Positions 1 through 36,205 of a stretch of 36,205 nt of DNA are shown one piece after another. Each line of letters starts with the position of its first letter. Within the stretch, counting starts at the first letter, position 1. The notes under the pieces are model-generated. The model was not told the DNA's origin. It did no database searches and saw only the letters and a list, made by a program, of their open reading frames with translations. Source of the DNA: Candidatus Methanoperedens sp. (GTDB lineage Archaea > Halobacteriota > Methanosarcinia > Methanosarcinales > Methanoperedenaceae); the NCBI GenBank assembly GCA_012026795.1, contig VEPM01000041.1:1-36205 (forward strand), written 5' to 3'. The position numbers and the translations under genes are program-made.

Positions 1-147
1 TGTTTAGAAAACTTATCAAGTTACCTAAATTATTTATTAAGGTAATCTGTTTTATACACGTTTAACCTGAATGGACGGGATAGATTTTTCATACGAAGTG
101 ATCAATTATTCATTCCTTTAGAGGTTTTAAAAAAAGGGTGGGAGGCG

Positions 148-903
148 ATGGAAGGGATACCAATATATTATAGTCCTCTTGCAGAGGTTAATTTCCGTAA
201 ATATTTAGAAAAAGCACGTAGTGACCTTTTAGATAATTGGGATATTAAATATAACCTTCCTAAAGAGGCTCAGATTTCTGATTTATTTCTTGAAAATGCT
301 ACTGATAATGTTCTTCAATTTGTAATTCTTTATGTTGATCTTGCTGGGTCCACAAAATTAAGTTCTGAATTAGACATAGATACTTATTCAAAGATAATCA
401 AAATATTTCTCATGCAAATGGCCAAAGTCGTAAACAATAGTAGAGGATATGTTTTGAAGTATGTGGGAGACTGTATTATTGGATATTTTCCAGCGGAAAC
501 TAACTACACTGGTATGTGTGATAATGCAATATCAGGTGCAATGTTAATGGGAATAGTTGTTGATAACGTAATCAATCCGGTATTTATATCCAAAGGATTC
601 CCAGAAATAGGCTTTCATATTGGTATCGATGTAGGCAAAGCGAAGGTTACTGACATCGGTGCAAAAGGAATATCATGTACTCCAGATATCCTTGGAGAAG
701 TCATGAACTTAACAGCCAAAATTCAAGCCTTGACTGGTAGAAATGAAATCATGATTGGTGAAAACGTTTATCATTTAATTCACTTCAATTGGCAGGAAAT
801 GTGCTCAGAGGTAATATTACCTGGAACGTGGCAACACATCTCTAAAGATACTGGCGAAAAATATAAAATATATAAATTCACGCCTTCAAGCATAAAGAAA
901 TAA
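148..903 (+). CDS. Class III adenylate/guanylate cyclase-like protein
   Basis: A 251-residue soluble protein with a class III nucleotidyl cyclase homology domain from about residue 55 to 245. The first metal-binding aspartate is D64 in the YVDLAGST segment and the second is D108 in KYVGDCIIGYF, the two Asp positions that bind Mg in this family. The transition-state Asn is present (N187 in MNLTAK), but the usual Arg four residues later is Lys (K191), so activity could be reduced or altered. There is no transmembrane segment and no recognisable sensor domain in the first 55 residues. A purine-rich GGAGG at 141-145 lies only 2 nt before the ATG, closer than usual. Product could be cAMP, cGMP or none. 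Family assignment is confident; substrate is unknown. Confidence 0.8.
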   Translation: MEGIPIYYSPLAEVNFRKYLEKARSDLLDNWDIKYNLPKEAQISDLFLENATDNVLQFVILYVDLAGSTKLSSELDIDTYSKIIKIFLMQMAKVVNNSRGYVLKYVGDCIIGYFPAETNYTGMCDNAISGAMLMGIVVDNVINPVFISKGFPEIGFHIGIDVGKAKVTDIGAKGISCTPDILGEVMNLTAKIQALTGRNEIMIGENVYHLIHFNWQEMCSEVILPGTWQHISKDTGEKYKIYKFTPSSIKK

Positions 904-1097
904 CTTCTCCATATTTTGCCTTCTTAGAAAATCTTCACATGTTTCAGTTTAGCGATTGTTAGTAAAAGCATAAATCAGGGTACTTGTATCATAAAAACCG
1001 AGTCTTTTGCTCATTTTGAATCTATAGCACCAGAGTGCTCAGGACTGCCACCACCAGCACGCAGGTGGATTTCGGGCTATGACCGAAATATAGAAAA

Positions 1098-1171
1098 AAC
1101 AACGAACTTATACGAACTGAAACGAACTCCGGTATCGTGAGTTCATATGGAGTTCGTTCGAGTTCGTTGTT
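1098..1171. repeat. Long inverted repeat made of 10-bp ACGAACT words
   Basis: The left arm has three consecutive 10-bp units starting at 1101, 1111 and 1121, each containing ACGAACT. The right arm (1149-1171) has the reverse complement, ending with the exact complement of 1098-1108. The arms could form a stem of about 30 bp with few mismatches. It is not next to a gene end in a way that clearly marks a terminator, since the nearest upstream gene stops at 903. Confidence 0.8.
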
Positions 1172-1184
1172 AATTTTGTTTCAT

Positions 1185-1340
1185 CCCAGCTCGCAAAGAG
1201 CGCAAAGCTGGGGCGTCTTTTGATTATATATTCTTGCGCTACAAATGAATTCACATTTGCCTTCAGTGAGTTAGATTTGCGGTTACTTATTACCGAAGCA
1301 GTTCTTGATGCGGAAATTGCGGCGCAGATAATCATATTTC
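1185..1340. repeat. CGCAAAG / CGTCTT repeat module, copy 1
   Basis: Two 9-bp CGCAAAG units (1192-1200 and 1201-1209) sit inside a small hairpin with arms CCCAGCT (1185-1191) and AGCTGGG (1206-1212). They are followed by GGGGCGTCTT, a segment with TTGCGC, and a tail at about 1300-1340 (CCGAAGCAGTTC...GATAAT). The CGCAAAG and GGCGTCTT parts recur at 4414-4486, and the tail recurs in diverged form at about 3237-3280, on the other side of the IS110 element. Confidence 0.65.
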
Positions 1341-1344
1341 TTTA

Positions 1345-1411
1345 GACAGGATGAACAGGATCGACAGGATACGATTTTGTTCAAAAATCCTGTTCATCCT
1401 GTTATCCTGTC
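1345..1411. repeat. Long inverted repeat made of 9-bp ACAGGAT words
   Basis: Three consecutive 9-bp units, ACAGGATGA, ACAGGATCG and ACAGGATAC, start at 1346, 1355 and 1364. The right arm at 1387-1411 is built from the complementary ATCCTGT words, giving a stem of about 25 bp with a loop of about 16 nt. Words of this kind occur as dispersed repeats in many environmental microbial genomes, as far as I recall; no function is known to me. Confidence 0.8.
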
Positions 1412-1470
1412 GAACGGTTATGTTGTGGCTTAGCTTTGCAATGGGATTCGCACAGCATAGCTTATATATG

Positions 1471-1530
1471 GCTGACAGATGGAGCGTCTTTTGATGCTTT
1501 ATTCATGCGCCGCAACTGGATTTCGCATCT
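1471..1530. repeat. CGTCTT / TTTCGCATCT repeat module, diverged copy 2
   Basis: The segment with GAGCGTCTT (1482-1490), TTCATGCGC and GGATTTCGCATCT (ending at 1530) matches 4440-4486 with small differences. It lacks the CGCAAAG units found in the other two copies. The match stops at 1530, which may be close to the left edge of the IS110 element. Confidence 0.6.
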
Positions 1531-1545
1531 GTGTTCGTATATACA

Positions 1546-1706
1546 ACACCTCTTGTGAGGATAAATAAGCATTCTCATACCTACATAAAGTAGGTCGAGA
1601 GGGTAACAAACATTGTGTTTGGGATCCGTTCCCGTGGATAAACCTGTTGCCTTCTCGTCCTTTTTATGCACGAATAAGTACGTTTTGGACATACATAAAT
1701 GTTCCA
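1546..1706 (+). ncRNA. Candidate bridge (seek) RNA of the IS110-family element
   Basis: IS110-group elements encode a guide-like bridge RNA in the non-coding DNA upstream of the transposase, and this stretch lies there. Visible helices are CCTC/GAGG (1549-1560), ACCTAC/GTAGGT (1579-1595), a 12-pair helix between 1596-1607 and 1647-1658 with two G-U pairs that closes an internal region holding GGGA/TCCC (about 1620-1633), and TGGACAT/ATGTTCCA (about 1686-1706). Short 5' stem-loop followed by a closed internal loop is the general shape of a bridge RNA. Ends, loop guides and target pairing were not determined, so this is a structure-based inference. Confidence 0.4.
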
Positions 1707-1798
1707 CATATAACAGGCGAACTTGTGTAAGAAAGGATAGTAGAAGGACTATGACTCTCTCGATCTAACATATAAAGCAATCAAAGAGGTCGAGTCAA

Positions 1799-3003
1799 AT
1801 GAATAACAAAACAATGTTTTATGTCGGAATAGATGTTTCAAAAGACAAATCCGATATCTGCGTAAAAGACGAGAATGGGAACGATTTGATCCATAAGTTT
1901 AAAATCGCAAATAAGAAAGCAGATTTGGAAATGTTGTATGAAATAATTGAAAGAATAAAATCAAAAGCACCAGGAAATAGCGATGTTGTATTTGGAATGG
2001 AAGCAACAGGGGTATACTCTTTGCCTCTGTATTCAGCCTTGAAAAGAGACGGATATAAAGTCAGGCTTTACAATCCCATCCAGACAAACGGATATCGGAA
2101 AATAAATATCCGAAAGACAAAAACAGATCCCATAGATTCTGCAATCATAGCAGATATGCTTCGTCATTCTGAGCCACCACAGGTTAGTGAAATCCAGGAT
2201 ATGCACCTGTTTCAATTGAGAGAATTGGTGAGGGTTCGTCATCGTCTTATAGAAAAGAAAGCTCTATGTAAAGTGCAAATTATACGTAATATCGATACTA
2301 TTTGGCCTGATTATGAAAGTGCAATGAAAAGAGTTTTGGGGCCGCATCATTGGCAATACTGAAAAAATATTCTGTACCTTCAAAATTGATAGGTGAATCC
2401 TTTGAGGAATTCTATGACCTTGTCAAAAAGAAGAGTAGATCGAAAATATCCCGATCAAAAGCTGAAGAAATATATGCTAATGCAGGAAATATTTTGACCA
2501 TACCTGAACTTGAATCGGTTATGTCTATTGAAATTAAGACATTGATTACTGAACTTGAATTGTATGATGAGCAAATAAAATCGGTTGAGGAAAAAATTGA
2601 TCAGATGATGATGCTGACAGATACAAAAATAATGTCAATACCAGGTATAGCTGACATACTGGGTCCGACTATTCTTGGTGAAATCGGAGACGTTGAACGA
2701 TTTTCAAATGCCAAGAAATTAGTTGCTTTTGCTGGTCTTGATCCTGTTGTGAGCCAGTCCGGAAGATATGAGAATAAAAGTGGAAAGATCTCTAAAAGAG
2801 GATCTCCACTGCTTCGACAAGCTCTTTTTCTGGCAGCAAATACTGCTATTCAAAACGATGATAACTTGAAACGATTCTATACAAAGAAAAGAAATGAAGG
2901 AAAGCATCATTTTTCAGCTTTGAATGCGGTAGCGGCAAAATTGTTGAGAATTGTCTATTGGGTTTTGAAGAACAATAAGGAGTATCAGACACAGCCGAAT
3001 TAA
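1799..3003 (+). pseudogene. IS110-family transposase, split by a one-base frameshift
   Basis: The first part (1799-2362) carries the RuvC-like DEDD domain: D12 in GIDVSK, E68 in GMEATG, and D110/D113 in TDPID. The second part (read from about 2341 to 3003) carries the Tnp_IS116/IS110/IS902 domain with SIPGI and the catalytic serine in ISKRGSPLLRQ. The frames join at TTTTGGGGCC (2335-2343): the first frame reads GTT TTG GGG and the homologous continuation is GCC GCA TCA TTG GCA ATA CTG (AASLAIL). Adding one G to the G4 run makes a single frame of about 400 residues, the family's usual size. The junction also reads T_TTG_GGG, which fits a -1 slippery heptamer, so the break could be a mutation, a sequencing error or, less likely, programmed. 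The AAAGAGGT before ATG 1799 is a good ribosome binding site. Confidence 0.85.
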
Positions 3004-3446
3004 TCTTATTCTTATGAATGGGAATATGGCCAAACAAATGATTAGTGGATACTATTTTATCATACTGTACAAGTATTGTTAGTTGTGAATATATGCCACC
3101 GGTAATTAAATGCTAAACTCCGCCAACGGCGGCGCTTCCGTTGGGGTCTGGGGTCGCAACCCCAGCGCTATATCACTTGGATTGACCGAAAGTGTTAATA
3201 GTACGCTTATCTGCGTTCATCTGCGGTCTCATATTTCCGAAACAGTTCATTGATACTGAAATATCGGCGCTGATAATTAAATAATATATATATATATATA
3301 AAAAAAAATAAATATTGGGGGCAGGACAGGATAAATGAGGAGCGGAAAGACCTTTTAAAAATCACTTTCACACCGCTATGCTAATCCTTTTAGACTCCAA
3401 AGACATCTTAACAAAACAAGAAAAATACCTACAAAGAGATATAAAC
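3004..3446. other. 443-bp non-coding region with paired hairpins and repeat relics
   Basis: No gene is seen. Two adjacent hairpins lie at 3123-3165: CCAACGG/CCGTTGG (3123-3129 with 3138-3144) and CTGGGGT/ACCCCAG (3148-3154 with 3159-3165). Two 10-bp units of ATCTGCG type follow at 3209-3228. A sequence around 3237-3280 is a diverged copy of about 1300-1340. An alternating TA run lies at about 3286-3300. The TATA-like content near 3290-3310 could serve the gene at 3447, but this is not specific. Confidence 0.6.
3123..3228. repeat. Tandem hairpins plus two 10-bp ATCTGCG words
   Basis: Two short G+C-rich hairpins with 7-bp stems stand side by side at 3123-3165, followed by direct 10-bp units ATCTGCGTTC and ATCTGCGGTC at 3209 and 3219. 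The hairpins start about 120 bp after the IS110 transposase stop and could end transcription from it, or be part of the same dispersed repeat family seen elsewhere in the window. Confidence 0.6.
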
Positions 3447-4301
3447 ATGAATTCAAAGGATGCACTTGTTGTTTTTGAGGGAACTAAAATACGGCGAACA
3501 TGGAACAACAATGAATGGTGGTTCGTATTAGAGGATATAGTATATATTTTAACCGATTCCAGCGACCCCAAACAGTATATTCAAAAGATGAAACAAAGAG
3601 ATGAACCCCTGGCAAAAGGGTGGGTACAAATTGTACATACCCTTACAGTAGATACTCCGGGAGGGATGCAAAAAATGAATTGCGTGAATACAGAAGGAGC
3701 ATTCAGGATATTACAGTCCATTCCATCCCACAAAGCCGAACCTTTTAAATTATGGCTCGCAAAAGTTGGCTATGAACGTGTGCAGGAGATAGAAGACCCG
3801 GAACTGGCACAAAAACGGATGAAGGATATCTATAAATTGAAAGGCTACTCCGAGGAATGGATCGAGAAAAGAGCAAGGGGGATCGCGATAAGGGATGAAC
3901 TGACTGACGAATGGGATAAAAGAGGCGCAAAATCCAGACAGGATTACTCTATTTTGACTGCTGAGATATCAAGAGCTACTTTTGGATTGACACCCGCCGA
4001 ATATAAACGATTAAAAGGATTGAAGACTGAAAATTTAAGAGACCACATGGATGATATTGAATTGATACTCACAATGCTTGGCGAGGCTACTACTACACGA
4101 TTTACACGCGACAGGGATTCACAGGAGTTCCCTGAATTGCGAAATGATGCAAAAGATGGTGGAGATGTAGCGGGAGCGACACGAAAAGATATTGAAGGAA
4201 AATTGGGAAAAAGCGTGGTTTCAAGCGATAATTATCTCGAAGCGCCGGAAAAGACAAAAAGAATAGGAAGAAAGAAGAAAAACATGGAATTGGGATTATG
4301 A
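3447..4301 (+). CDS. BRO-N / DinD-like protein
   Basis: A 284-residue protein whose N-terminal 100 residues resemble the Bro-N domain found in phage and virus antirepressor-like proteins: a basic KIRRTW strand, WWFVLEDIVYILTDS, and a later NCVNTEGAFRILQSIPS segment. The C-terminal half, including GGDVAGATRKDIEGKLGK and SSDNYL, resembles the tail of DNA-damage-inducible DinD-like proteins. An in-frame ATG exists at 3378, but ATG 3447 was chosen because the conserved domain starts there (DALVVFEGTKIRR) and the extra 23 residues look unrelated. Likely role is DNA binding or a stress-linked function; the family's activity is not well known. It sits alone between repeat clusters, which fits a mobile or accessory origin. 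Confidence 0.75.
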   Translation: MNSKDALVVFEGTKIRRTWNNNEWWFVLEDIVYILTDSSDPKQYIQKMKQRDEPLAKGWVQIVHTLTVDTPGGMQKMNCVNTEGAFRILQSIPSHKAEPFKLWLAKVGYERVQEIEDPELAQKRMKDIYKLKGYSEEWIEKRARGIAIRDELTDEWDKRGAKSRQDYSILTAEISRATFGLTPAEYKRLKGLKTENLRDHMDDIELILTMLGEATTTRFTRDRDSQEFPELRNDAKDGGDVAGATRKDIEGKLGKSVVSSDNYLEAPEKTKRIGRKKKNMELGL

Positions 4302-4616
4302 GAACTGCGCCCCCTCTTTTCGAAAATTTGTGGCTGGCATGAAACGGCAAATTTGCAGGTAAATATGGTGCTAAAATGCGGCTGAACTTTGCGTTATTCA
4401 ATGCGATATTCACCGCAAAGGACGCAAAGAGCGCAAAGCTGGGGCGTCTTCTGATTCTGGATTCATGCGCAACAAAGGGATTTCGCATCTTAATCTACGG
4501 ATTCAAATGTTCAAAAACATATATTGATGCTGAAATCTTCAGATACCTCTTTCAAATCCTTCATTAAACACGTGGAATAACTATTTATGTATTCAATCAC
4601 AATCTTTTGAATACAT
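4302..4616. other. 315-bp non-coding region with repeat module
   Basis: No convincing gene. It contains the best-preserved CGCAAAG/CGTCTT module (4386-4486) and an A+T-rich tail that runs into the damaged UPF0175 gene. A 63-codon open frame across 4376-4567 is explained by the repeat and was not called. Confidence 0.6.
4386..4486. repeat. CGCAAAG / CGTCTT repeat module, copy 3
   Basis: Three exact 9-bp-phased units, CGCAAAGGA, CGCAAAGAG and CGCAAAGCT, start at 4414, 4423 and 4432. ACTTTGCG at 4386-4393 is complementary to these words and gives a hairpin. GGGGCGTCTT, TTCATGCGC and GGATTTCGCATCT follow, matching the modules at 1185 and 1471. Confidence 0.75.
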
Positions 4617-4946
4617 ATTGGCGCTACAATAACAACTCGTGTACCTGATGACATCGAGAAGAATATCGAAAACATCTCCCGCATTGAACATCTTGATAAA
4701 TCAACAGTAGTCCGCAGGCTCCTGAGTAAAGCAGTACAGGACTGGCTGATAGAAAATGCACTGGAGCAGTACAGGGATGGGAAAATAACGATCGGCAAGG
4801 CGGCAGACATGGTGGGCATTCCTCTTCGCGAGATGATATCTATTGCTGCAAAGAAAGAAATACCATTCCAGTACAGCTTCGATGATCTCCAGGAAGATTT
4901 TCGTACGGCTAAGCTTCATGTCCACATATCTCCTGCAGTAAAATAG
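4617..4946 (+). pseudogene. UPF0175-family antitoxin-like gene without a normal start codon
   Basis: The frame ending at TAG 4944-4946 encodes about 107 residues: an N-terminal ribbon-helix-helix-like part (TITTRVPDDIEKNIENIS, then STVVRRLLSKAVQDWL) and the UPF0175 core (ALEQYRDGKITIGKAADMVG, then IPFQYSFDDLQEDF). UPF0175 proteins are antitoxin-like DNA binders, usually next to a PIN-type toxin. Here no toxin partner is visible on either side. In-frame stop TGA is at 4608-4610 and no ATG, GTG or TTG follows before the conserved region; only ATA or ATT would be available (ATT 4617). The gene has probably lost its start to the repeat upstream, though a rare ATT start is possible. This gene is too damaged at the 5' end to appear as an ordinary open frame. 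Confidence 0.7.
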
Positions 4947-5018
4947 ATAAAAATTTCGATGCAGTTTAAATGTACAAAACACAATGTATAGCTCTATTTA
5001 CAGTATATTTCCCGAATG

Positions 5019-5090
5019 AACCACAGAGAGCACAGAGAACACAGAGACATATTTAAAAAATCTCTGTGCTCTCTGTGACCTCTGTGGTTT
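5019..5090. repeat. Long inverted repeat made of 9-bp CACAGAG words
   Basis: Three exact 9-bp units, CACAGAGAG, CACAGAGAA and CACAGAGAC, start at 5022, 5031 and 5040. The right arm (about 5062-5088) is built from CTCTGTG words, and the two can pair over nearly 28 bp around an A+T loop. It lies between the converging ends of the UPF0175-like gene and the AAA ATPase, so it may stop transcription from both sides. Confidence 0.8.
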
Positions 5091-5092
5091 TG

Positions 5093-5115
5093 AATTTTCG
5101 GATAGGTTCTAAGAG
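5093..5115 (-). repeat. Solo IS5-type terminal repeat at the end of the AAA ATPase
   Basis: Read on the minus strand, TCTTAGAACCTATCCGAAAA matches the left end of the IS5-family element at 34899 (GAGCCTATCCGAAAAGT) at 15 of 17 positions, and the outside flank CTTA is also the same. No transposase or second end lies nearby. It looks like the remains of a related element that once extended toward lower coordinates. The TAG stop of the ATPase (5109-5111) is formed within this junction. Confidence 0.5.
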
Positions 5116-6356
5116 ATTATTGATGTAATAAAAACAAACGGCAGATATGTAATCCTATCGCGCTCTTCCAGAATATTTTTGCAGGCAACAATAATATTAT
5201 CCGGTTTGTATTTCTCCCTGAAACTATCCAGCGATCTTCCGGGACTTCTTCCCCCGCTCTTTGATTCAATGGCGGTAAACCCTGCTTTATCCAGTACGAA
5301 ATCCACCTCTGCTCTGGATTTACTTCTCCAGAATTTTACTTCCATACCAGCATAAGTGAGCTGGTTGAAAATAAAATTCTCATTCAATAGACCGATATCC
5401 TGTCTGAGGTCATATGACCTGAAATCATCAATAACACTATTCCTGATACCATTATCATAAAAATAAATTTTTGGAACTTTAATAATTTCAGTTCTTTTGT
5501 TGGTGAAAAAAGGGATCACTCTTTTGCAGATGAAGGTTTTTTCCAGAATATTAAGATGGGTTAAAAGGCTACTGTAATTAAACTCTGAAGCTTCACACAG
5601 GTTATTGTAAGATACAAGTCCTCCGAGCTGCAATGAAAGCGCTTTTATTAGTTTGCTCATGTTAAAATCAGTCGTTAGACCCAGGAGGTCTTTTATCTCC
5701 CTGAGAAAGTAAGTGCTATAAATATTACGAAGGACTGTTTTTTTCTCATCGTCAGTATTTGCCAGTGCAACTCTTGGATATCCGCCAAATATCAGGTATT
5801 CATCATAAACGACATTCACCATATCAATAAGTGCAGAGCTGACCTCCGGAAATTTTCCTTTATTGGACAGGTACGCTTTGATCGCCTCTTTTTTTTCAAG
5901 ATATACGCCAAAAAGCGACTCGTTTTTAAATAGCAAGAATTCTTCAAACGAAAGCGGATACAAATCAAACACAAATATTCTCCCAACAAGGTATTTGATG
6001 CCATGTATCGTGAGTCCGGGCGCAGATGATCCGGAAATAAGTATTTTTGTTCCAGGATAGCGATCGTATATGTACTTCAGTTTTTGTCCGCTTTCCTTTG
6101 CATACTGGAATTCATCAATGATAAGATAGCGGTAGTCTCTGGCATAAATCTCTGCAAATGCTTTCTCATCCTCCACGAACAGTTCCAGTGTTTTCCTGTC
6201 CTCAAAGCTCAGGAACACTGCTTTTTCAAGTGTGTCTAATATATGCCTCATGAGTGTTGTTTTGCCTGACTGGCGGGGACCGAGGATAGCGATTATTTCA
6301 GGCATTTGCAGATGTTGTATTATTGTCTGTTCCAGGTCTCTTTTTATGTATGGCAT
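5109..6356 (-). CDS. AAA+ ATPase with DUF4143-like C-terminal domain
   Basis: A 415-residue protein of the archaeal/bacterial ATPase family usually annotated as ATP-binding protein with DUF4143. Walker A is GPRQSGKTT (residues 26-34), Walker B is YLIIDEFQYA with D81 and E82, and ILISGSSAPG at about 105-114 fits sensor 1. A winged-helix-like middle part follows, then a PD-(D/E)xK-like nuclease fold with E326, D352 in AEVDFVL, and E364-S-K366. The predicted role is nucleic-acid or protein remodelling; these proteins are common, often accessory, and their function is not settled. The stop codon coincides with a solo IS5-type end, so the last few residues may have been altered by that event. It is transcribed alone. 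Confidence 0.85.
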   Translation of the reverse strand: MPYIKRDLEQTIIQHLQMPEIIAILGPRQSGKTTLMRHILDTLEKAVFLSFEDRKTLELFVEDEKAFAEIYARDYRYLIIDEFQYAKESGQKLKYIYDRYPGTKILISGSSAPGLTIHGIKYLVGRIFVFDLYPLSFEEFLLFKNESLFGVYLEKKEAIKAYLSNKGKFPEVSSALIDMVNVVYDEYLIFGGYPRVALANTDDEKKTVLRNIYSTYFLREIKDLLGLTTDFNMSKLIKALSLQLGGLVSYNNLCEASEFNYSSLLTHLNILEKTFICKRVIPFFTNKRTEIIKVPKIYFYDNGIRNSVIDDFRSYDLRQDIGLLNENFIFNQLTYAGMEVKFWRSKSRAEVDFVLDKAGFTAIESKSGGRSPGRSLDSFREKYKPDNIIVACKNILEERDRITYLPFVFITSIIS

Positions 6357-6526
6357 AGTTTTAACCCTGCTAAAATTTACATATTGATATTATTAGCAGG
6401 GAAGATATTTAAAATTTTGGTATCATATAATTTTGCCTTTTTAGTTTAATTCCTTATTTACGTAAAAGAATATCAATTAAAACACAGGCGTTAACTATAT
6501 CATTATTGTAGAGCAGTTTTAATGGG

Positions 6527-8671
6527 ATGACAGGCTGGATAGATTCTATTTCAGGAAAAAAGCAAATTTTATTCTCCAAACACCGTTTTCATTATTTTAT
6601 CTTTTTAATACTTTCCTTGGCGCTGGTCATGGACTTTTTCTCTCCGGGTTACATTTTAACCCTGGATATGATATTTACCCCTGATACTTTTCGAATATCG
6701 GATTCATTTTACGGATTGAGCAATCAATATTCTACTTTGCCTCTGTATGCATTTCTTGATCTCATAGGTATTTTTCTCTCAAATGAAATAATTCAAAAAT
6801 TGATTTTTTTCCTTGTCTTTTTTGTTTCAGGTGTCTCAATGTACAAACTCTGTCCTGAAGAATGGGGAATAGGAAGATATTTTGCTGGCTTTCTGTACAT
6901 GATCAATCCTTTTATCTATGTCAGGTTCCTGGCAGGTCACTGGCTGATCCTGCTTGCTTACGCGATCTCACCAATAGTTATTAAATCCTTCATGGATTTT
7001 TTCAAGAACCCTTCTACTAAAAGATCATTATATGCAGCCTTTCTCATAACAGTTGTATTTTTTATTGAGACTCATACGCCATTCCTTTTGTTGATCGTTT
7101 TTGGTATTTTTTATATTATTAAAATTTTTGAATGCGGGAAAAATGCGCAAGAGGTCATTTATATATCAAAAAGATCGCTCTTGATCGGTTTATCCCTGCT
7201 GTTGCTTAACTCGTACTGGCTTATCCCGAATTTTACAGGAAATAACACTCCTCTTGGTGAGATCACAAACTCCGATCTTTATCTTTTTACAACCAAACAT
7301 GATATCAACTTCAACACTCTCTTTACAACATCCTCCATGTACGGCTTCTGGCGCGGCGGCTACCTGTATACAAAAGATTTGCTGCCGTACTGGTACCTCT
7401 TTTTCATCTTCATATTATTTCTTGCAGTTCATGGTTTCACTTTAAACTACAGGCATCCGGAGTATGGGGTCTATGTCAGGTCATTCGGAATAGTTGCTGT
7501 CCTGTCGGCATTGCTTGCCACAGGTATTTCCGGCCCACTCGGAAGCGCATTCGAATTTCTTTTTAACAACATATTCCTTTTTAAAGGATTCAGGGAACCC
7601 CAGAAATTTGTGGCGCTTCTTGTAATGGCTTACGCATATCTCGGAGGTCTGGGAGTTGCAGAGCTGGAAAAGATTATAAAAGCAAAAAGTTCAGGAAGCA
7701 ACGTATATAATAACGTTAATAAATTCGGGACATGGCTCCTGATCGCTCTTGCAATTTCGACTCCTTTCATTTATTCCTACACTATATTTGATGGCTTCCA
7801 GGGCCAGCTTAAAACCACTGATTATCCGAAAGACTGGTACGCTGTGAACGATTACCTTAATGAGGATAAACAGGATTTTAATATATTGTTCATGCCATGG
7901 CACCTTTATATGGACTTCAAGTGGCTTCCAACACCCCAGAAACGCATTGCAAATCCGGCAAGCATCTTTTTTGATCAGCCTGTGATGCAGGGGGAAAATA
8001 TGGAGGCCGGACTGATCTATAGTTCTTCTTCAAACCCGGTTACAGATTACATCGAGTTCCTGTTATGGAAGAAAGATAAAATAGAGAATTTCGGTGAACT
8101 TGTTGCGCCGCTCAATGTGAAATATATAATTCTTACAAAAGAAGTTGATTATGGACAATATGATTTTCTTTATAAACAAAGGGATCTGGAGCTGGTAAAG
8201 GACACTGAAAATCTTATAGTTTTCAGGAACATGTATCCGGTCTCCAAATTTTACGAGGCAGATAGGGTGATCACCATAAAAGGCTGGGAGGATTTACTTG
8301 ATTTGAGCAGGACCCGGGACATAACTTCATTTGCTATTGTGATAGGGAATGAAACAAATATAGAATCATCGACAGGGCAGGCTCTTAATTATTCTATTGA
8401 CTATCCTGCCAGGTATTTACTCGATCGGCCTTCGAAACGCTATATTGTTTTTTCCCGGGGGTATTCAGAAGACTGGAAGCTTGAAGGAAAGCCTCCTTTT
8501 GCGAACTTTGGAGTAACGAACGCTTATGATACTTCCGGGGTCATAGAGAATATTATATATTATGAAAGATTTAATATTTATTTAATTGGATATATTGTTT
8601 CAGGGATTGCATTCATATTTTTGATGATCTTATATTTTAATGAAAAAATCCGCAAAAGAGTTGGCTTATAG
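6527..8671 (+). CDS. Large GT-C-like multi-pass membrane protein
   Basis: A 714-residue protein with about ten hydrophobic segments in residues 20-410, a soluble region of about 270 residues, and a final transmembrane segment close to the C-terminus (YLIGYIVSGIAFIFLMILYF). This plan, multi-pass N-terminal part and large extracellular C-terminal part, fits GT-C glycosyltransferases or YfhO-like proteins that use lipid-linked sugars at the cell surface. An acidic pair is not clearly placed in the first loop, so the catalytic Asp cannot be named. The gene converges with a polysaccharide flippase with 1 bp between stops, which supports a role in surface glycan or lipoglycan assembly. The start at ATG 6527 has no strong ribosome binding site; GTAGAGCAG lies about 10 nt upstream. 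The precise reaction is unknown. Confidence 0.65.
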   Translation: MTGWIDSISGKKQILFSKHRFHYFIFLILSLALVMDFFSPGYILTLDMIFTPDTFRISDSFYGLSNQYSTLPLYAFLDLIGIFLSNEIIQKLIFFLVFFVSGVSMYKLCPEEWGIGRYFAGFLYMINPFIYVRFLAGHWLILLAYAISPIVIKSFMDFFKNPSTKRSLYAAFLITVVFFIETHTPFLLLIVFGIFYIIKIFECGKNAQEVIYISKRSLLIGLSLLLLNSYWLIPNFTGNNTPLGEITNSDLYLFTTKHDINFNTLFTTSSMYGFWRGGYLYTKDLLPYWYLFFIFILFLAVHGFTLNYRHPEYGVYVRSFGIVAVLSALLATGISGPLGSAFEFLFNNIFLFKGFREPQKFVALLVMAYAYLGGLGVAELEKIIKAKSSGSNVYNNVNKFGTWLLIALAISTPFIYSYTIFDGFQGQLKTTDYPKDWYAVNDYLNEDKQDFNILFMPWHLYMDFKWLPTPQKRIANPASIFFDQPVMQGENMEAGLIYSSSSNPVTDYIEFLLWKKDKIENFGELVAPLNVKYIILTKEVDYGQYDFLYKQRDLELVKDTENLIVFRNMYPVSKFYEADRVITIKGWEDLLDLSRTRDITSFAIVIGNETNIESSTGQALNYSIDYPARYLLDRPSKRYIVFSRGYSEDWKLEGKPPFANFGVTNAYDTSGVIENIIYYERFNIYLIGYIVSGIAFIFLMILYFNEKIRKRVGL

Positions 8672-8672
8672 C

Positions 8673-9908
8673 TTATCTTTTTTCAGAGAACCACACACCA
8701 ACGAGCATTATTCCCATCAAGGCGAAAAGTATCCTGACAACAGTTAATGAACTGTCATGAAACAGGGAAATCAATACAACTTCCAGGACAGAAACAGCAC
8801 CCAGGATATACAAAAACCTGTATTTGCGTGTTGCAAGGTCATAGAAAACAAAGGTGTTTGCAAGTGAGAAAAAAGCCGTACCTGCTGCAAAATAAACAAG
8901 AAGATTGTTGATCTTTGCGAATTCAGGACCGAATAATAGTTTTATAATGAAATCCGGGGCAAATATGAATAATGCAACAATAAAAAACGATATGCTACCT
9001 GTATACAATAGACTATTCCTGAGTAAATTACTTCCATTATGATTTTTTTGATCCATAACGGTTGCTTTTGGGAACATGACCATTGCGATAGGCGTGGTGA
9101 CAAATAATATGATTTTCCCCAGAAGTCCTGCTGCGGCATAGTATCCCGCTTCTTCGTTGCTCAGATAGTGTTTTACGATGAGCATATCCGCATTTGTCAC
9201 GAAAGTAAGCCCGATGGTTGCCAGAAGTACCACCATCGAGTAATTAAATAACCTGATATTTCCATTCACTTCTTTACTTTCTTTTAGAAAGCCTAATGGC
9301 GTAAAAGCAAGTAAGAGCGCCAGAAGCGATCCAATGAACAATGCAAGTAATGCGCCGTTCACCCCAAAGCCGAAATAAACCAGGATAAACCCGGAAAGCA
9401 ACTTGAATAAAGTTCCTGCAACGCTGTTAATTCCCATATGTCCGAACATTTGCATACCCTGTAAAGTGCCGATCAATACTGGTGCGAGAAAGGAAATAAA
9501 TAATAAAATAGATAAAATAAAAAAATACACATTTGAATTTATTTTCAGGAAATCCGCTATGTAAATACTCAAAATAAAGAACAGGACAGATACCGGTAAT
9601 GCTATAAGAGTAAGTTTGCGGAATACATACTTTAACAGGTATTTTATTTTTTCAGGCTCAGAGCTGTGATCTGACACCAGTTTTGCTACAGATGTCTGGA
9701 TCGTGGATGAAGGTACGGACATTATATAGAGCAGCGCTACAAGCGAACTATAAATTCCATAATCTGATGGTCCGAGCATTCTTCCAACATAAAGCTGGAA
9801 TAAATAATTCAATAATCCTGCTATAACAGAAGCTACAAACAGGACACTGCTGTGTTTTAAAAGTTCATTACTTTTAAAAAGCTTGATAAAATTCATAAAG
9901 TGATACAT
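8673..9908 (-). CDS. Polysaccharide / oligosaccharide flippase (MATE-like)
   Basis: About 411 residues with 11-12 predicted transmembrane segments and the N-terminal pattern SVLFVASVIAGLLNYLFQLY...GRMLGPSDYGIYSSL that is typical of the Wzx/RfbX polysaccharide exporter family. It would move a lipid-linked glycan across the membrane. The open frame extends to 9992, but a TATA-like stretch (TATATATTAC on the minus strand, about 9962-9976) lies inside that extension, so a start near 9908 was chosen: AGGA stands 4-5 nt before that ATG and a further ATG follows at 9896. The promoter faces away from the HdrD-like gene. Pairing with the GT-C-like protein suggests a shared surface-glycan function. Confidence 0.8.
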   Translation of the reverse strand: MYHFMNFIKLFKSNELLKHSSVLFVASVIAGLLNYLFQLYVGRMLGPSDYGIYSSLVALLYIMSVPSSTIQTSVAKLVSDHSSEPEKIKYLLKYVFRKLTLIALPVSVLFFILSIYIADFLKINSNVYFFILSILLFISFLAPVLIGTLQGMQMFGHMGINSVAGTLFKLLSGFILVYFGFGVNGALLALFIGSLLALLLAFTPLGFLKESKEVNGNIRLFNYSMVVLLATIGLTFVTNADMLIVKHYLSNEEAGYYAAAGLLGKIILFVTTPIAMVMFPKATVMDQKNHNGSNLLRNSLLYTGSISFFIVALFIFAPDFIIKLLFGPEFAKINNLLVYFAAGTAFFSLANTFVFYDLATRKYRFLYILGAVSVLEVVLISLFHDSSLTVVRILFALMGIMLVGVWFSEKR

Positions 9909-10036
9909 AAATTCCTGTTCCATGCTTAAATGTTGTTTAAACCTCAACTCCACATAATATAAGTAATATATAGATATATTATCTCTCAGCAACCCGATAC
10001 CACATGAAGCAAAATAGTTAGTAACTATACGAACAA

Positions 10037-10043
10037 TATTTAT
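10037..10043 (+). promoter_or_regulatory. TATA box of a leaderless transcript
   Basis: ATTTATA lies 25-31 nt before ATG 10068. With the usual archaeal spacing of about 25 nt from TATA to transcription start, the RNA would begin at or very near the start codon. There is no ribosome binding site in front of the ATG, which agrees. Confidence 0.55.
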
Positions 10044-10067
10044 AGTTGGGCTAATATACAGAATAAT

Positions 10068-11423
10068 ATGACTAAAAATAAACCAGCAATTTCACTTCAA
10101 AATTTTACCTCAACCCAGCTGATGGAGTACGATGCCTGCACACGATGCGGTGAGTGCGTCAAATACTGTCCAACTTATGAAGGAAGAAATAAAGACCAGG
10201 CTATTGAACCCAGGGATAAAATATTGCGGTGGAGAAAATATGTCGATAGGAGCTATGGATTGAGAGCAAAACTTTTCGGACCTGCAAAGATACCGGATGA
10301 GGAATTGAAGAAATACACAGATGATCTGTATAACTGTACAGTATGCGGTATGTGCGGTACGGTATGCTGTGCGGGAATTAATACGGTCGAACTCTGGGAA
10401 GCAAATCGTGCAAACCTTGTAAAGCGCGGATTTGGCCCGTACGGTAAGCAGAGCCTGTTCCCAAAGCTGATCGGGGAAGGACACAATCCGTATATGAAGC
10501 AGCAAAAAGACCGCCTCGCCTGGATGACGCCTGATATCAGGATAGCCGGGAAATCTGATATTGCATATTTCATTGGCTGCACTGCAGGATACAACCAGCA
10601 GGTGCTCTGCGTCAGCACTGCAAGAATTTTGAACAAGCTCAATGTACCATTCATGGTTCTCGGAGAAGATGAATGGTGCTGCTCTTCAGCACTTATAAGG
10701 ACCGGACAGCAGCATCTCGATGATGTTCCGAAAAAAGCTGCTTTACATAATATCGAGGCATTGAAAGCACGCGGCGCAAAAAGGGTGATATTCGCGTGCG
10801 CAGGATGCTTCAGGGCTTCAAAAATAGACTGGCCTCGCGCCTATGGGAAACCGCTGCCTTTTGAGTCGATCCATATGTCGCAGTTCCTCGCAGAACAGCT
10901 TGATGCCGGGAAGATTAAATGGGAAAAGAGTTTTGATAAAACCGTAACCTATCATGACCCATGCCACCTGGGAAGACATGTCGGCGTATTTGAGGAACCC
11001 AGGAAAGTCCTGAAAAGCATGCCTGGCATCAAACTTGTGGAAATGGAAAGGAATCGCAAAGAACAGAGATGCTGCGGCGCAGGCGGAGGCGTGAAAGCCG
11101 GTATCCCGGACCTTGCACTTGCTGTTGCTAAAGACCGGATGAATGATGCCAGGGCCACTGGTGCCCGGGTATTGATCAGCACATGCCCTTTTTGCAGGCG
11201 CAACCTGCTTGACGGAAGGGACGAACTGAAGATGGACCTGAACGTTGACGATCTTGTGGTTCTTACTGCAAACCTGATGGGTCTTTCCACAGATGTTAAA
11301 CCACCTTTACCGGGTGCGCCAAAAGAGAGCATCAGCGATATGTTCAGGACACAGACCATACCTCCAAAACCGACTGAGCCAAAGAAAGAAGCCCCAAAGG
11401 AAGCACCAGGGAATACGAAATAA
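10068..11423 (+). CDS. HdrD-like Fe-S oxidoreductase (two ferredoxin sites, two CCG domains)
   Basis: A 451-residue soluble protein. Two classical 4Fe-4S sites are complete: C24-C27-C30-C34 ([12 protein letters not shown]) and C90-C93-C96-C100 ([11 protein letters not shown]). Two CCG domains follow, both complete: C171, C204-C205, C244-x-x-C247 and C299, C335-C336, C373-x-x-C376. CCG domains in HdrB and HdrD bind non-cubane [4Fe-4S] clusters that reduce the CoM-S-S-CoB heterodisulfide. The arrangement matches HdrD, but the same plan exists in HdrD-like, GlpC-like and lactate oxidase subunits, and no hdrE or other partner is adjacent. The tail of about 25 residues is rich in Pro, Lys and Glu. 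Electron transfer from a membrane or cytosolic donor is likely; the physiological disulfide or substrate is not shown by the sequence. Confidence 0.8.
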
Positions 11424-11430
11424 AACTAAT

Positions 11431-11616
11431 TCACTTATCCGGAATTTCTGCCAGCTTCAATCCTGCCAGTCCCATTATAATAATAAATAACAGCAATGAA
11501 GCCGTATATCCGAATCCTGCTGATGATTTCAGTAATATTTTTGATGCAGCGATCAAAATAATAAAAATCACAACTGACACAAGCGCGAGTGTGATCTCCA
11601 GGGATTTTTTATTCAT
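11431..11616 (-). CDS. Small two-helix membrane protein downstream of serA
   Basis: A 61-residue protein with two hydrophobic helices, about residues 7-29 and 36-55, separated by a short Lys/Ser/Gly turn. Its ATG overlaps the serA stop by 4 bp (ATGA), a usual sign of translational coupling, so it is likely a real gene. It is convergent with the HdrD-like gene, with 7 bp between the stops. No family is recognised and no function is suggested. Confidence 0.55.
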   Translation of the reverse strand: MNKKSLEITLALVSVVIFIILIAASKILLKSSAGFGYTASLLLFIIIMGLAGLKLAEIPDK

Positions 11617-13184
11617 AGCACCACAAGTTTTGCATCAATTATACCTGAGACGGCTTTAATATCATCCAGTATCGCTTCATCTACTTCGCTATCGATGTTC
11701 AGCACCATAATAGCTTCACCTCCCGCCGTTATCCGGCCAACCTGCATTCCTGCGATATTGATCTTGTTCTTTCCAAGTATCATGCAGCACGGCCCGATGA
11801 TGTTGGGGTGGTCTTCGTGTCTTGCAACTATCATATATTTTGAAGGAACCACATCGATCCGGTATTCGTCGATCTGAACTATGCGCGACTCTTTTCCAAC
11901 GATGGTACCGCTTACGATTTTTTCTTCCCCTTTCTTCGTCAGTTTCACTGCGATCTGGCTGGAATATCCCTGATTCGTCTTGGATTTGCTTTCTATTATC
12001 TTTATCTTTCGCTCTTTTGCTATGGTCGGGGCATTTACGTAATTAACCCCGGGGCCAAGAACAGGTTCAAGCAGGCCTTTTAATACTGCAAGTGTTAAAG
12101 GCGCCACATTATGCTCTGCGATTTCACCGCAGTATGAAATTTCTACTTTTTCGTAATTGCTCCCGATAAGATACATACAGAGCTTCCCGATTTTCTCCGC
12201 AAGAGGGAAATATGGTTCAAGAACCTGCATGGCATCGGGTTTTATATATGGCATGTTGATGGCGTTTTTCACAGGGAGACCTTTCAGGGAATTGACTATC
12301 TGTTCGGCGACTGAGATGGCAACGTTGATCTGGGCTTCTTCTGTGGAAGCTCCAAGGTGCGGCGTCATAATAACGCGCTCAAGTTCGATAAGAGGGCTGT
12401 CAAAAGGCGGCTCTTTCACGAAAACATCGATCGCAGCACCGCTTACGATGCCATCTTTGATTGCTTTTGCAAGCGCTTCTTCATTAATGATGCCTCCTCT
12501 TGCGCAGTTTATAATGCGTGCCCCCTTCTTCATAACAGCGAAATCCTTTGTGCTGATAAGATCCTTTGTCTCTTTTGTGAGGGGTGTATGTACAGTAATA
12601 TAATCTGCCCGTTTAACGATGTCTATGACAGTTGTAAGCTCAACACCAAGTTCATTAGCCCTCTCAGGAGAGATGAAAGGGTCATAAGCTAATATATTCA
12701 TCTCCATTCCCTGGGCGCGTTTTGCGACTTCTGCCCCGATCCTTCCAAGTCCCACAACCCCGAGTGTTTTTCCCCTGACCTCAACACCCATGAATTTTTT
12801 CCTGTCCCATTTTTTGGCTTTCAGGGACGCATTTGCCTGAGGAATGTTCCTTGACATCGCCATCATCATGGCTACCGTATGCTCAGCTGCTGAAATGGTA
12901 TTGCCCTCTGGCGCATTAACTACGATTATTCCCCGTTCCGTGGCTGCACTAACATCAATATTATCCACACCGACGCCGGCTCTCCCTATGATTTTTAATT
13001 TTTTGCCTGCATTTATGACATCTTTTGTAACCTGTGTTTCGCTGCGGACAATGAGGGCTTCATAATTACCGATCTTTGCGATCAGTTCATCGGGCTTAAG
13101 GCCGGTTGCAATATCAACATCAAATTCTTTTTTCAATATCTCGACACCCTGGTCGGATATGGGGTCGCTTACAAGTATCTTCAA
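11613..13184 (-). CDS. serA: D-3-phosphoglycerate dehydrogenase
   Basis: Catalyses oxidation of 3-phosphoglycerate to 3-phosphohydroxypyruvate with NAD, the first step of serine synthesis. The Rossmann motif is VVGLGRIG, and the catalytic triad of the 2-hydroxyacid dehydrogenases is present: Arg in ARGG (R229), Glu in KEPP (E258) and His in TPHLGAST (H276). After the catalytic domain come the intervening (ASB-like) domain and a C-terminal ACT domain (MIVARHEDHPNIIGP...), so this is the long form of about 525 residues. The open frame begins at GTG 13193, but TTG 13184 is preferred: GGTGAT, a strong ribosome binding site, stands just upstream and it gives the usual start MKILVSD. The ACT domain often senses serine in this family. 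A small membrane gene follows with a 4-bp overlap. Confidence 0.93.
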   Translation of the reverse strand: MKILVSDPISDQGVEILKKEFDVDIATGLKPDELIAKIGNYEALIVRSETQVTKDVINAGKKLKIIGRAGVGVDNIDVSAATERGIIVVNAPEGNTISAAEHTVAMMMAMSRNIPQANASLKAKKWDRKKFMGVEVRGKTLGVVGLGRIGAEVAKRAQGMEMNILAYDPFISPERANELGVELTTVIDIVKRADYITVHTPLTKETKDLISTKDFAVMKKGARIINCARGGIINEEALAKAIKDGIVSGAAIDVFVKEPPFDSPLIELERVIMTPHLGASTEEAQINVAISVAEQIVNSLKGLPVKNAINMPYIKPDAMQVLEPYFPLAEKIGKLCMYLIGSNYEKVEISYCGEIAEHNVAPLTLAVLKGLLEPVLGPGVNYVNAPTIAKERKIKIIESKSKTNQGYSSQIAVKLTKKGEEKIVSGTIVGKESRIVQIDEYRIDVVPSKYMIVARHEDHPNIIGPCCMILGKNKINIAGMQVGRITAGGEAIMVLNIDSEVDEAILDDIKAVSGIIDAKLVVL

Positions 13185-13279
13185 GATTATCACCAGATAA
13201 ATCGGTCTAATAAGACTATAAGCATTTCAGCTTTTCGTTAAAGCTTAGATATTTCAGCTTTGAAGGTTAAAAGAAAGCC

Positions 13280-13990
13280 ATGTCAAATCCTCCAACAATC
13301 AGGGATGATGGAAAATCCGCAAGACCATTTGTTTTTATTAACGCGGCCATGAGCGCTGACGGGAAAATTGCCACAATTGAACGCAGGCAGACCCGGATAT
13401 CAGGAAGCCTGGATTTTGACCGCATGGATGAACTCAGGGCATCAGCAGATGCCATTATGGTGGGAATCGGCACTGTGCTTTCTGATAATCCAAGCCTTAC
13501 TGTGAAATCAAAAAACAGGAAGGAGAGGAGGCTTGCCACAGGACTTTCGGAAAATCCTATCAGAATAGTTGTTGACAGCCTGGCAAGAACACCGGTTGAT
13601 GCGGATATCTTTAAAAAGGGTGAAGGCAAACGCTTAATCGCTGTTTCCGAAAGTGCGCCTGCCGAAAAAATCCGGAGGCTTTCAAAGCTTGCCGACATAA
13701 TTTGTATCGGGAAAAAGGACGTTGATCTTGCCAGGCTTCTTTTTGAATTGAAGAACCGGGGTATCAACCGCCTTATGGTCGAAGGGGGCGCGACCCTCAA
13801 CTGGGGGTTGATTTCAAATGGGCTTGTGGATAAGATATATACTTTTGTCGGGAATATCATAATCGGAGGCAAAACAGCCCCGACACTGGTGGATGGTGAA
13901 GGATACGCATCTGGTTTTTGCAGGCTTGCCCTTATATCCTGCGAGAAAATGGGAGATGGGATTCTTATAAAATGGAAAGTCATTTTGTAG
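13280..13990 (+). CDS. arfC: 2,5-diamino-6-ribosylaminopyrimidinone 5'-phosphate reductase
   Basis: A 236-residue member of the RibD C-terminal domain family. Archaea reduce the ribosyl side chain of the riboflavin precursor before deamination, using NADPH, and this stand-alone enzyme does that step. Family hallmarks are FVFINAAMSADGKIA near the N-terminus, the TRISGSLDFDRMDELRASADAIMVGIGTVLSDNPSLT stretch (listed by its parts: DAIMVGIGTV and SDNPSLT), and VEGGATLNWGLIS late in the protein. There is no deaminase domain, as expected in archaea. It stands alone with a TTAAA-containing A+T stretch and an AAGAAAG before the ATG. A long open frame on the opposite strand is only its shadow. Confidence 0.88.
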   Translation: MSNPPTIRDDGKSARPFVFINAAMSADGKIATIERRQTRISGSLDFDRMDELRASADAIMVGIGTVLSDNPSLTVKSKNRKERRLATGLSENPIRIVVDSLARTPVDADIFKKGEGKRLIAVSESAPAEKIRRLSKLADIICIGKKDVDLARLLFELKNRGINRLMVEGGATLNWGLISNGLVDKIYTFVGNIIIGGKTAPTLVDGEGYASGFCRLALISCEKMGDGILIKWKVIL

Positions 13991-14000
13991 AGTAGTAACC

Positions 14001-14027
14001 TTTAATATCATTTACGTCAATTGTAAA
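14001..14027 (+). promoter_or_regulatory. TATA box with overlapping inverted repeat before the BlaI-type gene
   Basis: TTTAATAT at about 14001-14008 is placed 24-30 nt before ATG 14031, suiting a leaderless transcript. Between it and the ATG is TTTAC (14011-14015), 7 nt, GTAAA (14023-14027), an inverted repeat of the kind BlaI/MecI dimers bind (their sites contain TACA/TGTA half-sites). Autoregulation by the gene that follows is a plausible inference. Confidence 0.45.
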
Positions 14028-14030
14028 CAC

Positions 14031-14390
14031 ATGGTTAAGCTCGATCAAATCAACATTTCAAATGACGGCCTCACTAAATTTTTCAGTCCCATAGAGGCTG
14101 CAATACTCCGGGCATTGTGGAGTGAAGGGGAAATGACCACCTCAGAGCTAACAGGAAAGACAAATATCCCGTTGACGAGTGTTGCAGGAACTCTTGACAG
14201 GCTTGTGAAGGCAGGATATACAACGCGGCGAACTGAAATGGTTAATGGAAGAGTAAGATATGTTTATGAACCGGTCCTTTCAGAAGAAGAAGCGGCCAGC
14301 GAGATCACAACAAAAATACTTGACAGCCTGGTACAGGCATTCGGCCCTGTTGCGGTTGAAAACTTTTCAAAATACAGTGATAAAAAATGA
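14031..14390 (+). CDS. BlaI/MecI-type winged-helix repressor
   Basis: A 119-residue protein of the penicillinase-repressor family. The winged helix runs from about residue 19 to 85: EAAILRALWSEGEMTTSEL, then IPLTSVAGTLDRLVKAGYTTRR and a wing with GRVRYVYEPVLS. In bacteria such dimers are cleaved by a membrane metalloprotease after a signal. Here a short membrane metalloprotease follows at once, with a 4-bp overlap (14387-14390), so the repressor/protease pairing is kept, although no penicillin-sensing domain is seen. The likely targets are its own operon and perhaps htpX. There is no beta-lactam gene nearby, and archaea lack the usual peptidoglycan, so the signal must be something else. Confidence 0.85.
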   Translation: MVKLDQINISNDGLTKFFSPIEAAILRALWSEGEMTTSELTGKTNIPLTSVAGTLDRLVKAGYTTRRTEMVNGRVRYVYEPVLSEEEAASEITTKILDSLVQAFGPVAVENFSKYSDKK

Positions 14391-15061
14391 ATCTATTCGG
14401 TGAAATAAGCTGTTATGGGCAGTGCTTAGGATCATGGGCACCAATTGTAGCTTTTATTGTTATAATATCAATAACATCAATAGCAACGAGCTTGATGTTA
14501 AAGGACCCGAAAAAAAGGCTTCAAACATTTGCTTTTGCGCAGGTTTCGGGGCTAATTGGCGTAGCCTTAACATATTATCTCATGAATTGCAGTGAGATGC
14601 TGTCAATGTATCTCTTTTTAGCTTATGTGGCTATTTCCACAATCCTGATATTTTGTACGCTGCGTTATTATGACAGGCTGATGATAAAACGACTTGAAGC
14701 AAAACCCGCAGGAAGCATTTTGAAATGGACACAGGAATATGTGGATAAGCTTACATCTGCAAAAGTTTATTATTTTGATTCCGCGGTTCCAAAAGCATTT
14801 GCAGCAGGACGTTCGATTTTCATATCAATAGGACTTCTAGAAATATTGGATGATAATGAATTGAAGGCCGTACTGGCGCATGAATCATGGCATATACGGC
14901 ATAATTCCAGAATGCCATTTCTTTCGCGGTTTGCATTAATGGCATTTTCATCCTCCTCCGAGCCTGAAATTGAAGATCAGGCAGATCGTTTTGCAGCCAG
15001 GATCGCAGGACGTGCGGCACTTTTTTCTGCGCGAAATAAGGTTGATAAAGTATTTATCTAA
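14387..15061 (+). CDS. Membrane metalloprotease, M56/M48 type, BlaR1-like core
   Basis: A 224-residue protein with three hydrophobic segments in residues 15-95 and a zinc site HESWH (H165, E166, H169), followed by SEPEIEDQADRFAARIAG, whose Glu (probably E196) would be the third ligand. The lead-in NELKAVLAHE is typical of M48/M56 peptidases. The domain is short and no extracellular sensor is attached. Coupled to the BlaI-type repressor by a 4-bp overlap, it is a good candidate to cleave that repressor. The last codons and the region after the stop are part of a 32-bp tandem duplication, so the C-terminus KVDKVFI is repeated outside the gene. An htpX-like gene follows after 54 bp. Confidence 0.75.
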   Translation: MNLFGEISCYGQCLGSWAPIVAFIVIISITSIATSLMLKDPKKRLQTFAFAQVSGLIGVALTYYLMNCSEMLSMYLFLAYVAISTILIFCTLRYYDRLMIKRLEAKPAGSILKWTQEYVDKLTSAKVYYFDSAVPKAFAAGRSIFISIGLLEILDDNELKAVLAHESWHIRHNSRMPFLSRFALMAFSSSSEPEIEDQADRFAARIAGRAALFSARNKVDKVFI

Positions 15062-15107
15062 GAAAATATAAGGTAGATAAAGTATTTATTTAAGAAAATA
15101 TAAGGAT
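15044..15107. repeat. 32-bp tandem duplication over the protease stop codon
   Basis: Two copies of GATAAAGTATTTAT[C/T]TAAGAAAATATAAGG stand head to tail from 15044 and 15076. The first copy contains the end of the protease gene and its TAA; the second would encode the same last residues and stop. The second copy brings AAGG close to the htpX start (15116). Confidence 0.85.
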
Positions 15108-15115
15108 GATAGAAT

Positions 15116-16081
15116 ATGTGGCTTAAATTAAGATTGTATTTAATAATGGCAGTATTGTTTGCCATAATCTATGGACTTGTGGTATTTGCAGTGAATCAAA
15201 TGGGACTTCAGGGGACAGGATTTTTCTTTTATGCTGTTATCGCAACGATCATGATGCTGATCCAGTACATGATAGGACCAAAGATGGTAGAATGGTCAAT
15301 GGGGATACACTATGTTACTGAAGCAGAACACCCGGACCTTCACAGGATGGTCGCTGAACTTGCAAGAGATGCCGGTATTCCGAAACCCAGGATTGGCATA
15401 GCCAGAATACCCATACCAAATGCATTTGCATTCGGGCGCTGGGCAAAAGACGGACGTGTTTGTGTTACCGAAGGTATAATGAGCCTGCTTAATGAAAAAG
15501 AACTGAGGGCAGTTCTGGCGCATGAAATATCACACCTGAAACACAGGGATGTTGCGATCATAACGATGATTAGCGTAATTCCCATGATATGCTGGTACTT
15601 TGCATGGAACCAGCTGTTCTCAGGAGGCAGGGAACGGGGAAATGGAGTGCTTATTGGAATAGTGGCACTGGTTATATATTTTATAACAAATCTACTTATC
15701 CTGTACGTATCACGGATCAGGGAATATTATGCAGATGAAGGTGCAGTCAAACTCGGTAGCTCACCGCATCATCTTGCATCAGCTCTTTATAAACTTGTTT
15801 ATGGCAGTGCCAGGGTTTCTAAAGAATCGTTAAAACCCGTAGAGGGTATGAAAGCCTTCTTTGCTAATGACCCGTCGCGAGCTGGCAGTGATATAAGGGA
15901 ATTATCCCAGATAGACCTTGATGGAAGTGGGACTATCGATATGAACGAACTTATGGCTCTTCGGACCCGCCCGATAAAGGTCAAGACCGGCGATAAGTTA
16001 TTGGAAATGTTCAGCACACATCCGAATATGCTAAAACGCATCCAGCGGTTGTCCTCTCTCCAGGGGATTTCAGCATATTAA
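15116..16081 (+). CDS. htpX: HtpX-like zinc metalloprotease with an EF-hand loop
   Basis: A 321-residue M48B membrane protease that degrades damaged membrane proteins in the HtpX family. Two helices lie at residues 8-28 and 35-55, the zinc site is HEISH (H136, E137, H140) with E203 in REYYADEGA as third ligand, and a further hydrophobic pair lies at about 143-163 and 177-198. Residues 277-288 read DLDGSGTIDMNE, a textbook EF-hand calcium loop with D277, D279, S281, D285 and E288, placed between the protease core and the C-terminal STHPNMLKRI segment. That insertion suggests calcium control, and I recall similar inserts in other methanogen HtpX proteins, not checked. AAGGATGAT at 15102-15110 is the ribosome binding site. 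It follows the BlaI-type repressor and protease, likely as one cluster. Confidence 0.88.
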   Translation: MWLKLRLYLIMAVLFAIIYGLVVFAVNQMGLQGTGFFFYAVIATIMMLIQYMIGPKMVEWSMGIHYVTEAEHPDLHRMVAELARDAGIPKPRIGIARIPIPNAFAFGRWAKDGRVCVTEGIMSLLNEKELRAVLAHEISHLKHRDVAIITMISVIPMICWYFAWNQLFSGGRERGNGVLIGIVALVIYFITNLLILYVSRIREYYADEGAVKLGSSPHHLASALYKLVYGSARVSKESLKPVEGMKAFFANDPSRAGSDIRELSQIDLDGSGTIDMNELMALRTRPIKVKTGDKLLEMFSTHPNMLKRIQRLSSLQGISAY

Positions 16082-16122
16082 TTTTTAACGCCATATCGTA
16101 GCTTATTCATTAAGTTCAAGCG

Positions 16123-19100
16123 CTAAGGCATCATCACAGTCCCCGTAATATTTCCGGTCTGCTTCTCAATAAGTTCAATATCCTGTATCACAACATCGCT
16201 TAATCCTGTGGATACTGTAACTGAACTATTCGGATAGTGTGTTACGTACATGGCCGTAAGATCATATGTACCTGTAGTAACGGCCAGCGAATAGAATCCT
16301 GTTTCATTTGTCCTTGTTGAAATACTAGTATTCGTGAATACATTCACACCTGCGATACCTGTTTTACTGACACTGTCCATAACTGTGCCATTGATAAAAG
16401 GGGATGGCGTGAAATTCATATAAGTGACAGTACCTGTTGATGAACTCACGTTGATGGAAGTGCCATCCTTCATATACTCGTTATTCACCAGTATTCTCCA
16501 TGATGCATAACCGGGCACATCAATATTCACAGTATGAATGCCATTCTGTAATACGACGAGATTATATTTTCCTTCAGAATTTGAGTAATCGCTGTCACCG
16601 CCATTTATGGATATATATGCATTCGGTACAGGCGATCCCCCGTCCATAATCGTTCCAGTAATAACACCTGAATTTTCAAATTGCCCATGATCATAGGCTG
16701 CTGTCGTACTTGCTTCATATGCATAATCCGACTGTATCGGATCACCTGTATGGTACACATAGGCATCTTTCACAAAATATGGACCATTCATCAATGTTCC
16801 ATATAAGTATCTTCCATCAAAGTCCAGCTGTATCTTTTGAGGCTGGCTGTCATTCAAGAAGGTCATATTGTTTGCCCAGATGATCTCTTCTCCACTGCTG
16901 TCCATCAATCTTGCCATTGCCACAACATTTCCAGAATTCTTTGGAATCAGTTCTATTTCCACAGTCAGATTCTCGTACAGACCATCATTGTCGGTATCTG
17001 TAACATAATCAAAATACTTACCTGTTAGCACAACAAGGTACTGGAAATTACTGTGATCATAAGACGATGTGGTATATGCATCGCTTATGTAATCCAGTTT
17101 GTTGCCATCTCCATCAAACAATATGATATCCTTTAAATAATATTGTCCGTCCATGCCATGGCCAAATAAACGCAACCCGCTGAAGTTCAATTCTAATGAT
17201 TGAGTCCCTGCATCCAGGTAAACATAATTGTTGCTTGATGATACAATTTCACTCCCATTACTATCATACAGCGATCCGCTCACAAGATAATTCCCTGCAA
17301 CTGAAACATTGATCCCGGCATTCACTATGAGGTAGTTAAATGACCCATCCGAATCTGTATCTTTTCCATAATCAGAATAGGAATTATTAAATTCAGCGCT
17401 TTTATTTTGAAAATCGGTATAATTATATGTATATGTTCTATATGGACTATAAGCAAAGTCGATCTGACTGTTATTCATATCAAAAATTTTTAAATAGGTT
17501 AGATTATACGGGCCATCAATCCTATGCTGGCGAATTGCTGATCCATTAAAGTATAGAGTTGAAGTCTGGTTTCCAGCATATAAATATTGGGGAGTTATTG
17601 CCATTACTATGGCATCTCCATTTTTATCATAAAGCCATCCTTCCAGTTCATAATTCCCGGATACTGCAACAGTCACTCCTGCATTAATGGTTAAATTATC
17701 ATAGAATCCATCATCATTAGTATCTGATCCAGCATCAGAATAATTACCTGAAAATTCCACATCCTTCCTGTCAAAATCCACAAATAAATACGGGGATGTT
17801 ACATAAGCATTATATACCTGATCAATTCCAATGCCCTCCTGATCATCCAGCAATAAACTCAGGTTATAGGGTCCATCCACTCCATTTTGACGAATTTCTA
17901 ATCCAGAAAAGTTCAAATTTATAGTCTGGTTCCCTGCAGTAAGTATGAAGGGCTCATTAAGCCAGATAATCTCGTTCCCGTTTTGGTCCGAGAGAGTGGA
18001 AAATATGGAAAATGTTCCTCCTTCTGTCACATTTATCTCTGCTGATATTGTTAAGAACTCATATAACCCGTCTCCGTCAGTATCTACTCCCATATCTGAA
18101 TAGTTTCCCGTAATAGTTGCATTTACGGGTAAATAAAATAAATCTTCAAATGATTTAGGTTTTGCTTTCTCAGGCGGATTGGATTGCTTTCCTGGGAACG
18201 CCCAATCGTTTTCCACTACTCCTCTTGCCGAATTCGCAGCCTTCATAGCCATATATTCATTATCACCGTAGCACTTATATTCACGGGCTTTTTTTGCTTC
18301 AAGATTATAGGTATCTGTGGTATCATTCCTGGTATGTGATATGTTATCCTCATAGGAGTCCGGAAGGCTATCGTTATATTTCCGGCTTCTATAACATAAT
18401 GCGGGATTATAATCTGAATCATTTTTACCTGTGAAATTACCCCCTGCTTTCCATTGGTCTTTCACCCAGATATGATAAAGTTCATGCTCAATAACTTCAG
18501 CAGTGGTATCAATTCCTGTTACGGTTGGTCCTCCAAAACTCTCGCCATTGTCAAGTACAATAGCACGATCATAATGTGTGTCCGCTGCCCTCGGCGCGAG
18601 ATAAACTTTTCCTCCCTGTGCATACCCATAACCCGGGGCACTTGCATTATATGTTGTATCTTCCATTTTTGGAACAGCCTTATCTTTTGTCCAGTATTCG
18701 AACCAGTTCGGAGTTATACCATTATCCTTGTCGTATTTTACAAAAAATATCTTAAAGCTTTTATTTTTAGTGCCGGATCCACCATTCTCACCTCCAGAAT
18801 CAGTATAAAACATTTTTCCATTAATATTTTGTATTCCATGATCTGCTGGCTTGTACGTATATTTCATTCCTTGAGCATCAACAGGAATGCCGGGTCCTGC
18901 CCAGACAATTTTTGTTACTGTATATCCAACTCCTTCTTTTATTATTGCCCCCAGAGTGGCATTATATTTCGCCAGAGGATTTGTCTCATTGCCAGGAGGT
19001 CCTGTCAGATTGATATCCACAAATATTGGAGGTTCAGATTTTATATTGATCGCTTTATCAAACACGTTTCCCCATGTCCAGCTAAGTTCACACGGGTCGT

Positions 19101-19665
19101 TCGGGTCGTGATTCCATCCAAGATTTGCCCGCAATAATGTAGAATTAACAGCAATTGGAGGAATTGTTACAGGCTTACTGGCATACATATTCCCTTTATA
19201 GTTTATGTTTTTATAACCAGTCAGCATATCATCAATAACTTTTTCGTTATTCTCAAAAACTTTGTTTCCATTCCAATCAATCCATACATTAACATACTCC
19301 GGACTTTTGTCATATTCGGGACATGTTTTTCCATTGGTGCAGCCCGTGGGATTCTTAATGAAAACATCGACATCGATCTCCATAGTCCCACCGGGTTTTT
19401 GATTGTATTTAATATCTAAAATATGCTCATACTGCGTATTCCCGCCGTTTGATTCGCAGTAAGCTGTATCATTCTGGCTAATTACAACAGAGGCATCTTT
19501 AACAGGAACCGGAATGACAGATCGAACATCCTGCTCTTGATCAATGCCATCTGCCACTGCTATGTTCACTGATATGGTCAACCACGCAGACAATAAAATT
19601 GAAAGCACAGCTATTCTAAATACCTTTATGCAAGTACAATAAGCATCCGAAATAAGCAATTTCAT
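16123..19665 (-). CDS. Secreted 1180-aa multi-repeat protein with an HExxH metallopeptidase site
   Basis: The N-terminus (about residues 1-39) is a signal peptide. A GEVED-like segment with VWIDWNGNKVFENNEKV lies at about 126-145. A candidate zinc site is HELYH (H394, E395, H398); E470 in GDNEYMAM could be the third ligand. From about 518 to 1000 come four repeats of roughly 120 residues, each starting like GNYSDMGVDTDGDGLYE; the DxDxDG parts resemble calcium-binding loops. Two carboxypeptidase-regulatory-like domains follow (about 1005 and 1085), each beginning ITGTIMDG or INGTVMDS. A third such domain starts (NITGTVMMP) and stops at once, so the protein seems cut short at its C-terminus, where a surface anchor might have been. 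Many N-x-S/T sites suit an archaeal glycoprotein. The function may be surface proteolysis or adhesion. Confidence 0.75.
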   Translation of the reverse strand: MKLLISDAYCTCIKVFRIAVLSILLSAWLTISVNIAVADGIDQEQDVRSVIPVPVKDASVVISQNDTAYCESNGGNTQYEHILDIKYNQKPGGTMEIDVDVFIKNPTGCTNGKTCPEYDKSPEYVNVWIDWNGNKVFENNEKVIDDMLTGYKNINYKGNMYASKPVTIPPIAVNSTLLRANLGWNHDPNDPCELSWTWGNVFDKAINIKSEPPIFVDINLTGPPGNETNPLAKYNATLGAIIKEGVGYTVTKIVWAGPGIPVDAQGMKYTYKPADHGIQNINGKMFYTDSGGENGGSGTKNKSFKIFFVKYDKDNGITPNWFEYWTKDKAVPKMEDTTYNASAPGYGYAQGGKVYLAPRAADTHYDRAIVLDNGESFGGPTVTGIDTTAEVIEHELYHIWVKDQWKAGGNFTGKNDSDYNPALCYRSRKYNDSLPDSYEDNISHTRNDTTDTYNLEAKKAREYKCYGDNEYMAMKAANSARGVVENDWAFPGKQSNPPEKAKPKSFEDLFYLPVNATITGNYSDMGVDTDGDGLYEFLTISAEINVTEGGTFSIFSTLSDQNGNEIIWLNEPFILTAGNQTINLNFSGLEIRQNGVDGPYNLSLLLDDQEGIGIDQVYNAYVTSPYLFVDFDRKDVEFSGNYSDAGSDTNDDGFYDNLTINAGVTVAVSGNYELEGWLYDKNGDAIVMAITPQYLYAGNQTSTLYFNGSAIRQHRIDGPYNLTYLKIFDMNNSQIDFAYSPYRTYTYNYTDFQNKSAEFNNSYSDYGKDTDSDGSFNYLIVNAGINVSVAGNYLVSGSLYDSNGSEIVSSSNNYVYLDAGTQSLELNFSGLRLFGHGMDGQYYLKDIILFDGDGNKLDYISDAYTTSSYDHSNFQYLVVLTGKYFDYVTDTDNDGLYENLTVEIELIPKNSGNVVAMARLMDSSGEEIIWANNMTFLNDSQPQKIQLDFDGRYLYGTLMNGPYFVKDAYVYHTGDPIQSDYAYEASTTAAYDHGQFENSGVITGTIMDGGSPVPNAYISINGGDSDYSNSEGKYNLVVLQNGIHTVNIDVPGYASWRILVNNEYMKDGTSINVSSSTGTVTYMNFTPSPFINGTVMDSVSKTGIAGVNVFTNTSISTRTNETGFYSLAVTTGTYDLTAMYVTHYPNSSVTVSTGLSDVVIQDIELIEKQTGNITGTVMMP

Positions 19666-19910
19666 AATTCCACAATCCTATCCTGCCAATTGAGAGGTCT
19701 CATTCTATCCGGTTCCACTCATTAATTTTGTGAACATTCAAAGTATATAATCGTTCCGAAAAAGTTTGATTTATTATTTTGCATTAATGCATAGCAGTAA
19801 TATAGAAAAATATAATATCTATTAAATCTTCAAAAAATTGAGGATAGGTCTTAAAAAAATTCCAGATTTTAAAATATTGATCCATATTTGAAATCTGGTG
19901 GAGGATGGAT

Positions 19911-20444
19911 ATGGGAAAATATTTTATAAAAATATTGATTATATTAGTTGTAATAATATTAATATCTTCAAATGCCAGAGCCGATTTTGATTTTGGCATA
20001 AGTGTGGCTCCGGCAAGGCTGCAACTTGCACCTGGCGGGGCGGGAATGTTTGAGATAAGTGTGGAGGATCTCTCCAGTCCTTTGACCGGCGGAACAGTCA
20101 CCCTTAGTGTATCACATGATGATGTTGGGCACAATATAGCTGGGGCCGGGCTTGCACCTAACCCTCTTGGTGTGCCGCGAGGAGGCATTGGCCGCGCAAC
20201 CTGGAATGTAATTGCTTCCCCTGATGCCGTACCTGGTACAGTTATCCATGTGGATTTTTCTGGAAGCGACCCGATCCATCATGCTTTTGCTGAAATAGAA
20301 ATAGCACAGCCCGTAGGTGGAACCATGCTCAGGATCAATAAACTTGATCTGCTTGCTGCGTATCTTTCTTCTTCGTATGCAGCTTTAGGAATAGTTTCTT
20401 CTCTGGTATTGTTGATATTGGGCAGAAGAATGAAGAGGTTTTGA
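19911..20444 (+). CDS. Small surface protein with signal peptide and C-terminal membrane anchor
   Basis: About 177 residues. A signal peptide (IKILIILVVIILISSNARA) is followed by a beta-rich extracellular domain (SVAPARLQLAPGG...) and a C-terminal helix (YAALGIVSSLVLLILG) ending in RRMKRF, a typical membrane anchor with a cytoplasmic basic end. ATG 19911 is preferred to ATG 19905 because GGTGGAGG (19897-19904) would be 6 nt away from it but directly adjacent to the other. No family is recognised; the first part resembles surface proteins with NEW3/immunoglobulin-like folds. Gene order with the next gene (overlap or 14-bp gap) suggests an operon. Confidence 0.7.
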   Translation: MGKYFIKILIILVVIILISSNARADFDFGISVAPARLQLAPGGAGMFEISVEDLSSPLTGGTVTLSVSHDDVGHNIAGAGLAPNPLGVPRGGIGRATWNVIASPDAVPGTVIHVDFSGSDPIHHAFAEIEIAQPVGGTMLRINKLDLLAAYLSSSYAALGIVSSLVLLILGRRMKRF

Positions 20445-20458
20445 TATTAATTTTTAAG

Positions 20459-21253
20459 ATGAATGAAAAAAAAAGAATCTTAAGTGCGGTAATTATTATT
20501 TTTTTATTGATTTTTGGCGTCTCTAATTCCGATGATATGGATTTAGAATCCCAGGATTCAAAAATTGAAATATATGCAGATGCAAATTTCCAGAAAAAAG
20601 CAGCTATAATAGATCAGTTATTTCAATATCAGAACATGACTTTTGTTGAAACAGCCACAGACATATTGAACCAGAGTGGATACACCGTAGATTATTTCAG
20701 CAATAATATAACCGTGGATTTTTACAGGAACCTGCCAGATAAAGGATATAATGTAATAATTTTCAGAGTTCATTCCCTGGCTACTTATAACGAGACAACA
20801 AACGTTCCTGTTTCTTTATTTACTTCTGAGCGTTATGATAAGAATAAATATATTTATGAGAGTCTTACAGACAGGCTTTCAAATGTCATATATTCACAGT
20901 ATGAATACAAAAAAGGAATATCATATTTTGGAATAAATCCATCCTTTATATCAGACAGTACAAAAGGCAACTTCCAGGACACGATTGTCATTACAATGGG
21001 ATGCGAAGGACTTCGCAATAATATGATGGCCAGGGCTTTCATCGAAAAAGGAGCCATTGTTTATATCGGCTGGAATTCCCAGATACTGGCATCAAAAACA
21101 GATAGTACAACTATTAATTTCATGGAACATTTCTTCCTCGAAAAACTCACCCTCAGGAATGCAATACGAGAAACTTTCAATGAAACCGGAGGTGACCATC
21201 AAAACTTTCTATATTACTATCCCGTTAAAATGGGTTATATTAAAAGTGAATGA
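20459..21253 (+). CDS. Secreted protein resembling CHAT/caspase-like cysteine peptidases
   Basis: A 264-residue protein with an N-terminal signal peptide (ILSAVIIIFLLIFGVSNS). The pattern YNVIIFRVHS with H105, DTIVITMGCEG with C182, then MARAFIEKGAIVYIGWNSQI and a tail NFMEHFFLEK...RNAIRETFNE follows the order of clan CD peptidases of CHAT type: His after one buried strand, Cys after the next, then the Arg/Ala-rich segment with GA and IGW. This is recognised by pattern, not by alignment, so it is an inference. A TTG at 20441 overlaps the previous stop by 4 bp and is an alternative start; ATG 20459 was chosen because the signal peptide fits it. Its extracytoplasmic place and the neighbour anchored proteins suggest a surface processing role. 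Confidence 0.55.
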   Translation: MNEKKRILSAVIIIFLLIFGVSNSDDMDLESQDSKIEIYADANFQKKAAIIDQLFQYQNMTFVETATDILNQSGYTVDYFSNNITVDFYRNLPDKGYNVIIFRVHSLATYNETTNVPVSLFTSERYDKNKYIYESLTDRLSNVIYSQYEYKKGISYFGINPSFISDSTKGNFQDTIVITMGCEGLRNNMMARAFIEKGAIVYIGWNSQILASKTDSTTINFMEHFFLEKLTLRNAIRETFNETGGDHQNFLYYYPVKMGYIKSE

Positions 21254-21263
21254 AAATTTGAAA

Positions 21264-21338
21264 TGGGCCTGACCGGATTTGAACCGGTGACCGCCCGGTT
21301 ATGAGCCGGGCGCTCTAACCTGACTAAGCTACAGGCCC
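21264..21338 (-). tRNA. tRNA with CAT anticodon, probably tRNA-Ile2
   Basis: A 75-nt cloverleaf on the minus strand: acceptor GGGCCTG pairing with CAGGCCC, anticodon stem CCCGG / CCGGG around loop CTCATAA, T-loop GGTTCAAATCC, discriminator A, no encoded CCA. The anticodon is CAT. It lacks the features of the initiator, and the GGGCC acceptor resembles archaeal isoleucine tRNA rather than elongator Met, so the wobble C is probably modified to agmatidine to read AUA. Elongator Met is the alternative. Confidence 0.85.
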
Positions 21339-21382
21339 TCAAAAGTGCATTATGGTTTTAATTTAGCTATTAAATACTAAAA

Positions 21383-21455
21383 CGCCGCCAACAGGGCTCG
21401 AACCTGTGACATCCTGGTTAACAGCCAGGCACTCTACCAGCTGAGTTATGGCGGC
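21383..21455 (-). tRNA. tRNA-Asn (GTT)
   Basis: A 73-nt cloverleaf on the minus strand: acceptor GCCGCCA pairing with TGGCGGC, D-arm with AGCTGGTAGAGT, anticodon stem CCTGG / CCAGG around CTGTTAA, T-arm ACAGGTTCGAGCCCTGT, discriminator G. The anticodon GTT reads Asn codons. It is 44 bp from the other tRNA and on the same strand, so both may come from one transcript; both lie against the flow of the flanking genes. Confidence 0.93.
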
Positions 21456-21739
21456 ATTGTCAAGCGAATCCTAAAGGGGTATCATTTGATTTAAGCCTTT
21501 TGATAATATGGGCGCTGGAGTTATATTATTACGAATAGCATTTCGCAATTATTCGTATTTTTCATATACTAATTTATTTCAGATCAACAGAAATCTATTT
21601 CTTCTATTAAACTGTTGTATCATTATAATGATTATCAGATTAATATCTGTAATACAGTCAATCACATCACCTATCAGACAAAAAAATATCGGAATATTAT
21701 TGATGTTCACAGGATTTATAATGCTAAAAACATAAGAAC

Positions 21740-23743
21740 ATGAGATATATATATTTTCTCTTATTCATAACAATTGCAGTCTTATTTACTGTAAATCCAG
21801 TGCTTGCTGAAGATTGTGACAATCTCAACGAAGAAGAAATTTGCTGGGGCAGCAACACAAGTACAACACTGAGCTGGACAAACCCCAGGACCACATCAGG
21901 AGAATATCTGATAGAGGCAAGGGATTTTAACTGGCTGGGCTCGATTTCTATCAGGGTAACCAAAAATGGGATTGTAAAAGATGGAGTTTTATTCGAAGGT
22001 GAAAATTATTTATTTGATTTTTCCGGTAATTCTACTTTTAATGGGATTAAAATAATTGCAGACCAGGTTTCAAATATTAATTCGTTTCCATCAAATATAG
22101 GAACATTTCCATCGGATCCGCAGGCAAAAATTTCATTCAAGTCATCTATACCAAAAGAAAAGGAAAAACCCATTCTTGAAATATCAATCATTGCAGAGAA
22201 TAAAACAAAAACATATCCCGGAATTACAGCTAATATAACCATTCAAAATTCAGGGGATTCAGACCTTGTAGAAATGCAAGCCATGATAATTTATGATGGC
22301 CTTGAACTGGATGAATTTGATTTCGAAAAGAATTCATTGAATGAAATAACTGCATCAGGCCCTGAAATCAAATGGGAAAATGTAAGTTCATATAAACTTA
22401 CACCAGCAAATCACGGTATAATCAAAAATGGATACAACATACAAATATCAAATTTTTCAAATGAAACTGCCATAATAAATATCAGCTACAATGGATCAAT
22501 GAAAAGTGACGCACTTGTAGAAGGCGGTTCTGTAATATTCGGTTACACAAAGGAAAATGAATATAAGGGGATAAAAATACTTAGTACCCATATTTCAAAC
22601 GATGCAGCAGAATTAATATTGCAGGCCCCTGTAAAAAACAGCCTGAAGCGCAGATACCCGGTTTTCTTCGGAGGGAGAAATGAATCCATAAACCTCGGAT
22701 TTAAAGTACCAGGATCTTCAAGAAAAATGTATACAATATCAGTCATAGTAAGCGGAAAAGACAGGGAAGGAAATAATTACATAAAAAACTCAACATCTAC
22801 AATTTTATTGCAGAATACTTTTTATATAAAAAAGATCACCTCAAACTCGATCCTGGGTGAAAATTTATATCCCGAATACTCAAGAGTCAGGGACATCGGG
22901 GCTCTTAAAAATATTACCTATATTACGATCAGTGTAGTTAATCTTCAGAATTATCCTGTGCATAACGTAACACTCAAAGACACAATTCCGCCGGGTTTTA
23001 ATTTTATGGATAACTTGAACAAAACCTCTGTGTCCTGGGATTTTGGTATAAATGCAAATGATCATAAAGAATTTACCTATGCGATCACAGCAAAAAAACA
23101 GGGGATTTATAATGTTCCAAAAGCAGAACTTACCTGGAGCGAATGGGGAGAATTCTTACGTCTGGAATCAAATAGCCCAAGAACATCCGTATCAGGCCCA
23201 TATATTGTTATGGAGAGGAGTTTCAATAAAAGTAATATTAACATTGGGGATACACTTCTGGTTTCTCTTTCATTAACCAACAATGGTGATATACCAACAA
23301 ATATCTTTGTTAATGATAGTGTGCCCCGGAATGCAACATTCATTTCAGGCACGTTATCTTTTTCCGGTTTCTTAAGACCCCGTGAGAATGCCCGGATATT
23401 CTATGCTGTCATGGTTAATGATACTATAATTGAATTCAAAGCTCCTGAAATAATATCCAAAAACCAGGGATTTGAATGGTATAAGCCCCTTCCTTCTAAA
23501 AAAATTTCAGGATTTCCTTCCGCACCGCCCGCTATTCCAACAATAGCCCCTGATATGGGTATTAAAGTTCCGGAACAAATACAACAGGTACATGAACAGG
23601 GCCCTTTTAACGGAATTTTCCTGAAGATAAATGAGGGGTTTCCCTGGTTTGGGGAGGCAATTTCAATAATTTCATTAATAATTATACTGTTATCCGGAAT
23701 TTTCCTGCTGATGAATAAGAAAAATAAGAAAAAAATAATTTAG
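21740..23743 (+). CDS. Secreted, membrane-anchored protein with DUF11-like domains
   Basis: A 667-residue protein. Signal peptide at residues 1-23 (YIYFLLFITIAVLFTVNPVLA), then a first domain with ICWGSNTSTTLSW, two or three CARDB/DUF11-like beta domains (for example ITISVVNLQNYPVHNVTLKD with TIPPGFNFMD, and LSLTNNGDIPTNIFVNDSVP), a Pro-rich linker around residues 595-615, and a C-terminal helix followed by a very basic end (MNKKNKKKII). Many N-x-S/T sites suit an archaeal glycoprotein. DUF11-type proteins are structural parts of cell envelopes; no catalytic motif is seen. Its stop overlaps the stop of the DEAD-box helicase on the other strand by 4 bp. Confidence 0.75.
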   Translation: MRYIYFLLFITIAVLFTVNPVLAEDCDNLNEEEICWGSNTSTTLSWTNPRTTSGEYLIEARDFNWLGSISIRVTKNGIVKDGVLFEGENYLFDFSGNSTFNGIKIIADQVSNINSFPSNIGTFPSDPQAKISFKSSIPKEKEKPILEISIIAENKTKTYPGITANITIQNSGDSDLVEMQAMIIYDGLELDEFDFEKNSLNEITASGPEIKWENVSSYKLTPANHGIIKNGYNIQISNFSNETAIINISYNGSMKSDALVEGGSVIFGYTKENEYKGIKILSTHISNDAAELILQAPVKNSLKRRYPVFFGGRNESINLGFKVPGSSRKMYTISVIVSGKDREGNNYIKNSTSTILLQNTFYIKKITSNSILGENLYPEYSRVRDIGALKNITYITISVVNLQNYPVHNVTLKDTIPPGFNFMDNLNKTSVSWDFGINANDHKEFTYAITAKKQGIYNVPKAELTWSEWGEFLRLESNSPRTSVSGPYIVMERSFNKSNINIGDTLLVSLSLTNNGDIPTNIFVNDSVPRNATFISGTLSFSGFLRPRENARIFYAVMVNDTIIEFKAPEIISKNQGFEWYKPLPSKKISGFPSAPPAIPTIAPDMGIKVPEQIQQVHEQGPFNGIFLKINEGFPWFGEAISIISLIIILLSGIFLLMNKKNKKKII

Positions 23744-25044
23744 TCTTCTTTTTTCCTTTCGCCAATCACCATCTTTAACAGGGCTGATGCAACCTCCAGG
23801 GATGTATAATCTTCCCGTGTGAGTTTTTCAACCATATTGCTATATTCTCCCAGGTGCCCTGCTTCAATGATCCCCGCGATTTTTTCTAAGACCATGCCTG
23901 TCTTGATCTCTTCCATATCACTGACAGAAGGTACTTTCCGGGGAACGATCCTGCTCTTTGTGAATTTTTGGATCTGCCTTATCCTGTATATTTCTCTTCC
24001 TGTCACAAAACTGATAGCCTGCCCGGCTTTTCCTGCTCTTGCTGTTCTTCCGATCCTGTGGACATAATATTCATCATCCGCAGGTATGTCATAATTGAAT
24101 ACAGCCTCAATATCCCCCACATCGATACCGCGCGCTGCCACATCAGTTGCAACCAGGACATCGATCTCTTTTTTCCGAAATTTTGACATGACAATGTCCC
24201 TTTGTCTTTGCTGCATATCCCCATGCAGCCCATCTGCCATGTATCCCCGTGATTTTAAGTTATCTACCAGTTCATCAACCATTCTTTTTGTATTACAGAA
24301 TACCAGTGATAACTTCAGGTCGTTAATGTCGATCAAACGGGACAAAACCTCCGGTTTTGCCTGGGATTTGACTTCATAATAAAATTGTTCCACTTTAGGA
24401 ACAGTCATTTCCTTATGTTCCAATTTTATCATGTACGGTTTAGTCTGGTATTTTTTCGTCAGGTCAAGAATAGCCCTTGGCATGGTCGCTGAGAAAAGGA
24501 TAGTCTGTCTTTCATCCGGGATTTTCTTCATGATAAGTTCGATATCTTCCCTGAACCCCATATCCAACATTTCATCAGCTTCATCAAGAATGATTATTTT
24601 CACGCCATCAAGTCTTAAAGTCCGGCGTTCCATGTGATCCATTACGCGCCCTGGAGTACCGATAATTACCTGTACGCCTTTTTTTAAGGCTCTTATCTGG
24701 CGGTCAATGGGTTGCCCGCCGTAAACAGGCAGGATCTCAATGCCTTTTTTATATCTTGAAAGCTTTTTCAGTTCTTCTGACACCTGGATAGCCAGTTCTC
24801 TTGTAGGGCATAAAATTACGGCCTGTACTGCAAGACTTTTCGGATCTATCTTCTCAAGGGTGGCAATCCCGAATGCCGCCGTTTTCCCTGTGCCTGTTTG
24901 CGCCTGTCCGATCACATCTTTTCCTTCCAGCATATGAGGAATTGATTGTATCTGGATCGGGGTGGGTTCTTCAAACCCCATATCCGTTATTGCTTTTTGT
25001 ATCTCTTTTGATAAATGTAATTCCCTGAATCCTGATGTTTCCAT
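23740..25044 (-). CDS. DEAD-box ATP-dependent RNA helicase
   Basis: A 434-residue DeaD/CshA-type helicase. The Q motif (F24...Q31), motif I AQTGTGKT (48-55), PTRELA (80-85), TPGR (130-133), motif II DEAD (154-157), motif III SAT (185-187) and motif VI HRIGRTARAGKAG are all present. It unwinds RNA in ribosome assembly, decay or cold adaptation. Only about 80 residues follow motif VI, so no special RNA-binding tail exists. It is the last gene of a minus-strand cluster, 27 bp after the winged-helix protein, so it could be expressed with both regulators. The exact member of the family cannot be assigned from sequence alone. Confidence 0.93.
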   Translation of the reverse strand: METSGFRELHLSKEIQKAITDMGFEEPTPIQIQSIPHMLEGKDVIGQAQTGTGKTAAFGIATLEKIDPKSLAVQAVILCPTRELAIQVSEELKKLSRYKKGIEILPVYGGQPIDRQIRALKKGVQVIIGTPGRVMDHMERRTLRLDGVKIIILDEADEMLDMGFREDIELIMKKIPDERQTILFSATMPRAILDLTKKYQTKPYMIKLEHKEMTVPKVEQFYYEVKSQAKPEVLSRLIDINDLKLSLVFCNTKRMVDELVDNLKSRGYMADGLHGDMQQRQRDIVMSKFRKKEIDVLVATDVAARGIDVGDIEAVFNYDIPADDEYYVHRIGRTARAGKAGQAISFVTGREIYRIRQIQKFTKSRIVPRKVPSVSDMEEIKTGMVLEKIAGIIEAGHLGEYSNMVEKLTREDYTSLEVASALLKMVIGERKKED

Positions 25045-25071
25045 ATTTATTCTCTTTTTATTTGTTATTCC

Positions 25072-25854
25072 TCATGTTTCTGATTTTCTCAAATCCACGA
25101 CTTCATAGTTAAGCCCTTCGGACTCAAGCCTGTTAAGCAGGCCAGGAACTTCCTCATCAACCGAAACCACAAGTGATGACAGGCCGTGATAAGCAGCTTC
25201 AACCACGGACTCTTTTGCACCGAAAAGAATGTTTGGCTTGACATTGATCTTGCGAAGGGATACGAGAGCCTCAACACCTATTGCTGCAATATATGGCTTT
25301 TCCTGCGTTCGTTTCTTTAACAGATCATAATCCACGTTCCGTGAGCCGCCTTTTTCCACGCGCGGAACTTTGCAGATGACAATATTGACAGGTGGAAAAC
25401 TTATCATCCCTTTTAATTCTGTTACTCCAACATCCTCTCCGTCCACTGCATCTGAAATTGTAATCCCTGTAACTTCTCCTTCTTTTCCTGCATATAAAAG
25501 ACCGTTTTCCATCATCAAACAGACCATTTCTCCCCTGGAGAAATTTTCCCTGGCAATAGCAGTAGCCACGGATATATGGCTGACAATATCTTCCATGACA
25601 AAACGGGCATATTTCTTTAACTCCATCGCCCTTTCAAGAACCCATTCAATTCCATTTTTTGTAACACGGTAGCGCACGCGCCCATCAGAATATAAAAATC
25701 CTTCCTGGACAAGGTCTTTTATATATTCTGAAACTGCCTGGGGTGTTATGCCTATCCTGCTGGCGATCTCCTTTTGCATGACATCGGGCTGATGCGCTGC
25801 GATTTCAACAAGGATCTGGAATCTGGTTATTTCTTTTTTACTCCGTAATATCAT
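25072..25854 (-). CDS. Archaeal winged-helix regulator with a C-terminal domain of unknown function
   Basis: A 260-residue protein. An N-terminal winged helix (FQILVEIAAHQPDVMQKEIA, then GITPQAVSEYIKDLVQEGFL and a wing with GRVRYRVTKNG) is followed by a linker with HISVATAIARENFSRGE and a domain of about 140 residues rich in alternating beta/alpha pattern (VNIVICKVPRVEKGG, YIAAIGVEALVSLR, NILFGAKESVVEAAYHGL) that may bind a small ligand. The family is widespread in methanogenic archaea and usually annotated as MarR-like; its targets are not known to me. The start overlaps the stop of the upstream regulator by 4 bp. Confidence 0.75.
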   Translation of the reverse strand: MILRSKKEITRFQILVEIAAHQPDVMQKEIASRIGITPQAVSEYIKDLVQEGFLYSDGRVRYRVTKNGIEWVLERAMELKKYARFVMEDIVSHISVATAIARENFSRGEMVCLMMENGLLYAGKEGEVTGITISDAVDGEDVGVTELKGMISFPPVNIVICKVPRVEKGGSRNVDYDLLKKRTQEKPYIAAIGVEALVSLRKINVKPNILFGAKESVVEAAYHGLSSLVVSVDEEVPGLLNRLESEGLNYEVVDLRKSET

Positions 25855-26360
25855 TCGGTTTCCCCGAATATCTCAATCCTTTGCCCTTTAACTGTAAGGA
25901 TCGGAGAACGTCTTGCTACTGCGCGGATGTACATAATACTCTTATCAATAACCCTCTGGAGGCCGTTCATTGACTGGTTCCCTGCTTTTACTTCCTTTTC
26001 TATAAGGTCAAGATAGCCGCGCAATTCGCTGTCACTCTTGAACGTAACCATGATCATATCGCTCAGATCTTCAACAGAACACTCAAAATTGACCTGTACT
26101 CTTGAATAAGATGAATGGAATTCTTTTTCAGGTTTTTGTCCTGGCAGGGGCATTCTCCATTTACTTTCAACAAATCCGCTTTTCTTCAAAATACTAAGAC
26201 TTTCAGTCGGATCGAAACCAACTTCTTTTTCGATCTCATTAAGGGTCTTCCAGCCTGTCTGGATGCAATCAAAAACTTTTTTGTGGGACTCAATGCCAAA
26301 GGCACGTAAAAGTGGAACGATATCTGAAGGTTCATTAATAATTCGAATTCTCTTTCCCAT
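25851..26360 (-). CDS. ArsR-like archaeal transcriptional regulator
   Basis: A 169-residue protein with an N-terminal winged helix (DIVPLLRAFGIESHKKVFDC, TLNEIEKEVGFDPTESLSILKKSGFV) and a C-terminal alpha/beta part (VQVNFECSVEDLSDMIMVTF) that contains no obvious metal-binding Cys cluster; it has one Cys in each part. It is the first gene of the cluster with the second regulator and the helicase, joined by a 4-bp overlap. A role in controlling that operon is an inference. The weak lead sequence GAGAGATTACCC precedes its ATG. Confidence 0.7.
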   Translation of the reverse strand: MGKRIRIINEPSDIVPLLRAFGIESHKKVFDCIQTGWKTLNEIEKEVGFDPTESLSILKKSGFVESKWRMPLPGQKPEKEFHSSYSRVQVNFECSVEDLSDMIMVTFKSDSELRGYLDLIEKEVKAGNQSMNGLQRVIDKSIMYIRAVARRSPILTVKGQRIEIFGETE

Positions 26361-26422
26361 GGGTAATCTCTCTTTATAGCATCCTATATTTGTTTTATAA
26401 AAGGATAAATGTTTTGAGGAAA

Positions 26423-26935
26423 CTATATACCATTAAATATATTTATTCCCATTGTCAGGAGAGTCATCACAATCCCGGCTAATAAAACACCGGCAAATAT
26501 TGCAAGAAAAGCGTTCCTGAATTTGAATCCGAAAACAAATGCCGCTGCACAGCCTGTCCATGCACCTGTAGCAGGTAAAGGTATGCCAACAAATATCGCA
26601 AGCCCGATAGACCCGTATTTTTCAAACTCTGCGCTGTGCTTTCTATGGGTTCTTTCAAACAGCCAAGTAAAATACCTGTCCCAGGTTTTCCAGCGGCGAA
26701 GATAGTTCGATACCGGTTCAAGGTATAAAAGGAGCGGGATGACCGGAAGCATATTGCCAATTACTGCAAGAGAAAATGCCGAAACAGGATCCATCCCGAA
26801 CCCATACGGGGGTTTCAAGATGGCTATCGGGATCGCAAGCCGCAATTCTGCTACAGGAAGCGCCGCCATAATTATGACCGCAATCCAGGCGGGGATTGAA
26901 CTGAACATTTCCAGGAGAAAAGCTTCAAGCGTCAT
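26423..26935 (-). CDS. Small multi-drug export family membrane protein (COG2426)
   Basis: A 170-residue protein with four to five hydrophobic segments. The pattern ALPVAELRLAIPIAI near residue 25, the VIGNMLPVIPLLLYLEPV segment and IFVGIPLPATGAWTGCAAA match the Sm_multidrug_ex family. These proteins are called small multidrug exporters, but transport has not been clearly shown for most. Its start overlaps the rfcS stop by 4 bp, so the two are co-transcribed although their roles seem unrelated. Confidence 0.8.
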   Translation of the reverse strand: MTLEAFLLEMFSSIPAWIAVIIMAALPVAELRLAIPIAILKPPYGFGMDPVSAFSLAVIGNMLPVIPLLLYLEPVSNYLRRWKTWDRYFTWLFERTHRKHSAEFEKYGSIGLAIFVGIPLPATGAWTGCAAAFVFGFKFRNAFLAIFAGVLLAGIVMTLLTMGINIFNGI

Positions 26936-27894
26936 TTTTTAGAACCACACAGGATAAAGTGAGCGATCAATGCCTCAAGTTGTATTCGCTCGTTAGCTCC
27001 TTCTGCCATCCGAAAATCAATCTCACCAATGCGGTCTATCAGGTCAACTTTGAGCTTATCAGGGATCTGCATATCAAACATGGCACGGAATATCTGTCCA
27101 ATTATATCCTCACCCGAAAGCCCCTGCTCGATCAATAAATAATCAAGCTTTGCGCGGGCTTTCATGAAATTCCCATCAAGAGCAAGTTTTATCAATTCAG
27201 TGATTTCTTCGGGTTTTGCTGTAGAAGTGGTCTTATAAATAGCATCAAGATTAACGGTCTTATCAAGCATTGCAGCAGCCTGCAAAGCATTAATGGCGCG
27301 CCTCATATCCCCGGCTGCCACATATCGTATGGCTTCAAGGCCGTCATCGGTCAGCGTCACTCCCTCAATTTTAGCGATCTGCTTCACCTTTTCCTCAACC
27401 GCTGCGCTTGATATAGGTTTGAACCTGTAGACTGCACACCTGGACTGGATGGGTTCGATTATTTTTGAAGAATAGTTGCACGACAGGATAAACCTGCAGG
27501 AACTTGTATATCTTTCCATTGTCCTCCGCAGTGCCGATTGTGCATCAGAAGTCAGCGCATCGGCCTCATCGAGGAATATGATCTTGAATTCAGCCTCACC
27601 AAGAGGCGCAGTCCTTGCGAAGTTCTTGATCTTTGTCCTCACAACATCTATGCCGCGCTCATCGCTGGCATTTAACTCGGTGAAATTATTCATCCAGCTT
27701 TCCCCGAAAAGTTCCCGCGCCACGCATATTGCCGAGGCCGTTTTCCCGACACCCGGAGGCCCTGAGAAGAGAAGGTGCGGGAGATTCCTGGACTGTACAT
27801 AGGATTTAAGGCGCTTTATTACTTCGACCTGCCCCACAACATCCTCGAGTTTTTTGGGGCGGTATTTCTCGATCCAGATTTCCTCTTTTATCAT
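26932..27894 (-). CDS. rfcS: Replication factor C small subunit
   Basis: A 320-residue AAA+ clamp-loader subunit that, with the large subunit, opens PCNA onto primed DNA using ATP. Conserved parts are WIEKYRPKKLEDVVGQ at the start, Walker A GPPGVGKT (45-52), Walker B DEAD (109-112), sensor 1 ILSCNYSSKI, and the SRC motif (151-153), followed by GDMRRAINALQAA and a collar domain. There is no intein. Upstream on the minus strand, CTTAAATA about 30 nt before the ATG suits a leaderless transcript. The PCNA partner gene lies about 4 kb away in the same window on the plus strand. Confidence 0.95.
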   Translation of the reverse strand: MIKEEIWIEKYRPKKLEDVVGQVEVIKRLKSYVQSRNLPHLLFSGPPGVGKTASAICVARELFGESWMNNFTELNASDERGIDVVRTKIKNFARTAPLGEAEFKIIFLDEADALTSDAQSALRRTMERYTSSCRFILSCNYSSKIIEPIQSRCAVYRFKPISSAAVEEKVKQIAKIEGVTLTDDGLEAIRYVAAGDMRRAINALQAAAMLDKTVNLDAIYKTTSTAKPEEITELIKLALDGNFMKARAKLDYLLIEQGLSGEDIIGQIFRAMFDMQIPDKLKVDLIDRIGEIDFRMAEGANERIQLEALIAHFILCGSKK

Positions 27895-28063
27895 TCCAGT
27901 CTTATTAAGAAGAAGGTATTATTTAAGTTTCCCCTGTGGGTTTACGTCCTTACACAAAAAGCAAAAGCATGGTACCTTTACTAAAAGAGAAACTCTTTTC
28001 ACACACTTTTAAATAACAATATGCCAGATAATACATTGCATAATTCCAGAGTGAGGTTTGTTC

Positions 28064-29167
28064 ATGAAATTGTACGAATATGCATCAAAGGAGATTTTTT
28101 CTAAATATAATATCCCTATCCCCGCAAGTACCCTTGTTTCAGATGCAGATGGCGCTAAAGAGGCTGCAAGGAAAATGGGAGATGTGGTCATAAAAGCCCA
28201 GGTCTTAACAGGTGGGCGGGGAAAAGCAGGAGGAATTGCAAGAGCATCAAGTCCCCAGAAGGCAAATATCCAGGCAAAGCGGATACTCGGAATATCGATA
28301 AAAGAATATCCTGTGAAAAAAGTACTTATCGAGGAATACAGGGAACCCATAAAAGAGATGTATCTCGGGATCACTATCGACAGGAAGAGAAAATGTCCTG
28401 TCATAATGGCAAGCTCCCAGGGCGGGATAGATATCGAGGAAATAGCAAAAAGTTCCCCTGAAAGGATCACAATGATGCATATCCATCCTCTTACCGGTAT
28501 CCATGAATATCAGGCAAGGATGCTTGCAAATTCACTTGACAGGAACAAATCCCCTGAACTTATTAATATTATAAAAAAACTGTACCGTGTTTTTATAGAC
28601 AAGGATTGCCAGCTTGTTGAGATAAATCCACTGGCAGAGACTCAAGATGGGGTGATTGCGCTTGATGCAAAAATGGTCATCGATGATAACGCCTTATTCA
28701 GGCAGGATTTTACAGAAGAAGAAACGGGCTCTCTTGAGGAAATGGCAAGGAAAAACGGTATGAGCTATGTTGGGCTTGATGGTGAAATCGGGTGCGTAGT
28801 AAACGGTGCGGGTCTTGCAATGGCAACTCTCGATATGATAAAACAACATGGGGGAGAACCTGCGAATTTTATGGATGTCCGTGCAGGAGCTAATGCACGG
28901 CAGGTAAAAATGGCACTAGAGATAGTATCATCCAATAAAAATGTGAAAGCAATAATAATTAATATTTTCGGGGGTCTCACTAAATGTGATGAGGTCGCAA
29001 AAGGTATTATAGAAATATTCCCCAAAATAAAAATACCGCTCGTTGTAAGGCTTTCAGGAACAAATGAATTAGAGGGAAGGGCAATGCTTGGAAAATACGG
29101 GATTCACATGGCATCATCGACTGAGGAAGCGGCTAAAGGAGTTGTTGAGCTTGGGCATTCTAATTGA
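28064..29167 (+). CDS. sucC: Succinyl-CoA synthetase (ADP-forming), beta subunit
   Basis: A 367-residue ATP-grasp subunit that binds nucleotide and succinate, converting succinyl-CoA, ADP and phosphate to succinate, CoA and ATP. The start [20 protein letters not shown] is the family norm, and [39 protein letters not shown] and [16 protein letters not shown] are recognisable. ATG 28064 was chosen over TTG 28058 since GTGAGG at 28051-28056 fits it. It is shorter than some bacterial forms (about 390) but in the archaeal range. It overlaps sucD by 17 bp. Confidence 0.95.
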
Positions 29168-30014
29168 TAAAAATACGCGCGTGCTTGTACAGGGGATTAC
29201 CGGACATGAGGGATCATTACAGACAGGACAGATGATCGATTTCGGAACTGATATCGTTGGAGGGATCACCCCGGGAAAAGGAGGGAACCTGGTTAATGAC
29301 AGGCCTGTTTTTGATTCAGTAAAGGAAGCCCTCACAGAAACAGATGCGAACGCATCCGTTATCTTTGTCCCACCCAAATTTGCGGCTGATTCGATATTTG
29401 AAGCTATAGATTACGGGATCGAATTAATCGTCTGCATCACTGAAGGAATACCTGTTCATGATATGATGCGTGTGTGGTCGTACCTTAAAACGTCATCTTC
29501 AAGGCTTCTGGGGCCCAATTGTCCGGGTATAACAACTCCAGGGGATTCAAAGATCGGGATAATGCCAAATAATATACATAAACCAGGTAATATCGGGGTT
29601 GTTTCACGAAGCGGAACCCTTACTTATGAGATAGTTGATATGCTTTCAAAAAATGGTATCGGGCAGTCAACATCTGTTGGCATTGGTGGTGATCCTGTAA
29701 GCGGGACTTCATTTGTGGACATACTGGAATTGTTTGAAGATGATCCTGGAACCCATGCTGTCGTAATGGTAGGTGAAATCGGGGGAACTGCGGAAGAAGA
29801 ATCCATTGATTTCATAAAGCAGATGAGTAAACCCGTCATCAGTTATATAGTGGGTGTTTCTGCGCCCCCGGGAAAAACCATGGGCCATGCAGGAGCTATT
29901 ATATCAATGGGTGTCGGGACAGCACTTGAAAAAATCCAGGCGTTTGAAAAAGCAGGTATCACTGTAGCAAAAAGCCCTTCTGACATTGTGCAGCTGGTAA
30001 AGAACAGCTTATAG
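29151..30014 (+). CDS. sucD: Succinyl-CoA synthetase (ADP-forming), alpha subunit
   Basis: A 288-residue subunit that binds CoA and carries the phosphorylated histidine. Visible are [48 protein letters not shown] and GHAGAI with the active His at position 246, the same number as in the E. coli enzyme. The frame opens much earlier (29088), but TTG 29151 was chosen: AAAGGAG at 29135-29141 lies 9 nt upstream, it gives [10 protein letters not shown], and it makes the length right. The start lies inside sucC, so translation is probably coupled. Confidence 0.94.
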
Positions 30015-30059
30015 TTCAGCAAGGTTTTTATCTTATAAGGCTGTTATTGAGACGCCCAC

Positions 30060-30134
30060 GGGATAGTAGGGTAGCCTGGTCCATCCTTGAGCGTTTGGGA
30101 CGCTTAGACCGCGGTTCAAATCCGCGCTATCCCA
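30060..30134 (+). tRNA. tRNA-Pro (TGG)
   Basis: A 75-nt cloverleaf: acceptor GGGATAG with CTATCCC, D-arm with GTAGCCTGGTCCATCC, anticodon stem GAGCG / CGCTT around TTTGGGA, T-arm GCGGTTCAAATCCGC, discriminator A, no encoded CCA. The loop places TGG at positions 34-36, followed by G37 as expected for Pro. It begins 46 bp after sucD. Confidence 0.93.
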
Positions 30135-30289
30135 TCTTTTATAGTATATAATTTTTAAATTCTCATCTTCTATATTATATATAACATTTAAATTATATTT
30201 TAATTTGCGTGACACTTTTCTCACACCTCTTATTAATACATTGTGCGTTCAAACAGTAACTTGAATCAACATAATCTAACCTTAAATTC

Positions 30290-31228
30290 ATGAACGACAA
30301 ACATCCCATACACACAACCATCAGCACCGAAGCATTGAGGATACTTGAACGTTACGAGAAAGAACTTGGTGCGAAGAACATAGTCCTTGAGCGCGCACTT
30401 CTCGGGATGGATAAACTGCGTTTCAAGGAAAAAGTAGATGCTCAGAGCATCAGCAGGTTGATAAAAAGGGTAAATGCAGGGATATCCGGCCTTGATAACC
30501 TGATAGAAGGAGGAATACCAGAGGGCTTTGTCGTAGTAGTGACAGGTCCGCCTGGTACGGGAAAAACCACTTTTTCATTGCAGTATCTAATGGAAGGTTT
30601 AAGGAGGGACGAACGATGTATTTTCTTCTCATTTGAAGAGAAAGTGGAACATCTTATGAAACAATCCATCCGGTTCGGGTGGGATATAGGTGAATATATC
30701 GATAAAGGGTATCTGGAAATTTTCGGGTTCACAATGCTTTCAACTGAAGAGATCATTGAAATAATCAATGTTTTCAAGCCAAAAAGAATTGTTTTTGATT
30801 CACTCAACACTTTTTTCGACATACATGAATTCCGAAGATCATCCCAGTGGAGAAGTATCCTGAAAGAAATAAGGGATAAGAAAATAACATGTCTTGCGAT
30901 CACTGAAAAAAGGCATGGCATTGAAGTAAAGGAATTTGACGAATTTGATTTTATGGGTGATGGCATTATATTTTTCGACAAAAACCAGAGGTATGACCTG
31001 GATCCATATCCAACATATTATCTCCAGATCCAGAAATTGCGAATTACAAAAATAAATGAAATGCCGCACCCATTTATATTTGCAGGGCACGGGCTGGAAC
31101 TTATAGGCAATAAAGGACTTGCTAAATTATTTGGAGGAACTCAGCATGCAATAGAAAAAACTTCAACAAAGGATGAAACTTCTGCTAAGCCTGCTGATAT
31201 TAATCCTACCCGGACATTTCTTACTTGA
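30290..31228 (+). CDS. KaiC-like RecA-superfamily ATPase with N-terminal RHH-like segment
   Basis: A 312-residue protein. Residues 1-45 (HTTISTEALRILERYEKE, then AKNIVLERALLG) look like a ribbon-helix-helix DNA-binding unit. A single KaiC/RadA-type ATPase domain follows: GISGLDNLIEGGIPEGF, Walker A GPPGTGKT (86-93), catalytic Glu pair E115/E116 in FFSFEEKVEHL, and Walker B RIVFDSLNTFF. Single-domain KaiC-like proteins are numerous in archaea and act in signalling or regulation rather than a circadian clock. The RHH-like head suggests DNA binding, but that is inference. The stop overlaps the stop of the next gene, on the other strand, by 8 bp. Confidence 0.8.
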   Translation: MNDKHPIHTTISTEALRILERYEKELGAKNIVLERALLGMDKLRFKEKVDAQSISRLIKRVNAGISGLDNLIEGGIPEGFVVVVTGPPGTGKTTFSLQYLMEGLRRDERCIFFSFEEKVEHLMKQSIRFGWDIGEYIDKGYLEIFGFTMLSTEEIIEIINVFKPKRIVFDSLNTFFDIHEFRRSSQWRSILKEIRDKKITCLAITEKRHGIEVKEFDEFDFMGDGIIFFDKNQRYDLDPYPTYYLQIQKLRITKINEMPHPFIFAGHGLELIGNKGLAKLFGGTQHAIEKTSTKDETSAKPADINPTRTFLT

Positions 31229-31715
31229 TTTTCGCTTCTATCTTCCCAGCAAGCCCCCTAAGATGCCCCACATTATCAGGAATATCTTTTTTGTATTTGG
31301 CGCTGACCGCGGCAAAAATATTATTTTTTAAAAACAAAAGATTATATGTGATCCCTTCTGAATCCTTTTTCATTAGCATGAGAGACGATTCACCAACGGT
31401 TTTTGTTATTACAGGCTTCCCATACCCATGCCGTTTCAAATACCTGGCATCGGCTTCATAAGCCTCTTTTGCTCCTTCATTATCCCTGTATGTTGTAATC
31501 ACCTGTATAATTGTGTCCTTCTTATCCTTTAATAAACAGCTAAAGCATCCTTCCGAGAAACCCCATTTCTTAAGGTCATCCGTTGTTGCATAATTAAAGC
31601 ATAGTTCAGGTTCTGTTAAAAGCGTGCATACATTTTCATATACTGTTTCTGTTTTTTCTCCTGCCTCGGCCTGGGTCAGGGCGATATCGATCGAACGGCC
31701 TGTCATGTTTTGCAT
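31221..31715 (-). CDS. Uncharacterised 164-residue protein
   Basis: No family is recognised. The protein is mixed alpha/beta without a signal peptide or membrane helix. Four Cys are in residues 29-61 (NVCTLL, ELCFNY, EGCFSCLL), two of them as CFSC, but there is no clear metal motif. Later parts such as AKEAYEADARYLKRHGYGKPV and TVGESSLMLMKKD look like a compact soluble fold. The start at ATG 31715 or 31706 is undecided, since neither has a ribosome binding site. It is divergent from pcn, with about 100 bp between starts, and convergent with the KaiC-like gene. Confidence 0.6.
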   Translation of the reverse strand: MQNMTGRSIDIALTQAEAGEKTETVYENVCTLLTEPELCFNYATTDDLKKWGFSEGCFSCLLKDKKDTIIQVITTYRDNEGAKEAYEADARYLKRHGYGKPVITKTVGESSLMLMKKDSEGITYNLLFLKNNIFAAVSAKYKKDIPDNVGHLRGLAGKIEAKIK

Positions 31716-31817
31716 TTAATGCGGAGGATAGATATGAAAGTATCGAAGTTTAATAGATAGAATAAAATAGATAGAATTACCTATTAAAGTTATATCGTTT
31801 CGTAGAGGAGACATATT

Positions 31818-32555
31818 ATGTTTAAGGCATTAATAGGCGCAGAAAAACTGAAAGACTCAATAGAATCAATATCCACACTCGTAGATGAAGCACGGTTCAG
31901 GCTTACCCCTCAGGGTCTGTCAGTAAAGGCAGTGGATCCTGCAAATGTCGCCATGGTGAGTTTTGAGATTTCAAAAGATGCTTTTGATTCTTTTGAGGCA
32001 ACAGAAGGTGAACTTGGTATCGACCTCACAAAATTGATCGGGGTAATGGAGATGGCAGAAAAGAGCGATAATATAGAGCTTGAGCTTGATGAGGCCAGCC
32101 ATAAACTAATTGTAAGGATGCGCGGACTTGCTTACACAATGTCCCTTCTTGACCCTTCATCCATTCGCAAAGAACCGAAAGTTCCTTCCCTTGACCTTCC
32201 GGCGCACATCGTTATCCGGGGGGAAGACATAAAGAGGGCTGTAAAAGCTGCTGAAAAAGTGAGCGATTACATGTCCATGGGAGTTAAAGGAGATGTTTTT
32301 TTCATGGAAGCAGAAGGAGACACGGATAAGGTACATGTGGAATTAGGAAAAAACCAGTTAATAGATCTCCAGGGGACCGATGCAAAATCATTATTCTCCC
32401 TTGATTATCTCTCTGATATGAGTAAAATCCTCGGGAAATCAAATGAAGTCAATATCGACCTGGGAAAGGATTTCCCGCTCAAGATCAGGATCAAGATCGC
32501 TGAAGGCCACGGAGAGGTCAGTTATATGCTGGCTCCCAGGGTTGAATCAGAATAG
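31818..32555 (+). CDS. pcn: DNA polymerase sliding clamp (PCNA)
   Basis: A 245-residue PCNA, which forms a trimeric ring and holds the polymerase and other factors on DNA. The two-domain PCNA pattern is clear: FKALIGAEKLKDSIESISTL, GLSVKAVDPANVAMVSFEI, LGIDLTKLIGVMEMAEK, and in the second half LFSLDYLSDMSKILGKSN with the C-terminal strand VSYMLAPRVE. GGAG at 31806-31810, about 8 nt before the ATG, serves as the ribosome binding site. A strong hairpin follows 26 bp after the stop. Confidence 0.96.
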   Translation: MFKALIGAEKLKDSIESISTLVDEARFRLTPQGLSVKAVDPANVAMVSFEISKDAFDSFEATEGELGIDLTKLIGVMEMAEKSDNIELELDEASHKLIVRMRGLAYTMSLLDPSSIRKEPKVPSLDLPAHIVIRGEDIKRAVKAAEKVSDYMSMGVKGDVFFMEAEGDTDKVHVELGKNQLIDLQGTDAKSLFSLDYLSDMSKILGKSNEVNIDLGKDFPLKIRIKIAEGHGEVSYMLAPRVESE

Positions 32556-32933
32556 GCATGGGAATTGGTCTGGAAGGGGTGCATACCCCTAGCGCAAGCG
32601 CAACAGCGCTTTGGGGTATGTGGAGTTGACCATAGCGCAAGAAGCACGGAGGCATCCTGGACTCGTAGCATAATAAAGGCTCGGAGTGGAACGAACGGTA
32701 ATAAGGCATGTTTTATTTCGTCCATCAAAACGTCCTATGGGGCGTTTCGCGCCGTCCTTGGTTAATATAGAATAAGTGTGAAAGTGAAGCGGAAAACACA
32801 CAAAATTAGCAAGATGTATTTCTGTGAATATTAATATTTACTGTATAGATCATATTAAATAATTTATGTCTAAATAAAGAGAAGGATTTTATGAGTAAAT
32901 GCTATAATGTTACTATCACAAAAATTAAAAATT
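32556..32933. other. 378-bp region after pcn with a hairpin and a G+C-richer patch
   Basis: A hairpin with arms CATACCCC..GCGC and GCGC..GGGGTATG stands at 32582-32620 and may end pcn transcription. The next 150 bp (to about 32765) are clearly richer in G+C than the A+T-rich DNA that follows. Short open frames exist there on both strands, but none resembles a protein. After about 32770 the DNA becomes A+T-rich, which continues through the accessory genes. Confidence 0.55.
32582..32620 (+). terminator. Hairpin downstream of pcn
   Basis: CATACCCCTAGCGC and GCGCTTTGGGGTATG face each other around a 10-nt loop, about 26 bp after the pcn stop. The stem of 12 or more pairs could stop RNA polymerase or protect the 3' end; no U-run follows closely, so termination is only one option. 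It might also be a repeat unit. Confidence 0.4.
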
Positions 32934-33515
32934 TTATAAATTCGATTTTTTCTTTATTATTGCAATTTCTGCGGCAAGTTCCTTCCTTGCCTGATTTATT
33001 TCTTTTGTCGTAGTATTTGAATAGTAAATCATAATAATTCCGAAAATTACGAGAGAAACAACTAATAATTTGTATTCAAAAGATGTATCTCCAATTTTTA
33101 AAAAAAGCCGAATTAAATTAAGTATTATCATAAAAGCGGCTCCTAAAAGTGATGATAACCCAACATAAGCACCAATATTACTCATGAAAGTCATCCTTTC
33201 AATTATATTTAGTACTCTTTGATTATAAGTATTTAATATAGTGTGATCGAAAGAGAAAAAAGAATAACCATCTGGTATTTCTGTTTTGGGTGAAATATGG
33301 ATAATATTTGCAATAGCAACAATTGATAGCCCAACTAGGTATGATATCATGAGAAAACCTCCCACTTCCAAGGAAAGTCCTTCTGGAAAATAGATCTTAC
33401 CGAAGTAAGCATATTCAACTATAGATATTAAAAGTCCTCCTACAAAAATATAGCATATATCACGACCAAGGAAATATGAATAAAAATGTTCTGCCCAAGA
33501 AACTCCAGTAGCCAT
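32934..33515 (-). CDS. Uncharacterised four-helix membrane protein
   Basis: A 193-residue protein with four hydrophobic segments at about residues 19-36, 50-70, 113-135 and 147-166, and a Lys/Glu-rich helical tail (TTKEINQARKELAAEIAIIKKK). The loop between helices 2 and 3 is about 40 residues. No family is recognised. The gene is A+T-rich like the following DNA and unlike the pcn region, which suggests acquisition. It diverges from the HAD-like gene. Confidence 0.6.
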   Translation of the reverse strand: MATGVSWAEHFYSYFLGRDICYIFVGGLLISIVEYAYFGKIYFPEGLSLEVGGFLMISYLVGLSIVAIANIIHISPKTEIPDGYSFFSFDHTILNTYNQRVLNIIERMTFMSNIGAYVGLSSLLGAAFMIILNLIRLFLKIGDTSFEYKLLVVSLVIFGIIMIYYSNTTTKEINQARKELAAEIAIIKKKSNL

Positions 33516-33780
33516 AAATCTTCCTCATACAATTATTATCAGTATATTTTTCAATATACTTTATAATATCTTATAAGTTTGCATGCGTTTTATTGAAATA
33601 AATTTATCTTTACTGAAAACAGCTTCTTATTAAAATCAGTTAAATTTAATATTTATAGTTTTTTTGTATAATAGATTATTAACATATATCAATGTAATTT
33701 AAGATAAAGAGTTATATATGATATTGGTGTATTAAAAAGAAAAAACAATTGATTTGATCTTATAAATCAGAAGGTTTAAA

Positions 33781-34470
33781 ATGAGCATTGGATTATTCCT
33801 TGATGTTGATGATGTTTTAACGCAAGAACCAATAAATATTCAGTTAGCTAGGTTATTGGGTGTGGAAAAAGATCTTCAAGAAACAGAAACAAAATTCCAT
33901 AATAATAAAATTGATAATGATGAATTCAATAGAATTTTAATTGGTTTATTTCGAGATAAAAAATTAACCCAAAATTTTATAAAGGATAATTATTCTAATT
34001 TTAGAATGAGAATATATCATGACGAACTTGTACGAATGTGTGATAATGTGCATCTCTTAAGTAGCGGTCCAAGTTATTTTATAGATATACTCGGCCAAAA
34101 ATTGTCAATTCCACAAGATAGAATATTATGTTCAAAATATATATTTGATGAACAAGGAGTTATTTTCCGCTGTATTCGTCCAGTAAATTCAAACATGAAA
34201 GCGAGATTTGTTAAACAATTCTCAAGCAACTTTGATTTAACTATTGGGGTTGGAAATAATCCTGAACAAGATAATCCATTTCTTAGTAATTGCGATATAA
34301 AAATTTTGATGGGTGAACATAGAGATGGCTATATTGGAATTCGAGATATTGGGACTTTAATTAATTTGATAAATATTTTAAAAGGGGTTGGTACACGAAA
34401 TCCGACGCCGGATGTTGATAAAGCAACATACGAAGGTGCTAAACCAAAGACCGGATATTATAATAAATAA
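33781..34470 (+). CDS. HAD-like phosphatase-family protein with altered motif IV
   Basis: A 229-residue protein with the HAD motif I DVDDVLT (D8 nucleophile, D10), motif II LLSSGPS (S94-S95), and K140 as motif III. The cap helices lie between motifs I and II. Motif IV should read GD...D, but here it is GVGNNPEQD: V157 replaces the first acidic residue and D164 remains, so magnesium binding may be impaired. The relation to phosphoserine phosphatase-like members is likely, with the substrate unknown. AAGG lies 8 nt before the ATG. It is an isolated A+T-rich gene between the membrane protein and the IS cluster. Confidence 0.7.
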   Translation: MSIGLFLDVDDVLTQEPINIQLARLLGVEKDLQETETKFHNNKIDNDEFNRILIGLFRDKKLTQNFIKDNYSNFRMRIYHDELVRMCDNVHLLSSGPSYFIDILGQKLSIPQDRILCSKYIFDEQGVIFRCIRPVNSNMKARFVKQFSSNFDLTIGVGNNPEQDNPFLSNCDIKILMGEHRDGYIGIRDIGTLINLINILKGVGTRNPTPDVDKATYEGAKPKTGYYNK

Positions 34471-34686
34471 TATAAGGATATTGCATAGATAATTACCAAC
34501 AGCCATGTTAATGTCCCCCTTCTAACCTTACATTCTAATATGATGCCGCCAGCTAATATATTTTATTCTCTGTATGCACATTCCTACCGCAGCAAAGCTG
34601 TGGCGCTGAAGCTCTGTTTGATGGAAAATAGCATTATTTTTTTACATAGTTAATTTGAATTCACTCGATTCTTTCTGCTATTTTCT

Positions 34687-34898
34687 TCATCCTTTAATCT
34701 TTTTTTCAGTTTTTATCTTATCACCATAGAGGGAGGGATTCCTGGTGGTAAGCATGGCATATATTATCTTCACAGGTTTCGAGCAACTGCCACTACTGCT
34801 TTATTATCCCTTCTTTTTGGCGATTTTGCTATAGAACCCATTTATTTTTGAATTGGCTCTTATGAAGGAAAGAGCACATTGTATAAGTATCCATCTTA
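34687..34898 (-). pseudogene. IS110-family transposase relic, C-terminal part
   Basis: Read on the minus strand from 34898 down, the DNA encodes RWILIQCALSFIRANSKING, then FYSKIAKKKG, a frameshift, DNKAVVAVARNL, a second frameshift, and KIIYAMLTTRNPSLYGDKI up to a stop at 34687-34689. This is the C-terminal end of the IS116/IS110/IS902 domain; KRL(R)W, FY..IAKKKG, AVVAVARNL and YAMLT are family motifs. The frame carries at least two indels, so it is dead. It continues the relic at 35775-36000, from which it is separated by the IS5-family element. Confidence 0.8.
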
Positions 34899-35774
34899 GA
34901 GCCTATCCGAAAAGTCCCGCTGCTCTGAACGTTATCCATGCGCATGCAAAATGTAACAGTGCAATATAGTTTTCAAGCTTTTTCTCCCATCTGATAAGCA
35001 GTCTCCTGAAACGACTCAGCCATGAGTGTGTTCTTTCCACTACCCATCTCCTTGCTCTATAACCTGGTATCTTTTTTTTCATTGTTTTCTTCTCCACGGC
35101 TCCGGATATGGGCGGTATAACCGTATTCTTCTACCAATTCTCTGATATCAGAAAAATCATATCCCTTATCCATGCACATATTCTGATCTACGTTATCAGT
35201 AGAAGGTCTCTCTATGATCATGGCATCAAGAGTCCCTTTTACAAGCTTTTTATCATGGCGGTTTGCACCATCCACAGCAACTGAAAGTGGTATCCCGTTC
35301 CCTTCTGTCAGCAAACTTCTTTTTGTACCTTTCTTGCCTCTATCTGTTGGATTTGCTCCTGTTCCCTCTCCCCCAAGAGGAGCTTTTGTCATTGCTCCAT
35401 CCATTGATTGCCATTCCCAATCTATTCCTTTCTTTATATCATATTCCATCAAACCTGATTTCCACATTTTCTCAAATAATCCAGCCTCTCTCCACTCCTG
35501 AAATCTATCATGCACAGTGCTTGATGCACCTAATGATCTTGGTAACGCTTTCCACTGGCAACCTGTGCGAAGGATATAGAAAATGGCAGTCATCATCTTT
35601 CTATCATCCTTTCTTGGTCTTCCAGACTTCTTTTTTTGCTTTGGTGGCGGTAGCAGTGGTTCTATTTTCGTCCATAATTCGTCAGATATCTCGAAGTCGT
35701 GTCCGATTTTTCGTGTTGTCATTTACTCCATTAGTTTCTCTACTATGCAGTTCTTATATTTTTCGGATAAGCTC
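34899..35774 (-). mobile_element. IS5-family insertion sequence (876 bp) with resolved ends
   Basis: The ends are imperfect inverted repeats: left GAGCCTATCCGAAAAGT (34899-34915), right, read inward, GAGCTTATCCGAAAAAT, 15 of 17 matching. A 3-bp target duplication TTA flanks the element (34896-34898 and 35775-35777). Removing the element and one TTA joins GSKRL to RWILIQ in the surrounding IS110 relic without a gap, which confirms the borders. It encodes one transposase in two frames. Confidence 0.9.
34903..35722 (-). pseudogene. IS5-family transposase in two overlapping frames
   Basis: The first frame (35722 to 35057) encodes 221 residues: an N-terminal DUF4096-like part (DELWTKIEPLLPPPKQKKKSG, then TGCQWKALPRSLG), the first DDE Asp in WQSMDGAMTKA and the second in AVDGANRHDKK. 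The second frame (35097 to 34903) gives RARRWVVERTHSW with the DDE Glu in ERTHSW. The frames join at an A8 run (35072-35079): with A7 instead, a single frame EKKIPGYRARRW would result. A one-base slip by ribosome or RNA polymerase at this run could give the full enzyme, as in other two-frame IS elements, or the gene may be inactivated or misread. The TAG stop is inside the left terminal repeat. The function is cut-and-paste transposition. Confidence 0.85.
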
Positions 35775-36000
35775 TTAATCGTTTTGATCCTTCTTTGGTT
35801 ATCTTGCCAGTATAGAAGGACGTTCCGGATTGATGCATTGAAGGTACCAAACCTATTCAGGATGCTAATTTGTTATAGCTTGGAAATTGTGATATCTCCA
35901 ATTTCAGAATGTATGAGAACAGCACTATAATAATCGTCGGAACTGACATCAGCAGTCTGACATCTTCATTATTGTTATTTGCTATCTGACTGTTCACTGA
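35775..36000 (-). pseudogene. IS110-family transposase relic, middle part
   Basis: Read on the minus strand, DNA from about 36000 to 35775 encodes NNNEDVRLLMSVP, a frameshift, DYYSAVLIHSEIGDI, another frameshift, QFPSYNKLAS, a stop (TGA, in place of a residue often Trp or Tyr), IGLVPSMHQSGTSFYTGKI and TKEGSKRL. This is the heart of the Tnp_IS116/IS110/IS902 domain with its GLVP..HQSG and ITKEGSKRL motifs. At least two frameshifts and one stop make it non-functional. The N-terminal RuvC-like domain is missing from the window. It was interrupted at KRL/RW by the IS5-family element. Confidence 0.8.
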
Positions 36001-36205
36001 CTCATGTCAACAAGGGAATAAATTTCCCCAAATTCAGCGGTTTAATTTTATACAACTGATTTTAAACATCATAAATATTTTCATAACCGAAACATATAAA
36101 AATATATGTGACTATTCAGACCCCCCAAATTATCCCATAACATATTCCGTTCATCCTAAAAAATTGAGTTCATTTTTTATTCTGCTATATTCGGAATAAA
36201 TGCTT
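36001..36205. other. A+T-rich non-coding end of the window
   Basis: No gene or family motif is recognised here. An A+T-rich stretch at about 36060-36120 and a C6 run at 36121-36126 are the only landmarks. The N-terminal half of the IS110 relic does not continue into it in any frame that I can follow. Confidence 0.5.

Follow-up and report, generated by a model that had tools for sequence, protein, structure and literature searches.

A secreted protein and a caspase-like protein are encoded side by side

The window analysed here is a stretch of 36,205 nucleotides from Candidatus Methanoperedens sp. (contig VEPM01000041.1), and the two genes of interest lie on its plus strand. The first (19911..20444) encodes a secreted protein of 177 aa, hereafter the partner, which is the candidate substrate of the second; an in-frame ATG is also present at 19905. 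The partner begins with a type I signal peptide, read directly from the sequence (MGKYFIKILIILVVIILISSNARA, 19911..19982), and ends with a C-terminal tail (VGGTMLRINKLDLLAAYLSSSYAALGIVSSLVLLILGRRMKRF, 20313..20441) made up of a VGG motif (20313-20321), a spacer, a transmembrane (TM) segment and a basic end, and the same tripartite tail is encoded upstream of homologues of the second gene. The partner body is probably Ig-like, a reading made by eye, since the model computed from the single sequence was poor (pLDDT 46), and no Pfam or NCBIfam model matched it. The second gene (20459..21253, ATG at 20459) encodes a protein of 264 aa, hereafter the enzyme; its open reading frame, conservation and structure model suggest a cysteine peptidase family protein of CHAT/caspase-like type (clan CD). 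A TTG at 20441 is an alternative start codon and shares bases with the stop codon of the partner gene. The genes are thus 14 bases apart, or overlapping if this TTG is the start, and are therefore likely co-transcribed. Residue numbers of the enzyme count from the ATG at 20459.

The first-pass annotation of this DNA had proposed such a pair, with H105 and C182 as the catalytic residues of a secreted peptidase and with a small anchored neighbour. Both open reading frames exist, the numbering is right for codons 20771-20773 and 21002-21004, and the neighbour does carry a type I signal peptide as well as a C-terminal TM segment and basic end. Adjoining the pair and transcribed away from it is a gene on the minus strand (16123-19665) for a secreted protein of 1180 aa that contains an HELYH motif and is possibly a zinc metallopeptidase, and positions 14031-16081 hold a three-gene run that was read by eye as a BlaI-type regulator, a BlaR1/M56-like membrane protease and an HtpX-like M48 protease.

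The modelled enzyme has a clan-CD fold and a conserved set of residues

An AF2 model based on an alignment of seven sequences (mean pLDDT 77.4, pTM 0.76) consists of an alpha/beta domain preceded by an N-terminal helix. In this model, the candidate catalytic His, H105 (IIFRVHS), stands just after strand 99-103 (beta3), and the candidate nucleophile, C182 (ITMGCEG), just after strand 175-180 (beta4). In clan CD the His and Cys are located at the C-terminal ends of beta3 and beta4 (PMC4357240), and the model, together with the conservation described below, gives the enzyme the same placement. The best Foldseek match in the PDB was SAVED-CHAT (8tl0; E 3.6e-6, TM 0.53, which is moderate and was obtained with the seven-sequence model), and further top matches were TPR-CHAT/Craspase, Csx29, caspases 1/4/11, MALT1 and separase, so that the CHAT/caspase-like fold that had been read from the sequence was recovered in the model, and the predicted fold is that of clan CD. 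A few other proteins are also on the list, along with flavodoxins and flavodoxin-fused receptors, as is to be expected of a Rossmann-like sheet. A fold search of BFVD gave clan-CD-like matches that were weak only, and the matches from sequence searches of the PDB were due to chance.

In an alignment of 80 homologues, D52 (20612..20614, at the end of strand beta1 in the model), C182 and D215 (21101..21103, after the YIGW strand) were present in all 80, whereas R103, H105, E124 and G198 were each present in 79 and W205 in 77. The sole H105 exception is a divergent sequence in a row of unsure alignment, and in an earlier set of homologues both H105 and C182 were found in 34 of 34, which bears out the two residues singled out by the first-pass annotation. 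The near-invariant D52, R103, E124 and D215 would, together with H105 and C182, form the pattern expected of an active site. Clan CD structures conserve a Gly adjoining the catalytic His (PMC4357240), but here the sequence is V104-H105-S106, and in relatives the His is followed by Ser, Gln, Ala or Thr. Searches of Pfam, NCBIfam (June 2026), PADLOC and PHROG yielded no model for the enzyme or the tail; the enzyme had no Pfam family at E<=1, there was no clan-CD Pfam family among the matches of 30 homologues at E<=0.5, and with neither a Pfam nor an NCBIfam match the enzyme is not a member of any named family.

Distribution and predicted topology of the enzyme family

Since single-sequence searches found nothing in phages, plasmids, viral contigs and genome contigs, an alignment-based search was needed. 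Among the 186 genomes of the order to which the window belongs, a single-sequence search, which could miss a very divergent copy, matched the enzyme only in the window's own genome and found no homologue of the partner in the others, so that neither window gene was detected in the other 185 genomes. A sample of the phylum contained one clear further enzyme genome, Ca. Methanohalarchaeum thermophilum, in which the copies are broken. The alignment-based scan revealed relatives in Bathyarchaeota and in one Thermoplasmata bin, and within the Bathyarchaeota class the enzyme has members in 97 of 257 genomes.

Several matches were set aside. One (G417, L004) has many stops, lacks the family residues and was judged a chance match. 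Another (L013) is a broken copy with several stops, one of them at the Cys position; selenocysteine at this position was dropped as an explanation because the other stops also break the frame. The second copy in G509 (L026) seems to lie on a bacterial contig within an archaeal bin and was left out of taxonomic claims. The class to which G509 belongs also contains remote matches (L056-L070) of 315-395 aa with an NTHAG-type motif, possibly another clan-CD-like family.

The enzyme starts with a membrane helix (residues 3-26, 20465..20536), which AF2 secondary structure and the homologues indicate to be a likely signal anchor. A hydrophobic stretch precedes the domain in 72 of the 80 homologues, and because their N-termini are mostly Lys/Arg-rich, the predicted topology is N-inside with the domain outside the cell. 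The signal peptide formerly assigned to the enzyme appears correct as to the hydrophobic N-terminus but not as to a plain signal peptide, as the helix looks family-wide like an uncleaved signal anchor.

A tripartite C-terminal tail is linked to the enzyme

The tail consists of [VIL]-G-[GSA], a short spacer, a TM segment and a basic end. In the first linkage test, for which VGG itself was the criterion, a VGG/TM/basic tail was present in 16 of the 25 genes directly upstream on the same strand, compared with 13 of the 508 other genes in these loci (Fisher p 7e-17, which, like the Fisher p-value for co-occurrence, overstates independence because the genomes are related). Two tail profiles (A6 and A7) were run over the 257 Bathyarchaeota-class genomes, and a tail match was located within 1.2 kb at 38 of 117 enzyme matches, where about 0.15 would be expected by chance for all 38. 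Twenty-four of these 38 lie outside the seed loci, and at 21 of the 24 the tail is upstream and on the same strand. Signal and enzyme also co-occur across genomes, the enzyme being present in 59 of 77 tail-positive genomes compared to 97 of 257 overall (p 5e-17, with the same caveat). This co-occurrence is imperfect: five strong-tail genomes had no enzyme even at E<=1 (G520, G554, G574, G653 and G734, whose assemblies may be incomplete), 38 enzyme genomes had no tail match by profiles A6 and A7, and a linked tail gene was absent at about half or more of the enzyme loci. The partner is thus not always adjacent, a point that the first-pass annotation had raised, although a large share of the homologous loci have a gene for a tail-bearing surface protein directly upstream.

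When further loci were read without the VGG filter, the motif relaxed to IGG, LGG, VGA and VGS. All 40 collected tails have V, I or L at the first position and Gly in the middle, followed by G, S or A, but these letter counts describe the motif and are no test of it, being partly circular since VGG was itself the criterion of the first linkage test and part of the later set was selected for a known nearby tail. The tail proteins of type I (window, L074, L080, L082, L084, L085, L111 and L108) have no detectable mutual similarity outside the tail, so that the same tripartite signal is found on otherwise unrelated proteins, and in the PVGGYS group the bodies are common to the members as well as the tail. 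Tail types follow enzyme clades. The motif is absent from a nearby C-anchored protein in the window (21740-23743). The extracellular processing of surface proteins, at first only a guess, is strengthened by these findings and made more specific, in that the conserved element of the partner is the V-G-G/TM/basic tail, likely a substrate signal.

Some loci carry additional genes. In the PVGGYS clade, a convergent gene of ~110 aa (ILRTLPREKAFYFF type) is located directly downstream of the enzyme gene (L098, L100, L104, L113, L119-L121, L126-L128, L130 and L133). In two genomes, a protein of ~480 aa with IGGVSQ or VGGITQ, a TM segment and a basic end is encoded beside the enzyme (L111, 4861-6297, and L142, 479 aa, +1), and in L125 (G644) a small gene pair, toxin-antitoxin-like by eye, lies between the tail gene and the enzyme gene.

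A PGF-pre-PGF domain normally precedes the signal for archaeosortase A. In Ca. Methanohalarchaeum (L009, 7405-11349), a 1314-aa surface protein contains GLUG repeats, and its PGF-pre-PGF domain (1140-1263) is followed by IGGTILNTNLLDIWLPHIGLLALISLLGVVMVYSGWRLWSKD, so that an IGG tail is found where PGF-CTERM would stand; its gene converges on the enzyme locus and adjoins the broken enzyme gene. Because the domain that normally comes before an archaeosortase A signal here comes before an IGG tail, a tail swap has occurred in this surface protein. The same argument has been used for GlyGly-CTERM (PMC3237569).

The window pair was likely acquired laterally

In the window genome, the partner is the sole clear tail protein (E 4.5e-19; the next match has E 0.05). 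In the enzyme tree, the window sequence groups with G570 and then with a virus-like contig (support 99/77 and 95/76). In G570, the closest cellular relative, the enzyme follows a protein ending in VGGIVSPVDKLGLLAPYIGLTSTIVVTTVATAIYVKRVKRRKEKQ. The virus-like contig (L074, IMGVR_UViG_3300032118_003140) contains the cassette at 4374-6798, where the gene for an unrelated secreted protein of 498 aa, ending in VGGIVIPLDKFGLLAPYIGLASTILVAAAIHVRRVKRRKEKH, is directly followed by that for a family member with 47% identity; the opposite strand of the contig has matches to minor tail and scaffold-like proteins and, weakly, to a major head protein. The cassette thus lies opposite structural genes, moron-like, and may serve to alter the host surface. 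Directly downstream of the window enzyme, on the other strand, are genes for tRNA-Met (21264-21338) and tRNA-Asn (21382-21456), a common integration setting. In view of the grouping with G570 and the virus-like contig, the lack of matches in single-sequence searches of the rest of the order and the adjoining tRNA genes, the window pair was likely acquired laterally, possibly by a virus.

Comparison with known sorting systems

The described types of membrane sorting enzymes are sortase, exo/archaeosortase, rhombosortase and myxosortase (PMC11980579). Archaeosortase A/PGF-CTERM and exosortase/PEP-CTERM resemble the pair in combining a membrane-associated Cys enzyme with a tripartite tail of motif, TM segment and basic end, and archaeosortase A also acts on archaeal surface proteins, the new tail being found after a PGF-pre-PGF domain in Ca. 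Methanohalarchaeum. However, archaeosortases are multi-spanning and recognize PGF, whereas here one N-terminal helix is joined to a caspase-like domain and the motif is [VIL]GG; with a single helix and no NCBIfam match, the enzyme does not belong to the exosortase/archaeosortase family. Rhombosortase/GlyGly-CTERM shares the Gly-rich motif, TM segment and basic end, as well as the co-distribution of enzyme and tail (PMC3237569), but rhombosortase is a rhomboid intramembrane serine protease found mostly in proteobacteria. The closest parallel in layout is myxosortase MrtJ with JDVT-CTERM, where a single enzyme and a single target are encoded in a two-gene neighbourhood (PMC11980579), yet MrtJ is a CPBP glutamic intramembrane protease and its signal has an invariant Cys.

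Clan CD itself provides two further parallels. PorU is a clan-CD cysteine peptidase that works at the cell surface as a sortase for a C-terminal signal, but its substrate signal, in Bacteroidota, is a folded beta-sandwich domain without a VGG/TM/basic tail; PorU was absent from the top fold matches of the enzyme, and the lack of a Pfam match and the VGG/TM/basic end of the partner place the pair outside family C25. The GPI transamidase GPI8/PIG-K (family C13) acts on a small-residue site followed by a short spacer and a hydrophobic C-terminal tail. It is likewise a membrane-bound clan-CD enzyme and forms part of a membrane complex (PMC5379210). That complex is, in contrast, eukaryotic and multi-subunit, and GPI signals usually have no basic end; the enzyme had no Pfam C13 match, and C13 was not among the top 50 fold matches. 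The CHAT proteases (SAVED-CHAT, TPR-CHAT/Csx29) are the nearest solved folds and have His and Cys after beta3 and beta4 as well, but they are cytoplasmic, defence-linked and multi-domain, whereas the enzyme is predicted to be extracytoplasmic, is single-domain and has no Pfam match.

A proposed sorting mechanism

The conserved pairing of enzyme and tail across archaea points to undescribed machinery that trims and anchors surface proteins. We consider it quite probable that the pair is a dedicated C-terminal sorting protease/transpeptidase system, comparable in function to sortase, archaeosortase and rhombosortase but with a caspase fold. The analysis shows the fold, the conserved residues, the membrane tether, the tail, its linkage to the enzyme and their co-occurrence, from which we infer cleavage, its site, the transfer and the acceptor. 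The partner would be exported by Sec, lose its N-terminal signal peptide and be held by the C-terminal TM segment, so that V-G-G would lie immediately external to the membrane and the basic end on its inner side. Through its N-terminal helix as a tether, the enzyme would present its catalytic domain on the external face of the membrane beside V-G-G, and C182, activated by H105, would attack a bond in or next to [VIL]-G-G. The TM/basic tail would be dropped and an acyl-enzyme formed on the new C-terminus, to be resolved by a nucleophile, either a lipid or glycan amine or water. Transfer to a membrane lipid would be the likelier outcome, as the analogous GPI transamidase, archaeosortase and PorU suggest. 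A fuller version, to which we give somewhat less than even weight, is that prokaryotes independently evolved a counterpart of GPI anchoring, also carried by viruses, in which a membrane-tethered caspase-fold transpeptidase joins archaeal surface proteins to a membrane lipid via [VIL]-G-G.

Fold, linkage and co-occurrence would fit equally well if the enzyme were a releasing protease (sheddase) that cuts at VGG with water as sole acceptor and without anchoring. Clan CD enzymes are mostly endopeptidases (PMC12445089) and the partner offers an obvious membrane stem to cut, but the tripartite tail has the layout of known sorting signals, whose products usually stay on the surface (PMC11980579), and the IGG tail after a PGF-pre-PGF domain suggests an equivalent of archaeosortase processing; we regard a sheddase as rather unlikely, if a serious alternative. 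Still less probable is that the tail is a membrane anchor only, the pair being a mobile surface-adhesin module whose protease cuts something else, such as foreign proteins or the partner ectodomain. The many enzyme loci without a linked tail gene, the position of the window pair beside tRNA genes and the related pair on a virus-like contig would be compatible with this, whereas the unrelated bodies that have only the tail in common within one tail type, the agreement between tail type and enzyme clade, and the presence of a motif that plain anchoring does not need, and that the C-anchored neighbour lacks, argue against it. A CHAT-type effector of cell death or defence, membrane-anchored by chance, is suggested by the nearest solved folds, which are CRISPR- and SAVED-associated, but is very improbable given that PADLOC gave no match, that the predicted topology puts the domain outside the cell, and that in the loci read the linkage was to surface proteins and no linked defence genes were noticed. 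Equally improbable is that the protein lacks catalytic activity and binds the tail as a receptor or chaperone, since the near-invariance of C182, H105, D52, R103, E124 and D215 weighs against what the missing Gly beside the His might suggest.

As a C-terminal sorting system, the pair would join the known systems in kind, while the enzyme class and the signal appear to be new. A literature search for the tail and for a caspase-like sorting enzyme, with most subscription journals and preprints outside its scope, found no prior description. C-terminal sorting enzymes decide what sits on the prokaryotic surface, and if the proposal is correct, a caspase-fold type, occurring in Bathyarchaeota and scattered other archaea, would be added to them and a protein family that is still unnamed would gain a function. 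The set of processed surface proteins could be predicted for a major archaeal class that is mostly uncultured, and a simple two-gene system would be at hand to test clan-CD transpeptidation outside PorU and GPI transamidase.

Both many-to-one and dedicated enzyme-target patterns are known for sortase-type systems (PMC3237569). In genome G547 there are 26 tail matches for a single enzyme match, and other genomes have a dedicated pair of enzyme and tail. In the proposed sorting system, one enzyme would serve one substrate in the window genome, and in some Bathyarchaeota one unlinked enzyme coincides with many tail proteins. Unlinked enzyme copies (L075-L079 and L029) occur in genomes with several tail proteins and have a conserved housekeeping setting, with neighbours that by eye are dihydrodipicolinate synthase-like and homocysteine-biosynthesis-like genes.
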